Assembly: GCF_000020325.1 (NCBI RefSeq)
Contig: NC_010730.1
Span: forward strand, 1,736,175-1,800,174
Direction of reading: 5' to 3'
From: Sulfurihydrogenibium sp. YO3AOP1
GTDB lineage: Bacteria > Aquificota > Aquificia > Aquificales > Hydrogenothermaceae
DNA: 64,000 bases
Below are positions 1-64,000 of the stretch, in pieces. A program made the position numbers and the translations under genes. Each line of letters begins with the position of its first letter. Positions within the stretch are counted from its first letter, which is position 1. Below the pieces are notes generated by a model. That model was not told the DNA's origin, searched no databases, and was given only the letters and a program-made list of their open reading frames with translations.

Positions 1-243
1 AATAAATCAATGATAGGACATCTTCTTGGTGCAGCAGGCGCAGTCGAAGCAGTTGCAACCGTTTTAACTATCAAAAATGGAATTATTCCACCAACAATAA
101 ACTACGAACATCCGGACCCTGAATGTGATTTAGATTATGTACCAAACAAAGCGATAGAATATTCTGTAAAAGTTGCAATATCTAACTCATTTGGATTCGG
201 TGGAACCAATGCCTGCTTAGCATTTAAGGCTTTTGAAGATTAA
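1..243 (+). CDS. fabF: 3-oxoacyl-ACP synthase II (KAS II), C-terminal fragment
   Basis: This is the last 80 codons of a beta-ketoacyl-ACP synthase, which condenses malonyl-ACP with a growing acyl-ACP in fatty acid elongation in the cytoplasm. The reading frame is open from base 1 and its start lies outside the window. The visible segment carries the conserved Lys and His of the KSxxGHxxGAAG motif near its beginning, and the [10 protein letters not shown] motif close to the C terminus, which is typical of KAS II. rnc follows after 10 bases, so the two are probably co-transcribed. FabB is a less likely alternative, because the fragment is short but reads like FabF. Confidence 0.93.
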
Positions 244-253
244 ATAAAATGGT

Positions 254-1003
254 ATGGAAGAAAGAAATCTATCTGCTGATAATTACGAATCAGTCGGAGA
301 GTTTAAAGATAAAGTAAAACAGCTTGAACAAATTATTGGATATACTTTTAAAGATAAATCCCTACTGCTAGCAGCTATAACTCATAGGTCTTTTGTAGCT
401 GAATATCATAAAAAAATACCAGATTATGAAGTTTTAGAATTTCTTGGAGATGCGGTTATCTCTTTAATCATCAGTGAAATTCTCATTAAACAGTTTCCCC
501 ATGCAAGAGAAGGAGAACTTTCTCAGTATAGGTCTGCTATTGTAAGCGAAGCTTACTTGTCAAAATTGGCAAGAAATATATATTTTCAAGATTTCGTTTT
601 GATAAGCAAAGGTGAAAAATCTCAAAAAGGAGCAGAGAGAGAATCGCTCCTTTGTGATGTGTTTGAAGCAGTTTTTGGAGCAATATATACAGACTGTCAG
701 TATAATTTAGATATACCAAGAGAGATATTCAACAAAAATTTTAAAGAAATAGTCATAAATGACATACAGCAGGAAAATCTACCAAGAGATTATAAATCTC
801 TATTACAGATAGAAACCCAAAGACTTTATGGTAAAATACCAACATACAAATTAATCTCATCAGAAGGTCCTGAGCACGATAAAACATTTACAGTAGAATG
901 TCATGTTGAAGAGATAAAAACAACAGGAAAAGGAAAATCTAAGAAAGAAGCAGAGGCAAAGGCAGCAAAAGAAGCTTTTAAAAAACTAAAATCAGAAAGG
1001 TAA
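254..1003 (+). CDS. rnc: Ribonuclease III
   Basis: This endonuclease cleaves double-stranded RNA and matures 16S and 23S rRNA precursors. At 249 aa it has the usual family length. The catalytic signature LEFLGDAV is at about residues 61-68. A second acidic patch ([18 protein letters not shown]) follows around residue 130, and a double-stranded RNA-binding domain fills the last 70 residues and ends in the usual [16 protein letters not shown]-type helix. The ATG at 254 is used because no better ribosome binding site is visible nearby; the first 20 residues are poorly conserved in the family, so the true start could be slightly later. It sits between fabF and pdxJ, a common arrangement for rnc next to fatty acid genes. 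Confidence 0.95.
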
Positions 1004-1008
1004 GCAAA

Positions 1009-1740
1009 ATGAGACTTGGAGTTAATATAGACCATATAGCGACCCTTAGAGAGGCAAGAAAAACAACAGAGCCAGACCCAATAAAAGGAGCTTTAATAGC
1101 CATTGAAGCTGGAGCTGACCAAATAACATTACATCTAAGAGAAGATAGAAGACACATACAAGATGAAGACTTATTTAGATTAAAGTGTGAACTAAAAGAC
1201 ACAAATATCCCTATAAACTTAGAAATGGCGCCAACCTATGAGATGCAAAATATAGCATTAGAAGCACTGCCAAACAACGTCACCTTAGTCCCAGAAAAAA
1301 GACAAGAAATTACTACAGAAGGCGGATTAGATGTTGTCTCTATGATAGATTACCTTAAAGATTTTATTAAGCCAATAAAACAGCAAGGTATTACAGTTAG
1401 CCTATTCATAGACCCAGACTATGAGCAGATAGACGCATCTGTAGAAGTAGGTGCTGATGCGATAGAGATACATACAGGCGAATACGCAAATGCTTATGGT
1501 AAAAATGTAGAAAAGGAACTTGAAAGAATAAAAAAAGCTGCAAAATATGCTAAAGAAAAAGGTTTAAAAGTGTATGCAGGACACGGTCTAACATATCAAA
1601 ATGTTTCAGAGATAGCAAAGATAAAAGAAATTGAAGAGTTAAACATAGGACATTCTATTATTGCAAATGCCGTATTCTTGGGATTATACGAAGCAGTAAA
1701 AAAGATGAAAGAGATAATCTTAAATGCAAGGAAAGAGTGA
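1009..1740 (+). CDS. pdxJ: Pyridoxine 5'-phosphate synthase
   Basis: PdxJ condenses 1-deoxy-D-xylulose 5-phosphate with 3-amino-2-oxopropyl phosphate to give pyridoxine 5'-phosphate in the DXP-dependent vitamin B6 pathway. The 243-aa protein has the family's N-terminal [12 protein letters not shown] motif, the catalytic Glu in NLEMAP, the phosphate-binding IEIHTGEYA segment and the C-terminal [12 protein letters not shown] motif. It starts five bases after rnc. Its final codons lie in a GTGAG-type low-complexity tract (1732-1752) like those found in the intergenic repeats, so the extreme C terminus may have been altered by that repeat. Confidence 0.95.
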
Positions 1741-1772
1741 GAAAGTGAGAGGATACCTGGAGGAAATAGTAA

Positions 1773-3587
1773 ATGTGTGGAATTGTTGGTTATATAGGAC
1801 ATAGAAAAGCAGTACCGGTGCTACTTCATGGACTTCAGAGATTAGAGTATAGAGGGTATGATTCTGCAGGTATTGCTGTCTTGGATGAGAATAAAAAACA
1901 GATAATTATTGAAAAGCAGGTTGGTAAAGTAAAGGATTTACAAGAGTATTTATGGGGTAAGGATATAAATGGTTCGATTGGTATAGCACACACAAGATGG
2001 GCAACCCATGGACCACCATCTATAGAAAACGCCCATCCACATATAAGTAAAAGTGGAACTATAGCAGTAGTTCACAACGGAATAATAGAAAACTACGCTT
2101 CATTAAAAGAAATGCTTATAAACAAAGGCTATACTTTTAAATCTCAGACAGACACAGAAGTAATCGCACATCTTATAGAAGATTTATACGATGGAAATCT
2201 TTTAAATACTGTTTTAAAAGTGGCAAAACAGCTTGAAGGAGCTTATGCTATTGGAGTTATCTCTACCTTAGAGCCGGATAAAATAATAGGACTAAGAAAG
2301 GGTAGCCCCTTAATCGTCGGGCTTGGAGAAGGTGAAAACTTTATAGCTTCCGACATACCAGCCATTTTAGAATACACTAAGAAATTTATTACTCTTGATG
2401 ATGAAGAAATAGCAGTTTTAACAAAAGATAAAGTAGAAATTTACGATATAAACGGAGATAAAAAAGAAAAAAAGCCATTTACTGTGAACTGGGACATAGC
2501 TGCTGCTGAAAAAGGTGGTTATAAACACTTCATGTTAAAAGAAATATACGAACAACCAAGAACAATCACAGATACGCTTGCAGGATTTTTTTCAAACTTA
2601 GACAATCCTGTTTTTAGGCAGTTGGATAAAATTCAAAATATTGTGATCATAGCTTGTGGAACATCATACCATGCAGGATTAGTCGGCAAATTCTGGATAG
2701 AAAAGTATGTAAAAATACCTGTTATAGTTGATTATGCTTCTGAGTTTAGATACAGAGACTTTCCGGTTTCAGATAAAACATTGATTATAGCAATCAGCCA
2801 ATCTGGAGAAACGGCAGACACAAGATTTGCAGCAATCGATGCAAGAAGAAAAGGAGCAAAAGTTTTATCTATTGTCAACGTGGTAGGTAGTTCTTTATCA
2901 AGAGAAAGTGATTATGTTTTATACACCTACTGCGGTCCGGAGATTGGAGTTGCAGCAACAAAAACTTTTACAGCTCAGCTAATTACATTATTACTTTTTG
3001 CTTTAAAATCAGGGCTTGAAAGTGGAAATATAACAGCGTCGGAATTTGAAGAGTATCACAAAAAGTTAAACCATTTACCAGTGCTTATAAACGAAGTTTT
3101 AAAAGAAGATAAGATCATAGAAGAAATTTCTTATAAATACCATAATGCTAAGGATTTTCTATTCTTAGGTAGAGGTTTAAATTATCCTATTGCGTTTGAA
3201 GGAGCATTAAAACTTAAAGAAATCTCTTACATCCATGCAGAAGGATACCCAGCCGGAGAAATGAAACACGGACCTATTGCACTGATAGACGAAAACCTTC
3301 CGGTGGTATGTTTAGCTCCAAAAGATAGCTTATATGAAAAGATGATCTCTAATATTCAAGAAGTAAAAGCAAGAAAAGGTATCGTAATAACCCTTACAGA
3401 TTCAGAAGATAAAGAGATAAAAGAACTTTCAAATGAAGCTATTAAAATTCCTTCTGTTTCAGATGAAAACCTATATCCAATAGTTTTATCAGTTCCATTG
3501 CAATTACTTGCCTACCATATAGCTGTTATACTTGGCAAAGATGTTGACCAACCAAGAAACTTAGCAAAAACTGTTACGGTAGAGTAA
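1773..3587 (+). CDS. glmS: Glutamine--fructose-6-phosphate aminotransferase
   Basis: GlmS makes glucosamine 6-phosphate from fructose 6-phosphate and glutamine, the first step towards UDP-GlcNAc for peptidoglycan and lipid A. At 604 aa it is full length. The start is fixed by the catalytic cysteine at residue 2 (MCGIVGYIG) and by a GGAGG ribosome binding site at about 1760. The N-terminal glutaminase domain covers roughly residues 1-215, with two SIS sugar-isomerase domains after it (the first near ACGTSYHAG, the second near FLGRGLNYP). The protein ends with the characteristic DQPRNLAKTVTVE. The 32-base upstream gap is too short for a glmS ribozyme and none is seen. Confidence 0.97.
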   Translation: MCGIVGYIGHRKAVPVLLHGLQRLEYRGYDSAGIAVLDENKKQIIIEKQVGKVKDLQEYLWGKDINGSIGIAHTRWATHGPPSIENAHPHISKSGTIAVVHNGIIENYASLKEMLINKGYTFKSQTDTEVIAHLIEDLYDGNLLNTVLKVAKQLEGAYAIGVISTLEPDKIIGLRKGSPLIVGLGEGENFIASDIPAILEYTKKFITLDDEEIAVLTKDKVEIYDINGDKKEKKPFTVNWDIAAAEKGGYKHFMLKEIYEQPRTITDTLAGFFSNLDNPVFRQLDKIQNIVIIACGTSYHAGLVGKFWIEKYVKIPVIVDYASEFRYRDFPVSDKTLIIAISQSGETADTRFAAIDARRKGAKVLSIVNVVGSSLSRESDYVLYTYCGPEIGVAATKTFTAQLITLLLFALKSGLESGNITASEFEEYHKKLNHLPVLINEVLKEDKIIEEISYKYHNAKDFLFLGRGLNYPIAFEGALKLKEISYIHAEGYPAGEMKHGPIALIDENLPVVCLAPKDSLYEKMISNIQEVKARKGIVITLTDSEDKEIKELSNEAIKIPSVSDENLYPIVLSVPLQLLAYHIAVILGKDVDQPRNLAKTVTVE

Positions 3588-3693
3588 AAAATTATAAGTT
3601 ATAAAACATAGGCAGTTAACTTTCATTTTTTAAACTTTAAGAAAATTTTTCCGAAATGATTTATAGTATTATAAATATAATAATTTCGAGGAA

Positions 3694-4650
3694 ATGAAAT
3701 TGGATAAAATTAAATTACCATCCTTAGATAGGTTTTTACCCATTTCCAAAAAAAACAAAGTGTTTACAGGAATAGAGCTTGATACAGATTATGCAAGAGT
3801 GTCAATTTTAGAGAAAGATGGTGAAGATTTAATATTTTCAATTATGCCATTTGAAATACAGCTTACTGGAGATAATGAACAAGATGGATTTATCTTAAGA
3901 CAGGAACTTGAAAGAAGAGGTTTAAATGTAAAAATTGCCAATTTTAGCATTCCTGTGTCAGCGGTCTTAATTAAAAATTTAAAACTCCCAAAAGTTAGTG
4001 AAAAAGAAATGATTGATGCAATAGAATGGAATATTAAAGAAGATATAGAAAACTTAAAAGCTGAAACTGTTTACGATTATTCAATAATACATGAAGATAA
4101 AGATTTTTATGATATTGTAGTTGTCATTGCGAAAAATAAACAAATAAATCGAGTATTAGAAGTCGCGGAAAATGCTAAGATCGAAGTTGATATAATAGAA
4201 CCATCAGCAATGGCATTATTAAACTTGGCATTTTTACAAAAAGAAAAGGTTGATAAGAACAAGGAAGAAAAAAATATCTGTTTGATCCATCTTGATAAAA
4301 ATGATTCTTATTTGTTATTTTCTAACAATAATGTAATAATACAACCAATAGAAATGAATTTTAAACTTTACGAAATGCTCGATCCAGACGCAAAAGAGCA
4401 AGAAGTTATGAGATTAATAAATGAGATAAATTATTTCTTCCTTACATTACAAGAACCAAAAATAATATATACTTCAGGATTGTTTGTAAAGTATCCAGAA
4501 ATAAAAGCATATACACAGTTAAAATTTAGTACAAGGTTTATTCTTGAAGATATTGATTCAGTTCTTTCATTAAACATAAAATATAGTGGTAATTTTCCGA
4601 TACAAATTTATAATACATCAATAAGCTTAGCATATAGAGGGTTAGAATGA
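3694..4650 (+). CDS. pilM: Type IV pilus inner-membrane assembly protein PilM
   Basis: PilM is an actin-like cytoplasmic ATP-binding protein that docks onto PilN and helps assemble type IV pili or the related secretion machine. The 318-aa protein begins with the family's pattern of a short leader followed by a phosphate-1-like segment (FTGIELDTDYARVSIL) and has the conserved block around NLKLPKVSEKEMIDAIEWNI. Length is a little under the usual 340-380 aa. A GAGGAA ribosome binding site precedes the ATG. The gene overlaps pilN by four bases (ATGA), which supports translational coupling and the assignment. Confidence 0.85.
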   Translation: MKLDKIKLPSLDRFLPISKKNKVFTGIELDTDYARVSILEKDGEDLIFSIMPFEIQLTGDNEQDGFILRQELERRGLNVKIANFSIPVSAVLIKNLKLPKVSEKEMIDAIEWNIKEDIENLKAETVYDYSIIHEDKDFYDIVVVIAKNKQINRVLEVAENAKIEVDIIEPSAMALLNLAFLQKEKVDKNKEEKNICLIHLDKNDSYLLFSNNNVIIQPIEMNFKLYEMLDPDAKEQEVMRLINEINYFFLTLQEPKIIYTSGLFVKYPEIKAYTQLKFSTRFILEDIDSVLSLNIKYSGNFPIQIYNTSISLAYRGLE

Positions 4651-5261
4651 TAAAAATAAACCTAAATCCAGGAAAGAAAAAAAGAGGATCGGCTGTAGCC
4701 ATACCATCTATTAGTCTAAAATACTTAAAATTGGAAAATGTAAATAAATTTCTCGTAATCTTACTACCGGTTATTTTAATAGTGAGTTTATTATTTTATT
4801 ACTTTTACTTAGAATTGCAAATTAATAGCCTGTATCAAAGAAAAACAGAACTTGTCGCAGAAAAAGAAAAATTAAAGGCTATAGAAAACAAAATAAACCA
4901 ACTAAAAAAAGCAATAGCCGAGCAAGAGAAACAAAAAGATAAGTTAGAGTTAAGATTTAAAACTTTTCAATATTTAGCAGATTCAAGAAAATCTTTAACA
5001 CCAAAATTGAATAGTGTTGTTTTACCAATACCTGATGGATTATGGCTTGAATCTGTTGAAATATCAAAAGACTCCGGAAAAATTACTGGAAATTCTCTCA
5101 AGCCAGAACTTATAGCAAGATACTATAAATCTCTTAGCAGTTCTTATAAAGATATCGTCTTTAATGCAACAGAGAAGAAAACGTCACCAGCAAATATTAT
5201 TTTCTATAATTTTACACTCGAACTTAAAAATCAAACTGCAGAAAAAAGAGAGGGAGTATAA
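4647..5261 (+). CDS. pilN: Type IV pilus assembly protein PilN
   Basis: PilN is an inner-membrane protein whose cytoplasmic N terminus binds PilM and whose periplasmic part pairs with PilO. The 204-aa sequence starts MIKINLNP, the hallmark of PilN. A single membrane span lies at about residues 34-56, then a Lys/Glu-rich coiled coil at about 60-105 and a small ferredoxin-like fold. It overlaps pilM by four bases and pilO by one base. Gene order and topology are the main support; the primary sequence is weakly conserved. Confidence 0.83.
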   Translation: MIKINLNPGKKKRGSAVAIPSISLKYLKLENVNKFLVILLPVILIVSLLFYYFYLELQINSLYQRKTELVAEKEKLKAIENKINQLKKAIAEQEKQKDKLELRFKTFQYLADSRKSLTPKLNSVVLPIPDGLWLESVEISKDSGKITGNSLKPELIARYYKSLSSSYKDIVFNATEKKTSPANIIFYNFTLELKNQTAEKREGV

Positions 5262-5941
5262 TGGATTTAGTGAATATAAAAGAACAATGGGAAAAAACTC
5301 CAAGATGGCAAAAAGCTTTTTTATTAATTGCGTTAACAGGTGCAGTTTTATATCTTATCTTCATAATTTTAATTTCCCCAAAATATGATGAGTATAAAAC
5401 TTTAAGCGAAGATGTCCAGAATCTTGAAAAAGAGTTGGAGCTTTTAAAATCATCTGTAAATCCACAAATTCAACTTGTCTTAGAAAAAAAACTACAACAG
5501 GTTAAAGCCAACCTAAAAAACATTGAAAACAAACTTGAAGTAATGAAAAAAATTATCCCGCCAAAACCAAATTTAGATGATATTTTAGATGTTGTATCTT
5601 TAAGCGCAAAGAAAAGTATGTTAACTTTAAACTCTTTCAAAGTTGAAAAAGAAGAAGATGTAATCCTATATTACAATAAAAATACTGATAGGTTAGAGGT
5701 GTTTAATCCTACGCCAAATAAGGATAAAAAGGAAGAGCAGAAAATTCCAGAAAATGCTATAAAGCTTAAAAAAATCAGCATTACTGCAAATGTTTCTGGA
5801 AATTTTAATTCTATAAAAAACTTTTTAGATGAGATAGCAAAGTCTGAAAGATTTATAAGTGCAGAGAATGTTTCTATAAAAAAAGAGGGTGGAATGTTAA
5901 ATGGGGTAGTGAATCTTGCAATTTATTATTTGCCAGAATGA
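5261..5941 (+). CDS. pilO: Type IV pilus assembly protein PilO
   Basis: PilO is the bitopic partner of PilN in the periplasmic alignment complex of type IV pili. The 226-aa protein has a membrane span at about residues 20-41 followed by a long heptad-like coiled coil (about 45-105) and a C-terminal globular part. The start codon overlaps the pilN stop by one base (TAATG). The predicted fold and the third place in a pilMNO string support the call. No PilP or PilQ follows directly; a small secreted protein takes that place instead. Confidence 0.8.
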   Translation: MDLVNIKEQWEKTPRWQKAFLLIALTGAVLYLIFIILISPKYDEYKTLSEDVQNLEKELELLKSSVNPQIQLVLEKKLQQVKANLKNIENKLEVMKKIIPPKPNLDDILDVVSLSAKKSMLTLNSFKVEKEEDVILYYNKNTDRLEVFNPTPNKDKKEEQKIPENAIKLKKISITANVSGNFNSIKNFLDEIAKSERFISAENVSIKKEGGMLNGVVNLAIYYLPE

Positions 5942-5995
5942 TTTAAAGCAAAACGTGAAACGTAAGACGTGAGAGGTAATTATGGAGGATATATT

Positions 5996-6229
5996 ATGAA
6001 AAAAACTTTAATTTTATTAACATTATTGAACATAGGATTTTCTTATGCTGGGAAAGTGGATTTACCTCCACTCCCAGATATAGGACCTTTTACAGGATTA
6101 GAGGCAACGGTTGGTTATATTCAAAAAGAGAATGGTGAAAAGTTTATGGTAGTAGAAACGCCAGAAGGAACAAAGCTTGTAAAAGTAAAGACAAGTCCGA
6201 AGGAATTGATTGAGAAAAACGTTAAATAA
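5996..6229 (+). CDS. Small secreted protein in the pilP position
   Basis: I do not recognise this 77-aa protein. It begins with a clear signal peptide (MKKTLILLTLLNIGFSYA) and continues as a short mature chain with a Pro-rich start (LPPLPDIGPF) and a beta-rich middle. The ATG at 5996 is preferred over one at 5969 because a strong GGAGGA site at 5984-5989 sits just in front of it and because the longer form would bury the signal peptide. The 55 bases separating it from pilO contain a copy of the GTGAAACGTAAGACGTGAGAG micro-repeat. It occupies the place of pilP but is too short for a normal PilP. A role in pilus assembly is a guess from position. Confidence 0.6.
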   Translation: MKKTLILLTLLNIGFSYAGKVDLPPLPDIGPFTGLEATVGYIQKENGEKFMVVETPEGTKLVKVKTSPKELIEKNVK

Positions 6230-6654
6230 ACTTTGAAAATAAAAACATGAAAAAATACTAAAAAAGACAGCTTTAAAACGGATGTTCTGATAGTCTTATT
6301 CTAACCGTTAACAAAAAATCTAAAGATTGGATGACAAAAAAGTTTGTGAAATTCGTCATTTTGCCATTCCCAGTATGAGAGTGTTCCAAATTTTGACTAA
6401 GTTTAAAAATTAATTAACCTTTTGATTGTCATTCTGAGAGAAGCGAAGAATCTCCTTCTTTTCTTACCTCTCATTTCTCACTTCTCCATTTCTCATTTTT
6501 AAAAGAGGAGATCCTTCAGACTAAAGTCCTCAGGATGACGAGAAAAGGTAAACTTACAAAAATTTTAGAACAGTCTCGGTTTTAGCAATTCCTCCCCTAC
6601 CTTTTGTAAGGTGGGGACTTTCTTGCTAATATTATTAAATAAAATTAATCTGTT
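6230..6654. repeat. Intergenic gap holding MITE-like copy A (about 6379-6578)
   Basis: No gene is seen in this 425-base gap between convergent genes. It holds a nearly complete repeat. The left end GAGTGTTCCAAA begins near 6379 and a TCATTCTGAG...GAATCTC hairpin arm is at about 6429-6455. The middle is a CTCATTTCTCACTTCTCC low-complexity tract. The right hairpin arm (ATCCTTCAGACTAAAGTCCTCAGGAT) is at about 6510-6536, and the right end TTTTAGAACAGTCTC is near 6563-6577. The flanks show no clear target duplication, so this copy may be old. Confidence 0.75.
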
Positions 6655-8349
6655 TTACTTTGCCACTTCGACAAATCTTGATTCCCTGATTGTTACGACT
6701 TTTATCTGTCCTGGAAAATCAAGCTCATTCTCTATTCTTTTAGCAATTTCTTTTGTAAGTAAGTATGCTTCTTCATCGGATAATTTTTCTGCATTGACGA
6801 TAACTCTAACTTCTCTACCTGCTTGAATTGCAAAAGATTTTTCTACATTTTCAAATGAGTTGACTATAGCCTCTATTTTTTCAAGTCTATTTATGTAAGA
6901 TTGTAATACTTCTCTTCTTGCTCCTGGTCTTGCAGCAGAAAGTGCGTCAGCAGCAGCAACTAATACAGCTTCCGGGTATCTTGCTGGCTCGTCTCCATGG
7001 TGGTAAAGGATAGCATTTATTGCATAATCTGGCTCTCCATATCTTTTTGCAATCTCAGCACCAACCTTAGAGTGGGCACCTCCAACTTCATGAGATATTG
7101 CTTTTCCTATATCATGCATAAGTCCGCCCCTTCTTGCTTTCTTTTCATCAAGTCCAAGCATTGCAGCCATCATACCTGCTAAGTATGCAACCTCTTTTGT
7201 ATGAAGCAGTACGTTTTGTGTATAAGATGTTCTGTAGTTTAATTTTCCAATGTAGTAGAAAAGTTCAGGATGGACGTCAGTAAATCCAAGTTCTAAACAT
7301 GTTTCTTCTCCAAGCTTTCTTATATGCTGATCCATTTCTTCTTTCACTTTTTCAACAACTTCTTCAATTCTTCCTGGGTGGATTCTTCCATCTGCTATAA
7401 GTCTTTCTAAAGCTGTTTTTGCTATCTCTCTTCTTAATGGGTCAAAGGATGATATTGTTACTATATCTGGTGTATCATCAATGATTAAGTCAACGCCTGT
7501 TGCAAGCTCAAAAGCTCTTATATTTCTTCCTTCTCTTCCGATGATTCTTCCTTTTATGTCATTGCTTGGAAGGTCAACTACCGAGACAGTATAAGATGTT
7601 GTTACTTCTGGTGCTAATCTTTGTATTGCCGTCACAAGGTTCCATTTAGCTTCTTTTTCTGCCTGTTTTCTTGCCTCTTCTTCTATCTCTCTCATTAATT
7701 TAGCAGCTTCAAGTTTAGCCTCTTCTTCAACTTTCTTCATAAGCTCTGCTTTTGCTTCATCTTTTGTCATGCTTGCTATTCTTTGAAGTTCAAGAATGTA
7801 TTGCTGTTCTGCATTTTTTAGCTTTTCTTCTCTTTCTTTTAAAATATTTTCTAAAGCTCTAATCTCTTCTTCTAATTTGTGTATTTCTTGCTCTCTTTTT
7901 GTTATTTCCTCTTCTTTATGTTCAATTCTTGCAAGTCTCTTTTCTAACTGGGACTCTCTCATCAAAAGCTGTTTTTCCAAGTTTTGAAGCTCTTCTCTCT
8001 TTTGTTTAAGCTCATTTTCAAGCTCTTGCTTTCTCTTTAAAAGTTCTTTTTCTATAATGAATTCTTGTTGTTCTTTAAGCTTTAAAGCCTCCCTTTCTAT
8101 TTCTGAGGCTTTTAGCTTAGCTTCTTTCTCAATCTCTTTTAAAATTCTTTCAGCTTCTCTTTCAGCTTCTTTTTTGATTCTTTCAGCTTCAGTTATTGCT
8201 TGTTTTTCAATCTCTTCTTTTCTTTCTAATACTTTTTTGTACTCTTCTTCTTTTTCTTTTAGTTTTTTCTCAATTGTTATTTTGCTTGCATAAAATCCGG
8301 CTCCGCCTGCCAAAATTGCAGAAGATAAACCAACTAATATTTCTGTCAT
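6655..8349 (-). CDS. rny: Ribonuclease Y
   Basis: RNase Y is a membrane-anchored endoribonuclease that starts mRNA decay. The 564-aa protein has an N-terminal membrane span (about residues 3-22), a very long Glu/Lys-rich coiled coil (about 25-230), a KH RNA-binding domain (around GRIIGREGRNIRAFE) and a C-terminal HD domain with the metal-binding HDIGKA motif near residue 400. Length is normal for the family. The gene starts two bases after the fthC stop, with an AGGAGG site upstream, so rny is probably expressed with fthC and perhaps by read-through from the 6S RNA gene. Confidence 0.96.
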   Translation of the reverse strand: MTEILVGLSSAILAGGAGFYASKITIEKKLKEKEEEYKKVLERKEEIEKQAITEAERIKKEAEREAERILKEIEKEAKLKASEIEREALKLKEQQEFIIEKELLKRKQELENELKQKREELQNLEKQLLMRESQLEKRLARIEHKEEEITKREQEIHKLEEEIRALENILKEREEKLKNAEQQYILELQRIASMTKDEAKAELMKKVEEEAKLEAAKLMREIEEEARKQAEKEAKWNLVTAIQRLAPEVTTSYTVSVVDLPSNDIKGRIIGREGRNIRAFELATGVDLIIDDTPDIVTISSFDPLRREIAKTALERLIADGRIHPGRIEEVVEKVKEEMDQHIRKLGEETCLELGFTDVHPELFYYIGKLNYRTSYTQNVLLHTKEVAYLAGMMAAMLGLDEKKARRGGLMHDIGKAISHEVGGAHSKVGAEIAKRYGEPDYAINAILYHHGDEPARYPEAVLVAAADALSAARPGARREVLQSYINRLEKIEAIVNSFENVEKSFAIQAGREVRVIVNAEKLSDEEAYLLTKEIAKRIENELDFPGQIKVVTIRESRFVEVAK

Positions 8350-8351
8350 TT

Positions 8352-8900
8352 TTAATCCTCCTTTTTTGTTTTGTAAATTTGTGTGGGTGTAATAATATAG
8401 TCCATTTTAACATCATGAGGGTCATGTGGAATTTTGTCTAAAATTTGAAAATCAAATGCCAAACCAACTTTAATAACTGGTTCAATTTTTGGCAAAAATC
8501 TGTCATAGTAACCTTTTCCGTAGCCTAATCTGTACCCATGTATATCAAAGGCTACAGCCGGGACGATCACTACGTCAATTTTTCCTTCATAAACATTCCC
8601 TCTTGGCTCTTTTATTCCGCCGTAACCAATATACAAATTTTCTAAATCATGAATTTGAATAGGTAGAATATCGGGTCCTTTAACTTTTGGAAGTAGTACG
8701 ATTTTAGAAAGATTTAATAGATGGTTGATTATAGGTTTTGTGTCAACTTCTTTTCTGTGGGGATAGTAGAGCATAAATACATTATAGTCAAAAAACCATG
8801 ATAAGGTTAGAAGGTTTTTTAGTACTTTAAGAGAATCCTCTTCCCAATCTGGATAAACTTCTCTCTTTGTAAGTATCTTTTTTCTTATTTCTTCTTTCAA
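8352..8900 (-). CDS. fthC: 5-formyltetrahydrofolate cyclo-ligase
   Basis: This enzyme (YgfA/MTHFS) converts 5-formyl-THF to 5,10-methenyl-THF with ATP. The protein has the family's basic N terminus (KEEIRKKILTKRE), the GYGKGYYDRFL signature near residue 125 and the C-terminal PHDVKMDYIITP motif. I place the start at the TTG at 8898-8900, five bases after a GGGAGG site, which gives 182 aa, the normal length. A longer in-frame ATG at 8984 would read through the 6S RNA gene and is rejected. The ribosome binding site lies in a strong hairpin (8903-8928). The 6S RNA-ygfA linkage is conserved in many bacteria. Confidence 0.92.
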   Translation of the reverse strand: MKEEIRKKILTKREVYPDWEEDSLKVLKNLLTLSWFFDYNVFMLYYPHRKEVDTKPIINHLLNLSKIVLLPKVKGPDILPIQIHDLENLYIGYGGIKEPRGNVYEGKIDVVIVPAVAFDIHGYRLGYGKGYYDRFLPKIEPVIKVGLAFDFQILDKIPHDPHDVKMDYIITPTQIYKTKKED

Positions 8901-8902
8901 TG

Positions 8903-8928
8903 TGACCTCCCAATTTCTTGGAAGGTCA
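8903..8928 (-). promoter_or_regulatory. Hairpin enclosing the fthC ribosome binding site
   Basis: On the minus strand TGACCTTCC (8928-8920) can pair with GGGAGGTCA (8911-8903) across an 8-base loop. The stem is nine base pairs, one of them G-U, and contains the whole Shine-Dalgarno sequence of fthC. It lies between the poly-T end of the 6S RNA gene and the TTG start. The pairing is read directly from the sequence; a role in holding down translation is inference. Confidence 0.6.
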
Positions 8929-8934
8929 GGGCTG

Positions 8935-8954
8935 AAAAAGGCCCCCACAGAAGC
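8935..8954 (-). terminator. Terminator-like hairpin at the 3' end of 6S RNA
   Basis: Minus-strand GGCTTC-TGTG-GGGGCC forms a six-pair stem with two G-U pairs and is followed by five T residues (8939-8935). The same GGGGGCC segment can instead close the 6S terminal stem with AAGGCTTACC at 9131-9122, so the two structures compete. Some transcripts may read through into fthC, since no other promoter for fthC is evident. Confidence 0.5.
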
Positions 8955-9131
8955 CGACGGGATGGTTAGCCATGCTCTGAGCACAGCCCCAATAAGTGGG
9001 TGGTCGCACTGTAAGACCTTCGAGCTTCGTAGAGAAGCTACCTGGTCTTTACAGAATGTAGACCTCCCTTTTCTTTGTCTATAGCCCAGAAAAATCTACA
9101 CCATCCCTATCGTACCCCGCAGGTAAGCCTT
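8936..9131 (-). ncRNA. ssrS: 6S RNA
   Basis: 6S RNA mimics an open promoter and sequesters housekeeping RNA polymerase. The roughly 195-nt segment has the expected long double-stranded rod. GGGATGGT (about 9107-9100) pairs with ACCATCCC (about 8966-8959), extended by CGA/TCG, and an outer stem pairs AAGGCTTACC with GGGGGCCTT. The 3' half contains GTGCGACCACCCACTTA, close to the conserved 6S central-bubble sequence. The gene lies directly upstream of fthC (ygfA), the classic 6S neighbour. A TATAAA -10 box at 9138-9143 would place the start near 9131. The exact ends are inferred; the identity rests on structure, motif and linkage. Confidence 0.8.
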
Positions 9132-9137
9132 ATGTAA

Positions 9138-9143
9138 TTTATA
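9138..9143 (-). promoter_or_regulatory. Candidate -10 box for 6S RNA
   Basis: The minus strand reads TATAAA seven bases before the predicted 6S start at 9131. No good -35 hexamer is seen at 17-base spacing, so the promoter call rests on the -10 box and its fit to the folded RNA. Confidence 0.4.
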
Positions 9144-9186
9144 TAAAATAAATTTATCTTCAAATCTTTCAGCTCCTGATTCCTTC

Positions 9187-11598
9187 CTAAGTTCTTAAAC
9201 TAATATCAGGATAATTTAATTTAAGTTTATTTAAAATTTCTTCAACTATGATATTGACCTCTTCGTCAGACAAGCTTTTCTCTGGATTGAAAAACTCAAC
9301 GTTAAAGGCAACGCTTTTTTTATTTTCAGATAAGAAATATACATCAAAAAGTTTAACTTCTTTTACGTATTTAGAAGCTTTTAATATATCTTCTTTAAGT
9401 TTGCCAACCTTTACACTTTCATCAATTACAAAGGCAAGGTCTCTATAAGCTGATGGGAATTTTGGCAGTTCTTGGAATACTACCGGCTCTTTTTTAAGAT
9501 AGTATGTGAAAAGATATCCATCTAACAAGCTTTCCTTTTCAATCTCTCTTGGAACATGTCTTAATTTTAACTCTGCTACGTAAGTGTCTTTTGGTATTTC
9601 AAGCTTATGTGCTATCTCAGGATGGATTTTTCCAATAAATCCTATGTCATAGCCGTTGACCTGTATGTTTGCAGATCCATATGGATGTAAAAATACTTCT
9701 ATATTTTCATCTGTAAGCTGATAGTTTTTGATTCCAAGCTTATTAAGCAGATTTTCTACTACACCTTTTAGCTTTAAAAAGTTCCAACTGTGAGTTGTGC
9801 TAAATCTTCTTTCTTTTTCTGTGTAGTTAAACCCCTCAACAAGCTTTCCAACTGCTAAACATCCTACTCTTATCTCTTCAAAATCCTTAAAGAATGTAGA
9901 TGAAAGCTCAAAAATAGATAAATCTTTTCTTCCAAATCTTAAGTTTTCTTTTAGGTTTTCAAGCAGGCTAACTACAATCCTATCTCTTAAAATGCTGTGG
10001 GATTTTAAGATATAGTTAGTTATTTTAATCTCAGGAATAGGAAGTTTTAAAGCATTATAGATTTCTTCTGATGTGAAAGTGTAGTTTAAAACTTCTGTAA
10101 ATCCATTATCTAAAAAGTAAGTTCTTACTTTGTTATCAAAGTCATAGTATAAAGATTTTTCATACGCTTCAACCGGAACTCTTGGATAGGTTGGTGTAAA
10201 GTTGTCATAACCATAAATTCTTGCTACTTCTTCAATTAAATCGATCGGTCTTTCTAAGTCATAAGCTCTAAAGGGTGGAATTTCAGCGTTGATCTGATTT
10301 TCTTGAATTTGGGTAGGTATTTCTAATCTTTCTAAAGTAGATTTAATCTCTGACGCCTTGATTTTTTCACCAAGAACTTTTTCTACAAACTCCGGCTTTA
10401 ATACTACCGTCTTTGGTGTGTAAGGTTTAACGTAGACATCTTTATAAGCTTCAACTTCTCCGCCGGCTAAGTTTAAAATCAACTGGGTAGCAAAGTTTGA
10501 TGCTTTAGATGTATGCTCTACATCTACACCTCTTTCAAATCTGTAAGAAGAATCTGTTAAAATTCCAAGTCTTTTTGATGTTTTTCTAACGCTTGCCGGG
10601 TCAAAAACTGCTGCCTCAAGCAAGATGTTTTTAGTATTTTCATCAATCTTGGAGTTTTCTCCACCAATAACGCCGGCTATAGCTAAGGCTTTTTTACTGT
10701 CAGCTATTACTACATCGGTAGGTTTTAACTCTTTTTCTTGACCGTCCAAGGTGATTATTTTTTCACCCTCTTTCGCATACCTGACTGTTATACCACCTTC
10801 AAGCTTATCAAGGTCAAAAGCATGCAGTGGCTGCCCTTCTTGAAGTAATACATAGTTAGTAATATCAACGATGTTGTTTATTACAGATATACCGGATTTG
10901 ATAAGTTTTAATCTAACATCAAGAGGTGAGTTTTTAATTTTTACATTTTTTATAATTGTTCCAATGTATCTGTAAACTTTGTCTGTTTCAATATTGATAG
11001 CTGTTTCTTTGTCTGTTAAAACAGGCTTTGGCTGAATTTCTTTTCTTTTTAGATTAAAAATAGCTCCAATCTCTCTTGCAAGCCCTCTAACACTTAACGC
11101 ATCACCTCTGTTTGGCGTAATTTCTATCTCTAAGATATAGTCTTCTCCAAGACCAAGAATCTTATTTGGGTCTGCTCCTACCGGCGTGTTTTCGTCTAAT
11201 ATAAAAATACCTTCTGATTTTTCTTCTACCTCAAGCTCTTCCAATGATAGAAGCATTCCTTCTGAAGTATAAGAACCAAAAGATACTGCCTTTATTTCTC
11301 TTCCTTTTATTAAAGCTCCAACCTTTGCAAGAATTACAACATCATTTTCTTTTACATTATCAGCACCGGTTATGATTTGATATTCTCTACTGCCATCGCT
11401 AACCTTACAGATATAAAGCTTATCTTTTTCTGGATGTTTTATGACTGATAAAACTTTTACAGTCGTTAGATTTGGAATATACTGCCCAAATTTATAAAAA
11501 GTTGCTTCAATGCCTGTAGTGTTTAGCTTTACTACTACATCTGAGACTGGAATGTCTATATCTATAAACTCTTTTATCCACGAGTAAGGGACTTTCAT
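9187..11598 (-). CDS. pheT: Phenylalanine--tRNA ligase beta subunit
   Basis: PheT is the large subunit of the (alpha-beta)2 phenylalanyl-tRNA synthetase and carries tRNA-binding and editing functions. The 803-aa protein starts MKVPYSWIKEFIDI. It then has an EMAP-II-like OB-fold tRNA-binding domain (about residues 40-150), the B3/B4 editing domain (about 205-370), B5 (about 395-470) and a C-terminal FDX-ACB anticodon-binding domain (from about residue 705, FPSAYRDLAFVID). Length is normal. Its start overlaps the pheS stop by four bases, showing translational coupling. Confidence 0.96.
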   Translation of the reverse strand: MKVPYSWIKEFIDIDIPVSDVVVKLNTTGIEATFYKFGQYIPNLTTVKVLSVIKHPEKDKLYICKVSDGSREYQIITGADNVKENDVVILAKVGALIKGREIKAVSFGSYTSEGMLLSLEELEVEEKSEGIFILDENTPVGADPNKILGLGEDYILEIEITPNRGDALSVRGLAREIGAIFNLKRKEIQPKPVLTDKETAINIETDKVYRYIGTIIKNVKIKNSPLDVRLKLIKSGISVINNIVDITNYVLLQEGQPLHAFDLDKLEGGITVRYAKEGEKIITLDGQEKELKPTDVVIADSKKALAIAGVIGGENSKIDENTKNILLEAAVFDPASVRKTSKRLGILTDSSYRFERGVDVEHTSKASNFATQLILNLAGGEVEAYKDVYVKPYTPKTVVLKPEFVEKVLGEKIKASEIKSTLERLEIPTQIQENQINAEIPPFRAYDLERPIDLIEEVARIYGYDNFTPTYPRVPVEAYEKSLYYDFDNKVRTYFLDNGFTEVLNYTFTSEEIYNALKLPIPEIKITNYILKSHSILRDRIVVSLLENLKENLRFGRKDLSIFELSSTFFKDFEEIRVGCLAVGKLVEGFNYTEKERRFSTTHSWNFLKLKGVVENLLNKLGIKNYQLTDENIEVFLHPYGSANIQVNGYDIGFIGKIHPEIAHKLEIPKDTYVAELKLRHVPREIEKESLLDGYLFTYYLKKEPVVFQELPKFPSAYRDLAFVIDESVKVGKLKEDILKASKYVKEVKLFDVYFLSENKKSVAFNVEFFNPEKSLSDEEVNIIVEEILNKLKLNYPDISLRT

Positions 11599-12629
11599 TC
11601 TATACCTCTAAACTGAAGGTTGAATCTTAGGTCGTTTGTAAATAGGAGTCTGATGTCCGTTATTTGATATCTAAGCATTGCTATTCTTTCTATTCCAAGT
11701 CCAAAAGCAAAGCCGGTATAATCCTCTGGGCCTATGCCGACAGCTTTAAACACATTTGGGTCAACCATTCCACAACCAAGAATTTCAAGCCATCCTGTAT
11801 TTTTGCAAACCCTGCATCCTTTACCTTTGCAAACAGTGCAACCTACATCAACCTCAGCTGACGGCTCTGTAAATGGAAAGTAACTTGGTCTAAATCTGAT
11901 TGGAATATCTTTGCCAAAAATGTTTTCTAAGAATATTTTTAAGATACCTTTTAAATCTTTGAAGCTTACGTTTTTATCGACCATCAAACCTTCTATCTGA
12001 TGGAACATTGGCGAGTGGGTTGGGTCCATATCCTTTCTATAAACTCTTCCTGGAGCTACTATTGCAATAGGTGGCTTTTTCTTAAGCATACTTCTAATCT
12101 GAACTGGCGATGTGTGAGTCCTAAGAAGCATGCCGTTAGATGTATAAAAAGTATCCTGCATATCTCTTGCAGGATGATGCTCCGGAATATTTAACATTGT
12201 AAAGTTATAATCTTCATATTCAACTTCCGGACCGCTTTCTACGGTAAAACCCATAGATTTAAAGATTTCCGTAATCTCTTTTAACGTTGTTAAAACAGGA
12301 TGAGAAGCAGAAGGCTCAAACCATTCTGCCGGTAAAGATATATCTAATCTTTCTTTTCTTAAAATTTCTTCAAGCTTCTTTTTTTCAATTTCTTCTTGCT
12401 TAGCTTTTAATGCTTCTTCTAAAAACTCTTTAATAGAGTTTGCAAGCTGCCCAACTTCTTTTCTTTCCTCCGGTGATAAACTACCAAGAGATTTTAAAAC
12501 AGAAGTAATCAATCCTTTTTTTCCAAGATATTTGACCTTTATTTCATTTAAAACTTTTTCATCAAAAATATCTTGAACTTCTTTTTTAATCTCCTCTTTA
12601 AGCTGAAGAAGTTGAGCCTTTATATCCAT
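11595..12629 (-). CDS. pheS: Phenylalanine--tRNA ligase alpha subunit
   Basis: PheS is the catalytic subunit that charges tRNA-Phe. The 344-aa protein has an N-terminal coiled-coil tRNA-binding arm, class II motif 2 around HTSPVQIRSM and the RVYRKD segment, and motif 3 GLGIERIAMLRY near the C terminus. A Cys-rich stretch (CTVCKGKGCRVC) occurs between motifs 2 and 3, as in many bacterial PheS proteins, and may bind zinc. It follows rplT by 13 bases, giving the order rpmI-rplT-pheS-pheT on the minus strand. infC, often upstream in other genomes, is not present here. Confidence 0.96.
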   Translation of the reverse strand: MDIKAQLLQLKEEIKKEVQDIFDEKVLNEIKVKYLGKKGLITSVLKSLGSLSPEERKEVGQLANSIKEFLEEALKAKQEEIEKKKLEEILRKERLDISLPAEWFEPSASHPVLTTLKEITEIFKSMGFTVESGPEVEYEDYNFTMLNIPEHHPARDMQDTFYTSNGMLLRTHTSPVQIRSMLKKKPPIAIVAPGRVYRKDMDPTHSPMFHQIEGLMVDKNVSFKDLKGILKIFLENIFGKDIPIRFRPSYFPFTEPSAEVDVGCTVCKGKGCRVCKNTGWLEILGCGMVDPNVFKAVGIGPEDYTGFAFGLGIERIAMLRYQITDIRLLFTNDLRFNLQFRGIE

Positions 12630-12642
12630 AAAAGCCTCTTGC

Positions 12643-12999
12643 TTAAGCTGCTTGTAATGCTTTTTTAGCAGTTTCTACTAATTTTGCAAAAGCTTCCATG
12701 TCATTTACAGCCATATCTGCAAGGATTTTTCTGTCAAGCTCAATTCCAGACTTTTTAAGTCCGTTGATAAATTGGCTGTAGCTTAGTCCGTTTAATCTTG
12801 CAGCTGCGTTAATTCTTGTGATCCAAAGTGCTCTAAACTGTCTTTTTCTATCTTTTCTATCTCTGTAAGCATAGTTTAGAGAGTGCATTACTTGTTCTTT
12901 AGCTCTTCTGTAAGACCTGTGCTTTTGTCCGTAGTATCCTTTTGCGAGCTTTAAAATCTTCTTTTTATGCTTCTTTGACGACGGTCCTTTAACTCTCAT
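12643..12999 (-). CDS. rplT: 50S ribosomal protein L20
   Basis: L20 binds 23S rRNA early in large-subunit assembly. The 118-aa basic protein has the full family pattern, including [33 protein letters not shown] and the [10 protein letters not shown] motif. A clear AGGAGG site precedes the ATG. It lies 29 bases downstream of rpmI, the usual partner. In some bacteria L20 represses its own operon; no matching operator was recognised here. Confidence 0.97.
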
Positions 13000-13028
13000 T
13001 TTAAATTACCTCCTTAATTTTTTTTCGA

Positions 13029-13235
13029 TTAAACATCGTTTGGTAAAAGTGCTTTCACTTTATGCTCTAAATTCTTTGGAACGTATTGTGGCTTTCTTCC
13101 TTGTCTTTTTCTTTTAGAAGATTTTTTAGTGTTGTAGTGAGAAACTCCGCCCTTTGTGTACTTAACTTTTCCGGTAGCAGTGATTTTTAATCTTTTAGCT
13201 GCTGTTCTATTAGTTTTCATTTTAACCTTTGCCAT
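13029..13235 (-). CDS. rpmI: 50S ribosomal protein L35
   Basis: L35 is a small basic protein of the large ribosomal subunit. The 68-aa sequence starts MAKVKMKTNRTAAKR and contains the KRKRQGRKP segment, typical of the family in length and motif. A GGAGGAA site precedes the ATG. It is the first gene of the rpmI-rplT-pheST string on the minus strand. Confidence 0.96.
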   Translation of the reverse strand: MAKVKMKTNRTAAKRLKITATGKVKYTKGGVSHYNTKKSSKRKRQGRKPQYVPKNLEHKVKALLPNDV

Positions 13236-13270
13236 AAAATATTCCTCCTTTATAAAAATTGTAAGAAATA

Positions 13271-13276
13271 ATTATA
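13271..13276 (-). promoter_or_regulatory. Candidate -10 box for the rpmI operon
   Basis: The minus strand reads TATAAT about 35 bases upstream of the rpmI start codon, with no good -35 match at the usual spacing. Position relative to the first gene of the operon is the main support. Confidence 0.35.
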
Positions 13277-13400
13277 TCATATGATTTATGCTTTGGGTGA
13301 TAAATTGGGAATTTTGATAAAACTAAAGCCTTAAATAAGAGGAAGAGTAATGGAAACAAAATTAAATAGACGCTTCACTTCTTGCATCTCACTTACGTAC

Positions 13401-13420
13401 GGGCAGTTCATGAACTGCCC
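13401..13420. repeat. Perfect 20-bp palindrome
   Basis: GGGCAGTTCATGAACTGCCC is a perfect palindrome in the gap between the divergent rpmI and rplY. A related perfect palindrome with a different arm sequence (GACAATTCATGAATTGTC) is at 56551-56568, and a degenerate one at about 32490-32510. All three share a TTCATGAA-like centre and lie near MITE copies. Confidence 0.7.
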
Positions 13421-13488
13421 CAACATCCAACCTCTCACTTTCTCACTTTTAATAATCTATGGCTGCAACTGAGAACCTTTTAATCTTT

Positions 13489-13715
13489 AATTTTAAAGCA
13501 CTCTCATACAACAACTGAGGCTGTTCCAAAAAAATTTTGATAAAGATATTATCTTGCCTGTCATTCTGAGCGTAAGCGAAGAATCTCCCCCTTTTTACCT
13601 CTCACTTACTCACTTACTCACTTTTTTTAAAAGAGGAGATCCTTCGGACTAAAGTCCTCAGGATGACAAAAAAGGTAAACTTACAAAAATTTTAAAGCAC
13701 TCTTATACAACAACT
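13489..13715. repeat. MITE-like copy B with 11-bp target duplication
   Basis: The element at 13517-13704 begins GAGGCTGTTCCAAAA and ends TTTTAAAGCACTCTT. It carries both hairpin arms and a CTCACTTACTCACTTACTCAC middle. The perfect 11-bp direct repeat ATACAACAACT flanks it at 13506-13516 and 13705-13715. Directly left of the first repeat, 13489-13505 matches the right end of another copy, so two elements were probably stacked here. The rest of the 546-base gap between rpmI and rplY holds the palindrome above and promoter sequences, with no gene seen. Confidence 0.8.
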
Positions 13716-13735
13716 TTCAAAAAAATACAAATTTG

Positions 13736-13744
13736 TGATATAAT
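13736..13744 (+). promoter_or_regulatory. Extended -10 promoter for rplY-pth
   Basis: TGATATAAT is an extended -10 element (TGnTATAAT) 38 bases before the rplY start. The -35 region overlaps the right flank of the MITE copy and shows no strong hexamer. Confidence 0.5.
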
Positions 13745-13781
13745 ACTTTTTTACTTAAATTTTACAAGGAGGAAGTTTAGA

Positions 13782-14375
13782 ATGATTCAAACCATAGAAT
13801 GGAAAGCATTGCCAAGAGAAAAAGCTGTTAAAAGCGAATTAAAAAATTACAGAAAAAAAGGCTATTTACCAGCAGAGGTTTATGGCAAAGGGCACCCGAA
13901 CATTTCAGTTTACATCAACAAAAAATCATTACTTTCAAAACCACACGGAAACTTCTTAATCAGTTTAGTAGTTGAAGGAGATCCGGAGCCAAAATTATGC
14001 ATTTTAAAAGATATTCAATACAGCTACTTAGGAGATGAACCTATTCATGTTGACCTTTACGAAGTAACACAAGGCTTGGAGCTTGATATTGAAGTCCCTG
14101 TTGAATTTACCGGAAAAGCTATAGGCTTGGAAAAAGGTGGTATCTTTGAAGCTCATTTACATTCTATCTTAGTAAGAACAACTCCAAGGAACATTCCAGA
14201 AAAAATTGTTATAGACGTTTCTAATCTTGATTTAGGAGATGTTCTCCACGTTAGAGATATCCAAGCTCCAGAAGGTGTGAAGATTATGACACATCCAGAA
14301 GAAGTTGTTGCGGTAGTTTCTGAACCAGAAGTTGAAGAAGTGTCAGCCGAAGAGGGAGAAGGAGCAACAGCATAA
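13782..14375 (+). CDS. rplY: 50S ribosomal protein L25, long (CTC) form
   Basis: L25 binds 5S rRNA; the long form carries an extra C-terminal beta domain and is linked to general stress in some bacteria. At 197 aa this is the CTC type. The N-terminal domain (about residues 1-90) includes GYLPAEVYGKG and HVDLYEV, and the C-terminal domain ends in an acidic Glu/Val-rich tail. A GGAGGAAG site precedes the ATG. It is followed without a gap by pth, the conserved partner. Confidence 0.95.
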   Translation: MIQTIEWKALPREKAVKSELKNYRKKGYLPAEVYGKGHPNISVYINKKSLLSKPHGNFLISLVVEGDPEPKLCILKDIQYSYLGDEPIHVDLYEVTQGLELDIEVPVEFTGKAIGLEKGGIFEAHLHSILVRTTPRNIPEKIVIDVSNLDLGDVLHVRDIQAPEGVKIMTHPEEVVAVVSEPEVEEVSAEEGEGATA

Positions 14376-14945
14376 TTGATTAAAGCAATAATAGGGCTTG
14401 GCAATCCGGGTGAGAAGTATAAAAACACTCGCCATAATGTAGGCTTTATGGTTGCTGATTTGGTTGCTAAGTCTTTAAACTGCGATAGAAAATATAGAGA
14501 GAAAGCTTTTTCTCACATTTTCGAATGTCCTGATTATGACGTTATTATTGCAAAACCACAAACTTATATGAATTTAAGTGGCAATGCGGTATTAAATATA
14601 CTTAAAGACTATAAAATAAAACCATCCGAAATCTTGGTTGTTTACGATGACTTAGACCTGCCACTTGGAGCAGTGAGATTAAGGTTAAAAGGTTCAAGTG
14701 GTGGGCATAATGGGATAAAATCTATTATTAATACAATTAAGACAGAAGAATTTCCAAGATTAAAAATAGGAATAGGCAGGCCAGAAAAAAAGGAAGAAGT
14801 ATCTGATTATGTTTTATCGCCTTTTACGAAAGAAGAAAAATTCTTATTAGATAAAGTTTTAGCTCATGCAAATGAATGTATTTTAAATGTGTTAAAATAT
14901 GGTATAGAAAAATCTATGAATATGTGTAATAAAAATTTAGTATGA
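14376..14945 (+). CDS. pth: Peptidyl-tRNA hydrolase
   Basis: Pth releases peptides from prematurely dropped peptidyl-tRNA. The 189-aa protein has the N-terminal GLGNPGEKYKNTRHNVGF motif with the catalytic His, the KPQTYMNLSG motif, and the VYDDLDLP and SSGGHNGIKSI motifs. I use the TTG at 14376, which directly abuts the rplY stop. A purine-rich GGGAGAAGGAG inside the end of rplY serves as the ribosome binding site. The conserved N terminus begins only a few residues in, so this start is well supported. Confidence 0.95.
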   Translation: MIKAIIGLGNPGEKYKNTRHNVGFMVADLVAKSLNCDRKYREKAFSHIFECPDYDVIIAKPQTYMNLSGNAVLNILKDYKIKPSEILVVYDDLDLPLGAVRLRLKGSSGGHNGIKSIINTIKTEEFPRLKIGIGRPEKKEEVSDYVLSPFTKEEKFLLDKVLAHANECILNVLKYGIEKSMNMCNKNLV

Positions 14946-14952
14946 AGCCTTG

Positions 14953-14976
14953 CTTTCCTGCAAATTGGCGGGAAGG
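14953..14976 (+). promoter_or_regulatory. Hairpin in the rpsF leader, possible S6:S18 site
   Basis: CTTTCCTGC (14953-14961) pairs with GCGGGAAGG (14968-14976) around a six-base loop, giving nine pairs including two or three G-U. An alternative stem pairs AGCCTT with AAGGCT. It sits 39 bases before rpsF, where many bacteria carry a structured leader bound by the S6-S18 complex. I could not match the known CCG bulge with confidence. It could instead act as a weak terminator for rplY-pth, although no T-run follows. Confidence 0.4.
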
Positions 14977-15014
14977 CTGATTTACATAAAAATCATCCAA
15001 AAGGAGGAAGATGT

Positions 15015-15329
15015 ATGAGACATTACGAGTTAGTTTTTGTGCTTAAGCCAACTTTGTCTGAAGAGGAAATCAAAACCAGAGTTCAGGCTATCAAGGATTT
15101 AATCCAGCAAAATCAAGGTGAGATTTACAATGAAGAAAACTGGGGAAGAAGAAATCTTGCCTATCCAATCAACAAGTTCAATTCTGGATACTATTTCTTA
15201 ATCAATTTTAAAACAGGAAATAGCAATCTACCGGCAACATTGGAGTACAATTTAAGAATCAATGAAGATGTAATTAGATTCTTAAACATGAAATTAAAAA
15301 CTCCTAAAGCTACTGCTAAAGGAGAATAA
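15015..15329 (+). CDS. rpsF: 30S ribosomal protein S6
   Basis: S6 pairs with S18 on the platform of the small subunit. The 104-aa protein starts MRHYELVFVLKPTLSEEE and has the central WGRRNLAYPINK segment and the C-terminal NEDVIRFLNMK motif. A strong AAAGGAGGAAG site precedes the ATG. It heads the conserved string rpsF-ssb-rpsR-rplI-dnaB. Confidence 0.97.
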   Translation: MRHYELVFVLKPTLSEEEIKTRVQAIKDLIQQNQGEIYNEENWGRRNLAYPINKFNSGYYFLINFKTGNSNLPATLEYNLRINEDVIRFLNMKLKTPKATAKGE

Positions 15330-15344
15330 AGAGGTGGCATAATT

Positions 15345-15758
15345 ATGCTTAACAGAGTTATGTTAATTGGAAGGCTTACAAGAGACCCAGAAGTTAGATT
15401 CCTTCCCAGTGGTATGCAGGTAACAAGTCTCTCTATAGCTGTAAGTAGAAATTTTAAGGACAAGAACGGTGAGTGGAGAGAAGAAACTTCCTTTTTTGAC
15501 ATTGAAAGCTACGGAAAACTTGCTGAAAGATTAGGTAGTCAGTTGAGCAAAGGATATCAAGTTCTTATTGAAGGATCATTAAGGCAGGATAGATGGGAAT
15601 CACCTTCTGGCGAGAAAAGAAGTAAGGTAAAAATTGTAGCAGATAGAATAGCTTTAATTGGAAAGCCCGGAGATAGAAATATTAAATCGACCTCAACAGA
15701 GGAAGACCTTAACATACCAGGCGAAGATTTTGAGTCAGATGAAGATGTACCATTTTAA
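15345..15758 (+). CDS. ssb: Single-stranded DNA-binding protein
   Basis: SSB coats single-stranded DNA and recruits replication and repair proteins. The 137-aa protein has an OB fold over about residues 1-105 ([36 protein letters not shown]). A short acidic linker ends in the partner-binding tip DEDVPF, close to the canonical DDDIPF. Length is short but complete. It lies between rpsF and rpsR as in many bacteria. Confidence 0.96.
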
Positions 15759-15783
15759 AAATTTTTTAAGGAGGAAAATAAAA

Positions 15784-16023
15784 ATGGCTAACGTTACTCA
15801 AAATAAACCATACTTTCAAAAAAGAAAAAAATACTGCAAATTCTGTGCAGAAAAAAAAGAGCCAAATTACAAAGATATTGAAACATTGAAAGAGTTTATA
15901 TCTGAAAGAGGTAAAATAACTCCAAGCAGAATTTCTGGAACCTGTGCTAAACATCAAAGAAAATTATCTGTTGAAATTAAAAAAGCAAGACAACTTGCTT
16001 TAATACCTTACGTAATTGTTTAA
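15784..16023 (+). CDS. rpsR: 30S ribosomal protein S18
   Basis: S18 forms a heterodimer with S6 on the 30S platform. The true start is the ATG at 15784, after an AAGGAGGAAAA site, giving 79 aa; a longer in-frame reading overlaps ssb and is rejected. The protein has the [16 protein letters not shown] segment with a Cys pair, and the [19 protein letters not shown] motif with further Cys and His, so this S18 may bind zinc (CxxC...C...H), as in several thermophiles. It is spaced normally between ssb and rplI. Confidence 0.95.
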
Positions 16024-16034
16024 GGAGGTGAAAT

Positions 16035-16484
16035 ATGAAGGTTGTTTTAACTAAGGACGTAGAAGGCTGGGGAACTATTGGTGATGTTATAGAAGTTAAA
16101 AAAGGTTTTGCAAGAAACTATCTTATTCCAAGAGGGTTAGCATTAGAATTAACAGAAGAGAATAAAAGATTTATTGACAATATTTTAGCTCAAAAAGCAA
16201 GAAAGCTCCAAAGAGAAAAAGAGAAAGCTTTTGAATTAGCTAAAAAATTAAACGGCGTTGAAATTGAAATAGAAAGACCAATCGGTGTAACTGGAAAAAT
16301 GTATGGTTCTGTTACAACATCAGATATTACTGAAAAATTAAAAGAAAAAGAACTTGAGGTTGATAAGAAAAAAATAATGCTTAGAAGCCCAATTAGAAAT
16401 CTTGGAAGCTACAATATCCAAGTTAAATTACATCCTGAAGTATCAGCAACTATCAAAGTACACGTAGTACCAGAATCTAAATAA
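16035..16484 (+). CDS. rplI: 50S ribosomal protein L9
   Basis: L9 binds 23S rRNA near the L1 stalk and affects reading-frame fidelity. The 149-aa protein has the N-terminal MKVVLTKDVEGWGTIGDV and GFARNYLIPRGLA motifs, a long connecting helix (about residues 45-75) and the C-terminal RNA-binding domain (GKMYGSVTTSDI). An AAGGAGGTG site overlaps the rpsR stop. Confidence 0.97.
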   Translation: MKVVLTKDVEGWGTIGDVIEVKKGFARNYLIPRGLALELTEENKRFIDNILAQKARKLQREKEKAFELAKKLNGVEIEIERPIGVTGKMYGSVTTSDITEKLKEKELEVDKKKIMLRSPIRNLGSYNIQVKLHPEVSATIKVHVVPESK

Positions 16485-16493
16485 TAGAAAGCC

Positions 16494-17906
16494 ATGGAAA
16501 CTCTAAAGGATTTGCCCTTCCTGCCTTATGATGAGGATGCAGAAAGGGCAATCCTTGGAAGTTTAATCGTTTACCCAGAAATCACAGACTCAGTCCTTAC
16601 CAAGCTAAAAATTGATGATTTTTATCTTCAAAAACATAAAATCATTTATGAAACTATTATTGATTTATTCAACCAAGGTAAACCTTTAGAAATAATCATT
16701 TTAAAAGATGGATTAGAAAAAAAAGGAAAATTAGAATTTGTAGGAGGAATAAGTTATTTATACCAACTTTCCGAAGAAAGCGTTCCGCCTGATATAGCGT
16801 TTCAGATTGTTGATATTATCAAAGAAAAATCCGTTTTAAGGTCTTTAATAGAATCTGCACAAAAGATAATTGCCAAAGCAAAAAATAAAGAATCTGATAT
16901 TAACAGTTTATTAGAGGAAGCAGAAAGTATAATTTTTCAAGTAACAGAAAATAAAGAAGTAGTAAATTATTACAGCCTTGGAGAAGTTTTAAAAGAGACT
17001 TTAAAAATAATTAATGAGCTTTCAAAAAAAGAAACAGTAGTCACAGGAATACCAACAGGATTTTATGATTTAGACAGATTAACCACCGGATTTCACCCGG
17101 GTGATTTAGTCATAATCGCTGCAAGACCGGGTATGGGAAAAACAAGCTTTGCGTTATCAATTTTACATCATTTATCCGTTGTAGACGAAGTTCCGTCTGC
17201 ATTTTTCTCATTAGAAATGTCAAGACAACAAATTGCAATGAGACTTCTTGGAGAAGAATCTAAAATTCCACTTAAAAAAATAAGGTCTGGATTTTTAAAT
17301 GAAAGCGAGATTGAAAAATTAACAGAAGTTGCACTAAAAATGATAAATGCACCATTGCATATAGATGATACTGCCTCTTTATCTATCTTAGATTTAAAAG
17401 CAAAGGCAAGAAGGTTAAAGAAAGAAAAAGATATCAAGATAATCGTTATTGACTATCTACAATTACTTCGTTCTCATAGAAGAGTAGAAAATAGACAGCA
17501 GGAGGTAGCAGAAATATCAAGAGGGTTAAAGGCTTTAGCAAAAGAGCTTGGAATTCCTGTTGTAGCTTTGGCACAGCTTTCAAGGCAAGCAGAAATGCGA
17601 GCGGACAAAAGACCACAGCTTGCAGACTTAAGAGAATCTGGTAGTATTGAGCAAGACGCAGACCTTGTTTTATTCATACATAGACCTGAGTATTACAAGA
17701 AAAATCCTTCACCACAAGAAGAAGGTTTAGCGGAGATAATAATTGCAAAACAAAGAAACGGACCAACCGGCACAGTTCATTTAGCATTCATCAAAGAAAT
17801 AACTAAATTTGAAAATTTAGCTAAAACAAGTCATAATATAGAAGAAGATATTTATGAAGAAGAGCAGGAATTTATAGAAGAGTCTGAAGACGGAGTAGAT
17901 TTTTAA
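16494..17906 (+). CDS. dnaB: Replicative DNA helicase DnaB
   Basis: DnaB is the hexameric helicase that unwinds the replication fork. The 470-aa protein has an N-terminal helical primase-interaction domain (about residues 10-150) and a RecA-like core. Walker A GRPGMGKTSFA-like residues (ARPGMGKTSFA) are near 205, Walker B IIVIDYLQLL near 320, and the arginine-finger region VALAQLSRQ and ADLRESGSIEQDADLV follow. No intein is present. The ribosome binding site is weak (AGAAAG), so expression probably depends on the upstream ribosomal protein genes. Confidence 0.96.
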   Translation: METLKDLPFLPYDEDAERAILGSLIVYPEITDSVLTKLKIDDFYLQKHKIIYETIIDLFNQGKPLEIIILKDGLEKKGKLEFVGGISYLYQLSEESVPPDIAFQIVDIIKEKSVLRSLIESAQKIIAKAKNKESDINSLLEEAESIIFQVTENKEVVNYYSLGEVLKETLKIINELSKKETVVTGIPTGFYDLDRLTTGFHPGDLVIIAARPGMGKTSFALSILHHLSVVDEVPSAFFSLEMSRQQIAMRLLGEESKIPLKKIRSGFLNESEIEKLTEVALKMINAPLHIDDTASLSILDLKAKARRLKKEKDIKIIVIDYLQLLRSHRRVENRQQEVAEISRGLKALAKELGIPVVALAQLSRQAEMRADKRPQLADLRESGSIEQDADLVLFIHRPEYYKKNPSPQEEGLAEIIIAKQRNGPTGTVHLAFIKEITKFENLAKTSHNIEEDIYEEEQEFIEESEDGVDF

Positions 17907-17907
17907 A

Positions 17908-18651
17908 ATGGGTGTAATAAATTCTTTAATAGAGCATACAGGAAACATAACAATTTTTTTTCTTAGAACGTTATTATCTTTTAAAAAATTTCCAAAGATA
18001 AAACATATACTTAAATACATGGAAGATATTGGTGTCAATGCTGCACCTTTGATAGTATTAACTGGATTTTTTACTGGTGGTGTTTTAGTTGTAGAGACTT
18101 ATCCAACCTTTCATAAATTCAACGCTGAGTTTTTGATGGGAGCTTTGGTATCATTGTCTCTTGCAAGAGAATTATCGCCTGTTTTAGTAGCTCTTTTAGT
18201 TACTGCAAGGTCTGGTTCTGCAATTGCTGCAAATATAGGCACAATGAGAATAACGGAGCAGATAGATGCTCTTGAAGTTATGGCAGTAGACCCAATGAGA
18301 TATCTTGTTGCTCCAAGAATAATTACAGCAATACTAATGGTGCCATTCCTGACAGTTTTATCCTATACAAGCGGTGTAATCGGTGGATACTTTACATCTG
18401 TTTATGTTTATGGGATAAATGAATATATGTATTGGGAAAAATTAAAAGATTTTACAGAACTCAAGGATATTATGGGTGGTTTATATAAATCTGCTGTGTT
18501 TGGTGTTATTCTTGTTACAATAACAGCTTATTTTGGGTACATTACCAAAGGTGGTGCAGAAGGTGTTGGTAGGTCAACAACAACTGCTGTAGTTGTTGCA
18601 TCAGTAGTTATATTAATCCTTGACTATTTCCTAACTGCACTTATTTACTGA
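17908..18651 (+). CDS. mlaE: MlaE-like phospholipid ABC transporter permease
   Basis: MlaE-family permeases move phospholipids between inner and outer membrane together with an MlaF ATPase and an MlaD MCE protein. The 247-aa protein has five predicted membrane spans and the family motif block LARELSPVLVALLVTARSGSAIAA, followed by ITEQIDALEVMAVDPMRYL. The start follows the dnaB stop by one base. No MlaF or MlaD gene adjoins it; the partner genes must lie elsewhere. The family call is firm; the substrate is inferred from family knowledge. Confidence 0.85.
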   Translation: MGVINSLIEHTGNITIFFLRTLLSFKKFPKIKHILKYMEDIGVNAAPLIVLTGFFTGGVLVVETYPTFHKFNAEFLMGALVSLSLARELSPVLVALLVTARSGSAIAANIGTMRITEQIDALEVMAVDPMRYLVAPRIITAILMVPFLTVLSYTSGVIGGYFTSVYVYGINEYMYWEKLKDFTELKDIMGGLYKSAVFGVILVTITAYFGYITKGGAEGVGRSTTTAVVVASVVILILDYFLTALIY

Positions 18652-19721
18652 TGCGAATTTTAGATGCTTATATTTACAAAAAGCTTTTTGTATATTTACT
18701 TATCATTTTTCCATCTTTCTCAATAGTCTCTGCTTTAATTGAGCTTATTGAGATTTTAAAAAAGGCAAAAACTATAGAATTTAGCACTTTAACTTTGTAC
18801 ATCCTAACAAAGCTTCCTGAAAATGCCTATTATATAATCCCGATTTCTTTAATAGTAGCATCTTTTATGTTTATTAATGACTCAATTAAAAGTAGAGAAA
18901 TTTATCCAGTTATACTAAATGGAATATCCTTAAATTATATCTCAATAAGAATTATAATTTTTTCAATCTTGGTTGTGATTTTACAGGTCATAAATTTAGA
19001 AACCGTTATGCCAAAAACTAATCAGATATATCAAACTTTATATTTAAAGTTAAAAAATCAGCAAGAAGATGAAAAAGTCAAAGGCATAGCTTATAAAATG
19101 TGGCTAAAGATAGGGGAAAATCAATTTTTATATTTTGATTTTTTTGATTTAAACTCAAAGGTTGGAAAAAAACTTATATTTATTAGCTTCGATAAGGAGT
19201 TTAACCCAATTTACAGATTAGAAGCGGAAGATTTTAAAGTTAGCTTAGATAAAATTGAAGTATCAAACGGAAGATTGATAAAAATAAATAGTTTAGATAA
19301 CATTATAGTTGAAAAATTTGACAAGAAAATTTTAGATATAAATATTGATGTAGAGAATATAAAAAAAATTATCCTTGCTAAAAAACCTGTGTCAATTTCA
19401 GAGCTATATAAAATAGCTTCCATATCTCAAGCTTATGGTTATGAATCATATTATTTTTGGAGTAAGTTTTATGAAAAGTTGGCTACAGTTATAGCACCTT
19501 TTGTTTTAACTGTTTTCATTCTTGGATTTATATGGACTAACAATAAGCTTTACATTACTTCAGGATTTTTGGCAACAGTATTTTACTGGTATGGAACATC
19601 ATTAATATCTGCCGTTGCTGAAGTTGGTAATATTCCGTATTTTTCTATATTCTTTTTTGATGTTGTATTTTTAGTGATTGGTTTTTATATGTTAAACAGT
19701 AAAAAGGTAAGTTTTTCGTGA
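18651..19721 (+). CDS. LptF/LptG-type permease (YjgP/YjgQ family)
   Basis: LptF and LptG form the membrane part of the ABC exporter that carries lipopolysaccharide from the inner membrane to the outer membrane. The 356-aa protein has membrane spans near residues 10-30, 50-70 and 100-120, then a periplasmic beta-jellyroll-like region (about 125-265) and three C-terminal spans. The N-terminal ILDAYIYKKLFVYLLIIF segment is typical. It overlaps the mlaE-like stop by one base. It could be LptF or LptG; no second family member is in the window. Confidence 0.78.
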   Translation: MRILDAYIYKKLFVYLLIIFPSFSIVSALIELIEILKKAKTIEFSTLTLYILTKLPENAYYIIPISLIVASFMFINDSIKSREIYPVILNGISLNYISIRIIIFSILVVILQVINLETVMPKTNQIYQTLYLKLKNQQEDEKVKGIAYKMWLKIGENQFLYFDFFDLNSKVGKKLIFISFDKEFNPIYRLEAEDFKVSLDKIEVSNGRLIKINSLDNIIVEKFDKKILDINIDVENIKKIILAKKPVSISELYKIASISQAYGYESYYFWSKFYEKLATVIAPFVLTVFILGFIWTNNKLYITSGFLATVFYWYGTSLISAVAEVGNIPYFSIFFFDVVFLVIGFYMLNSKKVSFS

Positions 19722-19759
19722 TAATATATTTTTTAAATTAAACATAAAGGAGATTTATC

Positions 19760-20494
19760 ATTAGATTAGACAAATTTTTATCAAATCAAGGATTTGGTAG
19801 TAGAAGTCAAGTTCAAAAGCTTATAAAAAAAGGTTTTGTCAAAGTAAATGATGAGATTGTAAAAGACCCATCTTATCATATAGACCCAATGAAAGATAAA
19901 GTCGAGCTTGAAGATGAAGAGATATTGTATAAAGAAAATCATTATTTTATGTTAAATAAACCTGCCGGTTACATCACAGCAACAGAAGATGAAGAATATC
20001 CAACAGTTCTAGATTTATTCTCAGATTTACCGATAGCTTCTAAGCTCTTTCCGGTAGGAAGGCTTGATATAGATACAGAAGGACTTTTAATTCTAACAAC
20101 AGATGGACAATTTGGACACAGGCTTTCTCACCCAAAATGGAATATAGAAAAAGAATACTATGCAATCGTTGAAGGAGACATTTCTAACATTGATTTTTCT
20201 GAGTCTGAAAATAAAGGAATATATCTAAAAAAAGAAAAATATCAAACGAAACCATTTAAAGTAAAAGTCTTAAACACTTCAAAAGATAAATCAGAGATTT
20301 TAATCACACTTACAGAAGGCAAGTATCATATTGTTAAAAGAATTATGCAGGAGCTTGGATATCCTGTATTATATTTAAAAAGAATTAGAATAGGCAATCT
20401 AAAACTTGATGAAGATTTGCTGCCCGGCGAATTTAGAGAGCTTACGGAAAAAGAAATAAAAGATCTAAAAAAACTTATAAAGATGAATGATTAA
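19760..20494 (+). CDS. RsuA/RluB-family pseudouridine synthase, apparent AUU start
   Basis: This enzyme isomerises a uridine in rRNA to pseudouridine. The protein should be about 244 aa, with an N-terminal S4 RNA-binding domain (RLDKFLSNQGFGSRSQVQ) and the catalytic domain containing the GRLDIDTEGLLILTTDG motif with its catalytic Asp. The first ATG (19889) would remove the S4 domain. The S4 reading frame opens after a stop at 19745, and its only start-like codons are ATC at 19757 and ATT at 19760. An AGGAG at 19748-19752 sits seven bases before the ATT, which begins exactly at the conserved RLDKFL. An AUU start is therefore inferred. It overlaps the MFS gene by eight bases. Confidence 0.82.
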   Translation: MRLDKFLSNQGFGSRSQVQKLIKKGFVKVNDEIVKDPSYHIDPMKDKVELEDEEILYKENHYFMLNKPAGYITATEDEEYPTVLDLFSDLPIASKLFPVGRLDIDTEGLLILTTDGQFGHRLSHPKWNIEKEYYAIVEGDISNIDFSESENKGIYLKKEKYQTKPFKVKVLNTSKDKSEILITLTEGKYHIVKRIMQELGYPVLYLKRIRIGNLKLDEDLLPGEFRELTEKEIKDLKKLIKMND

Positions 20495-21614
20495 AAAAAT
20501 TTTTGCATTTTCACTTTTTGATTTCGGCGAAACTATTCTTTCGGCATTAGTATACTCAACATTTTTTCCTTTATACATCAGTCAGCATATAGACCCAAAG
20601 ATTTACGCTGTTGTTTATGGAATGACTTTTTTAATCTCATTTTTGTTTGCATTACAGCTTGGAAAAATTGCAGACGAAAGAGCCAAAAGAAAACATTTTT
20701 TTATCTACTTTGTGATTTTAACAGCTATTTTCTGTTTATCCTTAGGCTTAACAACTTCGCTACCTGTCATTTCTTTAATTATTTTCTCTTTAATGTCTAT
20801 ATCACATCAACAAAGCTTTGTTTTTTATAACTCTCTACTTTTAAACTTTGAAAGCAAGGGCTTAGCATCAGGGTTTGGTGTATCCCTTGGTTATGTTGGT
20901 TCTGCCATAGCTTTAATATTCTTTGCTAAATCATTAAATATTCCAGAAGTTTATTATTTTGTCGGAGCAATTTTTCTAATTTTTTCAATGCCGGCGGTTT
21001 TGTTTTTAGACAATCCATCTGTTAAGCAAGAATTTAAAATTAAAGAAATCTTAAAAGATAAAGCTTTTATGCTGACTATCTTAGCCATACTTAGTTTGAC
21101 AGAAGTAGCAAACACTTTAATCTCAATGATGAGTATATACTTAAAAAACGTTTATGGTTTTGAAAATGTAGAGATTTACAAAGTTATAGGATTTTCTGCT
21201 ATTGGTGGAATTTTGGGCGGTGTATTCTGGGGCAAAGTCTCTGATTTAATCGGTCCCGGTAGAGTTTTTTCTGTTGGATTTTTTCTATGGGCATTACTTT
21301 TGATGATTTTACCTTTTACACCAAAAAACTATGTTCTTTTAGCAGGATTTTTTGCCGGTTTTTCTTTAGCACATCTTTGGACTGTTTCAAGAGTTTATAT
21401 AATCCATAATTTTCCAAAGGAGCAAGTATCAACAAGAATGTCTTTTTTGTCTCTTACTGAAAGAGTAGCTTCAACCATTGGTTTATTTTTATGGTCTTTT
21501 TTGCTTTGGATTAGTAACGATGATTATAAACTTTCTGCCTTTTTGATGTCTTTTATTCCGTTATCCGGATTTTTTGTTTTTCTGTACTCTAAAAAGAAAT
21601 ATTATTCAACATAG
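20487..21614 (+). CDS. Major facilitator superfamily transporter, UMF1/Atg22-like
   Basis: The 375-aa protein is a polytopic membrane protein with about 11-12 spans. Its N terminus (FSLFDFGETILSALVYSTFFPLY) resembles the UMF1/Atg22-like branch of the MFS, and the loop between spans 2 and 3 has a GKIADERAKRK motif. Substrate is unknown. It overlaps the upstream pseudouridine synthase by eight bases. Its 3' end overlaps the convergent cupredoxin gene by 13 bases. Confidence 0.75.
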   Translation: MIKKIFAFSLFDFGETILSALVYSTFFPLYISQHIDPKIYAVVYGMTFLISFLFALQLGKIADERAKRKHFFIYFVILTAIFCLSLGLTTSLPVISLIIFSLMSISHQQSFVFYNSLLLNFESKGLASGFGVSLGYVGSAIALIFFAKSLNIPEVYYFVGAIFLIFSMPAVLFLDNPSVKQEFKIKEILKDKAFMLTILAILSLTEVANTLISMMSIYLKNVYGFENVEIYKVIGFSAIGGILGGVFWGKVSDLIGPGRVFSVGFFLWALLLMILPFTPKNYVLLAGFFAGFSLAHLWTVSRVYIIHNFPKEQVSTRMSFLSLTERVASTIGLFLWSFLLWISNDDYKLSAFLMSFIPLSGFFVFLYSKKKYYST

Positions 21615-21988
21615 ATATCCCCCTTTGTAGGGAAAACATCTGAGCAGTAAGGACATGTAAAGATATGATGCCCGGGAAATGTCATTTTAACCTTTATTTC
21701 TTTAGTTTCTCCTTGTTTTATGTTTTCTACCATTATATCGTATGGTGGAAGAATGTAAAAACAGTGTCCATAGTATTTTTGAGAAGTATCTTGACCAATG
21801 CCTTCATCAACGGCTGTAATTCTAAACAGTACAACCTGACCTTTTTTTAGCTTAATAACATTAGGCTGATAGCCTTCTTTTGATACTTTTATATCAACAA
21901 CAACATCAGGTTTTTCCTCTGTTTTAGTAGTGCAGGATATAAATATAAAACTTATTAGAAAGACGAGAAATATTTTTAAAAAGTTCAT
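21602..21988 (-). CDS. Cupredoxin-like lipoprotein
   Basis: The 128-aa protein has a lipoprotein signal peptide (IFLVFLISFIFISC, lipobox Cys about residue 19) and a cupredoxin-type beta sandwich (VSKEGYQPNVIKLKKGQVVLFRITAVDE). Candidate copper ligands are in YYGHCFYILP and at the C-terminal GHHIFTCPYCSDVFPTKGDIYV. The CPYCSD segment recalls CuA-type sites, but the spacing is not a standard CuA or blue-copper motif. It would sit on the outer face of the inner membrane or on the outer membrane. A role in electron transfer or copper delivery is inference. Confidence 0.72.
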   Translation of the reverse strand: MNFLKIFLVFLISFIFISCTTKTEEKPDVVVDIKVSKEGYQPNVIKLKKGQVVLFRITAVDEGIGQDTSQKYYGHCFYILPPYDIMVENIKQGETKEIKVKMTFPGHHIFTCPYCSDVFPTKGDIYVE

Positions 21989-22104
21989 AGAAATTTATTA
22001 TAACAAAATTTAGTCGGATTTTAGTTAACGTGAATGTAAATTTAATTTTTAAACGAAAGCAAATTTTTAGTAAAATAGATAAAAGTCAATAAAGGAGACA
22101 TGGA

Positions 22105-22266
22105 TTGAAATTTAGCTTTTTGAATGGAAAAATAAGATTTGGTAGGAGAAATATAAAGGTCTTTAAAAGAATGTCATATAAGCGGTTCTTTTTTTATTCA
22201 TTCTTAGGCTATGCCCTAAAAACAGCCGTGTTTGTTGCAGTGATTTATTTAATTAAACATCATTAA
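22105..22266 (+). CDS. Small basic single-span membrane protein
   Basis: I do not recognise this 53-aa open frame. It starts at TTG 22105, seven bases after a GGAG site at 22094-22097. It is rich in Lys, Arg and Phe over residues 1-30 and ends with a hydrophobic stretch (about 33-50, LGYALKTAVFVAVIYLI). A well-placed ribosome binding site, a plausible start and positive-inside topology support it. An alternative ATG at 22100 is out of frame and stops at once. Confidence 0.45.
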   Translation: MKFSFLNGKIRFGRRNIKVFKRMSYKRFFFYSFLGYALKTAVFVAVIYLIKHH

Positions 22267-22430
22267 GTATGAAATTGCTCTTATTAAAAATTTCATAAAA
22301 GATTTTTCAGACCTAATTCTCAGATATAAGCAGAACGAGTGAAGAATCGGGCTTTTCGCGTTTATTTTTATCTTGATAACAGTATAGACTTTTCTATCTT
22401 TCCCACTTACCTATTAATTAATAGTCCTAT

Positions 22431-22438
22431 GGTATAAT
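22431..22438 (+). promoter_or_regulatory. -10 promoter element upstream of proS
   Basis: TATAAT at 22433-22438 lies in CTATGGTATAATTT, an extended -10 (TG one base before the hexamer). The same string CTATGGTATAAT precedes purS at 56722-56733. The transcript would start about 27 bases before the proS ATG. The 205 bases before it (22267-22471) contain no gene; a degenerate ATTCT...GAATC hairpin arm is at about 22316-22350. Confidence 0.5.
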
Positions 22439-22471
22439 TTCTATTTACATCAAATCCTTACGGAGGAAGGA

Positions 22472-24166
22472 ATGTTAGCAAGCAAGTTTTTTATGCCAAC
22501 TTTAAAAGAAAATCCATCTGATGCAGTTGTTCCAAGTCATATATATCTTGTTAGAGGTGGTTTTATAAGAAGTTTATCAGCTGGAATATACGAATACTTA
22601 CCACTTGGATTAAAAGTTTTAAGAAAAATAGAGAATATAATCAGAAAACATATGGATGATTCAGGAGCCTTAGAGGTATTACTGCCAATTCTTACACCTG
22701 CTGAACTTTGGAAAGAAACAGGAAGATGGCATGTATACGGAAAAGAGCTTTTTAGATTAAAAGACAGAAAAGATGCAGAATTTGCCCTTGGTCCAACTCA
22801 TGAAGAAACAATTACAGATTTAGTAAGGAAGAATGTTAGGTCTTACAAAGATTTACCGCTAAACTTTTATCAAATACAGACAAAGTTTAGAGATGAAGCA
22901 AGGCCAAGATATGGTTTGATAAGAGGAAGAGAGTTTATCATGAAAGACGGATACTCTTTTGATGTTTCAGAAGAAGACGCAAAAAAGACTTATGAAGTAA
23001 TGAAAGAAGCATATCATAAAATATTTAAAGAGCTTGGGCTTGATTATCTCATGGTAGAGGCTGATGTTGGAGCTATTGGTGGAAAGTTTTCCCATGAGTT
23101 TGTAGTAAAAGTTCCATCAGGTGAGGCACATATTGTATACTGTGAAAAGTGTGGATATGCTGCAAACGTTGAAGCTGCAAAATTTCATCATCATAAACTA
23201 CCACCAGAAGAGCCAAAACCAATAGAAAAAGTCTATACTCCTGACATAAAATCGGTAGAAGATGTTGCTAACTTTTTAAACGTTCCATTAACAAAGCTTG
23301 TTAAGACACTAATATACAAAATAGATGATAAAGATTTTGTAGCTGTTTTAATAAGAGGTGATAGAGAGCTTAATGAAACAAAATTAGCAAACCTATTTAA
23401 AGCTATTGACGTTAGAATGGCGACAAAGGAAGAGTTAGAAAGTCTTGGAATTCCAGAAGGTTTTGTAGGTCCTATTGGTTTAAATCTTCCAATTTATGCC
23501 GATTTTTCTCTTAAAGAGCTTTATAACATAGTTGTAGGAGCAAATGAAAAAGATTATCATTACATCAATGCAAATATTGATAGAGATTTTAAAGTCAGCG
23601 GTTTTTATGACCTTGCAACTGCAAAAGAAGGCGACCCTTGCCCTGTATGCCACTTGCCATTAAAAGAGACAACAGGATTAGAAGTTGGTCATATATTCCT
23701 GCTTGGAACGAAGTACTCTGAAAGCATGAAAGCTTACTTTGTAGATAAAGACGGAAAAGAAAAGTCAATCATAATGGGTTGCTATGGTATTGGCGTAAGT
23801 AGATTAATATCTGCAATAGTTGAGCAGTATCATGATGATAAAGGGATAATTTGGCCTGAAAACTTAGCACCGTTTAATGTTCATATTCTTGTTTTAAATC
23901 CAAAAGACCAAGAGAGTTTAAACGTAGGATTTGATATATACAAAAAGTTAAAAGAAAAAGGTTTGGATGTATTACTTGATGAAAGAGACGAATCTGCGGG
24001 AGCTAAATTTAAAGATGCCGACCTAATCGGAATTCCGCATAGAATAGTCATAGGAAAAGCTTTAAAAGAAGGCAAGGTAGAGTATCAAAAAAGAGATGGT
24101 AGTATTAAAGAGTTGGTTGATGTAAAATTAATAATCAATAAATTGATGGATGGATATCATGGATGA
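22472..24166 (+). CDS. proS: Proline--tRNA ligase
   Basis: ProS charges tRNA-Pro. The 564-aa protein is the bacterial type. Class II motif 2 (NFYQIQTKFRDEARPRYGLIRGREFIMKD) is near residues 125-155. A YbaK-like insertion domain for editing lies between motifs 2 and 3 (about 220-390), then motif 3 (GCYGIGVSRLISAIVEQ) and a C-terminal anticodon-binding domain. A GGAGGAAGG site precedes the ATG. Its 3' end overlaps the next gene by 17 bases. Confidence 0.96.
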   Translation: MLASKFFMPTLKENPSDAVVPSHIYLVRGGFIRSLSAGIYEYLPLGLKVLRKIENIIRKHMDDSGALEVLLPILTPAELWKETGRWHVYGKELFRLKDRKDAEFALGPTHEETITDLVRKNVRSYKDLPLNFYQIQTKFRDEARPRYGLIRGREFIMKDGYSFDVSEEDAKKTYEVMKEAYHKIFKELGLDYLMVEADVGAIGGKFSHEFVVKVPSGEAHIVYCEKCGYAANVEAAKFHHHKLPPEEPKPIEKVYTPDIKSVEDVANFLNVPLTKLVKTLIYKIDDKDFVAVLIRGDRELNETKLANLFKAIDVRMATKEELESLGIPEGFVGPIGLNLPIYADFSLKELYNIVVGANEKDYHYINANIDRDFKVSGFYDLATAKEGDPCPVCHLPLKETTGLEVGHIFLLGTKYSESMKAYFVDKDGKEKSIIMGCYGIGVSRLISAIVEQYHDDKGIIWPENLAPFNVHILVLNPKDQESLNVGFDIYKKLKEKGLDVLLDERDESAGAKFKDADLIGIPHRIVIGKALKEGKVEYQKRDGSIKELVDVKLIINKLMDGYHG

Positions 24167-25010
24167 AGATGAAATTTTACAAATTGAACGCATATGTGAA
24201 GAGATTTTTAGTATAGATAATATTGAAGAGTTTATTACTAATTTAACAGAGAATATAAGGCAGATTTTAAATGCAGAAAGGTGTACTTTATTTTTATACG
24301 ATAAGTATGATAATTCGTTGAAATCTGTAGTTTATCAAGCAAACTTAAATGAAAAAGTAACTATACCTTTAAATATAGATTCTATTGCTGGTTTTTCCTT
24401 TTTAAATGACAGATCGATAATTATAAATGACGTAAATGATAAAAAGGAGCTTAAATCTATAGATGATAATTTAACATATCATGAATGTTGGAAAAATGTT
24501 GACGTGCCAAGAACTAAAACTATGATTTCAGTGCCTATTAAAATAAAAAACGATAAAATTGGCGTTTTGGTTGCTGTAAACAAATTTCCAAATTTTACGC
24601 AAGACGATGTAAATAAAGCCGAAAAAATCTCGAGAATCTTAGGATTAGGAATGAAAAATTTAATCCATAAAAACGAGATGGCAGAATTATTAAATCTTAA
24701 CTGCGAAATTATTAATAATATAAATGAGGGTATAATTTTAACAGATTTTAACGATAATATAATTGGCATAAATGACAAACTTATTGAAATGATGGGTTAT
24801 AGAATGAAAAAAGAAGAAATGATAAATAAGAATATTTTCGAAATTTTTCCAATTTTAAAAGATGGGCTTGAAAAAATAGAAATTAGCAAAGAGAAATTTT
24901 TAATTCAAGAAATAATAAGTGGAGTTTTAAAAATAAAAATAGTTCCTGTTGTGTTAAATCATCTTTTTGAAAAGTCTTTAAAAAAAATAATATACATTAT
25001 AGAGTATTAA
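24150..25010 (+). CDS. GAF-PAS sensory protein
   Basis: The 286-aa protein has an N-terminal GAF domain (about residues 10-175, containing LNAERCTLFLYDKYDN and the ISVPIKIKNDKIGVLVAVNK strand pair). A PAS-like domain follows (about 183-285, INEGIILTDFNDNIIGIN). There is no output domain, so it may act by protein contact. It lies between proS and a PilB-type ATPase, one base from the latter's start, and may feed a signal to pilus assembly or secretion; that is inference. The start could be ATG 24150 or ATG 24159. Confidence 0.7.
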   Translation: MDIMDEDEILQIERICEEIFSIDNIEEFITNLTENIRQILNAERCTLFLYDKYDNSLKSVVYQANLNEKVTIPLNIDSIAGFSFLNDRSIIINDVNDKKELKSIDDNLTYHECWKNVDVPRTKTMISVPIKIKNDKIGVLVAVNKFPNFTQDDVNKAEKISRILGLGMKNLIHKNEMAELLNLNCEIINNINEGIILTDFNDNIIGINDKLIEMMGYRMKKEEMINKNIFEIFPILKDGLEKIEISKEKFLIQEIISGVLKIKIVPVVLNHLFEKSLKKIIYIIEY

Positions 25011-25011
25011 T

Positions 25012-26748
25012 ATGGAATTCATCATAAGAAAAAAGAAAATAGATAAAAGTTTTACTGATTTAATAATAGAAAGATTAGGTTTAAGCTTAGAAGAATTAAA
25101 AGAATATCAAGATATTGCATCGTCTAAAAGAAAAAATCTTTTGGAAATATTGGTTGAAAATGGATATTCAGATGAAGAAATAGCTAAAATAAAAGCAGAA
25201 TATTTTGGCTATACTTATGACAGATTGACAAATTATATACCTGAAGAGTATCTTCTAAATATCTTCGATAAAAATTTCTTAAAAAATAGGCTTATTTTAC
25301 CTATAAGTTTAAAAGATAATGTTTTAATAGTTGCAATGGTTGAGCCATCAGATATAATAACATTGAACGAAATGGTTGAAATTCTAAAGAAAAATGGTTA
25401 TAGTGTTGGGGAGATATCGATAATAGTCACAACAAAAAACCAACTATTGGAAAAAATAGACTCTCTATTTGAAGAAAAAGCTAAATTATCAAAAATTTTA
25501 CAAACGTTAGAAAAAACAACCGAGACAACAATCTATAAAGATTTTTCTAACGAATTAAAAGAAGTTACAGAAACCAGTTCACCTATAATAGCTCTTGCAA
25601 ATCAAATTATTGAAGATGCTTATAAAAAGGGTGCAAGCGATATTCATATACAACCAACGGAGAATAATTTAAGGATTAGGTTTAGAATAGACGGAGATTT
25701 AAATGATTATTTAGTTTTACCAAAATACACAGCGGATGCAATTATAGCTCGCTATAAAATTATGGCAAATATGAAATTAGATGAAAAAAGATTGCCACAA
25801 GATTCAAGGATTAATTATAACTATTATAATCCATCTATAAACATAGATCTTCGTGTTTCTACCATTCCATCCGTTTATGGTGAAGACCTTGTAATGAGGA
25901 TTTTAGACAAATCTAATGTAATTTTAGATTTAAATAAATTGGGATTTTCTGATGAGTATCTAAGTTTATACAGAGATAGTATTTTAAAACCCTATGGAAT
26001 TATTTTGCATGTGGGTCCTACTGGTTCTGGAAAAACGACTACTCTTTACTCTGCATTAAAAGAGATAGATAAACCAGATATTAAGGTTTTGACCGTTGAA
26101 GATCCTGTTGAATACCAACTTGGAGGTTCAATTGTTCAAACAAACATAAATCCAGCAGCAGGATATACTTTTGCAAAAGCAATTCGTTCATTTTTAAGAC
26201 ACGATCCAGATGTTATACTTGTAGGTGAAATTAGAGATTTAGAAACAGCAAAAACAGCTGTCGAAGCATCTTTAACTGGTCATCTTGTTTTTTCAACCTT
26301 ACATACAAACGATTCTGTTAGCACGATAACTCGCCTTGAGGAAATGGGTGTTGAAACTTACTTACTTGCTGATTCTTTATTATTAATCTGTGCTCAAAGA
26401 TTAGTAAAGAAAATATGTCCGCATTGTAAAGAAGAATATAAAGCAACAAAAAAAGAGAAAATTATATTAGAAAATGCTGGTATGGAATTTGAAGAGAATT
26501 TAACTTTATATAAAGGTGCAGGATGTAGTGTTTGCAATTTTACTGGGTATAAAGGAAGAACTGGAATACATGAATTATTGAAAATCGATGATGTATTAAA
26601 ATCAATGATTATAGACAAAGCTTCTACGGAAGATATGAAAAAATATGCACTTGGACATGGGATGAAAACCTTGAGACAGGATGGTTTATTAAAAGCCTTA
26701 AAAGGAATTACTACTATAGAGGAAGTTGTAAAAAGTACATTGGAATAA
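25012..26748 (+). CDS. PilB/GspE-family type IV pilus or type II secretion ATPase
   Basis: This hexameric cytoplasmic ATPase powers pilus extension or type II secretion. The 578-aa protein has an N-terminal MshEN/T2SSE-N domain (about residues 15-150). The core includes GASDIHIQP, Walker A GPTGSGKTTTLYSAL near residue 345, the Asp box and Walker B (LRHDPDVILVGEIRDLETA), and the His box. A tetracysteine zinc site follows (CPHCKEE...CSVCNFTGY). All key residues of an active enzyme are present. A second family member starts at 62851. The pilMNO operon at 3.7 kb suggests a type IV pilus role. Confidence 0.9.
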   Translation: MEFIIRKKKIDKSFTDLIIERLGLSLEELKEYQDIASSKRKNLLEILVENGYSDEEIAKIKAEYFGYTYDRLTNYIPEEYLLNIFDKNFLKNRLILPISLKDNVLIVAMVEPSDIITLNEMVEILKKNGYSVGEISIIVTTKNQLLEKIDSLFEEKAKLSKILQTLEKTTETTIYKDFSNELKEVTETSSPIIALANQIIEDAYKKGASDIHIQPTENNLRIRFRIDGDLNDYLVLPKYTADAIIARYKIMANMKLDEKRLPQDSRINYNYYNPSINIDLRVSTIPSVYGEDLVMRILDKSNVILDLNKLGFSDEYLSLYRDSILKPYGIILHVGPTGSGKTTTLYSALKEIDKPDIKVLTVEDPVEYQLGGSIVQTNINPAAGYTFAKAIRSFLRHDPDVILVGEIRDLETAKTAVEASLTGHLVFSTLHTNDSVSTITRLEEMGVETYLLADSLLLICAQRLVKKICPHCKEEYKATKKEKIILENAGMEFEENLTLYKGAGCSVCNFTGYKGRTGIHELLKIDDVLKSMIIDKASTEDMKKYALGHGMKTLRQDGLLKALKGITTIEEVVKSTLE

Positions 26749-26997
26749 TTCTTTTTATATTTAAAGAATAATATAATGTCCTCGCAAATTATAACCAAAA
26801 AATTGAAAAATTTTATTCCATGAATGTAAGCTGTTTAGCAAAAGGAGAACATTAAAATATCATATTAGATTTTTGACTGAAAAATTTGAATTTATAGGAG
26901 ACAAAGACTATAAAGAATGTAAATATGTTAGAGTGTGTTAAAGTGAATTATTGAATAGACTATTTACTATCAAACAAAAAGTTATAACGGAGGAGAT
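26749..26997. other. Intergenic region upstream of the biotin operon
   Basis: This 249-base gap holds a weak ATTCTTT/AAAGAAT hairpin right after the ATPase stop. A short open stretch without a credible start (RFLTEKFEFIGDKDYKECKY, about 26873-26932) could be a gene remnant. No MITE arm is seen. Confidence 0.4.
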
Positions 26998-27387
26998 ATG
27001 AATATTAAAACGCATAACAAAATAAATCCTAAACTTTCCGGAGAGGTTATAGAGCTTGCTGAAGGAAAAACTGCAACGGTCAGATTAGAAACAAACGAAG
27101 ATATGCTTGCCGATGATAAAGGATTGATTCATGGAGGTTTTATATTTTCAGCGGCAGATTATTGTACAATGATTACAATTAACCATCCAAACGTTGTTTT
27201 AGGAAGTGCTGAAGTAAAGTTTATAAAGCCATTAAAGATAGGAGAAACAGCCTTTTTCAAAAGTGAGGTTTTAAACACTGAAGGTAAAAAAGTTTTAGTT
27301 AAAGTAGATGGTTTTAAAAATGAAGATAAATTTTTTGAAGGAACTTTTAAATGTTATGTTTTAGATAAACATGTTTTAGAGCCATGA
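26998..27387 (+). CDS. Hotdog-fold thioesterase, first gene of the pimelate operon
   Basis: The 129-aa protein has the hotdog fold of PaaI/YbgC-like thioesterases, with the active-site segment GLIHGGFIFSAADYCTM (HGG then an acidic residue) near residues 43-58 and the VKFIKPLKIGE strand. Such enzymes hydrolyse acyl-CoA or acyl-ACP thioesters. A GGAGGAG site precedes the ATG. The stop overlaps the bioW start by four bases, and four genes follow one another with overlaps, so it very likely acts in pimelate or biotin synthesis. Substrate assignment is inference. Confidence 0.8.
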   Translation: MNIKTHNKINPKLSGEVIELAEGKTATVRLETNEDMLADDKGLIHGGFIFSAADYCTMITINHPNVVLGSAEVKFIKPLKIGETAFFKSEVLNTEGKKVLVKVDGFKNEDKFFEGTFKCYVLDKHVLEP

Positions 27388-28121
27388 AGTTTTATAGTGT
27401 AAAGATGAGAGCATCGCTTAACGATAGACATGTATCAGGTGGAGAAAGAATAACAACTGAAGAAAGCATTCAAAAAGTAGTTTCAGAGCTTTTGACAAGG
27501 CCCAAAGAGTTTGATTTTGTCAATATAAAAATAGAAAAAATTAATAATATTAAGTTTATCGAGAAATCTCTTGATATAAAGACGATCAATGTAAAAAATC
27601 ATAAAGAAGGGAATGAAATTGCATTAAAATTACTTGAAGAGGTCGGGATTGATAGAGAAATTGCTAAAGCGTATATAGATTTATTACATACAGGAGCAAA
27701 TCCTGATAGAGAAAACATGAGAGGAGCAATGATTATAACAAGGTCAGGCAAAAGAGTAGAAAAAGACAGATACAGAGGAGTTAGAACTACAAACGTAGAT
27801 TTTTTACACCGTGAAGAAGTCAAAAAAATACTGTTAGAAAAAAAATATACAGAAAGAACCTTAGATGCCTTAGCATTATCAACAAAAAACCTAAACCATC
27901 TGGATATAATAGCTGAATACTGTATATCAGACCAACCAGACTATACAACCGGCTACGTTGCAGTTAATAATACATATTATAGAATCAATCCGTTGAAAGA
28001 ATATTCAAATCCAAAAGGTGGTAGAATATACTTTGTAAAAGATGATACCGATATTGAAGAGCTTTATAAATATTTACAGGAAGAAAGCTTTTTGATTAAA
28101 GAGGTTGGAAGTTTAGAATGA
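27384..28121 (+). CDS. bioW: 6-carboxyhexanoate--CoA ligase (pimeloyl-CoA synthetase)
   Basis: BioW activates free pimelate with ATP and CoA to pimeloyl-CoA, the substrate of BioF in biotin synthesis. The 245-aa protein starts MKFYSVKMRAS. It has the family motifs HVSGGERI, LLHTGANPDRENMRGAMI and KDRYRGVRTTNVDF, at normal length. It overlaps the thioesterase upstream and the hydrolase downstream by four bases each. BioW usually stands alone as a pimelate route, so its pairing with bioH and bioC here is unusual. Confidence 0.93.
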   Translation: MKFYSVKMRASLNDRHVSGGERITTEESIQKVVSELLTRPKEFDFVNIKIEKINNIKFIEKSLDIKTINVKNHKEGNEIALKLLEEVGIDREIAKAYIDLLHTGANPDRENMRGAMIITRSGKRVEKDRYRGVRTTNVDFLHREEVKKILLEKKYTERTLDALALSTKNLNHLDIIAEYCISDQPDYTTGYVAVNNTYYRINPLKEYSNPKGGRIYFVKDDTDIEELYKYLQEESFLIKEVGSLE

Positions 28122-28768
28122 AAGCCGTATTTATCCATGGATGGGGGTTTAGTAAAGAGATATTTAAAGATTACTACTATTTAGATAATAGTTTGTTTTT
28201 AGATTTGCCATTTCATGGGGACTTACAAGATTTTGAGAAAAATAATATTTTTGAAGATTATGTTAACTATGTTTCAAACATGATAAATGAAAAAACTACG
28301 CTTATTGGTTGGTCTCTTGGTGGCTCTGTTGCGTTTTTAACAGCTTTAAAAAATCCATTTATAGAAAAGCTTGTTTTAATAGGCTTTAGTCCAAAGTTTA
28401 ATAACAGTCTTCTTGGTAGTGATCCAAAAGCCATTAAAGCCTTTATGCTGAATCTAAACAATGATTTTGAAAATACAATATATCAGTTTAGAAAAACAGC
28501 TACGGGTGGAGAGTTTAGAGAGATTCCATTACCTGAAAAAGAGGGAAGTAAAGAACTTTTAAAAGAATACATAAATTTAGACTTAACAGAAAAACTTCAT
28601 CTTGTTGACATTCCAACTTACATAATCCAAGGAGATAAAGACTCAATAGTAAATCCAAATTCTGCTATATACTGCCATGAAAAAATCAATAATAGTCAAC
28701 TTATTTTATTAGACTCAAATCATGCACCATTTTTAGAAAGGGATATTTTCCAGTACATTGATGATTAA
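28118..28768 (+). CDS. bioH: BioH-like alpha/beta hydrolase
   Basis: BioH hydrolyses the methyl ester of pimeloyl-ACP methyl ester. The 216-aa alpha/beta hydrolase has the N-terminal FIHGWGFSKEIF oxyanion segment, nucleophile elbow GWSLGG near residue 66, a catalytic Asp in GDKDSIV and the catalytic His in NHAPF, all in the expected order. The position directly before bioC and the overlaps with both neighbours support the BioH role. BioG, which occupies the same place in other genomes, is an alternative name for an equivalent activity. Confidence 0.82.
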   Translation: MKAVFIHGWGFSKEIFKDYYYLDNSLFLDLPFHGDLQDFEKNNIFEDYVNYVSNMINEKTTLIGWSLGGSVAFLTALKNPFIEKLVLIGFSPKFNNSLLGSDPKAIKAFMLNLNNDFENTIYQFRKTATGGEFREIPLPEKEGSKELLKEYINLDLTEKLHLVDIPTYIIQGDKDSIVNPNSAIYCHEKINNSQLILLDSNHAPFLERDIFQYIDD

Positions 28769-29465
28769 AAAAAGAATCAGTCAATCTTTTTCAAAATCTT
28801 TCAGGACTTATCAAAATAAAGCAATCATACAGAAACAAACAGCTACCATACTGTCCAAAATGGCTGAGGATATAACCGGATTGGGTATAGATTTAGGCTG
28901 TGGAACAGGTTTTTTATACGAGAGTTTAAGAAAAAAAATGATAGGCGTTGATATATCTTTAAAGATGTTAGAAATCTACAAATCAAAAAATCCTTTGGCA
29001 ATCGCAGGAGATATAGAAAAACTGCCATTTAAAAATAATGTATTTGATTTTGCAGTTTCTAATTTTAGTCTACATTGGACAGATTTAAAGATAAGTTTAA
29101 AAGAGATTAGCAAAGTCTTAAAACAAAATGGCATTTTTTGCTTTTGCATGCCAATTGAAGGAAGTTTAAAAATCGTTGAGAATATCTTAGGAAAAAGAAA
29201 TTATGATTTTTACTCTGAAAAAGAAGCTATAGAAATACTCAGTGGATATTTTGAAATAATTATTTCATTCCATAAAGAGTTTAGACTTGAATTTAAAAAT
29301 GGGTTAGAGCTATTAAATCATCTTCACGAAACAGGTTCAGCGGTTGGTAAAGAGGGTTTAAGCTTGGGTGAAAAAAAGAGAATTTTTGAAAAATTTAAAA
29401 ATTACAATAAAACAGCGGTGCTGAATTTTAATGTATTGTTTGTTAAAGCTTTAAAGAGAGAATAA
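28761..29465 (+). CDS. bioC: Malonyl-ACP O-methyltransferase
   Basis: BioC methylates malonyl-ACP with S-adenosylmethionine so that the fatty acid cycle can elongate it to a pimeloyl derivative. The 234-aa protein has the class I methyltransferase motif I (GLGIDLGCGTGFLYESL) and the FDFAVSNFSLHW block typical of BioC. The N terminus RISQSFSKSFRTYQNKA also fits BioC. The ATG at 28761 is used; it overlaps the hydrolase stop by eight bases. A TTG directly before it is possible. It is the last gene of the four-gene operon. Confidence 0.88.
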   Translation: MIKKRISQSFSKSFRTYQNKAIIQKQTATILSKMAEDITGLGIDLGCGTGFLYESLRKKMIGVDISLKMLEIYKSKNPLAIAGDIEKLPFKNNVFDFAVSNFSLHWTDLKISLKEISKVLKQNGIFCFCMPIEGSLKIVENILGKRNYDFYSEKEAIEILSGYFEIIISFHKEFRLEFKNGLELLNHLHETGSAVGKEGLSLGEKKRIFEKFKNYNKTAVLNFNVLFVKALKRE

Positions 29466-29779
29466 ATTAAAAATAACACAAGAAAGAAACCTTTCGGACT
29501 AAAGTCCTCAGGATAGCGGTAAAAATTCATACGTGAGACTGCTTGCAAAAATCCACATCGTCATTCTGTAGTCGGCAAAAAATCTTATATTCTCTTGAAT
29601 TTTTTTACCAAGTGTATTTTTATTTGACTATCTTCTAGTCATCAGAAATTAACTTTTGATTAGTAAAAGCTTGATAAAGATATAAAAAACCTTCAATCAA
29701 AATTAACGTTAAATAAAATCATTGATGTTTTTAAAATAGAATATATAATAAGCATAATTATATGTTTGGAGGTAATAAT
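29466..29779. repeat. Intergenic gap with partial MITE arms (copy D)
   Basis: A right-type hairpin arm (CTTTCGGACTAAAGTCCTCAGGAT) is at about 29490-29513. A left end follows (GAGACTGCTTGCAAAAATCCACATCGTCATTCTG) from about 29535, so the arms are in the reverse order of a complete element and may come from two copies. The right part of the gap holds the copper operon promoter. No gene is seen. Confidence 0.65.
29722..29749 (+). promoter_or_regulatory. Promoter of the copper operon
   Basis: TTGATG (29722-29727) and TATAAT (29744-29749) are separated by 16 bases, and a GGAGG site at 29768-29772 follows before the first start codon at 29780. The dimension fits a sigma-70 promoter. No clear CueR or CopY operator was recognised. 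Confidence 0.55.
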
Positions 29780-30016
29780 ATGAAAAAGATAACTGCTGTT
29801 TTACTTTTTGCCTTTGGATTTTCAGTTTATGCACAAGAGCATAATCATGAAGAGCATAAAATGAGTCCACAAGTGCATAGATGTATGAAAGTTATGGAAG
29901 AGCCAGAATATATGGCAGAGATGTTTAGATATATGCTTCAAAATAAAGAAGCAATGAAAGAGATGCTAAACAAAAATCCAGACTTAAAAAAACAATTAGA
30001 AGATTTAGTTAAATAG
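29780..30016 (+). CDS. Small secreted His/Met-rich protein of the copper operon
   Basis: The 78-aa protein has a signal peptide (residues 1-20, ending VYA). The mature chain is rich in His, Met, Glu and Lys, starting EHNHEEHKM and repeating short Met-containing segments (CMKVMEEP, EMFRYMLQNKEAMKEM). The His and Met residues suggest a periplasmic copper-binding or copper-carrying role, but the family is not recognised. The ATG at 29780 follows a GGAGG site; an upstream in-frame ATG (29762) lies before that site. Its stop overlaps the multicopper oxidase start region. Confidence 0.7.
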   Translation: MKKITAVLLFAFGFSVYAQEHNHEEHKMSPQVHRCMKVMEEPEYMAEMFRYMLQNKEAMKEMLNKNPDLKKQLEDLVK

Positions 30017-30018
30017 TG

Positions 30019-31704
30019 ATGTTTAGTAGAAGAGAAATTTTAAAACTGGGCTTTCTATCAACCTTAGGATTAAGCTTTGATGCTTTTTCTGTGGTTAGAG
30101 ATTTAAAAATCCTTGATTTTAAAGAAGATGATGAAAAATTAGAATATACATTAGTTATAAGGAAAGAAAAAGTTAAAGTAGGAAGTAGAGAAGGAACAGG
30201 CGTTTTAGTAAATGGTCAGCTACCGGGACCTTTGTTAACATTTAAAGAAGGAAAGGAAGTTATAATACATGTAATAAATGAAATGGACGAACCAACTTCT
30301 ATACATTGGCATGGTATTTTAGTACCAAATAATATGGATGGTGTCCCTGGATTGGTATTTCCCGGTATAATGCCAAAAAGCAAATTTACTTACCGCTTTC
30401 CTGTCGTTCAATATGGTACTTACTGGTATCATTCACATTCTTTAATGCAAGAACAAACAGGTTTGTATGGACCCATTATATGTAAATCCGAAAAAGACGA
30501 TAGCATAAAGGCAGATAGAGAGTATATAGTACTTTTATCAGATTGGACAGATGAAAGTCCACACGACATATTAAAAAAGCTTAAAAAACATCCGGGATAT
30601 TATAATTATCAAAAAAGGACAATAAAAGATTTTATAGAAGATGCAAAAACCAAAGGATTTTTAAACACAGTTAATGAAAGGCTCATGTGGGCGCAAATGA
30701 GAATGGATTCAAGAGATATAGCAGATGTAACGGGTGCAACTTATACGTATCTAATGAATGGGCAAACAACAGAAGAAAATCCAACATTTTTATTCAAAGT
30801 TGGAGAAAAGGTCAGACTTAGATTTATAAACGCATCATCCGGAACATATTTTGATGTAAGAATTCCGGGGCTAAAAATGACAGTTGTTCAAGCCGATGGT
30901 CAAAATATCTATCCTGTTGATGTTGATGAAATAAGATTAGCTATAGCTGAAACTTATGATGTAATTGTAGAACCAAAAGAAGACAAAGCCTATGCAATCT
31001 ATGCAGAATCAATGGATAGAAGCAGTTTTGTGAGTGGAACCCTTGCAACCCGTTATGGTCTAAAACCAAAACTGCCGGAAAAAAGACCAGTTCCTGAACT
31101 TACTATGGAAGACATGGGACATCACCATCATCATAATCATGGACATCATCATCATGAAGAAGGTTATAAAATGATGTTAAATGTTAAGGACAATCCTTTT
31201 GGCGTTGATGCTGATATGATAATAGAAAATCCAAGACAAATGCTTGAAGACCCGGGCGTTGGTTTAAGAAATCAAAAACATAAAGTTTTGAATTATTCAG
31301 ATTTAGTAAGTTTAGAAAAATATCCCCTAAGAGAGCCGGATAGAATTATAGAAGTTCATTTAGTTGGAAATATGGAAAGGTTTATATGGAAGATGTACAC
31401 ATACGACGGTAAAAATCTTACATCAAAGTTTGAAGAACCTATAGATTTAAAATATGGAGAATTAGTAAGATTTGCAATCATTAACCATACAATGATGAAC
31501 CACCCAATTCACCTTCATGGTATGTGGTTGTATTTAGATAATGGTGGAGATAAATATAATCCAAGAAAGCATACTATAAACGTTAAACCCGGAGAGGTAG
31601 TCTTTGCAGATGTTATAGCTGATGCAGTTGGTAATTGGGCTTTTCATTGCCATGTGTTGTATCATATGGATTCCGGTATGTTTAGGGTGGTTAGAGTCAG
31701 ATGA
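30019..31704 (+). CDS. copA: Multicopper oxidase, CopA type
   Basis: CopA-type multicopper oxidases oxidise Cu(I) or bind copper in the periplasm. The 561-aa protein starts with a Tat signal (SRREILKLGFLS). It has three cupredoxin domains with the copper motifs HWHG, YWYHSHS, HPIHLHGMW and HCHVLYHMDSGM, so both the type 1 and trinuclear sites look complete. A His-rich insertion (about residues 365-380, HHHHHNHGHHHHEE) may bind extra copper. ATG 30019 is used; GTG 30016 just before it is possible. It overlaps the copB-like gene by four bases. Confidence 0.93.
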   Translation: MFSRREILKLGFLSTLGLSFDAFSVVRDLKILDFKEDDEKLEYTLVIRKEKVKVGSREGTGVLVNGQLPGPLLTFKEGKEVIIHVINEMDEPTSIHWHGILVPNNMDGVPGLVFPGIMPKSKFTYRFPVVQYGTYWYHSHSLMQEQTGLYGPIICKSEKDDSIKADREYIVLLSDWTDESPHDILKKLKKHPGYYNYQKRTIKDFIEDAKTKGFLNTVNERLMWAQMRMDSRDIADVTGATYTYLMNGQTTEENPTFLFKVGEKVRLRFINASSGTYFDVRIPGLKMTVVQADGQNIYPVDVDEIRLAIAETYDVIVEPKEDKAYAIYAESMDRSSFVSGTLATRYGLKPKLPEKRPVPELTMEDMGHHHHHNHGHHHHEEGYKMMLNVKDNPFGVDADMIIENPRQMLEDPGVGLRNQKHKVLNYSDLVSLEKYPLREPDRIIEVHLVGNMERFIWKMYTYDGKNLTSKFEEPIDLKYGELVRFAIINHTMMNHPIHLHGMWLYLDNGGDKYNPRKHTINVKPGEVVFADVIADAVGNWAFHCHVLYHMDSGMFRVVRVR

Positions 31705-32414
31705 AAAAAACGATTTCATTTTTTAGTTTATTTTTTATTTTTCTAAAAGCATTCTCTCAGGAACATCATAATGAAGAGATAAAAAATCCTATGCATCCTA
31801 TGAACTTTGGAAGTATTATCTTTGATAGACTTGAATACATTGAAAAAGGTAAATCCTTAGGTTATAAAATCACTGGCTTCTACGGCGGAGACTACAACAA
31901 ACTATGGCTTGAACTTGAAGGTAAAGATTACTTAAAAAACAGTAAAGGCGAGATTGAACGAGCTGATTTGTTATACGGTAAAGCCGTTTCAAGCTTTTGG
32001 GATGTAAGGTTCGGTGTTGGTTATGCTGGTGATTACAATAAAGGAAGAAAATCGGTAGTTTTAGGCTTAAAAGGACTTGCTCCTTATTGGTTTGAAGTAG
32101 ATTCAAACATCTATCTAACAGAAAAAGGGGAAGTATATTTAAGATTTAAAGCAGAAAATGATTTGCTATTTACTCAACGATTGATTTTACAACCCCATTT
32201 TGAGACAATATTAAGTAATAAAAAAATAGAAAACCTTGAACTTGGAAGTGGATTAAGCAAGGTGTCATTTTCTTTAAGGCTAAGGTATGAATTAAAAAGA
32301 GAATTTGCACCATATATTGGCGTATCTTTTGACAGATTCTTCGGTCAGACTAAAGAGCTGAGTCATAAAAGTAATGAATCAAGCTTTTTGATTGGAATAA
32401 GAATGTGGTTTTAA
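31701..32414 (+). CDS. copB: Copper-resistance outer membrane protein CopB
   Basis: CopB is an outer membrane barrel that accompanies CopA in copper resistance. The 237-aa protein has a signal peptide (residues 1-20, ending AFS). The family pattern follows: FDRLEYIEKGKSLGYKITGFYGGDYNKLWLELEG, then alternating beta strands and a terminal aromatic residue (IRMWF). It is shorter than Pseudomonas CopB because the Met-rich N-terminal repeats are missing. The four-base overlap with copA confirms the operon. Confidence 0.88.
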   Translation: MKKTISFFSLFFIFLKAFSQEHHNEEIKNPMHPMNFGSIIFDRLEYIEKGKSLGYKITGFYGGDYNKLWLELEGKDYLKNSKGEIERADLLYGKAVSSFWDVRFGVGYAGDYNKGRKSVVLGLKGLAPYWFEVDSNIYLTEKGEVYLRFKAENDLLFTQRLILQPHFETILSNKKIENLELGSGLSKVSFSLRLRYELKREFAPYIGVSFDRFFGQTKELSHKSNESSFLIGIRMWF

Positions 32415-32759
32415 AAAATGTAGGTGTTTGCTTAAACGTTAAAACTTAGATGTAGGGCGTTTGTTAATTGAGGCAAAATATGTTTATATGGGTTGTTCTT
32501 GAACTGCCCCAACACCTGACGTTTTAAGTCCTTATTTATTAAGAGTGCTGTAAAAATTTTCGTAAGCTTACCTTTCCGTGCCATCCTGAGGCTGTAAAGC
32601 CGAAGGATCTCCTCTTTTGATTTTTTGATTTGAAAAGAAAAACATGAGATTCTTCGCTTCGCTCAGAATGACAAATAAGATTACCTTTTTTCTAATGCTT
32701 ATCATTCAAACTTTAACCGTCATCCTGAGGACTTTAGTCCGAAGGATCACATTTTTAAA
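32415..32759. repeat. Intergenic gap with MITE-like copy E
   Basis: An AGGTGTT/AACACCT inverted pair and a degenerate TTCTTGAAC palindrome occupy 32420-32515. From about 32541 a repeat starts AAGAGTGCTGTAAAAATTTTCG, with a right-type hairpin arm (about 32581-32613), a left-type arm (about 32645-32672) and a second right-type arm (about 32720-32748). No gene is seen. The mixed arm order suggests partial or nested copies. Confidence 0.7.
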
Positions 32760-33182
32760 CTACTTTAACCATGGTGTAATCATGTTTTCGTAAACGATTG
32801 AACCGCCAAGCTTTCCTTGAATAAATAAAAGAACAACGCCGATTATCAATAAGATTGTAAATACTAAGTTAAGTGCTTTTGTTTTAGTCATTATGATTCT
32901 CATGATAGCCAATATAACAAAATAAAGTGCAAGAAGTAAGCCAAGTTTTTGATGATAGCCAAAAGCCTTAATTTCTTCAAGCTTTGTTTCTATTGGTTCG
33001 TGAGCTATAATACCAGTTATGGTAGCAACAACAACAGCCAAAGTTGACAAGAATGTTAATACCAAGTGCAGACTGTCTAACTCTTTTTTATTTATCATAT
33101 AAAACAGATGAATGATTAACAGCATTAATGGAAAAGCTATTGCAAAGTGTGTAAATGGTGGGTGTATTGCGATTGTCTCCAT
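32760..33182 (-). CDS. DUF2231 four-span membrane protein
   Basis: The 140-aa protein has four predicted membrane spans and the DUF2231 pattern with His residues (IHPPFTHFAIAFPLMLLIIH at the N terminus and GIIAHEP, AFGYHQKLGL later). These conserved His residues suggest metal or haem binding, but the function of the family is unknown to me. It lies 12 bases downstream of mgtE on the same strand and probably shares its transcript. Confidence 0.75.
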   Translation of the reverse strand: METIAIHPPFTHFAIAFPLMLLIIHLFYMINKKELDSLHLVLTFLSTLAVVVATITGIIAHEPIETKLEEIKAFGYHQKLGLLLALYFVILAIMRIIMTKTKALNLVFTILLIIGVVLLFIQGKLGGSIVYENMITPWLK

Positions 33183-33194
33183 GATACTAACCTC

Positions 33195-34574
33195 CTATAA
33201 ATGTAAGTAATGTATAAAGTATGTTGCAACAGATAGATATATTGATATTCCAACGATATCTGTAATGGTTAATGCTAAAACACCGGTTGCTAAGGTTGGG
33301 TCTTTACCCATTTTATCCATAATATACGGTATTAAGCTACCAATCAAGCCGGCTATAACTATGCTAAAAAATAAAGCAACTCCAACTATCATTCCAAGCT
33401 TATGGTTATTTATCCATAAAGAAGAGATTAAACCAACCAACAATCCAACTCCAAAACCAATTACCAAAGCAACTTTTAACTCTTTTATTATTGAACGAAT
33501 ATAATCAACTATGTTTTCCGAAAGTCTTCCTTCTTTTAGTCCTCTTGCTGTAATAATGGCAGCTTGGGAGCTTATATTACCACTAAGGGCGGCAACCATT
33601 GGCAAGAAAAAAATGATTGGCAAAAACTGCTCAATTGTAAAACTAAAAAAACTTATGATTATAGCTGTTATAAACTCTCCAAATGTTGCAGTTAAAAGCC
33701 AAGGCATTCTTAATTTTGCAATTTTAAATGTCTTATCTTGATAAAAAAGCTCTTCTTCCTTTGCTCCCGCCATTTTAAAGAAGTCTTCTGTTGTTTTTTC
33801 AGAGATCACATCAATTATATCTTCAATATAAATGACACCTACAAGCTCTTCTTCGTCATTAATAACAGGCAAAATATAAAGGTCGTATCTTTTAAAAATA
33901 TCAATAGCTTCTTCTTTTGTAGCGTTTATGCTTACAGTTATAAGCTCTCTTGTCATTATATCTTTTACTAAAATATTACCTGGGGATGTGATTAATTCTT
34001 TCAGCGAGACAACGCCAATGAGTCTGTTTTTATCATCAACAACATAGATATAAAGAATCTCTATCTCTTTATCTGTATTTTTTACAATCTCAACAGCTTC
34101 GTAAACTGTAATGTTTTCATTGATGCTTAAATAATCTTCTCTAATAATAGATGCTATGTTATCTTCATTGGTAGTAAGCAGTTGTTCTAACTCTTCTAAC
34201 TCTTCAATCTTTTCCTTCTCTAAGTTTTTTAAAATAATATCTCTTACATCGTCAGGGATATGGTCTATAATTTTTACAATTTCATTAACCGGGAGATTAT
34301 TTAAAAGATTTGTTAAGTCTTTTGAGCTTAAATTTCGAAGTAATTCAGATTTTATATCTTCTTCAAGGTCTTGAAAAACATCGGCAGCTTTTTGAATGTT
34401 TGATTTGATTAAGGTAAGCATTAAGATTTTTCTTTCTTCTTTATTTAGATATTTAAAGACTTCGGCTATGTCTCCTTTGTGGGTTTTTATGATAATCTTT
34501 TCTATAGTTTTATAATCTCTTTTGCCTATAGCCCTTTTTAGGGTTTCCTTTAAAACTTCAATTATTGGAGACAT
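33195..34574 (-). CDS. mgtE: Magnesium transporter MgtE
   Basis: MgtE is a Mg2+ channel gated by cytoplasmic magnesium. The 459-aa protein has the N-terminal superhelical N domain (about residues 1-130, with LLNNLPVNEIVKIIDHIPDD), a pair of CBS domains (about 135-260) and a plug helix. Five membrane spans follow (about 285-455), with the pore motif region around PMVAALSGNISSQAA and ATGVLALTITDIVG. Length and order fit the family. Confidence 0.93.
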   Translation of the reverse strand: MSPIIEVLKETLKRAIGKRDYKTIEKIIIKTHKGDIAEVFKYLNKEERKILMLTLIKSNIQKAADVFQDLEEDIKSELLRNLSSKDLTNLLNNLPVNEIVKIIDHIPDDVRDIILKNLEKEKIEELEELEQLLTTNEDNIASIIREDYLSINENITVYEAVEIVKNTDKEIEILYIYVVDDKNRLIGVVSLKELITSPGNILVKDIMTRELITVSINATKEEAIDIFKRYDLYILPVINDEEELVGVIYIEDIIDVISEKTTEDFFKMAGAKEEELFYQDKTFKIAKLRMPWLLTATFGEFITAIIISFFSFTIEQFLPIIFFLPMVAALSGNISSQAAIITARGLKEGRLSENIVDYIRSIIKELKVALVIGFGVGLLVGLISSLWINNHKLGMIVGVALFFSIVIAGLIGSLIPYIMDKMGKDPTLATGVLALTITDIVGISIYLSVATYFIHYLHL

Positions 34575-34588
34575 AGCGCCTTCCTTTT

Positions 34589-35512
34589 TTATGATATTTG
34601 GTTATAACCAAGCTCTCTAAGTAGTGGTAAATCTTCTTTCCATCTTTCTTTAACTTTTACATACAGATTTAGATGAACTTTTTTACCAAGTAAAAACTCA
34701 AGCTCTTCTCTTGCCTGCATACCGATTTTCTTTAACATCTGTCCTTGTTTACCTATAATTATACCTTTATGATTTTCCCTTTCAACATAAATGACTGCAT
34801 CAATAATAAGTAAATTTTTATTCTTTTCTCCTTCTTGTATACTTTCAACTTCAACGGCAACAGAGTATGGAACTTCTTGTCTTGTATTTAAAAATACTTT
34901 TTCACGAATGATTTCTGCTATATAAAACTTTAGTGGCAGGTCTGTTATTTGGTCTTCTGGATACAATGGCAGAGATTCTGGTAAGTATTTTTTTATTGTT
35001 TCAATAAGCTCATCAATGTTTAGATTTTTGATGGCAGATATTGGAACAAATTCTTTAAAGTCATATATTTTTGTAGATTCTTCAATAAGCGGTAAAACCA
35101 AATCTCTTTTTATCTTATCAATTTTATTGATTGCAAGGATTGCAGGTTTGTCTACTTTTTTAAGATAGTTTTCTACGATTTCTTTATCTTCTTTTGTCCA
35201 ACCTGTCTCAGCATCTATGACCATTAAAATAACATCTGCACTTTCTATTCCTGATATTACAAATTCCATTACTGATTTTGTAAGTAAATCTCCACCTTTT
35301 TGAACTCCTGGCGTGTCTAAGAATATTATCTGTGCATCCGGCAGATGTTTAACACCTAAAATTCTCATTCTGGTTGTCTGTGGTCTTGGACTGACAATGC
35401 TTAATTTTGTACCGATTATGTTGTTTAAAAGCGTTGACTTTCCAACGTTTGGTCTTCCAACAATAGCAACAAACCCTGCTCTAAAATTTTCATAATTTTG
35501 TAAATTTTCCAT
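34589..35512 (-). CDS. era: GTPase Era
   Basis: Era is an essential GTPase that helps 30S assembly by binding the 3' end of 16S rRNA. The 307-aa protein has G1 GRPNVGKSTLLN, G3 DTPGVQ, G4 NKID and the C-terminal KH domain (ENHKGIIIGKQGQMLKKIGMQAREELE), with normal length. It is upstream of mgtE on the minus strand, 14 bases away. Confidence 0.96.
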   Translation of the reverse strand: MENLQNYENFRAGFVAIVGRPNVGKSTLLNNIIGTKLSIVSPRPQTTRMRILGVKHLPDAQIIFLDTPGVQKGGDLLTKSVMEFVISGIESADVILMVIDAETGWTKEDKEIVENYLKKVDKPAILAINKIDKIKRDLVLPLIEESTKIYDFKEFVPISAIKNLNIDELIETIKKYLPESLPLYPEDQITDLPLKFYIAEIIREKVFLNTRQEVPYSVAVEVESIQEGEKNKNLLIIDAVIYVERENHKGIIIGKQGQMLKKIGMQAREELEFLLGKKVHLNLYVKVKERWKEDLPLLRELGYNQIS

Positions 35513-35765
35513 CTTTATTCTCTCCTTTTTTTCTTTATATCTAAGTTCTGATTAGAAATTTTTAAAATATGAGATTCTTTGCCAGCTTCAGAATGACAAA
35601 TAAGCAATCGTTAACATGCTTTTACTTTCTCTGTCATCCTGAGGCCGTAAGGCCGAAGGATCTCATTTTTGACTTAAAAAACATGAGATTCTTCGCTTCG
35701 CTCAGAATGACAGTGTGGATATTTACAAAAGCAGCCTCCCAACCTATTCACTTCTCACTTTCTTA
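35513..35765. repeat. Intergenic repeat arms, copy F
   Basis: Two left-type arms (about 35571-35598, 35684-35712) flank a right-type arm with GGCCGTAAGGCC in its stem (about 35633-35663). A CACTTCTCACTTTCTTAC low-complexity tract ends at the truA stop. No terminal TGTTCC ends are visible, so these are truncated or rearranged copies. Confidence 0.7.
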
Positions 35766-36497
35766 CTAATAATACACTGCTTTTAAATATAAACCTTCCG
35801 GTGGTGCTGTAAATTTACCATGGGATGGACTTTTCTTTTCTATTATATCTTTTAACTCTTCTAAGCTTAAGCTACCTCTTCCAAGTGCGACAAGGTGTCC
35901 TGCAATTCTACGGACCATATTTCTTAAAAAGTGAGATGCTGTAATTTCTATGGTTATGATTTTACCATCAAAGTATAACTTAAGCTCTCTTAAATCGATT
36001 TCTTTTCTTATATAATCCCCTGCTTTTGCCAAAGAAGAAAGGTCTTTATACTGCTTTATTAAATTAATTCCTTCTACCATCTTTATCAAGTCTAATTTTT
36101 TATCATAATACCAAGCAAGTTTAAACAAAAATGGGTCTGGCTTTGTGTTTATCTTATAAAGGTATGTCTTTCCTTTGGCTGAAAATCTTGCATTAAAAGA
36201 AAGTGGCACTTCTTCAACTTTCAAAATTGAAATATCTCTTGGCAGTTTTGCATTAAGATAGGTATATATGGTCTTTGTGTTTTTATGTTTTTTCGTTTTA
36301 AAGTTTGCAACCTGCCTTAAAGCATGAACGCCTGCATCAGTCCTTCCTGCACCAATCAGCGTTATTTTTTCTTCCAAAAGCTCAGATAATAAATCTTCAA
36401 TGACTTGCTGAATTCCAATTCCGTTTTTCTGCCTTTGCCAACCGTTGTAGTTAGTTCCAATATAACTGATTTCAAGCTTGTAGTTTTTTATCTCCAT
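35766..36497 (-). CDS. truA: tRNA pseudouridine(38-40) synthase
   Basis: TruA makes pseudouridine at positions 38-40 of tRNA. The 243-aa protein has the YIGTNYNGWQRQ motif, the catalytic Asp in GAGRTDAGVHAL, the RFSAKGKTYLYKI segment and the C-terminal FLRNMVRRIAGHLV motif. Length is normal. It stands alone on the minus strand, between repeat-filled gaps. Confidence 0.96.
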   Translation of the reverse strand: MEIKNYKLEISYIGTNYNGWQRQKNGIGIQQVIEDLLSELLEEKITLIGAGRTDAGVHALRQVANFKTKKHKNTKTIYTYLNAKLPRDISILKVEEVPLSFNARFSAKGKTYLYKINTKPDPFLFKLAWYYDKKLDLIKMVEGINLIKQYKDLSSLAKAGDYIRKEIDLRELKLYFDGKIITIEITASHFLRNMVRRIAGHLVALGRGSLSLEELKDIIEKKSPSHGKFTAPPEGLYLKAVYY

Positions 36498-36816
36498 AAC
36501 TTTTTATTTTAACATATTGTTAATTGGGAGGTTAGAAAGTGAGAGGTAAGATGTGACGGGTTGATAAAGTGAATAAAGTTTTTCCCGTGACTCTTCAAAC
36601 GTCACTTTTTGTCATCCCGAGGCTGTAAAGCAGAAGGACGGAAACCCTTCGCTTACGCTCAGAATGACACCATTCAGAAGTTCTTCGTCATCCTGAGGAC
36701 TTTAGTTCGAAGGATCTCCTCTTTTAAAAAAAGTGAGTAAGTGAGTAAGTGGGAGGTAAAAAGGCGGAGATTCTTCGCTGACGCTCAGAATGACAACATC
36801 TGGAGTTTTATAAAAC
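36498..36816. repeat. Intergenic repeat arms, copy G
   Basis: A GTGAGAGGTAAGATGTGACG micro-repeat at 36538-36558 is followed by hairpin arms: right-type about 36611-36640, left-type about 36646-36668, right-type about 36689-36716. A GTGAGTAAGTGAGTAAGTGGGAGG middle and a left-type arm (about 36769-36794) follow. From 36689 on it is the reverse orientation of copy B, including the same middle sequence. No gene is seen. Confidence 0.7.
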
Positions 36817-36842
36817 AAAAAAGGCGGGACTATGCCCGCCTT
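36817..36842 (-). terminator. Rho-independent terminator of the porin gene
   Basis: On the minus strand AGGCGGGCATAGTCCCGCCT forms a GGCGGG/CCCGCC stem with a five-base loop, followed by TTTTTTGTTTT. It lies 28 bases after the porin stop codon. Confidence 0.88.
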
Positions 36843-36870
36843 GTGTATGTAATATTTAGATTTCTACTAA

Positions 36871-38109
36871 TTAGAACAAGAATCCAAGCTCTACAGCACC
36901 AGTTGTTCTTGAAGTTTTAGCTTCACCTTTGTCGTTAACAAATAAGTATCCGGATGTTCCATTGAAAGCATTTCCAGATGCTTTAGCATAAGATACTTCA
37001 GCTCTTAAGAATGTGTTTTTAGTTGGGTTGTAAGTTGGAGTAATTGTAAACGTCCATACTTTTTTAGGAGCGAAGTATGCAGTTGTACCTGCATTTTGTG
37101 GAGCAACTAAAGAAGCAGCCGCTATTGCAGGAATTAAGATTGTATCTTTGTTATCTGCATATTCAATTCTTACTGGAACTTGAACGCCAGCTACTGGTTT
37201 TACGTTAGCACAGAGAGCTGCACCCCAAGCGTTTGAAGATGTTGATAAACCAGTAACATTATTCCAAGCTTTCTTTAAGCCATCATCAGCTTTGAAGTAA
37301 TCAACTTCTAAGCCAAGAGATACGATTCCTAAATCTCCGCCAACTGTTAAAGCATAGATATCTCTGTTTCCGTTTTCATTGTAAGTATGTAAGCCAACAT
37401 CAACCGGTAAACCAAATTGTTTTAAGTTAGAAGTAATACCAGCTTCAATGTAGTTAGAGTAGTTGTTTAATCCTGTATAAACAGGTCCCATTAATTGATA
37501 GTTTCCAGCTTTACCAGCACCTACGTAAACTTTTGCTACACCAGCATCGTATGTACCTCTTGCACCAGTTAATAATACCGGGTTAGCTGTAAATAATACT
37601 CCTCTTGTGATGTGTGGGTTTAAGATTGTAACCGGTCTTTCGCCAAAGTTTGTCCAAAGTAAACCAGCGTCTAAGCTTAATCCAGCAACTGGTTTGTAAG
37701 TAACAAAAGCAAGCCATGGTTTGAAATCAGTAGTTTTACCGTAGCCTACTAATGGATTATTTCCATTTCCTTTTTTATCATTTACAACATCAGAGCTTGC
37801 TACTACTGTTGGAGCTTGCCAAGAACCAAACGCTGCTGTAAATCCAATTCCACCGTCTTGTGCTGGCTTAGTTAATCCAACAATTACATTGTTAACAGAG
37901 AAAGAGTCTTTTCCTGACCATGGTTGTGCATTCGTACGGATTAAAACAGTTCCTGTGGATCTTAACGCATGGTCATTGTTTTGTACGTTGTAAGATGCTG
38001 ACACACCACCGAATAATGTGATGTCTGTGTTTGCTACTGTAATTTGTCCTGCGTTTGCTGCAGATACTGCAAGCAATCCTGCTGCTGCTAATCCTACTAC
38101 TTTCTTCAT
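36871..38109 (-). CDS. Outer membrane porin-like protein
   Basis: The 412-aa protein has a signal peptide (MKKVVGLAAAGLLAVSAANA). The mature region is rich in Gly, Ala, Asn, Thr and aromatic residues in an alternating beta pattern, ending GAVELGFLF with the terminal Phe typical of outer membrane barrels. It has an AAAGGAGG ribosome binding site, a consensus-like promoter and a strong terminator of its own, so it is probably abundant. The start at 38109 is chosen over an upstream ATG because of the signal peptide and ribosome site. Codon choice differs from its neighbours (more GTA, GCT, CCA), fitting high expression. Substrate is unknown. Confidence 0.82.
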   Translation of the reverse strand: MKKVVGLAAAGLLAVSAANAGQITVANTDITLFGGVSASYNVQNNDHALRSTGTVLIRTNAQPWSGKDSFSVNNVIVGLTKPAQDGGIGFTAAFGSWQAPTVVASSDVVNDKKGNGNNPLVGYGKTTDFKPWLAFVTYKPVAGLSLDAGLLWTNFGERPVTILNPHITRGVLFTANPVLLTGARGTYDAGVAKVYVGAGKAGNYQLMGPVYTGLNNYSNYIEAGITSNLKQFGLPVDVGLHTYNENGNRDIYALTVGGDLGIVSLGLEVDYFKADDGLKKAWNNVTGLSTSSNAWGAALCANVKPVAGVQVPVRIEYADNKDTILIPAIAAASLVAPQNAGTTAYFAPKKVWTFTITPTYNPTKNTFLRAEVSYAKASGNAFNGTSGYLFVNDKGEAKTSRTTGAVELGFLF

Positions 38110-38145
38110 CGTAAAACCTCCTTTAATAAAGTTTTTATAAAATCT

Positions 38146-38182
38146 GTTAATAAAAATTAACACACATTATGATTTTTGTCAA
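38146..38182 (-). promoter_or_regulatory. Porin promoter with overlapping inverted repeat
   Basis: On the minus strand TTGACA (38182-38177), a 17-base spacer and TAATTT (38159-38154) form a sigma-70 promoter about 45 bases before the start codon. A perfect inverted repeat GTTAAT-AAAA-ATTAAC (38146-38161) covers the -10 box and could be an operator; that role is inference. Confidence 0.65.
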
Positions 38183-38194
38183 GCATTTTAAAAT

Positions 38195-38440
38195 GCGATT
38201 CTTCGCTATCGCTCAGAATGACATTATTATATTGTTCCATGTCATTCTGAAGGCTTTGTTTTAAACTTATTCAATTTTCAATTTTATTATATACAATTTT
38301 TATGCCAATTTTTTAGTTTTGTGTTTTCCTGTTATTTACTTATCGTTTATAAATATACCAAACTTTACTTTTTTGCATTTTGGCAAATTGCAAAAGAAAG
38401 TGAAGAAGTAAGAAGGTGGGAGGGAAAGAATAGGGGAGTT
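38195..38440. repeat. Repeat arm H and AT-rich gap before the IS256 element
   Basis: A left-type arm GATTCTTCGCTATCGCTCAG continues to 38222, and a degenerate right-type arm follows (about 38240-38262). The remaining AT-rich sequence holds a GAAGTGAAGAAGTAAGAAGG micro-repeat variant (about 38399-38420). The same arm variant appears just right of the IS256 element (39738). No gene is seen. Confidence 0.6.
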
Positions 38441-38442
38441 AA

Positions 38443-39720
38443 AATAATGTTGTGTCTAAATAAAATTATAAGGAGGAGTAGTAATGGATAAGAAAGAATA
38501 CTTTGAAAAAATATTAGACAGATCTACCGAAGAATTAGTAAAAGAACTTTTCCCAAACGGTATAACAACTCAAGAAGAAAAGATAGGTATAAGAAAGCTT
38601 TTAGAATCTGTTGTGGAACTGATTATGAATCAGGAAAGAAATTTCTTCCTTGAAAATGATGAAGACAACAAAGCAAACGGATATTATGAAAGAAGCCTAA
38701 ATACTGGTTCTTTCAAGCTTAACATAAATGTCCCAAGAGATAGAAAGGGTAGATTTAGACCACAAATATTACCTGACCCTTACAAAAGAGTTAATGAAGA
38801 TTACATAAACCTTCTTATGAGTTTAGTATCCAATGGATACTCAGAAAGCAAGATAGATTCTACATTAAAAAGCTTGGGCTTAAACTACTCAAAACAACAT
38901 ATGGATAAAATCAAAAAAGAGCTTATAGAAAGACTTAATGATTTTAAAACAAGAGAGCTTCCATCGGATGCATTTGTACTGTATATAGACGCATATCACT
39001 GTGATATAAAAGAGAAAAACAAAATCAGAAAGGCTTCTGTCTATGTAGTTCTTGGAATAGATTTACAAGGAAATAAAGATATATTTGGATTTTATACATT
39101 TTTCAGTAGTGAAAATAAAGCAGACTGGATAAAAGTATTCAATGATTTAATAGATAGAGGACTAAAAAGGGTAATGCTTATAGTAAGTGATGATTTTCCT
39201 GGGATAACAAAAGCCATAGAAACACTATTTCCTTATACAGACCATCAGCTATGTTTAGTCCATTTACAAAGAAACGTTAGAAATCAGATGGATAAAGAAG
39301 ATTCACAAGTATTTAACAAAGAACTGAAAAACATAAAAGAAAACAGCTTAGATTATGAAGATGGATTAGAAAAATTAGATGATTTATGCGGTAGATTTAA
39401 GTCTAAATATCCAAGCTTTATAAAACATATTCAATCTAACAAAGAGAGATACTTATGTTTTTTAAAATATCCAGAAAATCTAAGAAAGCACATATACACA
39501 ACAAATCCAGTTGAAAGTGTTAATAGCATGATAGAAAAGGTAAGAATAAATTTAGGTGGATATTTTCAATCTGTGGACATTCTTGAGATAAATCTGCTTA
39601 TACAAAGAGACAATTTAAAGAATGGAAAATGGAAAAAGCCTATACCTGCTTTTAAAGGAGTCTCTTATGAAATTTTACAATTGTTTAATAAAAAGTTTTC
39701 AATCCAGACACAAAATTATT
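38443..39720 (+). mobile_element. IS256-family insertion sequence
   Basis: The ends carry near-perfect 16-bp inverted repeats: AATAATGTTGTGTCTA at 38443-38458 and, inverted, AATAATTTTGTGTCTG at 39705-39720. The right end overlaps the transposase stop codon. The element is about 1,278 bp, slightly short for the family. No target duplication is evident, so it may be old or rearranged. The dispersed-repeat arm GATTCTTCGCTATCGCTCAG occurs on both sides. Confidence 0.75.
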
Positions 39721-39722
39721 GA
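38484..39722 (+). CDS. IS256-family transposase
   Basis: This 412-aa DDE transposase belongs to the mutator-like IS256 family. It has the PRDRKGRFRPQILP segment and the first catalytic Asp in VLYIDAYHCD. The second is in LIVSDDFPGI, followed by the diagnostic HQLCLVHLQRNV motif, and the catalytic Glu is in TTNPVESVNSMIEK near residue 350. The frame is intact with a GGAGGAG ribosome binding site, so it may be active. Confidence 0.93.
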   Translation: MDKKEYFEKILDRSTEELVKELFPNGITTQEEKIGIRKLLESVVELIMNQERNFFLENDEDNKANGYYERSLNTGSFKLNINVPRDRKGRFRPQILPDPYKRVNEDYINLLMSLVSNGYSESKIDSTLKSLGLNYSKQHMDKIKKELIERLNDFKTRELPSDAFVLYIDAYHCDIKEKNKIRKASVYVVLGIDLQGNKDIFGFYTFFSSENKADWIKVFNDLIDRGLKRVMLIVSDDFPGITKAIETLFPYTDHQLCLVHLQRNVRNQMDKEDSQVFNKELKNIKENSLDYEDGLEKLDDLCGRFKSKYPSFIKHIQSNKERYLCFLKYPENLRKHIYTTNPVESVNSMIEKVRINLGGYFQSVDILEINLLIQRDNLKNGKWKKPIPAFKGVSYEILQLFNKKFSIQTQNY

Positions 39723-39988
39723 CAAGTCTCAAGAATAGATTCTTCGCTATCGCTCAGAATGACGTCATTGGATCGTTCTTTGTCATCCTGAGGGCTTTAG
39801 CCCGAAGGATCTCATGTTTTAATGTCTATTGAAAACAAAAAATGAGATTCTTCGCTAACGCTCAGAATGACGGAATGGGAACATGCAAAGACAGAGATTC
39901 TTCGCTTACGCTCAGAATGACAGACTTAGGAGACATAAAAGAAGGAGATTCTTCGCTGACGCTCAGAATGGCATCATCGGTGTTTTGG
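39723..39988. repeat. Tandem cluster of hairpin arms, copy I
   Basis: Four left-type arms (starting near 39738, 39843, 39893 and 39947) differ mainly in the loop (CTATCG, CTAACG, CTTACG, CTGACG) and are mixed with one right-type arm (about 39782-39813). No TGTTCC terminus is present. The cluster lies between the IS256 element and the 3' end of lpxC, and looks like a site of repeated arm accumulation. Confidence 0.7.
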
Positions 39989-40888
39989 TTAACCTACCAA
40001 AGCCTCTTTATAATTTGGAATAAAATTTAAAACTTCTGATGCTGGTTTAATTGTAAAAAGTGAGTTTTCTACCAATGTTTTTACAAACATAGCATTTAAT
40101 CTGTGTCCGCCTTTAAAAGAGTAAACTTCTGCAACCAAAGGATAGCCAAGCAGATACAAATCACCGATTAAATCCAATACTTTATGTCTTACAGGCTCGT
40201 CTTCAAATCTTAAACCCTCTTCGTTTATTACCTGATTGTTATGAAAAACAACAGCATTTTCAAGAGACCCGCCTTTGGCAAGACCGTTCTTCTTTAAGTA
40301 CTCTACTTCTTCTAAAAAGCAATAAGTTCTTGCTGTATAAACACCTTCATAAGACTCTTTTTCATAAGGTATGTATGTAAAGCTTTTATTTCCGATAATA
40401 TCATTATTATAGTTTGCTTGATATGTAATTTTTATTTCATTTGATGGCTTTGCCATAATAAATTTATCTTCTATTTCAACCTTTACAGGTTCTTCTAAAA
40501 CTGCATACAATTTTTCTTCGTTAAGTGTTTTAATTCCGGCTTCTTTTATCCTTTCAACAAAACCTTTGCTGCTTCCATCAAGGATTGGCAACTCCTCGCC
40601 TATTAACTCAATATAAACATTATCAATTCCGGTAAAATAAAGTGCTGCCATTAAATGCTCTATTGTCCTAACTGAAACGCCGTCTTTGTATAAAGTTGTT
40701 GAATATTCAAAGCTATGAGCATAATCTATCTTTGCAGGTATAACTACATTATTTTTAATAAAGTTTATTCCTTCATTTTTATTTGCAGGAAAAAGTTTTA
40801 TTTTAACATTATCTCCTGAGTGTAAGCCTATTCCCTCAATGATTATTGGTTTTTTTATTGTTCTTTGAAATTGACAGATCATAATCAT
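39989..40888 (-). CDS. lpxC: UDP-3-O-acyl-N-acetylglucosamine deacetylase
   Basis: LpxC is the committed zinc-dependent step of lipid A synthesis. The 299-aa protein has the EGIGLHSG start motif, the first zinc His in RTIEHLMAAL near residue 79, the LDGSSKGFVE motif, the second zinc ligands in RHKVLDLIGDLYLLG and a C-terminal catalytic His in GGHRLNAMF. The ATG at 40888 and the one two codons later are both possible. The gene stands between mobile elements, but reads as intact. Confidence 0.96.
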   Translation of the reverse strand: MIMICQFQRTIKKPIIIEGIGLHSGDNVKIKLFPANKNEGINFIKNNVVIPAKIDYAHSFEYSTTLYKDGVSVRTIEHLMAALYFTGIDNVYIELIGEELPILDGSSKGFVERIKEAGIKTLNEEKLYAVLEEPVKVEIEDKFIMAKPSNEIKITYQANYNNDIIGNKSFTYIPYEKESYEGVYTARTYCFLEEVEYLKKNGLAKGGSLENAVVFHNNQVINEEGLRFEDEPVRHKVLDLIGDLYLLGYPLVAEVYSFKGGHRLNAMFVKTLVENSLFTIKPASEVLNFIPNYKEALVG

Positions 40889-41043
40889 TCTCCATATTTG
40901 TTTTTCGTTTAAAATCTATATGCAATTTTTATTCCAATCTTTGACATACGATTTAACAATAATTTTTGTAATATTATAATTTGAATTTTTGCAAATTTTC
41001 AAAAAGGTTGTTTAACTGCTAAACATTTTATTGCATTTTCTAT
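40889..41043. other. AT-rich gap upstream of lpxC
   Basis: This short gap contains AT-rich sequence. A TTGACA at 40941 has no -10 box at usable spacing on the plus strand. Nothing else is recognised before the direct repeat at 41044. Confidence 0.3.
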
Positions 41044-42055
41044 TAAAACCTATAAGCCTGTTCCAAAATTATTTCTTAAGTTAAAATTAAATACTCAAAA
41101 TCAAAAAATAAAAATGTTCGCATGAGAAAAACAGGATTATCCTTTAAACAAATCTATAAACTTACAGAAAGATTTTTTAAAAAGATTAAACATAAGGAAA
41201 AGAAAAATAGTCAAAGAGGTAGACCAAGAAAGTACAAAGATGAATTTATAATAGCTATATTTCTATATCAAACACTAAAACAATATTCTTATAGAGAAGT
41301 TCTTCAAGAACTTAAATATCTTAGCTTTAAAACCCCTTCTCTGAATGACTATCATTATAGGATTAAACAGCTTAATGAAAACATTTTAAAATTACTGCTG
41401 GAAAAAACAGGACAGTATTTTAATGAAAAAATTAAAGATAAATACAGTGCTACATAGCAGATGCTACAGGTTTTGCCTATGGAGATATTTATAGCCTTAA
41501 ATGGAGAAGAGGAATAGAGGTAAAACAGATAAAATCTCATATAAGACTTGAGGTTATTATAGCAGTAGATAACAAAGGTAAAGCGTTAATTTTGGGATGT
41601 GAAACAGGTAAAGCCTATGCAAGTGAAATAAAGATGTTAAATCAGATATTAAACAAAGTAGATTTTATCAAAGGACTACCTTTTATAGCCGATAAAGGCT
41701 ATGATTCAATAAGCGTAATACAAAAAATCTTAGACATCGGACTTATCCCTGCTATAAAGATAAAGGAAACTCTTAGAGTAAAAATAAAGCATCCATTGAG
41801 ACGGTTATCAAAGGAAAATTGGTTAAAGTATGGAAAGAAAAGATATAGCATAGAATCTTTATTTGGTAATATAAAGAACAAAGCAAATTCAGTGTTTAAA
41901 GTTAAAAGAGAAGATATAGCTAAGAAGTTAGCTATTGCTTGGACTATTCTTTGGAATTTTTACATGATTTTAATTTATGTATTTTTGTTTATCCTATCAG
42001 TCTTAATTTTAAGAAGAAGTTTTTTTTGATTTTTGGAACAGTCTCTAAAACCTAT
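41044..42055 (+). mobile_element. IS4-like element with 10-bp direct repeats
   Basis: The element spans about 41054-42045 (992 bp). Its ends are AAGCCTGTTCCAAAA and, inverted, GAGACTGTTCCAAAA. It is flanked by the perfect direct repeat TAAAACCTAT at 41044-41053 and 42046-42055, matching the long target duplications known for IS4-type elements. Its transposase gene is broken by a frameshift. The ends match those of the dispersed MITE family in this window, and copy J lies directly to its right. Confidence 0.82.
41122..42029 (+). pseudogene. IS4/IS5-superfamily transposase, frameshifted
   Basis: The transposase is split. The first frame (41122-41457) encodes the N-terminal region with QRGRPRKYKDEFIIAIFLY and the QYSYREVLQEL helix, and stops at TAG. 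The second frame carries the catalytic half: IADATGFAYGD (first Asp), LPFIADKGYDS (second Asp) and YSIESLFGNIKNK (Glu). It begins one base out of phase, just before the stop. The overlap of the frames is about 18 bases and contains no A6G-type slippery run, so a single-base indel is likelier than programmed frameshifting. Confidence 0.78.
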
Positions 42056-42208
42056 AAGAGTGTTCCAAAATTTTCGTAAGTTCGCCTTTTTGCCATCCTG
42101 AGAACTTTAGTCCTAAGAATCTCCTCTTTTGATTTTTTGATTTGAAAAGAAAAACAGAAGATTCTTCACCGACCACAAAATAATTGTGTGGATTTTCGAA
42201 CAGCCTCC
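42056..42208. mobile_element. MITE-like copy J, directly next to the IS4-like element
   Basis: The 153-bp element begins AAGAGTGTTCCAAAATTTTCG and ends GATTTTCGAACAGCCTCC. It carries a right-type hairpin arm (CATCCTGAGAACTTTAGTCC, about 42094-42120) and a degenerate left arm. It is flanked by TAAAACCTAT at 42046-42055 and 42209-42218, the same 10 bases that flank the IS4-like element. The shared ends and duplication indicate a non-autonomous derivative mobilised by the IS. Confidence 0.8.
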
Positions 42209-42217
42209 TAAAACCTA

Positions 42218-42246
42218 TTGACAAGATAGATATTTTGATATATAAT
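42218..42246 (+). promoter_or_regulatory. Consensus sigma-70 promoter of the IS607-type element
   Basis: TTGACA (42218-42223), a 17-base spacer and TATAAT (42241-42246) form a perfect consensus promoter 33 bases before the recombinase start. The first T of TTGACA is also the last base of the TAAAACCTAT direct repeat, so the promoter straddles an element junction. Confidence 0.8.
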
Positions 42247-42278
42247 ATTAGAAAATAAAAGTTTGTTTAAAGGCGAGC

Positions 42279-42884
42279 ATGTATAAAATCGGTCAGTTTT
42301 CAAAGCTTACAGGTATTTCAATATCTACTTTAAGATTGTGGGATAAAAAAGGAATATTAAAGCCTGAATTTAAAACACCACGTGGAGAAAGAAGATATAG
42401 CGAAGCTCAATTGCAGTATATTCTTCAAAAGAAATCAGATGCACCACGTATTAATGTTGGCTATGCAAGAGTAAGTTCAAAGAAACAAGAAGATGATTTA
42501 AAAAGACAAATTGAATTATTAGAATTGTTTTTAGCAAAACAAGGCAAGCCTTTTAAAATAATAAGCGATATGGGAAGTGGAATAAATTATTCAAAATCAG
42601 GATTAAAAGAACTGTTAAAACTGATATCATCAAATCAAGTAGATACAATTTATGTTTTATACAAAGATAGGCTTGTTAGATTTGGTTTTGAGTTAATAGA
42701 AGAATTTGCAAAACTTCATAACACAAAAATTGAAATAATGAATCAAACGGAAGATAAAATAGATGAAGAAGAATTGGTAGAAGATATTTTAAACATAATC
42801 CATGTTTTTTCTCGTAAATTAAACGGTAAAAAAAGTCATATAAACAAGAAAATAGCTCAAAGGCTTTTAGATGAAAAACAGTAA
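42279..42884 (+). CDS. tnpA: IS607-type serine recombinase (TnpA)
   Basis: IS607 transposases are small serine recombinases. The 201-aa protein has an N-terminal MerR-like helix-turn-helix (YKIGQFSKLTGISISTLRLW, about residues 2-50) and a resolvase catalytic domain with the nucleophile in GYARVSSKKQEDDLKRQ near residue 66. The later arginine motif is YKDRLVRFGFELIEEF. Having the DNA-binding domain first is specific to the IS607 branch. It overlaps tnpB by 14 bases. Confidence 0.93.
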   Translation: MYKIGQFSKLTGISISTLRLWDKKGILKPEFKTPRGERRYSEAQLQYILQKKSDAPRINVGYARVSSKKQEDDLKRQIELLELFLAKQGKPFKIISDMGSGINYSKSGLKELLKLISSNQVDTIYVLYKDRLVRFGFELIEEFAKLHNTKIEIMNQTEDKIDEEELVEDILNIIHVFSRKLNGKKSHINKKIAQRLLDEKQ

Positions 42885-44487
42885 TAAGAAAAAGAAAAAC
42901 AGCAAAAAAGAACTATCTCAAAATACAGAACTTAGAGTATTTTCTATTAGAATAAAAAACGATAAATTAGAAAAAGAACTAAAACATTTACTTTTTACTT
43001 ACAAACATTTTGAGAATATATTACTAATACTTATCAGTCAAAACTATAATCTATACAAAGATGGCAAAGATACAAACGATTTCAAACTTCTTACTTCTCC
43101 GCAGCTTATGAGAAATGCTCTGTATGATTATAATTCTAAGCATTCAACACAGCTGGAATATCTCAAAAATAAATACAAAGATAATCAATTATGGCAAGCA
43201 CTGAAAGAGACTGCTAAGAAATTAAAACCACACAATGTAGTTGAAATTATAAAGAGAGTGAAAGCAAACTTTAAAACGTATTTTACTAACTTAGAAACTT
43301 ACAAACAAAATCCAAATCTATTTACAGGAATGCCAAAACCACCTAAACCTAAAAAGCTTTCCAAGATAATAGATTACTCAGTAGAATTAGATAAATACAA
43401 CTCTTTGTCTTTTACAAGATTAGAAAAAGAAAACTTGGTAGGCATTAACTTATCTGACCATATGGTATATATACACATAGATAAAAGACAAATTGAAAAG
43501 CTTGCAGAAGTAAGCAAGCTATACTCAGCAAGGCTTGTTTATGATAATGATAATTTGTATTTACAAATTAGCTACTTAAAAAACATCTCACGTTTCACAT
43601 CTCACGTTTCACATAAATACGCAAGCATAGATATTGGGGTAAACAATCTAATGGCTGTGTTTGTTGATGATGAAACCACTTCGTCATTAATAGTAGATGG
43701 TAAACCTTTTAAAGATTATAATTCGAAATTCAACAGACTTATACCCAAACTAAACGAAAGTAAGTCAAAGGAAGTAGCAGAATGGGCTGTATCTAAAACA
43801 GGTTCTAAATATCCTGCAAAATACACAGAAAAAGGTAAGAAAATTGGTAAGTTTATAAGCTATTTATATGCAAAAAGAAACAGGTTTTTTCACGATCAAT
43901 TTCACAAGATGGCTAAGCGTGTAGTTGAATATTTATATTTGCACGGAATAACAGATTTATTTATATCTAGAAACTTAGCAGAATTAAAAAATAATGGAGA
44001 ATGTAATTTAGACAAAGCTACAAAACAAAGCTTCATTCAAATACCATTTATAAAACTATTACAAAACATAGAATATAAAGCACAAGAATACGGAATAAAC
44101 GTTCATTACGTAGATGAAAGATACACATCTAAGGCAAGTTGTATATCAGATGATATAGAAAGCATCCAAGAAAGCCCTGACTTGACTAATGCTTTCAATG
44201 GAAGGCGTGTTAAGAGGGGCTTATTCTTGGATACTATTATAAACAAAGTGTTTAATGCAGATATCAACGGAGCAGTAAATCATATCAAAGTAGCGACAGG
44301 AAAAAGCTTTAGGTGGCTAAAAAACAAGCTATTTAAACTCTGCAACCCTATTAAAATTAAAAGCGACTACGAATTCTGTAGGCTACTTAAAAACCTACAG
44401 AATAGTGGGTCGGGTAATTCTGTGCCGTTTATCGGTGTGGAGGCGTCGCAGTCTAACAAGCTGATAGAAAATATCAGTTTTTGTTAG
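42871..44487 (+). CDS. tnpB: TnpB-type RNA-guided nuclease of the IS607 element
   Basis: TnpB is an RuvC-like nuclease guided by an RNA from the element's right end. At 538 aa it is longer than most TnpB proteins (about 400). RuvC-I is in SIDIGVNNLMAVF near residue 252 and RuvC-III in FNADINGAVNH near residue 465. The usual VxEDL RuvC-II motif is absent; the matching segment reads ISRNLAELKNNG, and an acidic pair is found in VDERYTSKAS instead. No CxxC zinc ribbon is seen. A tandem 14-bp repeat (43584-43611) lies just before RuvC-I. The 3' end overlaps a structured RNA region. Confidence 0.88.
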   Translation: MKNSNKKKKNSKKELSQNTELRVFSIRIKNDKLEKELKHLLFTYKHFENILLILISQNYNLYKDGKDTNDFKLLTSPQLMRNALYDYNSKHSTQLEYLKNKYKDNQLWQALKETAKKLKPHNVVEIIKRVKANFKTYFTNLETYKQNPNLFTGMPKPPKPKKLSKIIDYSVELDKYNSLSFTRLEKENLVGINLSDHMVYIHIDKRQIEKLAEVSKLYSARLVYDNDNLYLQISYLKNISRFTSHVSHKYASIDIGVNNLMAVFVDDETTSSLIVDGKPFKDYNSKFNRLIPKLNESKSKEVAEWAVSKTGSKYPAKYTEKGKKIGKFISYLYAKRNRFFHDQFHKMAKRVVEYLYLHGITDLFISRNLAELKNNGECNLDKATKQSFIQIPFIKLLQNIEYKAQEYGINVHYVDERYTSKASCISDDIESIQESPDLTNAFNGRRVKRGLFLDTIINKVFNADINGAVNHIKVATGKSFRWLKNKLFKLCNPIKIKSDYEFCRLLKNLQNSGSGNSVPFIGVEASQSNKLIENISFC

Positions 44488-44503
44488 GCGTAAGTCGACG
44501 GAG
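44371..44503 (+). ncRNA. Candidate guide (omega/reRNA) scaffold at the tnpB 3' end
   Basis: The 3' end of tnpB and its flank fold strongly. A perfect 10-bp stem pairs ATTCTGTAGG (44373-44382) with CCTACAGAAT (44394-44403). A nested structure follows: CGTCG (44444-44448) with CGACG (44496-44500), CTAACAA (44453-44459) with TTGTTAG (44481-44487), and CTGATA (44461-44466) with TATCAG (44472-44477). Known TnpB guide RNAs start inside the tnpB 3' end and run off the element's right end, as this would. The guide would begin at about 44504 in the flank. Expression and exact borders are not shown. Confidence 0.65.
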
Positions 44504-44510
44504 TCAAAAG

Positions 44511-45386
44511 ATGTTAGATATAGAGTTTTTAAATGAAAAAGCAACAAAGCTAAAATCAGCCTTAAAAAAGATAAAGCAGATAATAGATTTTGGAGAGGAT
44601 GCATTTTTAAAAACTCCGATGTATCCAGATAGAGTTAAATACCATCTTATAATTTTATACGATGAACTTGAAGCGATAGCTTGTCATATTCTTTCTAATT
44701 ATTACAATGACAAAATAAAAGAAAACTGTATAGAAAAGCTATCAAAAGATACGATTTTCTCAGAAAAGCTAAATAGAATTTTTGCAGATTTTAACGAGTT
44801 TAAAAATAAAGTATTTCAAGAAAATTTTAGCTACTTGGAAAAACAGCTCTATCATTTAACAAAAAATATAGTTGAAACCTTGGATACATTGTTTATAAAA
44901 GAACTTTCAGATGTGGTAAAACAGCTAAAAGAAAAACAGCCAAAGCTTGCTATACCTGTAAATCTTGTAAAAGTCAATCATTATGCTTCTGCTATAAAAG
45001 GAGAAGTAAAAAGATTAGAGACTTTTTCTAAAATGAGCGAGCAAGAATTTAAAAATAATAGCTTTGCAATTGATAGAAGCAGGTATTTTATCGTCGTTGC
45101 AATAGACAGTGCGCTATGGATTTGTAGACATGTTTCAAGACAGCTTAAATTAAAGCCTTCAAAAGACTGCTTTAAATCTTTGACTGAAAATGGTTGTTTA
45201 TCTGTGGAGCTTACAGAAAAGCTTGATAAAATTTCTCAGCTTAGAAATGACTTAGCAGACCCAACAAAAAGCGTTGATTTAGATTTTCTTTATAAATTGG
45301 TAAAAGGTGATTTTAAAGCTTTAATGGATAGATTTATTTTAGAAGTTGCTAAGTCTATCAAGGAAGGATGTAAAGGGAAGGGGTGA
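44511..45386 (+). CDS. Double HEPN (HepT-like, DUF86) protein with degenerate active sites
   Basis: The 291-aa protein contains two copies of the HepT-like HEPN helical domain. The first covers about residues 10-125. The second covers about 160-285 (RYFIVVAIDSALWICRHVSR, FKSLTENGCLSVELTEKL). HepT toxins have an RNxxxH RNase/AMPylation motif; here the equivalents read KNKVFQ in the first copy and RNDLAD in the second, so both lack the His and the first lacks the Arg. No MNT nucleotidyltransferase partner adjoins. ATG 44511 follows a GGAG site (44500-44503) that lies at the right end of the IS607 element. Catalytic activity is doubtful. Confidence 0.7.
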   Translation: MLDIEFLNEKATKLKSALKKIKQIIDFGEDAFLKTPMYPDRVKYHLIILYDELEAIACHILSNYYNDKIKENCIEKLSKDTIFSEKLNRIFADFNEFKNKVFQENFSYLEKQLYHLTKNIVETLDTLFIKELSDVVKQLKEKQPKLAIPVNLVKVNHYASAIKGEVKRLETFSKMSEQEFKNNSFAIDRSRYFIVVAIDSALWICRHVSRQLKLKPSKDCFKSLTENGCLSVELTEKLDKISQLRNDLADPTKSVDLDFLYKLVKGDFKALMDRFILEVAKSIKEGCKGKG

Positions 45387-45456
45387 GAAAGTGAGAAGTG
45401 AGAAGTAAGAAAGGGAGGAGATTCATTCTTAAAAATCACTTTTCCGCTTCTTAACT
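45387..45456. repeat. GTGAGAAGTGAGAAG micro-repeat between convergent genes
   Basis: A GGTGAGAAAGTGAGAAGTGAGAAG tract with a 7-8 base period occupies about 45381-45420, with a short remainder before the ruvA stop. It resembles the middle sequence of the MITE family without its arms. Confidence 0.6.
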
Positions 45457-45996
45457 TCAAAAACTACTTAGCATAGAAATTGCTTTTTTTAATGCCTCTT
45501 TAATGTCTTTTGTTTCTTTTATAACTTTTTTTGCAACGTTTACAGACTCTTTTTTATCATATCCTAAATTTACCAATGCAGAAACTAATTGACTTAGCTC
45601 ATCTGATTCGTTAAACTCTATCTTTCCTTTTAGCTCTACTATTATCCTTTGTGCTGTTTTATTGCCTATTCCTTGAATTTCTGTAAGCTTATCAACATCT
45701 CCATTTTCCATGATTTCAATAAACTCTTCTACAGAAAAGTTAGAAATAATATTCAGTGCATGTTTTACTCCAACGCCATGAATTTGAATAAGCTTTAAAA
45801 ATAAATCTCTTTCTTCTTCTGAAACAAATCCTAAGAGTCTTACATCTTCTTGCCTTACAAGCAAATAAGTATAGACAATATTTTCTTTGAATTTTTCACT
45901 GTCCGGAACTTCTACTAAAAGACCAAATCCAAGTTTTTCTATAACTATATGATTTTTGTCTTTCTTTTTTATTTTTCCTTTTATATAATCAAACAT
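45457..45996 (-). CDS. ruvA: Holliday junction DNA helicase subunit RuvA
   Basis: RuvA binds Holliday junctions and recruits RuvB for branch migration. The 179-aa protein has the N-terminal OB domain (MFDYIKGKI, RQEDVRLLGFVSEEERDLF), two helix-hairpin-helix motifs (LIQIHGVGVKHALNI, LTEIQGIGNKTAQRIIVEL) and a short C-terminal RuvB-binding domain (LVNLGYDKKESVNVAKKV). It overlaps the rlmN stop by eight bases. Confidence 0.95.
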   Translation of the reverse strand: MFDYIKGKIKKKDKNHIVIEKLGFGLLVEVPDSEKFKENIVYTYLLVRQEDVRLLGFVSEEERDLFLKLIQIHGVGVKHALNIISNFSVEEFIEIMENGDVDKLTEIQGIGNKTAQRIIVELKGKIEFNESDELSQLVSALVNLGYDKKESVNVAKKVIKETKDIKEALKKAISMLSSF

Positions 45997-47053
45997 TTAT
46001 CAGATCTACCGCTTTTTTCCTTAGTTGTCCGCATGCAGCATCTATATCTCTTCCTTTACTCCATCTAATAAATGTAGCAATGTTGTTATCCCAAAGAATT
46101 TTTTCAAACTTTAAAACTCTTTCTTCCTCCGGTCTTTCAAATTCTGCTGAAGGATATGGATTAAATGGTATTAGATTTACTTTAAATCTGTGTTTGTCTT
46201 TCTTTAAAAGATTTACAAGTCTTTTAGCGTCTTGCTCTGAATCGTTTACTCCTTTCATTAAAACATATTCAAGCGTTATTCTCCAACCTGGTTTAAGTGG
46301 TATGCTTCTTAATAAATCCATAAGGTCTTGAAGTGTGTTTGTTTGTGATATTGGCATTAAAAATGCTCTTTGATCTTGATTTGATGCGTTTAATGATACT
46401 GCAAGTTTGACTTCTGGGAATTCTTTATCTTCGTACATTCTTTTTATCTGATGAAGTATTCCACTTGAAGAGATTGTGATTTTTCTATGGGATAATCCTA
46501 CCATATCAGGATGAGTAAAGATTTGAACAGACTTTTTTACATTTTCATAGTTTGCCAAAGGCTCACCCATTCCCATGTAAACTATGTTTGATATTCTATT
46601 TTCTTCCTCCATTCCTAAAAATCTTTGGACGTTAATATACTGCTCAACGATTTCCGCTGTTTCTAAATTTCTAATAAGTCCATCTTTTGTAGTAAAGCAG
46701 AATTTACAACCTACGGCACAACCAACTTGCGTTGACACGCACAAAGTTTTATGGTTTTTTTCGTTTATCAAAACGGTTTCTATTGTGTTTCCATCCTTAA
46801 GCTTCCATAAAAATTTTATACTTCCATCTATTTTTGATTGCTGGTACATAACTAATTCTAAAGCGTTAAATTCTGTATTTTCTTTCAAGTAATTTCTTAT
46901 ATCTTTTGATAAATCAGTCATTTCGTCGTAAGAGCTGACTTTTTTCTTATACAGCCATTTTGCTATTTGCTTAGCTCTAAACTTTTGCCAGCCTTTTTCT
47001 ACTACAAAATTTTCAAGCTCTTTTAAATTAAAATTTTTTAAATTAACTTTCAT
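45989..47053 (-). CDS. rlmN: Dual-specificity rRNA/tRNA adenine C2-methyltransferase
   Basis: RlmN is a radical SAM enzyme that methylates A2503 of 23S rRNA and A37 of some tRNAs. The 354-aa protein has the radical SAM cluster CxxxCxxC in CAVGCKFCFTT near residue 110, the MGMGEPLANYENV motif and the C-terminal catalytic Cys in AACGQL. Length is normal. It overlaps the JAMM peptidase gene upstream by 11 bases. Confidence 0.96.
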   Translation of the reverse strand: MKVNLKNFNLKELENFVVEKGWQKFRAKQIAKWLYKKKVSSYDEMTDLSKDIRNYLKENTEFNALELVMYQQSKIDGSIKFLWKLKDGNTIETVLINEKNHKTLCVSTQVGCAVGCKFCFTTKDGLIRNLETAEIVEQYINVQRFLGMEEENRISNIVYMGMGEPLANYENVKKSVQIFTHPDMVGLSHRKITISSSGILHQIKRMYEDKEFPEVKLAVSLNASNQDQRAFLMPISQTNTLQDLMDLLRSIPLKPGWRITLEYVLMKGVNDSEQDAKRLVNLLKKDKHRFKVNLIPFNPYPSAEFERPEEERVLKFEKILWDNNIATFIRWSKGRDIDAACGQLRKKAVDLINV

Positions 47054-47462
47054 CTACTTCCTCTTGTATAAATTTACTATTTTCTAAATACCAGCTTTTA
47101 TAGGATACAGGTTCTCCATTTTGTACTGAAACTATGATATAAGATAAGTCTTCTAAAGCAAACTGCAAATCTGTTTGCGATGGTCTATCTGGATGGTCTG
47201 GGTGTGAATGATAAATTCCTACAATTTGCAAACCTTTACCGTCTGCATACTGCTCAACTTTCATATAATCTTTTGGTGATATATCAAACCTGTCATTTGC
47301 CCTTTCTTTGTTTTGATTTTCTGCCTGGATAACTTCTAAAACTTCTCTTGTATTCGACGAATAATCCATTATTCCAATTAAAAAGCCGCAGATCTCGTAA
47401 GGATATCCCTCTTTTGCCTGTCTTTTTATCTCTTCTATGTGCTGTTTTTTTATTTTAAGCAT
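47043..47462 (-). CDS. JAMM/Mov34-family metalloprotease
   Basis: The 139-aa protein has the JAMM zinc motif: a Glu in PYEICGFLIG near residue 25 and HSHPDHPDRPSQTD near residue 88 (HxHPx7SxxD). Bacterial members remove small proteins or C-terminal tails in sulfur transfer and cofactor pathways. No ubiquitin-like partner (ThiS/MoaD) is nearby, so the substrate cannot be named. It is first in the run with rlmN and ruvA. Confidence 0.88.
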   Translation of the reverse strand: MLKIKKQHIEEIKRQAKEGYPYEICGFLIGIMDYSSNTREVLEVIQAENQNKERANDRFDISPKDYMKVEQYADGKGLQIVGIYHSHPDHPDRPSQTDLQFALEDLSYIIVSVQNGEPVSYKSWYLENSKFIQEEVDES

Positions 47463-47573
47463 AGTGTTTTTACCGTGAATTTGTTTTTGTGTTTATAGTA
47501 TAAAAGAAAGGTAGATTAAAATCAATGAGATGTAAGATTTGAGAAGGCGGGCTTTAAACCCCACCCTTTATGG

Positions 47574-47903
47574 TTATTGTGGTAATGCTAAAGGTGACAT
47601 CAATCTAATTAGATGTTTTGTTCCATCACCTTCTACAACTTCAATTAACTTAATGCCATCAATTTCTTCATCGATAGCAATTTCCTTAGGTTGTGGAATA
47701 ATGTGTTCGTGTTTTTCTAACGTAACAACAAACTCATCATCCTTTGGGTCGTAAGATAAACCAATCAAAGGTTGTGCCTTTGTTTCAACCTGATCGCCAA
47801 TTTCTTTTTCCACTACTTCGATCATTGCTTCTTTTGACCCAAGATTTTTTGATACTTTGTCAAAGAAACCTTCCCATTGAGATTTGTCAAATTTCTTTAT
47901 CAT
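47574..47903 (-). CDS. DUF5335-like protein
   Basis: The 109-aa protein matches my memory of DUF5335: it begins MIKKFDKSQWEGFFDKVSKN and contains LIGLSYDPKDDEFVVTLEKHEHIIPQP and a DGTKHLI motif. It is acidic, with a mixed alpha/beta pattern and no signal peptide. The function of the family is unknown to me. The ATG at 47903 follows an AAAGGAGGAC site; a longer frame begins inside a MITE left arm and is rejected. It stands alone between two short gaps. Confidence 0.75.
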   Translation of the reverse strand: MIKKFDKSQWEGFFDKVSKNLGSKEAMIEVVEKEIGDQVETKAQPLIGLSYDPKDDEFVVTLEKHEHIIPQPKEIAIDEEIDGIKLIEVVEGDGTKHLIRLMSPLALPQ

Positions 47904-48174
47904 TTTGTCCTCCTTTTTATTTAATACTACTATAAATATAAACCTTTTAAAAGCCATTGCAACAGAAACTGTTCCAAAAATCCACATCGTCATTCTGAGC
48001 AAAGCGAAGAATCTCATTTCCTCTCTTTTTAAAAAATGAGATCCTTCAGCCTTCGGCTTCAGGATGACGGAAAGGCAAACTTACGAGAATTTTGGAACAC
48101 CCTCGATTTGATTTTGGCATGATTTTTGTAGTAGAATTATAAATTGTAATTATAATTGAATAGGAGTTTAAATT
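47904..48174. repeat. Intergenic gap with compact MITE-like copy K
   Basis: A complete 140-bp copy spans about 47965-48104. It begins GAAACTGTTCCAAAAATCCAC and has a left arm (47989-48014), then a right arm with CAGCCTTCGGCTTC in its stem (48037-48067). It ends GAATTTTGGAACACCCTC and lacks the low-complexity middle. No target duplication is visible. A possible pyrF promoter follows (TTGGCA 48114-48119, TATAAA 48138-48143). Confidence 0.75.
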
Positions 48175-48858
48175 TTGAAAAAGTTGGCTCTTGCTCTTGA
48201 TGTAAATGATATCAACCAAGCATTAGAAATCGTTGATGAAATCCAAGATAAAATTATTATTAAGATAGGCTATAACCTTTTTATTAAAGGTGGAATTAAT
48301 TTTGTAAAACAAATTAAAGACAGAGGATTTGATATATTTTTAGATTTAAAGCTTCATGATATACCAAACACTGTTTATAACGGCGTAAAAGCTGTATCAG
48401 AAATTGGCGTTAATTATCTAACAATACATTCTCTTGGCGGTCAAGAGATGATTCAGCAAGCTGTAAAAGCAAAAGAAGGAACAGATTTAAAAATCTTAGC
48501 TGTAACTATTCTGACAAGTCATGATGAAAACTATCCAAAATTACTTGGCTCTTCTTTATCAGTCCCAGATTTGGCTTATAGATTGGCAGATATGGCAGTT
48601 AGCAATGGTTCAGATGGGATAGTTTGTTCAAGTCATGAAGTAAAGTTTTTAAAAGAACATATACAAAAACCATTTATTGCAGTTGTTCCGGGTATAAGAC
48701 TTACAAAAGAAAAAACAGATGACCAAACAAGAATAGCAACGCCGGAAGAAGCTCTAAGAGATGGTGCAGATATAATAGTTGTCGGAAGACCTATTTTAAA
48801 AGCAGAAGACAGGAATAAAATTATTAAAGAAATGTTGAGTGTTATAGAGGAATTGTGA
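48175..48858 (+). CDS. pyrF: Orotidine 5'-phosphate decarboxylase
   Basis: PyrF makes UMP from OMP in pyrimidine synthesis. The 227-aa protein has the [10 protein letters not shown] start, the catalytic [11 protein letters not shown] motif near residue 60 and the phosphate-binding [15 protein letters not shown] and [11 protein letters not shown] segments. It starts at TTG 48175, eight bases after a TAGGAG site; no ATG is nearby. The stop overlaps the methyltransferase start. Confidence 0.96.
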
Positions 48859-50432
48859 TGTTGATGGAAGATAGATTTGTAAGCTTAAAAGAAGCTTCAA
48901 CTTGGGCTTCAAATTATTTAAACAAAGATATAAAAATTTCAAATATCTCTTATTTGGTTCAATATGGAAGAATTAAAAAATATGGAAATAACGGGAAAGT
49001 TTTAGTAAGTTTAAAAGAACTTAAAGAATATTATGATAAGACTTACAAAATAAATCAGCAGAAAGAAGAAAATATAAACTGGAGTTTATCTTTTGCAGAA
49101 TACTCTGAAGCAGAAAGGACAAAACACGTTCACAGAATTCATCCATACAAAGGTAAATTTATTCCACAATTAGTTGAATATTTCTTAGATTCTCATACAG
49201 ACTCTTTTAAAAAAGAAGTTTACTTTAAGGCGGGAGATATAGTCCTGGATCCTTTTTGCGGAAGCGGGACAACACTTGTTCAAGCTAATGAACTTGGTAT
49301 TCATGCAGTAGGAGTAGATATCTCTCAATTTAATGTGATGCTGTCTAATGTAAAGGTTAGGAAACATGATTTAACTTCTATAGCTAAAACCATTAAAGAA
49401 TTGACATTAAAGTTAGAAAATTATCAAAATAATCTAAATATTAAAAGCTTTGAAGAAGAACTGCAAAGTAGATTAAAAGACTTTAATGATAAATACTTTC
49501 CATCTCCAGATTTCAAAAGGTGGATTTCAGAAGGTAGAATAAAAGAACAAGAGTATGGCTCAAAGAAAGAGAAGGAATTTTTAAACATCTATAATGAACT
49601 TGTAAACAAGTATAAAATAAAAATCAAACAAAATAACAATAAAACGTTTTTAGATCTATGGTATTTAGACCCTGTTAGAAAAGAGTTAGACTTTTTAGCG
49701 AATGAAATAAAAAATATAAGCGATCAAGATATAAAGGAAGTTTTATATATCATATTGAGTAGGACTGCAAGGTCATGCAGGGCGACAACCCATTCAGATT
49801 TAGCAACATTGAAAGAGCCTGTTTACACAACTTATTATTGTAAGAAACATAGAAAGATATGTAAACCAGTTTTTACTATCTCTAAATGGTTGCAGTATTA
49901 TGCAGACGATACATTAAAACGATTGGCAGAGTTTGACAAACTCAGGACAGATACATTTCAAATATGCCTTGCAGGTGATAGTAGAAAAATAGATATTTTT
50001 ACAGAAGTAGAAAAACAAAGTCCACGATTTGCTGAGATTTTAAAAAAACAAAAAATTAAAGGAATATTTACAAGTCCACCATACCTTGGTTTGATAGACT
50101 ATCATGAACAACATGCATATGCTTATGAAATATTTGGATTTGAGAGGAAAGATGACTTAGAAATAGGTTCTTTATCAAAAGGAGTAGGAAAAAGGCAGAA
50201 AGAAGCATATATTAAAGATATAGCAGAGGTTTTAATAAACTGTAAAAAATATTTACAAGAAGACTACAATATATTTATAGTTGCAAATGATAAATATAAT
50301 TTATATCCAAAAATTGCAGAACTTGCAGGTATGAAAATAGTAGATGAATTTAAAAGACCAGTGCTATGTAGAGTGGAAAAAAACAGGGATCAATTGTATT
50401 CTGAGTCGATTTTTCATCTTAAGGAGAAGTAA
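48858..50432 (+). CDS. Type II DNA methyltransferase, probably N4-cytosine
   Basis: This modification enzyme protects host DNA from the endonuclease encoded next to it. The 524-aa protein has an N-terminal helix-turn-helix-like segment (about residues 3-60) and the SAM-binding motif LDPFCGSGTTLVQANELG near residue 130. Motif IV, TSPPYLGLIDYH, is near 405; SPPY suggests N4-cytosine methylation. Motif I precedes motif IV, as in alpha-type enzymes, with a long target-recognition region between. The ATG at 48858 overlaps the pyrF stop (TGATG). The pair sits between pyrF and rpoN, where it looks inserted. Confidence 0.88.
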   Translation: MLMEDRFVSLKEASTWASNYLNKDIKISNISYLVQYGRIKKYGNNGKVLVSLKELKEYYDKTYKINQQKEENINWSLSFAEYSEAERTKHVHRIHPYKGKFIPQLVEYFLDSHTDSFKKEVYFKAGDIVLDPFCGSGTTLVQANELGIHAVGVDISQFNVMLSNVKVRKHDLTSIAKTIKELTLKLENYQNNLNIKSFEEELQSRLKDFNDKYFPSPDFKRWISEGRIKEQEYGSKKEKEFLNIYNELVNKYKIKIKQNNNKTFLDLWYLDPVRKELDFLANEIKNISDQDIKEVLYIILSRTARSCRATTHSDLATLKEPVYTTYYCKKHRKICKPVFTISKWLQYYADDTLKRLAEFDKLRTDTFQICLAGDSRKIDIFTEVEKQSPRFAEILKKQKIKGIFTSPPYLGLIDYHEQHAYAYEIFGFERKDDLEIGSLSKGVGKRQKEAYIKDIAEVLINCKKYLQEDYNIFIVANDKYNLYPKIAELAGMKIVDEFKRPVLCRVEKNRDQLYSESIFHLKEK

Positions 50433-51218
50433 ATGTTTTTAGATAAAGAGCAAATTATTGAAGTTGAGAAAACAATAGAAGATAGTATAAAAAGAAAGTT
50501 AAGGGAATATGAGCCAGAAACAAACTATATGCCTTTTCATTATAGACTTTTAGGAAAAGATAGAATGGCTTTATACTCCTTTATCCATTCATTAAATACA
50601 TCTTTTGGAACATCCATTTTTGAACCAGCAGCTTTAATCCTCTCAAGAAAAAACTTTATTGAAGCACATAAACAATATCGTGTCGGTAATCTCATAAGCA
50701 CTCATGCACAAGCAGAAATCCAAAAAATAATAGACGAATTAGCCTCAGGTCAAAGAAATCCTAATAAATTTGAAGAGATAGAAAGGATAAGAAAAGTAGT
50801 AAAATCAGGGAAATTGGTTAAAACAAAGGTTGTTAAAGTTGACATCTTTTTGAAAGATAAAGATGGAATGGTTCATATGCTTGATTTAAAGACAGTAAAA
50901 CCAAATATATCTGAGTTTAAAACATTTAAAAGAACTTTGTTGGAATGGATAGCTATATATCTACAACGAGAACCTGATGCCAAGATAAATTCTTATATCG
51001 CAATACCATATAATCCATACTATCCAAGACCTTATGAAAGATGGACTATTAAAGGAATGATTGATATAAACAACGAGCTTAAAGTAGCAGAAGAATTTTG
51101 GGATTTCTTAGGTGGAGATGGAGCTTATGAAGAATTATTAAAATGTTTTGAAAGAGTTGGAATAAAACTTAGACCAGAATTGGATCAATACTTCAGCAGG
51201 TTTAAGGACCAGCTATGA
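50433..51218 (+). CDS. Type II restriction endonuclease, TdeIII-like
   Basis: The 261-aa protein resembles the TdeIII family, with the C-terminal segment IAIPYNPYYPRPYERWTIKGM that I associate with it. A PD-(D/E)XK-type core is plausible at KVDIFLKDKDGMVHMLDLKTVKP near residues 135-160 (Asp, then DLK). Its start codon directly follows the methyltransferase stop, with an AAGGAG site inside that gene. TdeIII cuts GGNCC; whether this enzyme has the same specificity is not shown. The stop overlaps the rpoN start by four bases. Confidence 0.8.
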   Translation: MFLDKEQIIEVEKTIEDSIKRKLREYEPETNYMPFHYRLLGKDRMALYSFIHSLNTSFGTSIFEPAALILSRKNFIEAHKQYRVGNLISTHAQAEIQKIIDELASGQRNPNKFEEIERIRKVVKSGKLVKTKVVKVDIFLKDKDGMVHMLDLKTVKPNISEFKTFKRTLLEWIAIYLQREPDAKINSYIAIPYNPYYPRPYERWTIKGMIDINNELKVAEEFWDFLGGDGAYEELLKCFERVGIKLRPELDQYFSRFKDQL

Positions 51219-52534
51219 AACAAAACTTAGGACTAAAGCTTCAGCATAAGTTAAACCTTACACTTAGTTTAAAGCATCAGCTTAATATAATGGTGATGCC
51301 AAAACAAGAACTTCTTCAAGAGATTATTCATGAACTTGAAGAAAATCCATTCTTAGAAGAAGAGATTCATATAAATAATGACTATCAAGAAAAACTTACA
51401 GATTTATCTGTTTCTTATTCAGAAGATGAAGAAGAGCTAAACCCATTAAACAGACTAACTTACAAGCCATCACTTCTAAAAACCTTAGAAATTCAGATAG
51501 ATTTAGAATTTGATGGCAAAGAAAAAGAGATAGCATTAGACATTATAGATAACTTAGACGAGAAAGGGTATGCTTCACAAGAAAGCTTAAACGAGATAGC
51601 ATCAAAATACAATGTAGATATTGAAGCAGTAGAAAAAATAAGAAAAAAATTAATGAAGCTTGAGCCAACAGGACTTGGTGCCAAATCATTAACAGAATTT
51701 TTAATTACAGAATATAGAGAAAAATTTGGAAGAGACAGCATAGCAGAGCAGATTATCCAAGAAGATTTAAACAAAATCAAAGATAAAGAATATTTATTAA
51801 AAAAATATCAAATTGATGAAGAAGCTCTTGAAGAGATTATTTCAAACATAAAAGCATTAAGACCTTATCCACTTTATGGATATGAAGACTTTGAAGCACA
51901 CTATGTAGAGCCAGATATTTTTATATATGAAACAAACGATAAAGACCAGCCTTTTGAGATAGTAATCAATGAACAAGACTTACCAAAGCTTAATTTAACG
52001 AATCAGTACAAAAAAATTTTAAATAGAAAAGATATAAACGAAGAAACAAAAAAATTCTTGTATGAAAAATTACAAAAAGCTATTGGTTTAATCAGAGGCA
52101 TAGAACAAAGAAGAGAAAATCTAAAAAATTTAGTAGAATCTCTTGTAAATCAGCAAAAAGATTTTTTACTCTATGGAAAAGAACATTTAAAACCACTTAC
52201 TTTAAAAGATGTATCTCAAAAAATAGGATTACACGAATCAACAATCAGCAGAATTGTATCAAATAAATTTGCACAGACCCCAATAGGAGTATTGCCTTTA
52301 AAAGCATTCTTCTCAAACAAAGTTAGCAAAGAAAGTGGAAATATCTCATCAGATCGTGTAAAATACTTAATCCAGAATTTAATAGAAAATGAGGACCCTA
52401 AAAAGCCATTAAGTGATAATGATATAGTAAACTTACTTAAAAAAGAAGGAATTCATATAGCAAGAAGAACAGTAACAAAATACAGAGAAGAGTTAAATAT
52501 ACCTGATTCAAGAAAAAGAAAAAAAGGAGGCTAG
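51215..52534 (+). CDS. rpoN: RNA polymerase sigma-54 factor
   Basis: Sigma-54 directs RNA polymerase to -24/-12 promoters that need an enhancer-binding ATPase. The 439-aa protein has the Gln/Leu-rich region I (LGLKLQHKLNLTLSLKHQLNI), the core-binding domain (about residues 90-290) and a helix-turn-helix (TLKDVSQKIGLHESTISRIV). The RpoN box follows near the C terminus (ARRTVTKYREELNIPDSRKR). The ATG overlaps the restriction gene stop by four bases. hpf follows one base after its stop, as in many bacteria. Confidence 0.96.
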   Translation: MKQNLGLKLQHKLNLTLSLKHQLNIMVMPKQELLQEIIHELEENPFLEEEIHINNDYQEKLTDLSVSYSEDEEELNPLNRLTYKPSLLKTLEIQIDLEFDGKEKEIALDIIDNLDEKGYASQESLNEIASKYNVDIEAVEKIRKKLMKLEPTGLGAKSLTEFLITEYREKFGRDSIAEQIIQEDLNKIKDKEYLLKKYQIDEEALEEIISNIKALRPYPLYGYEDFEAHYVEPDIFIYETNDKDQPFEIVINEQDLPKLNLTNQYKKILNRKDINEETKKFLYEKLQKAIGLIRGIEQRRENLKNLVESLVNQQKDFLLYGKEHLKPLTLKDVSQKIGLHESTISRIVSNKFAQTPIGVLPLKAFFSNKVSKESGNISSDRVKYLIQNLIENEDPKKPLSDNDIVNLLKKEGIHIARRTVTKYREELNIPDSRKRKKGG

Positions 52535-52535
52535 C

Positions 52536-53099
52536 ATGCAAGTAGAACATGTCGGAAAAAACATTGAAATTACTGATTTTATCAAAGCTTATACAGAACA
52601 TAAGCTTGAAAGATTAAAACATTACTTAAAAGATTTAGACGTAGCACCAGACTCTGTAAGGGTAAGAGTAGTTTATGATTTTGAAAAGCATAGACACAGA
52701 AACAGAGTAGATATAGATGTTTATCTTAATACTCCAGGTGGTGGTGTAATCCATGCTTGGGAAGAAAGTAATGACCTTTATTCAGCTATTGATTTTGTAA
52801 TTGATGAAGTAGAAAGACAGCTTGTTAGATTAAAACAAAGAAGAATTGAAGCATCAAGAAGAGAATCAAGATTAGAAAAAATGAAAGAACATACTGTTCA
52901 AGAATCTTCAATAGAAAGAGCTTTAATTGTTATTGAACCAATGCCTTCTGAAAAACCTTTGACTGTTGAAGATGCAAGGTTAATGTTAGAAGAGACCGGA
53001 GCATTTTTCTTACCATTTATTAATTCTGAGACCGGAGAAGTTAACGTAATTTACAGAAAAAAAGCGGGTAATTATGGCTTAATTACTCCAAGAGCTTAA
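52536..53099 (+). CDS. hpf: Ribosome hibernation-promoting factor, long form
   Basis: Long HPF joins two 70S ribosomes into inactive 100S dimers. The 187-aa protein has the N-terminal RaiA/HPF domain (about residues 1-100, VEHVGKNIEITDFIKAYTEHKLERL) and the C-terminal dimerisation domain (about 125-185, IVIEPMPSEKPLTVEDARLMLEE and NVIYRKKAGNYGLITPR). An AAAGGAGG site is at the end of rpoN. The rpoN-hpf link is conserved. Confidence 0.94.
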   Translation: MQVEHVGKNIEITDFIKAYTEHKLERLKHYLKDLDVAPDSVRVRVVYDFEKHRHRNRVDIDVYLNTPGGGVIHAWEESNDLYSAIDFVIDEVERQLVRLKQRRIEASRRESRLEKMKEHTVQESSIERALIVIEPMPSEKPLTVEDARLMLEETGAFFLPFINSETGEVNVIYRKKAGNYGLITPRA

Positions 53100-53360
53100 T
53101 TATTAGATTTGTTAAGAAAAAAATTAAGAATTTTTAAAAATTGAATAAGAGATCCTTCGGCTTTACAGCCTCAGGTTGATAGGAAGAGTAATAATAATGT
53201 CATTCTGAAGCTGTGCAAAGAATCTCCTTTTTTCTATTTAAAAAAAAACAATAAAGAAGGGGGATCCTTCGGACTAAAGTCCTCAGGATGACGACCAAAG
53301 TTATATTTACATATACATTCTACAGCTTGCAAAAATTTTAGAACAACCTCTAATTGTAGT
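53100..53360. repeat. Intergenic gap with MITE-like copy L
   Basis: A right-type arm (about 53146-53175), a left-type arm (about 53200-53226), a poly-A/T middle and a second right-type arm (about 53264-53292) are followed by a right end TTTTAGAACAACCTC (near 53337-53351). The distal arm and end are intact and the proximal part looks rearranged. The 328-base gap between hpf and rplM otherwise holds only the rplM promoter. Confidence 0.7.
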
Positions 53361-53389
53361 TTACAAAATAGGCTTTTTTATGCTATAAT
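53361..53389 (+). promoter_or_regulatory. Promoter of rplM-rpsI
   Basis: TTACAA (53361-53366), a 17-base spacer and TATAAT (53384-53389) with an upstream TG (extended -10, TGCTATAAT) form a good sigma-70 promoter about 38 bases before the rplM start. Confidence 0.7.
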
Positions 53390-53427
53390 ATTGTTTTGAA
53401 TTTTTAAAGCGAGAGAGGAGTTTGATG

Positions 53428-53880
53428 ATGAAGACATTCCATTTGAGAAAAGAAGATGTAAAAAGAGATTGGTATATCATTGATGCAAAAGGAAAAAATC
53501 TTGGAAGATTAGCTTCATTAATAGCTAATGTATTAAGAGGAAAGCATAAGCCAACTTTCCAGCCTGATGTAGACTGCGGAGATTATGTTGTGGTAATCAA
53601 TGCAGACAAATTTACAGTTACTGGTAAAAAACTAACAGACAAAGAATACAAATTCCACACAAACGCACCCGGTGGTTTAAAAGTTAGAAACCTACAATGG
53701 ATGATAGAGCACAAGCCAACTGAAGCATTAGCGTTAGCAGTTGAAAGAATGCTTCCGAAAAATAAACTCCAAAAAAGATACATGAAAAGATTAAAACTCT
53801 ATGCTGGAGAAACACATCCACATACAGCGCAAAATTTAAAGCCTTTAGAAGAAGTGTCAAAATTATGGAAAGCTATTTAA
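53428..53880 (+). CDS. rplM: 50S ribosomal protein L13
   Basis: L13 is an early-assembly protein of the large subunit. The 150-aa protein has the family motifs KNLGRLASLIANVLRGKHKPTF, DCGDYVVVINADK, YKFHTNAPGGLK and HPHTAQNL. A GAGAGGAG site ends at 53420, so the ATG at 53428 has the best spacing; the ATG at 53425 is one codon earlier and also possible. rpsI follows after 14 bases, the conserved order. Confidence 0.96.
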   Translation: MKTFHLRKEDVKRDWYIIDAKGKNLGRLASLIANVLRGKHKPTFQPDVDCGDYVVVINADKFTVTGKKLTDKEYKFHTNAPGGLKVRNLQWMIEHKPTEALALAVERMLPKNKLQKRYMKRLKLYAGETHPHTAQNLKPLEEVSKLWKAI

Positions 53881-53894
53881 GGAGGTAATTAATC

Positions 53895-54323
53895 TTGGAA
53901 AAAACAATAAAAATAGACCCTAAGGTGGCACACTACGGAACTGGAAGAAGAAAAGAGGCAATAGCAAGAGTTTGGATTCTTCCCGGATCCGGAAGAATTA
54001 TAGTTAGAAGTGCATCCGGAAAAGAATGGGATGCAAAAGAGTATTTTGAAAGAGATATTTTACTTGCAAAAATAAACCATCCATTTGTAGTTACAGAAAC
54101 ACTTGGGAAGTTTGATGTTTATGCAACTGTAAAAGGCAGTGGAAAACCTGCACAAGCAGAAGCTGTGATGTATGGAATAGCAAAAGCTCTTGAAAGCTAT
54201 AACCCATCATTAAGAGCATTACTAAAACCAGCTGGATTAATGACAAGAGACGCGAGAGTTAAAGAACGTAAGAAATACAACCAAATGGGTGCAAGAGCGA
54301 AATACAGATGGTCTAAGCGTTAA
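53895..54323 (+). CDS. rpsI: 30S ribosomal protein S9
   Basis: S9 contacts P-site tRNA with its C-terminal tail. The 142-aa protein has YGTGRRKEAIARVWI, the GSGKPAQAEAVMYGIAKAL segment and the basic tail MGARAKYRWSKR. The start is TTG 53895, nine bases after a GGAGG site that directly follows the rplM stop. It ends eight bases before argC. Confidence 0.96.
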   Translation: MEKTIKIDPKVAHYGTGRRKEAIARVWILPGSGRIIVRSASGKEWDAKEYFERDILLAKINHPFVVTETLGKFDVYATVKGSGKPAQAEAVMYGIAKALESYNPSLRALLKPAGLMTRDARVKERKKYNQMGARAKYRWSKR

Positions 54324-54331
54324 TTTATTCT

Positions 54332-55354
54332 ATGAAAGTTTGTATAGCTGGAGCTTCTGGATATACTGGAATAGAACTTTTAAGAATTTTAGAATTATAC
54401 AAAGAAGTTGAAATAAATCAAATAACGTCAAGACAATACAGTGGGAAGGCTTTAAAAGAAGCTTTCCCATTCTTTAACAAATCAAAATACCAAGATTTAA
54501 TCTTTACTGAAGAAGTAGATGCAGCTTTGTCTGATGTTTATTTCCTATGCCTACCACACGAGCCTTCCTTAGAACTTGTAAAAACGCTTTATGAAAATAA
54601 CAAAATTATCATAGACTTATCTGCAGCATACAGAATAAAAAATAAAGAAGCATATGCGGAGTACTATGGCTTTGAGCATAAATTTCCAGAACTTTTAGAA
54701 GTGGCGGTTTATGGACTTGCTGAAGTATTTAGAAATGATATAAAATCTGCAAAAATAATAGCAAATCCCGGTTGCTACCCAACCGCCACAATTCTTGGCT
54801 TATATCCTTTGGCTAAAGAGTGTAAAATTCAAGATGACACAATCATTGTAAATGCTCTATCCGGAATTTCCGGTGCCGGAAGACATTTAAAAGAAGATTT
54901 TATGTATCCAGAAAGCTTTTCAAACGCGTATGCTTACAACATTACAAAACACAGACACACTCCGGAAATGGAGGACGTTATAAAAAGAATTTCAGATAAA
55001 GATATAAAAGTCAGATTTACTCCTCACATAATCCCGGTTTCAAGAGGAATGCTTTCTACCATCACAGTTAAAACCGACCTATCAAAAAAACAGTTAAGAG
55101 ATTTATATTTTGATTACTACGATAAAGAATACTTTATAAGACTCCAATATAGACCTGTTAGAATTAAAGAAGTTCTTGGGACAAATTTCTGTGATATTTT
55201 TGTAGATAGAGATGAGAAGACAGGTTACGCAGTAATTACCTCTGCAATAGATAATCTTAGCAAAGGTGCTTCTTCTCAAGCTGTCCAAAATATGAATATA
55301 ATCCTTGGATTTGAAGAAAGTTATAATCTAAAAAATCTACCAATCTATCCATGA
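54332..55354 (+). CDS. argC: N-acetyl-gamma-glutamyl-phosphate reductase
   Basis: ArgC reduces N-acetylglutamyl phosphate to the semialdehyde in arginine synthesis. The 340-aa protein has the NADP-binding GASGYTGIELLRIL start, the active-site Cys in NPGCYPTATILGLYPL near residue 147, the SGISGAGRHLKED motif and the catalytic His in TPHIIPVSRGM. Length is normal. The stop overlaps the kinase start by four bases. Confidence 0.96.
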   Translation: MKVCIAGASGYTGIELLRILELYKEVEINQITSRQYSGKALKEAFPFFNKSKYQDLIFTEEVDAALSDVYFLCLPHEPSLELVKTLYENNKIIIDLSAAYRIKNKEAYAEYYGFEHKFPELLEVAVYGLAEVFRNDIKSAKIIANPGCYPTATILGLYPLAKECKIQDDTIIVNALSGISGAGRHLKEDFMYPESFSNAYAYNITKHRHTPEMEDVIKRISDKDIKVRFTPHIIPVSRGMLSTITVKTDLSKKQLRDLYFDYYDKEYFIRLQYRPVRIKEVLGTNFCDIFVDRDEKTGYAVITSAIDNLSKGASSQAVQNMNIILGFEESYNLKNLPIYP

Positions 55355-56304
55355 TTACAAAAGAAAGAGCAGTCAATTTAATCAGTAAGTTTCCTGATAT
55401 TACTGTTGGGGTTATTGGAGATATTATTCTTGATAAATACTTATGGGGAGATGTAGAAAGAATATCTCCTGAGGCTCCCGTTCCCGTTGTAGATGTAAAA
55501 AAAGAGACGGTATCTCTCGGTGGTGCATCAAACGTTGCAAATAACATAGCTTCCTTAGATGCTAAAGCTTATATGATTGGTGTAGTAGGAGATGACGAAA
55601 ACGCAAAAATTATTGAGAATTTACTAAAATCAAAAAACATAAATCCAATCTTGATAACAGACAAATCAAGACCAACCATTGAAAAAACCCGAATAATCGC
55701 AATCAGTCAACAGCTTTTAAGAATTGACAGAGAGGATAGGTCAAAACTGTCTACCGAGATTGAGGATAAAATCATCAATGAGATTAAAAATATAAAAGAC
55801 GAAATAAATGTCTTTATCGTTTCTGATTATGGAAAAGGTATCATTACTCAAAGAATTATGGATTTTATAAAATCTTTAAACAAACCTATCTTTGTTGACC
55901 CTAAGCCATCAAATTATCAACTTTATAAACATACTACCATTTTAACTCCAAACAAAAAAGAAGCATACGAAAGTATAAAAGCAGATAAAAACACAGACCT
56001 TGAATTCGTTGGAAGAAAAATAATGTCAGACCTTGAATTAAACCAGCTTTTGATTACACTTGGCGGTGAAGGTATGGCATTGTTTGAAGGTGATAAAATT
56101 TTACGTATTCCGACTAAGGCTAAAAAAGTTTTTGATGTAACAGGTGCAGGAGATACTGTTATATCTGTTCTTGCTTTAGCAAGATTGGCAGGTGGGACTT
56201 GGGAAGAGTCTGCATCTTTAGCAAATACGGCAGCCGGTTATGTAGTGGGAGAAATAGGAACTGCTACGGTTTCAAGAGATATTTTAATAGATTTGATTGG
56301 TTAA
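55351..56304 (+). CDS. hldE: D-glycero-beta-D-manno-heptose-7-phosphate kinase
   Basis: This PfkB-family kinase makes heptose 1,7-bisphosphate for the ADP-heptose of the LPS core. The 317-aa protein matches the N-terminal (RfaE domain I) half of HldE: VGVIGDIILDKYLWGDVERISPEAPVPV, the GGASNVANNIASL motif, and the PfkB signature DVTGAGDTVISVLALARL near residue 257. The nucleotidyltransferase half is absent, so this is a separate-domain enzyme (often called HldA or RfaE1). Its partner is not in the window. Confidence 0.92.
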   Translation: MITKERAVNLISKFPDITVGVIGDIILDKYLWGDVERISPEAPVPVVDVKKETVSLGGASNVANNIASLDAKAYMIGVVGDDENAKIIENLLKSKNINPILITDKSRPTIEKTRIIAISQQLLRIDREDRSKLSTEIEDKIINEIKNIKDEINVFIVSDYGKGIITQRIMDFIKSLNKPIFVDPKPSNYQLYKHTTILTPNKKEAYESIKADKNTDLEFVGRKIMSDLELNQLLITLGGEGMALFEGDKILRIPTKAKKVFDVTGAGDTVISVLALARLAGGTWEESASLANTAAGYVVGEIGTATVSRDILIDLIG

Positions 56305-56761
56305 TGTGAAAAGTAAGAAGTTGACGAACTTACGTAAGGGTTAAGAAATAATAATTAATCTTAGGTTTTGCCTAATTACTGCCAAAAATTTCTCTTGATT
56401 TCTGTATAAATGAGATTGCTTACAAAAATCCACACCATCATTCTGCAGCCGTCGAAGAATCTCCCGTTTTTCTTCTCAAATCAAAAATCAAAAAAATGAG
56501 ATCCTTCGGACTAAAGTCCTCAGGATGACAAAGAAAGAGAAAGAGTAGGGGACAATTCATGAATTGTCATTACAGAGGAGGACGAGAATTTGGAAGTAAA
56601 CTATTTCATCTATAGCCGTGCAAAGAAGCTCCGTCTTTTAATCTCCTGCTTTACTAAATTCTTACCCAACGTGTTTTTAAACAATGTATTACAATTGATA
56701 TTACATTCAACCCAAGCTTAACTATGGTATAATAACTAAAAAGTCAATACGAGGACAAGCA
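56305..56761. repeat. Intergenic gap with MITE-like copy M and a TTCATGAA palindrome
   Basis: A GTGAAAAGTAAGAAG micro-repeat opens the gap. A copy begins GAGATTGCTTACAAAAATCCAC near 56412, with a left arm (about 56437-56463) and a right arm (about 56501-56530), but the right end is missing. The palindrome GACAATTCATGAATTGTC follows at 56551-56568. The rest is AT-rich sequence leading to the purS promoter. No gene is seen. Confidence 0.65.
56725..56733 (+). promoter_or_regulatory. Extended -10 promoter of purS-purQ
   Basis: TGGTATAAT is an extended -10 element ending at 56733, 28 bases before the purS start. It is identical over 12 bases (CTATGGTATAAT) to the element before proS. No strong -35 is seen. 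Confidence 0.55.
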
Positions 56762-57004
56762 ATGCTAATAAAGTTTTTTATCAAGCCAAGAAAAGGTGTT
56801 CTTGACCCACAAGGTAGAGCAGTTGCAGAAAGTTTAAAATCCTTAGGATTTGATAATGTAAAAGATGTTAAAGTAGGAAAATATATAGAAGTTTATGTAG
56901 ACAGCAAAGACAAGGAAAAAGCCATAGAAGAAGCCAAAGAGATGGCGAAAAAAGCAATCGTCAATGACCTTATAGAAGACTATGAAATACAAGTGGTGGA
57001 GTAA
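56762..57004 (+). CDS. purS: Phosphoribosylformylglycinamidine synthase subunit PurS
   Basis: PurS joins PurQ and PurL to form the FGAM synthase complex in purine synthesis. The 80-aa protein has the family's KPRKGVLDPQGRAVAESLKSLGF and KVGKYIEVYVD motifs. An ACGAGGAC site precedes the ATG. purQ follows after three bases; purL is not in the window. Confidence 0.95.
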   Translation: MLIKFFIKPRKGVLDPQGRAVAESLKSLGFDNVKDVKVGKYIEVYVDSKDKEKAIEEAKEMAKKAIVNDLIEDYEIQVVE

Positions 57005-57007
57005 AAA

Positions 57008-57688
57008 ATGAGATTTGGAGTTGCTGTATATCCAGGTTCTAACTGTGATTATGACACTTACTACGTAATAAGAGATATTTTAAAAAAAGAAGTTGAATTT
57101 GTTGATTATAGAGAAACGGATTTATCTAAATACGATTGCGTTATAGTCCCTGGCGGATTTTCTTTCGGAGACTATTTAAGACCCGGAGCAATAGCATCAC
57201 ATACTCCATTGACGCAAGCATTAAAAGATTTTGCATCAAAAGGAAAGTTTGTAATAGGAATATGCAATGGCTTTCAAATCCTTACAGAAGCCCATTTGCT
57301 ACCAGGTGCATTACTGCCAAACAATCATGGAAAATTTGTGTGTAAGCATCAAAATTTAAAAGTAGAAAATAACGAAACCCCGTTTACAAAAAATTTAAGC
57401 AAAAATCAGATTATAAAGCTCCCTATCGCACACCATGATGGAAACTACTTCGTTGACCCAGAGACTTTAGCAGAAATGGAGAAAAACGGACAGGTAATTT
57501 TAAGATATTGTGATGAAAATGGTATAGTAGATGAGTCTACAAATCCAAACGGCTCAATTGGAAACATAGCAGGTGTTTGTAATAAAGAAAAAAATGTATT
57601 CGGACTCATGCCACACCCAGAAAGAGCTTGCGAGTCAATTCTTGGCACAGCAGATGGATTGCTATTATTAACATCATTAATAAACTAG
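57008..57688 (+). CDS. purQ: Phosphoribosylformylglycinamidine synthase subunit PurQ
   Basis: PurQ is the glutaminase subunit of FGAM synthase. The 226-aa class I amidotransferase has VYPGSNCDYDTYYV, the nucleophile Cys in GICNGFQILTEA near residue 88, and the His/Glu pair in MPHPERACE. Length is normal. It follows purS closely. Confidence 0.96.
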   Translation: MRFGVAVYPGSNCDYDTYYVIRDILKKEVEFVDYRETDLSKYDCVIVPGGFSFGDYLRPGAIASHTPLTQALKDFASKGKFVIGICNGFQILTEAHLLPGALLPNNHGKFVCKHQNLKVENNETPFTKNLSKNQIIKLPIAHHDGNYFVDPETLAEMEKNGQVILRYCDENGIVDESTNPNGSIGNIAGVCNKEKNVFGLMPHPERACESILGTADGLLLLTSLIN

Positions 57689-57697
57689 GAGAAGATA

Positions 57698-57946
57698 ATG
57701 ACAGATATAGAAAGAAAGAAATTAGAAGAGTTGGTTGCAAAAGTTTTTACGTTAGCATATGAACTTGGGACAAACGTTGATGAACTTTTTAGAGAAGTAA
57801 GACAACTTAGATTTGAAACAAAAGATAAAGACTTTGAAGCAGCACTTATAAACTTGGAACATGCATTTTTTATGGTTGCCCAATCAATCAATATTCTAAA
57901 AGACCAAACGAGAAATACAATAACTTCAACCAAAAAAATTGCTTAA
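57698..57946 (+). CDS. Small helical protein of unknown function
   Basis: I do not recognise this 82-aa protein. It is predicted to be almost entirely helical with alternating charged and hydrophobic residues (LEELVAKVFTLAYELGTNVDELF, AALINLEHAFFMVAQSINIL), without a signal peptide or Cys. A TAGGAGAAG site precedes the ATG, and the gene follows purQ after nine bases. It overlaps the next gene by eight bases, so it is likely real and co-expressed. Confidence 0.7.
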   Translation: MTDIERKKLEELVAKVFTLAYELGTNVDELFREVRQLRFETKDKDFEAALINLEHAFFMVAQSINILKDQTRNTITSTKKIA

Positions 57947-58322
57947 AGAGAATACTGAGCTAAAAGTTAACATCAAAGGTTTTGAAGTTTTAGATGACGG
58001 AGAGATAAAGTATCTTGAAGATATTTTAACTCCTTTAATTCTTGTTGAAAATACCCCAAATTACAAAGAAAGTGTTTTTTGGTATAAGATTAGAAACCTA
58101 TGGGTTTTGGTCGGTAAAATTCCACCGCTTACAATAGAATCCAGTGATGTAATCTTGTTCAAAGAAAAAGGAAGGTGGGGTCTATTTAAAATCATAGAAA
58201 AAAAAGATAGCATGTTTATCTTAACAGATGGTAAAGGTTTAAGAAAAACAAAAGTAAAAGAAGAAAATCTTACAGAGTTAAATTTACTTGGAAAAGTATT
58301 GAGAGTTCAAAATAAGGTGTAG
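57939..58322 (+). CDS. Unknown protein, perhaps a degenerate S24/S26-like fold
   Basis: This 127-aa protein starts at TTG 57939, overlapping the previous gene by eight bases, as no ATG fits. Its second half (SSDVILFKEKGRWGLFKIIEKKD, then TDGKG and LLGKVLRVQ) follows the strand order of LexA/signal-peptidase-like (S24/S26) domains: GDxVLF, a central VHRI/VKRI-like strand, then a GKV strand. The catalytic Ser of the GxSMxP motif is missing, so it would not be a protease. This fold suggestion is inference from pattern; there is no signal peptide or membrane span. Confidence 0.55.
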   Translation: MLKENTELKVNIKGFEVLDDGEIKYLEDILTPLILVENTPNYKESVFWYKIRNLWVLVGKIPPLTIESSDVILFKEKGRWGLFKIIEKKDSMFILTDGKGLRKTKVKEENLTELNLLGKVLRVQNKV

Positions 58323-58324
58323 AA

Positions 58325-58780
58325 ATGGCAAGAAAGATAATCGTTTTAGTATTGCTTATTTTAGCTTTTAAATCTTTTGCTAAGGATATGCTAAAAGATA
58401 AGTTTGGCAATCCTGTAAAGCTTCCAGAAAACAAATTAATTGTGCTTAATTTTATGGCTTACAGCTGTGGTCATTGTATGGCTGAAATCCCAACTATTAA
58501 AAAAGTATTAAGAGAACCAGAATTTAAAAATAATTTTGTTGTGATTGCTTTCGCAATAGATGGAAAACAAAACGATTTTAAAGACCCAGAATTTCCGATC
58601 TATGCAAATCATCCGGGGAATCAGGTAAGATTTCCAATCTTAGGAACACCCACAACTTATATAATCACTCCAAATGGTAAAAAGTTAATTACAATATATG
58701 GTGCTTTAACAGAAGAAAATTTTAGAAAGTATTTAAAAGAAGCTTTAAAGAAAGCACAAAGCGCGCCTGGCAGGATTTGA
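58325..58780 (+). CDS. TlpA/ResA-like periplasmic thioredoxin
   Basis: The 151-aa protein has a signal peptide or N-terminal anchor (KIIVLVLLILAFKSFA). A thioredoxin-like fold follows, with the redox motif in FMAYSCGHCMAEIP (CGHC) near residue 48 and a cis-Pro in LGTPTTYIITPNG. It probably reduces or oxidises disulfides in the periplasm, for example in cytochrome c maturation. Its last seven codons and stop run into the tRNA-Arg gene on the opposite strand, so its C-terminal residues are dictated by tRNA sequence. Confidence 0.85.
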   Translation: MARKIIVLVLLILAFKSFAKDMLKDKFGNPVKLPENKLIVLNFMAYSCGHCMAEIPTIKKVLREPEFKNNFVVIAFAIDGKQNDFKDPEFPIYANHPGNQVRFPILGTPTTYIITPNGKKLITIYGALTEENFRKYLKEALKKAQSAPGRI

Positions 58781-58835
58781 ACCTGCGACCTTCGGCATCG
58801 GAAGCCGATGCTCTATCCAGCTAAGCTACAGGCGC
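58762..58835 (-). tRNA. tRNA-Arg (CCG anticodon)
   Basis: The minus strand folds into a complete cloverleaf. The acceptor stem is GCGCCTG/CAGGCGC, the D arm is GCTTAGCTGGATAGAGC, and the anticodon stem is TCGGC/GCCGA with loop TTCCGAT, giving anticodon CCG (codon CGG, Arg). The T arm is GCAGG-TTCAAAT-CCTGC. A discriminator G is present and CCA is not encoded. It starts one base after the nfo stop codon on the same strand and overlaps the end of the convergent TlpA-like gene by 19 bases. Confidence 0.96.
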
Positions 58836-58836
58836 A

Positions 58837-59676
58837 TCACTTTATTAAAGATTTTAACAAATTAATATTTACCCTGTCCATATCTCCTTCTTTTGGTGTT
58901 TCTAAGATAAAAGGAAGTTTATTAAAATCATCATCATTTAAAAATATTCTAAAACCCTCCAACCCAATAAAGCCTTTTCCAATATGTTCATGTCTATCTT
59001 TTTTAGAGTTAAAAGGAGCTTTAGAATCATTACAATGTATAACTTTTGTCTTTTCTAAGAGATTATAATCTATAAGCTCTTTTTTAAAGCTATTAAATCC
59101 TTCGTCGGTGTTTATCTGATACCCGGATGCAAATATATGGCAAGTGTCAAGGCAAACACCTATTTTTTCATTTTCAAAAGGTTCAATTAGTGTATAAACT
59201 TCTTCTAATGTTGCTCCAACTTCTCCGGATTGACCTGCCAACGTTTCAACTAAAAATGTTGTATTTTTTAGATTTAATCTACTAAATATCTCTTCAAAAG
59301 CTCTTAAAATCCTATCTATCGCCTGCTTTTTTGGATTTCCTTTTGATTTTCCTGCATGAATTACATAATAATCAATTTTTAACTCTTCACAAAGCTTCAA
59401 CTCCTGTATAACGCTTTCTATGGATTTTTTGTATAATTCTTCTTCAAAGGATGCTAAATTAAAAAGATATGAAGCATGTACTACTAACGGATGAATTTTA
59501 TACTCATTTTTCTTTTGTAGAAATCTTTCTTTTTCTTCATCAGTTCTTTCTATCCAAGCCCAAGACCTTGGAGACCTTATAAAAAACTGAATTGATGAAG
59601 CTTCTACTTCTTTTCCCCTTTCAAAAACAAGGTCTAAGGATTTTGAAGATGATACATGAGTTCCAATGTTTACCAT
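58837..59676 (-). CDS. nfo: Endonuclease IV (AP endonuclease)
   Basis: Nfo cleaves abasic sites in base-excision repair, using three zinc ions. The 279-aa protein has the family's GTHVSSSKSLD start and metal ligands in HASYLFNLAS, YVIHAGKSKG, LVETLAGQSGEVG, VCLDTCHIFASGY, HCNDSKAPFNSKKDRHEHIGKG and ILETPKEG. Length is normal. It overlaps the MBL hydrolase stop by seven bases, and is followed on the same strand by tRNA-Arg after one base. Confidence 0.95.
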   Translation of the reverse strand: MVNIGTHVSSSKSLDLVFERGKEVEASSIQFFIRSPRSWAWIERTDEEKERFLQKKNEYKIHPLVVHASYLFNLASFEEELYKKSIESVIQELKLCEELKIDYYVIHAGKSKGNPKKQAIDRILRAFEEIFSRLNLKNTTFLVETLAGQSGEVGATLEEVYTLIEPFENEKIGVCLDTCHIFASGYQINTDEGFNSFKKELIDYNLLEKTKVIHCNDSKAPFNSKKDRHEHIGKGFIGLEGFRIFLNDDDFNKLPFILETPKEGDMDRVNINLLKSLIK

Positions 59677-60308
59677 TTTAATCTAAATACTCCTGTAATA
59701 AAAGGATTTGTTCTTTTTTCTATACCAATGGTTGTTTTAGGTCCATGACCGCTGTATACGACTGTATCTTCCGGAAGCTCCATTAGTTTTTTTAAAGACT
59801 CTTCTAACATCTTTCCATTTCCACCGGGCAAGTCAGTCCTTCCAACGCTTCCTTTAAAAAGCGTATCTCCAACAAATATAATTTTTTCTTTTTCGTTAAA
59901 AAAACACACACTGCCCGGTGTATGTCCGGGCGTTTCTATAACCTGAAACTCTAAATTACCAAATTTCAATACATCACCATCTTTTACATCAAAATCAGGA
60001 GATGGGCATTTTACAGCTTTTATAATGTAGGCAAAGTTAGGAAAAATTTCGTTGTTAATCAAAAATTCATCTTTTTTATTCATGTAGAAAGGAACATTTA
60101 ATTTTTCTTTTAAATATCCAACTTGACCTATATGGTCTAAATGTCCGTGGGTTGCAAGGATTGCTTTTACATTTAAATCTTTTAATTCATTTAAAATAAA
60201 TTCCCCATCAGCTCCCGGGTCTATAACCACTGCATCTTTTGAGTTTCCATCAAAAACGATAAAGCAATTTTCAGCCAAAGGTCCTACTGTTAGAGTTTTA
60301 ACCTTCAT
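59670..60308 (-). CDS. Metallo-beta-lactamase-fold hydrolase (glyoxalase II-like)
   Basis: The 212-aa protein has the MBL metal motif ATHGHLDHIGQVG (HxHxDH), then a His in ETPGHTPGSVCF, an Asp in FVGDTLFKGSVGRTDLPGG and a final His in VYSGHGPKTTIG. The pattern resembles hydroxyacylglutathione hydrolase-like proteins; some relatives act on sulfur compounds. The exact substrate is unknown. It overlaps both nfo and the first DUF29 gene. Confidence 0.88.
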   Translation of the reverse strand: MKVKTLTVGPLAENCFIVFDGNSKDAVVIDPGADGEFILNELKDLNVKAILATHGHLDHIGQVGYLKEKLNVPFYMNKKDEFLINNEIFPNFAYIIKAVKCPSPDFDVKDGDVLKFGNLEFQVIETPGHTPGSVCFFNEKEKIIFVGDTLFKGSVGRTDLPGGNGKMLEESLKKLMELPEDTVVYSGHGPKTTIGIEKRTNPFITGVFRLKW

Positions 60309-60828
60309 AATCTTCCAAGTCTTTTAGCCATGGCTCGTAATCTAAAATCTGCTCAAATGTATAAGGACATTTTTCAGGGAAATCTTTTTCTGTTGGTATT
60401 CTGCCAAAATACTTTTTTGCTAAGCGAATATTTTCAGGGTCTTCAAACCATTTAATTAATCTTCTTACAGCATCTTTCCATGCATACTCTATTTCATTGT
60501 AAGATTTAACTCTTAATGATGGATATCTATCAAAAAGTCTTAGTATTTCAATTCTTCCATTGTTTATACTTCTAATCCAACCATTTCCCATTTTTTCATT
60601 TTCTCTAAAATTTTCCCACTTGTAAAGATGCTCCAAGATAACAGCCATAAAACTAACTACGCTGTCCAAATGCCTATTACCCATATCCTCGATCTCCTCT
60701 AAGAGATGCTCCCAGTCTACCAAATCAAACTGCTTATCTTTTAAAAGCTTTAGATTCTCTTCTACCCATAAGACAAAGTCTTTATCGTAAAGCTTTTTTA
60801 ATTCTTCTTTGTTAATCTGAGCAATCAT
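60298..60828 (-). CDS. DUF29 protein, copy 2
   Basis: The 176-aa helical protein belongs to DUF29, whose function is unknown to me. Its N-terminal 80 residues (INKEELKKLYDKDFVLWVEE..., containing DLVDWEHLLEEIEDMG) are nearly identical to the upstream paralogue. The middle differs (RSINNGRIEILRLFDRYPSL) and the C-terminal 45 residues are again nearly identical. The ATG at 60828 follows a GGAGGAG site overlapping the paralogue's stop. It overlaps the MBL gene by 11 bases. Confidence 0.85.
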   Translation of the reverse strand: MIAQINKEELKKLYDKDFVLWVEENLKLLKDKQFDLVDWEHLLEEIEDMGNRHLDSVVSFMAVILEHLYKWENFRENEKMGNGWIRSINNGRIEILRLFDRYPSLRVKSYNEIEYAWKDAVRRLIKWFEDPENIRLAKKYFGRIPTEKDFPEKCPYTFEQILDYEPWLKDLEDYEG

Positions 60829-60830
60829 TT

Positions 60831-61355
60831 TTACTCCTCCAGGTCTTTTAGCCATGGCTCGTAATCTAAAATCTGCTCAAATGTATAGGGACATTTTTTC
60901 GGAAAATCTTTTTCTGTTGGTATTCTGCCGAAGTATTTTTTAGCTAAATGAATATTTTCAGGGTCTTTGAACCAAGAGATAAGCTCTAAAATTGCATCAT
61001 TCCATGCGTTTTCTAATTCAAATTGCGCTTTCACTTTTAAAGATGGATATTTTCTAAACAGCTTATATATGCCAGTTCTCGAGTTTATTATGCTTTTTAT
61101 CCAGCCGTTTCCCATTTTTTCATTTTCTCTAAAATTTTCCCACTTATAAAGATGTTCCAAGATAACAGCCATAAAGCTAACTACACTGTCCAAATGTCTA
61201 TTACCCATATCCTCGATCTCCTCTAAGAGATGCTCCCAGTCTACCAAATCAAACTGCTTATCTTTTAAGAGCTTTAGATTCTCTTCTACCCATAAGACAA
61301 AGTCTTTATCGTAAAGCTTTTTTAATTCTTCTTTGTTAATTACTTGTGTTAACAT
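60831..61355 (-). CDS. DUF29 protein, copy 1
   Basis: The 174-aa protein is the upstream member of a tandem DUF29 pair. It shares the N terminus (LYDKDFVLWVEENLKLLKD, DMGNRHLDSVVSFMAVILEH) and the C terminus (KYFGRIPTEKDFP, CPYTFEQILDYEPWLKDLE) with copy 2, but has its own middle (KSIINSRTGIYKLFRKYPSL). ATG 61355 is used, with a GTGAGG site 9-12 bases upstream; an in-frame ATG at 61370 is possible but has no ribosome site. The two genes are three bases apart. Confidence 0.85.
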   Translation of the reverse strand: MLTQVINKEELKKLYDKDFVLWVEENLKLLKDKQFDLVDWEHLLEEIEDMGNRHLDSVVSFMAVILEHLYKWENFRENEKMGNGWIKSIINSRTGIYKLFRKYPSLKVKAQFELENAWNDAILELISWFKDPENIHLAKKYFGRIPTEKDFPKKCPYTFEQILDYEPWLKDLEE

Positions 61356-61429
61356 AGATAAACACCTCACTTAATATATGCACAATGTAATTAAAATTTG
61401 ACATAGATTAAAAAAATTTCAACACCAAA

Positions 61430-62785
61430 TTATACTTTTATTCCTAAGAACTCTTTATCAACTAAGGAAGTCGTATAAGTTCCTTTTATAAATTCCGGAT
61501 GTTCAAGCATTTTTAGATGGAAAGGAATAGTAGTTTTAAGTCCTTCAATAATAAACTCTTTTAAGGCTCTCTTTCCTCTTTCTATAGCCTCTTCCCTCGT
61601 TTTCCCCCAAACAATAAGTTTAGCTATTAAAGAATCATAGTATGGCGGAATAGTATATCCTTGATATATATGTGTATCTACTCTAACACCGTAGCCACCA
61701 GGAAGATATAGTTTTTCTATTTTTCCCGGTTGAGGAACAAAAGAGGTTGGGTCTTCTGCATTTATTCTAAACTCTATAGCATGACCATTTGGTCTAATTT
61801 CTTCTTGTTTTATGGTTAGTTTTTGTCCGTCTGCTATTTTTAATTGCCAAGAAACTATATCAACACCTGTAACCATTTCTGTAACAGGATGCTCAACTTG
61901 TATCCTTCCATTCATTTCAATAAAATAAAAATTCTTATTTTTATCAACGATAAACTCAACAGTTCCGGCACCTGTAAAATTAACAGCCTTGGCGAACTTG
62001 ACAGCTGCTTCTCCCATCTCTTTTCTTATCTTTTCATCTATAAATGGAGATGGAGATTCTTCGATAAGTTTTTGATGTCTTCTTTGAACAGAACACTCTC
62101 TTTCTCCAAGATGTATGACATTTCCAAACTCATCAGCTAATATTTGAATCTCTATATGCTTTGGATTTTCTATAAATTTTTCTATATAAACTCGTCTATC
62201 ACCAAAAGAACTTTCTGCCTCTCTTTGTGCTAAAGGTAAAAGCCTTGCAAGTTCTTGCTCGTTATGGGCAACTCTCATACCTCTACCACCACCACCAGCT
62301 GCAGCCTTTATAAGTACAGGATATCCTATTTCAGAAGATATTTCCAAAGCTTCTTTTAGCTCCTCTACCGGTGGACTACCGTGAATTATTGGAACTCCTG
62401 CCTTTTTTGCTACTTCACGAGCCTGTGCTTTATCTCCTGTAAGTTTTATTGTTTCTGAAGATGGTCCGATAAATTTGATATTGCTTCTTTCACAGATAGC
62501 TGCAAAGGTAGGATTTTCTGCTAAAAAACCATATCCAGGATAAACTGCATCAGCATGGGTTAAATCTATAGCAGAAAGCAACGCAGGAATATTTAAGTAA
62601 CTCTTTGTCGCATTAGCAGGTCCTATACAAACTGATATATCAGCTAAATCTTTATGAATACAATCTTTATCTCCTTCGGAATAAACAGCAATACTTTCCC
62701 CGCCAAGCTCTTTAATGGACCTAATAGCCCTAATAGCAATCTCTCCTCTGTTTGCAATCAATATTCTTTTAATTTTTTTTAACAA
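61430..62785 (-). CDS. accC: Biotin carboxylase subunit
   Basis: This biotin-dependent ATP-grasp enzyme carboxylates the biotin carrier. The 451-aa protein has the N-terminal RILIANRGEIAIRAIRS motif, the ATP-grasp Gly-rich loop KAAAGGGGRGMRV near residue 160, the GERECSVQRRHQKLIEE motif and EMNGRIQVEHPVTEMVTG; the more common form of the last is EMNTRIQVEHP. Length fits AccC. In Aquificota, similar subunits also serve 2-oxoglutarate or pyruvate carboxylase (CfiB/PycA-like), and without the partner gene I cannot decide. The start is TTG 62785 after a CAGGAG site. Confidence 0.86.
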   Translation of the reverse strand: MLKKIKRILIANRGEIAIRAIRSIKELGGESIAVYSEGDKDCIHKDLADISVCIGPANATKSYLNIPALLSAIDLTHADAVYPGYGFLAENPTFAAICERSNIKFIGPSSETIKLTGDKAQAREVAKKAGVPIIHGSPPVEELKEALEISSEIGYPVLIKAAAGGGGRGMRVAHNEQELARLLPLAQREAESSFGDRRVYIEKFIENPKHIEIQILADEFGNVIHLGERECSVQRRHQKLIEESPSPFIDEKIRKEMGEAAVKFAKAVNFTGAGTVEFIVDKNKNFYFIEMNGRIQVEHPVTEMVTGVDIVSWQLKIADGQKLTIKQEEIRPNGHAIEFRINAEDPTSFVPQPGKIEKLYLPGGYGVRVDTHIYQGYTIPPYYDSLIAKLIVWGKTREEAIERGKRALKEFIIEGLKTTIPFHLKMLEHPEFIKGTYTTSLVDKEFLGIKV

Positions 62786-62850
62786 CTTTCTTACTCCTGA
62801 CGAAAAATTATTATAAAATTATATTACAAATATAACCTAAGGATTTAACA

Positions 62851-64000
62851 ATGCAGGAAAATCCTGAAAAAAAGCGTGTCTTTTTAGTCTTAAGAAGGAT
62901 GGTGGATTTAGGCGTTATACCTCTTGAAAATGTAAGAGGAAATCCAGACGTAGACCCAAAAAAATCTTTTGTAGAAGTTCTTGTAGCTCTAATAAAAAAA
63001 GGAAAAGCTGATGAAAATAAAGTGAAAGAATTTTTCGTAAAAAATTTATCTTTTAAACCTTTTGACCCTAAAACACATAAAGTTAATCTTACTAAAGAAG
63101 TTTTAGAGAAATTTCCTGTGTCTTTAATAGAAAAAAAATACGTTGTTCCATTTGAATATTCTGAAGGAGTATTAAAAGTAGCTGTATTAGACCCAACAGA
63201 CAGAGAAATTTTTACTCAAATTAAATTTTCCACAAATGTTAAAACCGTAGAAACATATATCGCTACTCTTTCAGAAATAGAGGAGCTTAAAAAAGTAGTT
63301 GTTCCTTTATTTCCTGCCAAAAAACTTTTGGACGAAATAGATCTAAATGCTGACGTGCAGACTGAAGAAGAGCAAAAAGAATCATCCTTTGAAGAATTAT
63401 CAAAAGAAGCACAAGATAGCCCAGTTGTAAAAGCTGTAAATGCAATCATAGCTGAAGCTATAAACTTAGGTGCTTCGGACATTCATATAGAACCTATGGA
63501 AAAAGAACTAAAAATCAGATTTAGAGTTGATGGTATATTGAGAACTTATAAAAGTTGGCCCGCACATATTAAAGATGCAATTGCTGCAAGGATAAAGATA
63601 CTTGCAAATTTAGATATTTCAGAAAAAAGACTTCCACAAGACGGTAGGATTAGATTTAGAGTAAATAATAGAAAATACGATTTAAGGATTTCTACTCTTC
63701 CAACAGTTTATGGAGAAAAAATTGTTATGCGCCTTCAAGATGCAGAAAGTTATTTAAATGTAAAACTTGAAAATTTAGGATTTGAAGAAGATGACCTTAA
63801 AATTGTAAGAGAAGCTATATATTCCCCATGGGGAATGGTTCTTGTTACAGGTCCAACAGGCTCTGGTAAAACTACTACTTTATACTCTGCACTGATGGAG
63901 AGAAACACAGATGATGTTAACATAATGACAGTAGAAGACCCTGTTGAAGTATCAATTCCAGGTATTAATCAAGTTCAGGTAAAAGAAGAGATAGGGCTTA
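62851..64000 (+). CDS. PilB/GspE-family ATPase, C-terminally truncated by the window
   Basis: The frame opens at ATG 62851, with AAGGA eight bases upstream, and runs to the window edge without a stop (383 codons visible). It has an N-terminal MshEN-like domain (about residues 30-150) and an acidic linker. The core starts at ASDIHIEPMEKELKIRFRVDG, with RLPQDGRIRF, Walker A TGPTGSGKTTTLYSALME near residue 335 and VEDPVEVSIPGINQVQV at the end. It is divergent from accC. It is a paralogue of the 25012 ATPase, so the two may serve different machines (pilus extension, secretion or a second pilus). Confidence 0.88.
   Translation, partial: MQENPEKKRVFLVLRRMVDLGVIPLENVRGNPDVDPKKSFVEVLVALIKKGKADENKVKEFFVKNLSFKPFDPKTHKVNLTKEVLEKFPVSLIEKKYVVPFEYSEGVLKVAVLDPTDREIFTQIKFSTNVKTVETYIATLSEIEELKKVVVPLFPAKKLLDEIDLNADVQTEEEQKESSFEELSKEAQDSPVVKAVNAIIAEAINLGASDIHIEPMEKELKIRFRVDGILRTYKSWPAHIKDAIAARIKILANLDISEKRLPQDGRIRFRVNNRKYDLRISTLPTVYGEKIVMRLQDAESYLNVKLENLGFEEDDLKIVREAIYSPWGMVLVTGPTGSGKTTTLYSALMERNTDDVNIMTVEDPVEVSIPGINQVQVKEEIGL

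Follow-up and report, generated by a model that had tools for sequence, protein, structure and literature searches.

BioW is kept together with BioC and BioH across the Aquificota, suggesting either two entries into biotin synthesis or one serial route

The pimelate-CoA ligase BioW is retained together with the methyl ester esterase BioH and the methyltransferase BioC nearly throughout the Aquificota. All three are encoded in 84 of the 88 good genomes of this phylum (completeness of 90% or more and contamination of 5% or less, out of a set of 136), and in the Desulfuromonadia bioW and bioC share operons (one strand, at most 4 kb apart) in 48 of the 52 genomes that carry BioW. The link of BioW with BioC and BioH, proposed in a preliminary description of a single locus, is thus real, and its extension to other Aquificota proves to be general. 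The reading that we favour, with a probability of about one half, is a design with two entries, in which BioC and BioH would make pimeloyl-ACP and BioW would recapture free pimelate.

The window analysed here is a stretch of 64,000 nucleotides from the complete chromosome (1,838,442 bases, about 1.84 Mb) of Sulfurihydrogenibium, a thermophilic member of the Aquificota. As had been described, four open reading frames with a thioesterase-like gene in front follow one another on one strand, overlapping head to tail by 4, 4 and 11 bases (Table 1). The motif GGAGGAG, which resembles a ribosome-binding site, lies immediately upstream of the first frame. The same gene order is shared by eight genomes from two genera and can therefore be neither chance nor a misassembly. 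A scan for promoters and terminators gave signals scarcely above those of shuffled sequence. Two further biotin genes of this genome, bioF and bioB, are located away from the operon and score above their cut-offs. As to the surroundings, a gene for a PilB/GspE-like ATPase is located 250 bases upstream of the operon, at the place where relatives have panB/sua5. Downstream of bioC (29762-32414) there are genes for a small exported protein containing His and Met, a multicopper oxidase-like protein that has a stretch rich in His, and a CopB-like outer-membrane protein, which by their sequences likely form a copper-handling cluster.

Table 1. Genes of the operon at positions 26998-29465 of the window
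Predicted product	Position	Strand	Remarks
Hotdog thioesterase-like protein, PH1136-like subfamily	26998..27387	+	129 aa; 4HBT; HGG...AADY active-site motif
Predicted bioW, 6-carboxyhexanoate (pimelate)-CoA ligase	27384..28121	+	245 aa; above curated cut-offs
Predicted bioH-like pimeloyl-ACP methyl ester esterase	28118..28768	+	216 aa; Ser-Asp-His triad conserved
Predicted bioC-like malonyl-ACP O-methyltransferase	28758..29465	+	235 aa; TTG start, or ATG one codon later

The identities first given to these genes hold, for BioW by scores above the cut-offs and for BioH and BioC by best models, motifs and best PDB matches. As far as sequence comparison goes, the folds of BioW, BioH, BioC and the hotdog protein are settled by matches to solved proteins. 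BioW reaches 247.8 bits with PF03744 (cut-off 25), 278.9 bits with NF002360 and 207.7 bits with TIGR01204 (cut-off 194), and among solved structures it is closest to 5TV5, the BioW of Aquifex aeolicus. The BioW of one genome in our set, G001, is the same as the 5TV5 chain over the aligned part, and we therefore take this genome to be A. aeolicus. The active-site residues of the A. aeolicus enzyme are Y188, Y200 and R202 (PMC9544090), and the corresponding part of the alignment has invariant Tyr, Tyr and Arg if a numbering offset of 4 is assumed. The BioH-like protein has TIGR01738 as the best of all models, at 88.6 bits and under the equivalog cut-off of 207. Its top three PDB matches are all BioH structures, and the triad Ser82/Asp207/His235 and the GWSxG motif are invariant in BioH alignments with the E. 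coli protein. For the BioC-like protein the best of all models is TIGR02072, with 123 bits and likewise under the equivalog cut-off of 185, which is passed by no BioC in the 136 Aquificota genomes searched. The top PDB match is the malonyl-ACP O-methyltransferase 8X8I, and the alignment with E. coli BioC has the SAM motif and the SNxxxxW motif in common. These scores below the curated cut-offs would be expected if BioC and BioH were here a methyltransferase/esterase pair with a function outside biotin synthesis. We hold this to be very improbable, given that the best models and the best structural matches are those of BioH and BioC, that the triad and the SNxxxxW motif are conserved, that in Aquificota bioH adjoins bioC and is linked with bioW, and that in Desulfuromonadia bioC and bioH stand together with bioF and bioW.

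By best model, motifs and triad, the BioC and BioH of the window are alike to those of the E. coli pathway. The differences are that E. coli has no BioW and that Aquificota BioH is shorter, without the lid segment that carries R155 and R159 in E. coli. Four lid arginines of E. coli BioH, which we take to be those contacting ACP (R138, R142, R155 and R159), are not conserved in the aligned BioH proteins of Aquificota, nor in those of Desulfuromonadia. Since BioH from the bioWFHC operons also lacks these arginines, they are uninformative on an ACP-bound substrate and were dropped as a test for it.

Among all 136 Aquificota genomes, BioW is found in 121, a BioH-like protein in 122 and a BioC-like protein in nearly all. 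In the good subset the numbers are 86, 85 and 85, and A. aeolicus is one of the genomes with all three. Within the family of the window (f1), bioW adjoins bioH in 30 of 35 genomes and bioC in 20 of 34. The family that includes A. aeolicus (f2) has bioH next to bioC in 52 of 57 genomes and bioW elsewhere, and in family f5 the three genes are all unlinked, with BioH-like matches of about 30% identity that are less sure. The sole Aquificota family without BioW, f4, is represented by two genomes, in which we find a BioC-like protein, a divergent BioF and no BioH-like match. In one of them (G113, L272:2398-3706, minus strand), the BioC-like gene is overlapped upstream by an ORF of 208 aa that matches nothing in Pfam or NCBIfam and could encode a new kind of BioH replacement. 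Incomplete genomes that lack both BioW and BioH were rejected as evidence of joint loss, since assembly gaps confound them; the bioC missing from G021, for example, would fall at a contig edge.

Outside the phylum, GTDB contigs were scanned with a BioW profile and bio genes were then sought in the flanks. Operons of the type bioW-bioF-bioH-bioC were found in Desulfuromonas and relatives, and BioW operons without bioC and bioH in Tumebacillus, Bacillus, Nitrospirota, Treponema, Clostridia and Methanoperedens. On a single contig of a Bacilli MAG (RYN_350, L170:3921-8208), belonging to a third phylum, genes for a BioC-like methyltransferase, bioH, bioC, bioW and bioF are consecutive. When BioC was sought across the whole genomes of 20 BioW organisms, full-length matches above 300 bits occurred only in five Desulfuromonadia, a group favoured by the model because it contributes rows to it. 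The other non-Aquificota genomes did not exceed 84 bits, with matches covering part of the model, and no convincing BioC was found in the sampled genomes of Bacillus, Tumebacillus, Nitrospirota, Treponema, Methanoperedens and others with BioW. On this evidence, BioW also works with other sources of pimelate. The source of free pimelate in BioW organisms has been stated to be unknown (PMC11089781), and the preliminary description had proposed to fill this gap generally; as most other BioW organisms sampled are without BioC, the BioC-BioH route cannot be the general source.

The Desulfuromonadia offer a comparison of their own. Among 146 genomes BioC occurs in 127 and BioW in 52, the latter never without BioC (Fisher p = 1.6e-4, kinship ignored), and all 18 of the BioW-bearing stretches that were read have the order bioW-bioF-bioH-bioC. 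In a BioF tree nearly all BioW-bearing members fall into one clade, so that the co-occurrence reflects one or two events and not fifty. A further 75 genomes have BioC without BioW, and nested inside the BioW-bearing BioF clade is a genome (G180; L258, G180:C70) with bioF-bioH-bioC and no bioW, which was apparently lost from this operon. Together, these genomes indicate that BioC-BioH seems to be sufficient and BioW an add-on. The BioF phylogeny was also considered as a guide to whether BioF prefers the CoA or the ACP thioester, and discarded: E. coli BioF sits on a long branch, and the split between BioF from genomes with and without BioW is that of two Desulfuromonadia clades, which amounts to few independent events and gives no indication of the substrate.

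For Desulfuromonas, Rodionov et al. (2004; PMC545781) had already reported bioC-bioH as well as bioW, 'representing two different pathways', and predicted a BirA site in front of bioW, hence the co-occurrence as such is already known. Like the genome of the window, Desulfuromonas combines all three enzymes in one genome; its operon differs in containing bioF and no hotdog gene, while bioF is unlinked in Aquificota. In the part of the literature that was covered, we found no published description of the co-occurrence in Aquificota or of a serial route. To our knowledge, the biotin ligase of A. aeolicus is without a DNA-binding domain.

The hotdog protein in front of bioW scores 30.6 bits with 4HBT (cut-off 20.6). 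Its closest solved relatives are Pyrococcus horikoshii PH1136 (1IXL; 1.3e-32), Cj0977 and an HP0420 homologue, followed by FapR, and we know of no link to biotin for PH1136, Cj0977 or the HP0420 homologue. The HGGF..xADY motif with its Asp is present in every aligned Aquificota copy and, as HGG...ADY, in PH1136, the Asp being absent from Cj0977 and from the HP0420 homologue. Since this residue, typical of active PaaI-like thioesterases, is kept, an acyl-thioesterase function is likely and the activity originally proposed is possible. The scheme put forward for this locus went further and made the protein a dedicated (methyl)pimeloyl-ACP thioesterase that would feed BioH and then BioW. The overlap of the genes in eight genomes and the catalytic-type Asp conserved in all aligned Aquificota copies are in line with it, but distribution and gene context led us to judge a dedicated biotin partner unlikely. 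The hotdog gene adjoins bioW in 8 of the 85 Aquificota genomes having both (G000 and G098-G102 of genus g1, G078 and G079 of genus g6), whose copies group as a single clade in the protein tree (support 95/92). Among the 84 good genomes that encode all of BioW, BioH and BioC, 21 have no detectable copy. In six of the eight genomes with the hotdog gene beside bioW it lies directly after panB and sua5, genes of other functions (L034:138-1500 and equivalents in G098, G099, G102, G078 and G079), and outside the clade its neighbours are unrelated and change by lineage. In A. aeolicus (L274:1787-3157, minus strand) a protein of 456 aa combines the hotdog domain (4HBT at 41-111) and an MtnA/IF-2B-like domain (IF-2B at 175-447) as an in-frame fusion. 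The homologue in Pyrococcus points in the same direction, the Thermococcales, its order, being reported to have only bioB of the pathway (PMC6138646). Of five Desulfuromonadia with bioWFHC operons that were tested, one has a hotdog gene, on a different contig from bioW. The simplest reading is that a general thioesterase gene moved beside bioW once, probably in the ancestor shared by Sulfurihydrogenibium and the neighbouring genus. The protein itself is probably active as an acyl-thioesterase, and its role would be general and unlinked. For this protein, the intact active-site motif agrees with the earlier proposal, but a dedicated membership in the pathway is not supported.

In the two-entry design favoured here, family knowledge suggests that BioC would methylate malonyl-ACP, that ordinary fatty-acid synthesis would extend the product by two rounds and that BioH would strip off the methyl group, leaving pimeloyl-ACP as the substrate of BioF. 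BioW would separately charge free pimelate, either leaked from the BioC-BioH line via cellular thioesterases or taken up, to pimeloyl-CoA, which BioF would also use. Such parallel entries are favoured by the 75 Desulfuromonadia that have BioC and no BioW, and by the operon of G180, from which bioW was apparently lost. A difficulty is that BioW is almost never lost in Aquificota (86 of 88 good genomes), which is unexpected for an optional recapture enzyme. By analogy with B. subtilis, a BioF that uses pimeloyl-CoA only would make BioW obligatory in Aquificota. Furthermore, Desulfuromonadia and Aquificota may differ in this respect, and the distribution counts represent few independent events.

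The near-universal retention of BioW in Aquificota speaks instead for a serial route. There, BioC-primed synthesis and BioH would produce the C7 chain, a thioesterase, the hotdog protein or another one, would free pimelate, and BioW would recharge it for a BioF that accepts the CoA ester only. We regard this as a possibility of lower probability than the two-entry design. The joint retention of all three enzymes in 84 of 88 genomes fits it, as does the recurrence of shared operons in two distant groups, with the Bacilli MAG (L170) as a possible third. Biotin synthesis in B. subtilis passes through free pimelate as a true intermediate, which derives from fatty-acid synthesis (PMC7645780), and the BioF of this species is reported to accept pimeloyl-CoA only (PMC11089781). 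B. subtilis BioW belongs to the same family as the BioW of the window, but genomes of the B. subtilis type have no convincing BioC, and the pimelate source there is a different one. Against a serial order there are also the Desulfuromonadia with BioC and without BioW, including the one with an intact bioFHC, and the ATP spent on hydrolysing a thioester and recharging the product, the gain of which is not evident. Tentatively, then, the chain made by BioC and BioH might in Aquificota be obligatorily freed as pimelate and recharged by BioW, in which case the textbook alternatives would be one serial pathway.

The two-entry design remains our preferred reading of these genomes. Overlapping genes in Aquificota are poor ground for naming a pathway enzyme, as the lineage-dependent neighbours of the hotdog gene illustrate. 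With BioC, BioH and BioW together throughout the phylum, and BioW solved from one of its members (5TV5), the Aquificota are a clean setting for the question whether these enzymes act in parallel or in series.

Follow-up and report, generated by a model that had tools for sequence, protein, structure and literature searches.

Stacked insertions of a candidate IS5-type element and a MITE directly upstream of a -35 box in Sulfurihydrogenibium

In a 64,000-nt window of a Sulfurihydrogenibium genome (G000:C1:1736175-1800174, from a single 1,838,442-bp contig), an insertion sequence (IS) and a short non-coding element lie end to end upstream of a promoter, separated and bounded by three exact copies of one 10-bp sequence. 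The reading that best accounts for this arrangement, to which we give a probability of roughly 0.8 from sequence comparisons, is that an IS5-type IS and a miniature element (MITE) moved in trans form one family that inserts directly 5' of a -35 box, leaving a promoter that survives and can be hit again.

The repeat, TAAAACCTAT, occurs on the forward strand at 41044-41053, 42046-42055 and 42209-42218 and is absent from the rest of the window, where 0.6 copies would be expected by chance; an element end directly adjoins every copy, and chance is no explanation. Between the first two copies lies a 992-bp, frameshifted IS of ISAae1-like, IS5-type character (41054-42045, forward strand), with the left terminal repeat AAGCCTGTTCCAAAATT (41054-41070) and a right terminal repeat on the reverse strand that reads GAGACTGTTCCAAAAATC inward (42028-42045). 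Its transposase gene is divided between two forward-strand open reading frames (ORFs) in different frames, an N-terminal part of 111 aa (41122-41457; NF033579, 2.3e-5) and a C-terminal part of 145 aa (41592-42029; DDE_Tnp_1, 2.4e-9). The second copy of the repeat is common to the IS and the 153-bp MITE (42056-42208, forward strand), which has a palindromic interior between IS-like ends, AAGAGTGTTCCAAAATT and GGAGGCTGTTCGAAAATC; over their left ends (39 and 37 bp, each with its duplication), the IS and MITE intervals are 87% identical. These results bear out the preliminary description, which had reported three copies of the repeat around an IS and a small non-coding element with matching ends. 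The third copy adjoins a promoter on the same strand, and its last base is the first T of the -35 box TTGACA (42218-42223), which is followed after a 17-bp spacer by the -10 box TATAAT (42241-42246) and by an IS607-family tnpA gene (42279-42884, forward strand).

The promoter struck by the stack is that of an IS607-type pair (42279-44487) consisting of a serine-recombinase tnpA and a TnpB-like RNA-guided nuclease. Near the stack, at 38484-39722, lies an intact ORF for an IS256-family (Mutator-type) transposase of 412 aa. A BLAST search revealed further copies of the IS/MITE family elsewhere in the window, and an Rfam scan of the window matched a tRNA only. No empty site was found for the window stack, the region 5' of the IS607 gene being single-copy in the ten genomes searched.

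The IS had previously been labelled IS4-like, and this label does not fit. Its transposase pieces match DDE_Tnp_1, the IS5 model NF033579 ranked first among NCBIfam models (3e-13 versus 4.5e-6 for IS4), and relatives in Aquifex aeolicus are annotated as IS5-like ISAae1. IS4 elements likewise combine a DDE transposase with duplications of about 10 bp, but their ends begin with CA, CT, AAT or YT and their sizes are at least 1150 bp (table 1, PMC2266710), whereas the window IS has GAG/AAG ends and a length of 992 bp, and its IS5 match is the stronger one. When we looked for the IS4 YREK signature, Y-(2)-R-(3)-E-(6)-K, the R-(3)-E-(6)-K part was present, with Y-(3)-R in the window lineage and Y-(2)-R in a relative from genome G122. 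The NF033579 score of 49.9 bits, obtained with a 206-aa piece of a sister copy, is below the cut-off of 140, and only fragments were scored; we therefore use the wording IS5-type, ISAae1-like, for what is a candidate member of the IS5 family. That cut-off is passed, at 204.9 bits, by a relative roughly 40% identical that is present about 20 times in a 1,541,968-bp genome, probably of Desulfurobacterium thermolithotrophum. Like ISAae1 of A. aeolicus VF5, the window IS group has a homologous DDE_Tnp_1 transposase, a size of about 1 kb, terminal inverted repeats of the GAG/AAG type and duplications of 9-10 bp; unlike ISAae1 and NF033579 members, the window transposase is broken and scores under the cut-off. 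A search of plasmids for the relative gave no match at the DNA level, and the protein search a sole match, Aquifex ece1.

Promoter-like sequence recurs at a fixed distance from the ends of the family. Hexamers resembling a -35 box start 9-11 bp outside element ends, with a peak at 10, and -10-like boxes lie 16-18 bp further on. At sites verified by a target duplication, TTG was found at a single offset in 13 of 28 cases, against about one elsewhere, and the G122 relative has TTG at the same offset in 7 of 17 sites. Of 217 ends, 18 had a hexamer starting at position 10 that agrees with TTGACA in five or more of its six bases, where the background is about 1 (p 3e-16); these 217 ends overlap the 28 and 17 discovery sites and are thus not fully independent of them. 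After strict removal of related flanks, 13 of 188 ends remained, with about 1 expected (p ~1e-10). Pairs of -35 and -10 boxes spaced by 16-18 bp occurred at 20 strictly de-duplicated ends versus 1-3 at shifted registers, and at 12 of the 17 G122 sites versus 1-3. Relatives from other Aquificota keep to this register as well. Independent of the discovery sites are the A. aeolicus copies of ISAae1, in which we also found promoter adjacency (-35 scores of 6/6, 5/6 and 5/6), and two more relatives at that register, L165 in G119 with TTGACA and L155 in G095 with TTGCTA. Four new sites with strict duplications were too few and added almost no signal, and among five further copies from G122 and G123 only L290 reached 5/6, with L286 at 4/6. 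Promoter targeting is a tendency that falls short of a rule, since a strong -35 match is missing at most single ends and present at only some half of the duplication-verified sites. In a more distant NF033579 member, from G076, one copy has a 9-bp repeat and a -35 box is missing; the bias may therefore be confined to the ISAae1-like subgroup.

Within this explanation, the transposase might read the hexamer TTGA(CA) as plain DNA and strike promoters simply because they contain it, a version that we hold to be a serious possibility, somewhat short of even odds. Two observations favour it and count against the main reading: one MITE adjoins TTGAGA within an IS, a place in which a promoter would not be expected, and ORF starts are no more frequent 3' of ends with a -35 match than of ends without one. 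Against it, the spacing of -35 and -10 boxes is promoter-like, and -10 boxes are enriched 30-34 bp from ends that have no good -35 match (26 versus 16 expected, p 0.014).

The small element is a genuine MITE. We examined 50 copies from three Sulfurihydrogenibium genomes, with at least 40 copies in the genome of the window (G000) and comparable numbers of candidates in G037 and in S. yellowstonense SS-5 (G039), a congener; no match was found in four other congeners or in the 34 other genomes of the family searched. The 21 full-length copies that were aligned average 80% identity and share the IS ends. Flanking repeats of 9-11 bp were present in 19 of the 50 copies, compared with 1.3% when flanks were swapped. 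Two empty sites were identified (L057 and L101), each an uninterrupted counterpart of a repeated sequence holding a MITE, in one case an IS of the MITE's own family and in the other a different repeated sequence. In being short, non-coding and multicopy, with parent-like terminal repeats and target duplications, the element resembles bacterial MITEs in general; it differs from them in that its interior palindromes are repeated many times across the genome and its stacked copies share one duplication.

The interior palindrome TCATTCTGAGCGAAGCGAAGAATCTC occurs 95, 122 and 112 times in G000, G037 and G039 and not at all in the four congeners, with some copies apparently outside full-length MITEs. 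The tips of the MITE hairpins (for example, window 42093-42125) vary pairwise, as GG-CTGTAAGC-C, GG-ACTTTAGTC-C, GG-ACGTAAGTC-C, GG-CCGAAGGC-C and GG-GCTTTAGCC-C. Paired variation of this kind suggests a conserved cruciform or hairpin; as a structured RNA, a single copy of the MITE gave no significant fold (z -1.38). The IS copies of G037 and G039 show a gradation of internal deletions whose breakpoints are shared, and in G037 the breakpoints 471/523, 760/858 and 440/597 are common to different loci (L040, L046, L050, L055, L057 and L066), as if deleted, non-autonomous versions of the IS had also spread.

An IS of the same family as the window IS is the likely mobiliser of the MITE, as the two have their ends, duplications of about 10 bp and genome distribution in common. 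The preliminary description had already proposed mobilisation by the IS transposase, and it came through the genome-wide comparison of IS and family ends, which share end-specific bases at both ends, as well as the search for 9-11-bp duplications and for empty sites at other copies. It had also named this IS as the likely parent of the dispersed family, which stands for the IS family and fails for the window copy, whose frameshifted gene prevents it from being an active parent as it stands. A sister copy at 827.5-828.1 kb, 96% identical, has an open C-terminal half and a masked upstream part, and a transposase gene both complete and intact was not observed in any examined copy of the Sulfurihydrogenibium IS. 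The three genomes, of 41 in the family, that have the MITE are also those with close relatives of the transposase, a co-occurrence that may count as one event because the three share one genus. It is unlikely that a different transposase with similar ends moves the MITE. Such an enzyme would fit the lack of an intact full-length IS and the existence of a second end allele (TGCTTGC, TGCTGT), but this alternative end, GAGACTGCTTGCAAAAA, common on MITEs, is also found on one IS copy (L047), and the two kinds of element agree in their end-specific bases, in the length of the duplication and in the target register. In G000, G037 and G039, many MITEs have the second terminal-repeat allele GAGNCTGCTTGYAAAAA at their 3' end and the ordinary allele at the opposite end.

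Stacks of this kind recur. We counted four, two in the window, one at 1544440 and one on G037:C6, and in 4 of 4 the last repeat is followed by -35-like and -10-like boxes, the latter at 16-18 bp in every case. A search for the junction pattern of two element ends separated by 8 to 14 bp gave four matches in two MITE genomes and none in four MITE-less congeners or in reversed controls. At 1544440, the repeats TTATAATCAT, CTATAATCAT and CTATAATCAT surround two different MITEs; on G037:C6, CTATATCTACT is common to an IS and a MITE, and CTGTATCTACT lies further out. A stack-like junction on G037:C8 was not counted, its outer repeats being unmatched. The second window stack (13482-13714), which the junction pattern did not pick up, consists of a 24-bp remnant end of an older element (13482-13505), the duplication ATACAACAAC (13506-13515, forward strand), a 188-bp MITE of a related subfamily (13517-13704, reverse strand) and ATACAACAAC again (13705-13714, forward strand). 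Next come TTTCAA-N18-TATAAT and, at 13782, an ORF resembling ribosomal protein bL25.

We propose that the transposase inserts elements with a 10-bp stagger immediately 5' of a sigma-70-type -35 box, which would duplicate bases from about -45 to -35, ending at the first base of the box. The promoter, outside the duplicated 10 bp, would be kept whole, so that the same site in the same register stays targetable, which would explain the threefold repeat and the three further stacks. Each insertion would place a fresh 10-bp copy beside the promoter, and newcomers would end up promoter-adjacent. In the window, the IS probably came first, at TAAAACCTAT/TGACA, and the MITE, presumably moved in trans by a transposase of the same kind, second, into whichever copy of this 10-bp sequence lay nearer the promoter. 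The stack at 41044-42218 by itself gives no information on this order; in the three informative stacks, the decayed partner is promoter-distal (the 13482-13505 remnant, a truncated IS at L149 and a mutated repeat at L148), which is in line with newcomers landing next to the promoter. That the target site was used twice, as had been suggested, is thus upheld, and the promoter beside the repeat, missed earlier, would account for the double use. As a rough expectation under assumed numbers, 60 insertions into about 1000 promoters would give about two double hits, compared with about 0.002 for random insertion over 1.84 Mb.

Random or AT-biased insertion, with stacks arising by coincidence or from a preference for element ends and promoters appearing only because intergenic insertions survive, is distinctly improbable. 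The flanks are AT-rich and many ends lack a -35 match, as it would predict, but if survival were the only cause, the boxes would be spread broadly upstream, and the position-specific peak, confined to about three adjacent positions and coupled to a -10 box at 16-18 bp, argues strongly against it, as do stacks in an exact 10-bp register with promoter-like sequence after every last repeat. Least probable is a joint move of IS and MITE as a compound unit, or an origin of the stack in recombination or tandem duplication: the elements do have the same orientation in the three fully readable stacks with matching repeats, but a compound unit would leave donor and not target bases between them, no IS-TAAAACCTAT-MITE unit with other outer flanks was found in the genomes searched, and tandem duplication is inapplicable to stacked elements that differ in sequence.

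Promoter-directed insertion has been described as unusual among prokaryotic transposases and was reported for Mutator-like families, namely TnGBS, ISLre2 and ISKra4, which insert 13-17 bp 5' of sigma-A promoters (15-17 bp upstream for TnGBS; PMC3942029). The group described here resembles these in keeping a fixed short distance upstream of promoters; it differs in the distance to the -35 box (9-10 bp versus 13-17 bp) and in the transposase, which matches only DDE_Tnp_1 and IS5 models and not those of the Mutator superfamily. We found no description of promoter targeting by ISAae1 or IS5 elements in the literature covered, which included few subscription papers, and an IS5-type lineage that inserts at promoters with another spacing appears to be a new form of a known behaviour. 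More tentatively, with odds clearly below even, this Aquificota lineage may have evolved independently to be guided by promoter-bound RNA polymerase or its sigma factor to the exact 5' margin of the -35 box; since this guide would outlast each insertion, promoters would accumulate stacked elements as an insertion register. If promoter insertion by this lineage is true, it would represent a second, unrelated DDE lineage with a different spacing and point to a convergent low-harm landing strategy, comparable to that of Ty3 at Pol III genes. It would also offer a thermophilic model in which to study how a transposase locates promoters, and it would explain simply and in general terms why stacked elements have a single duplication in common: the target determinant lies outside the duplicated bases.
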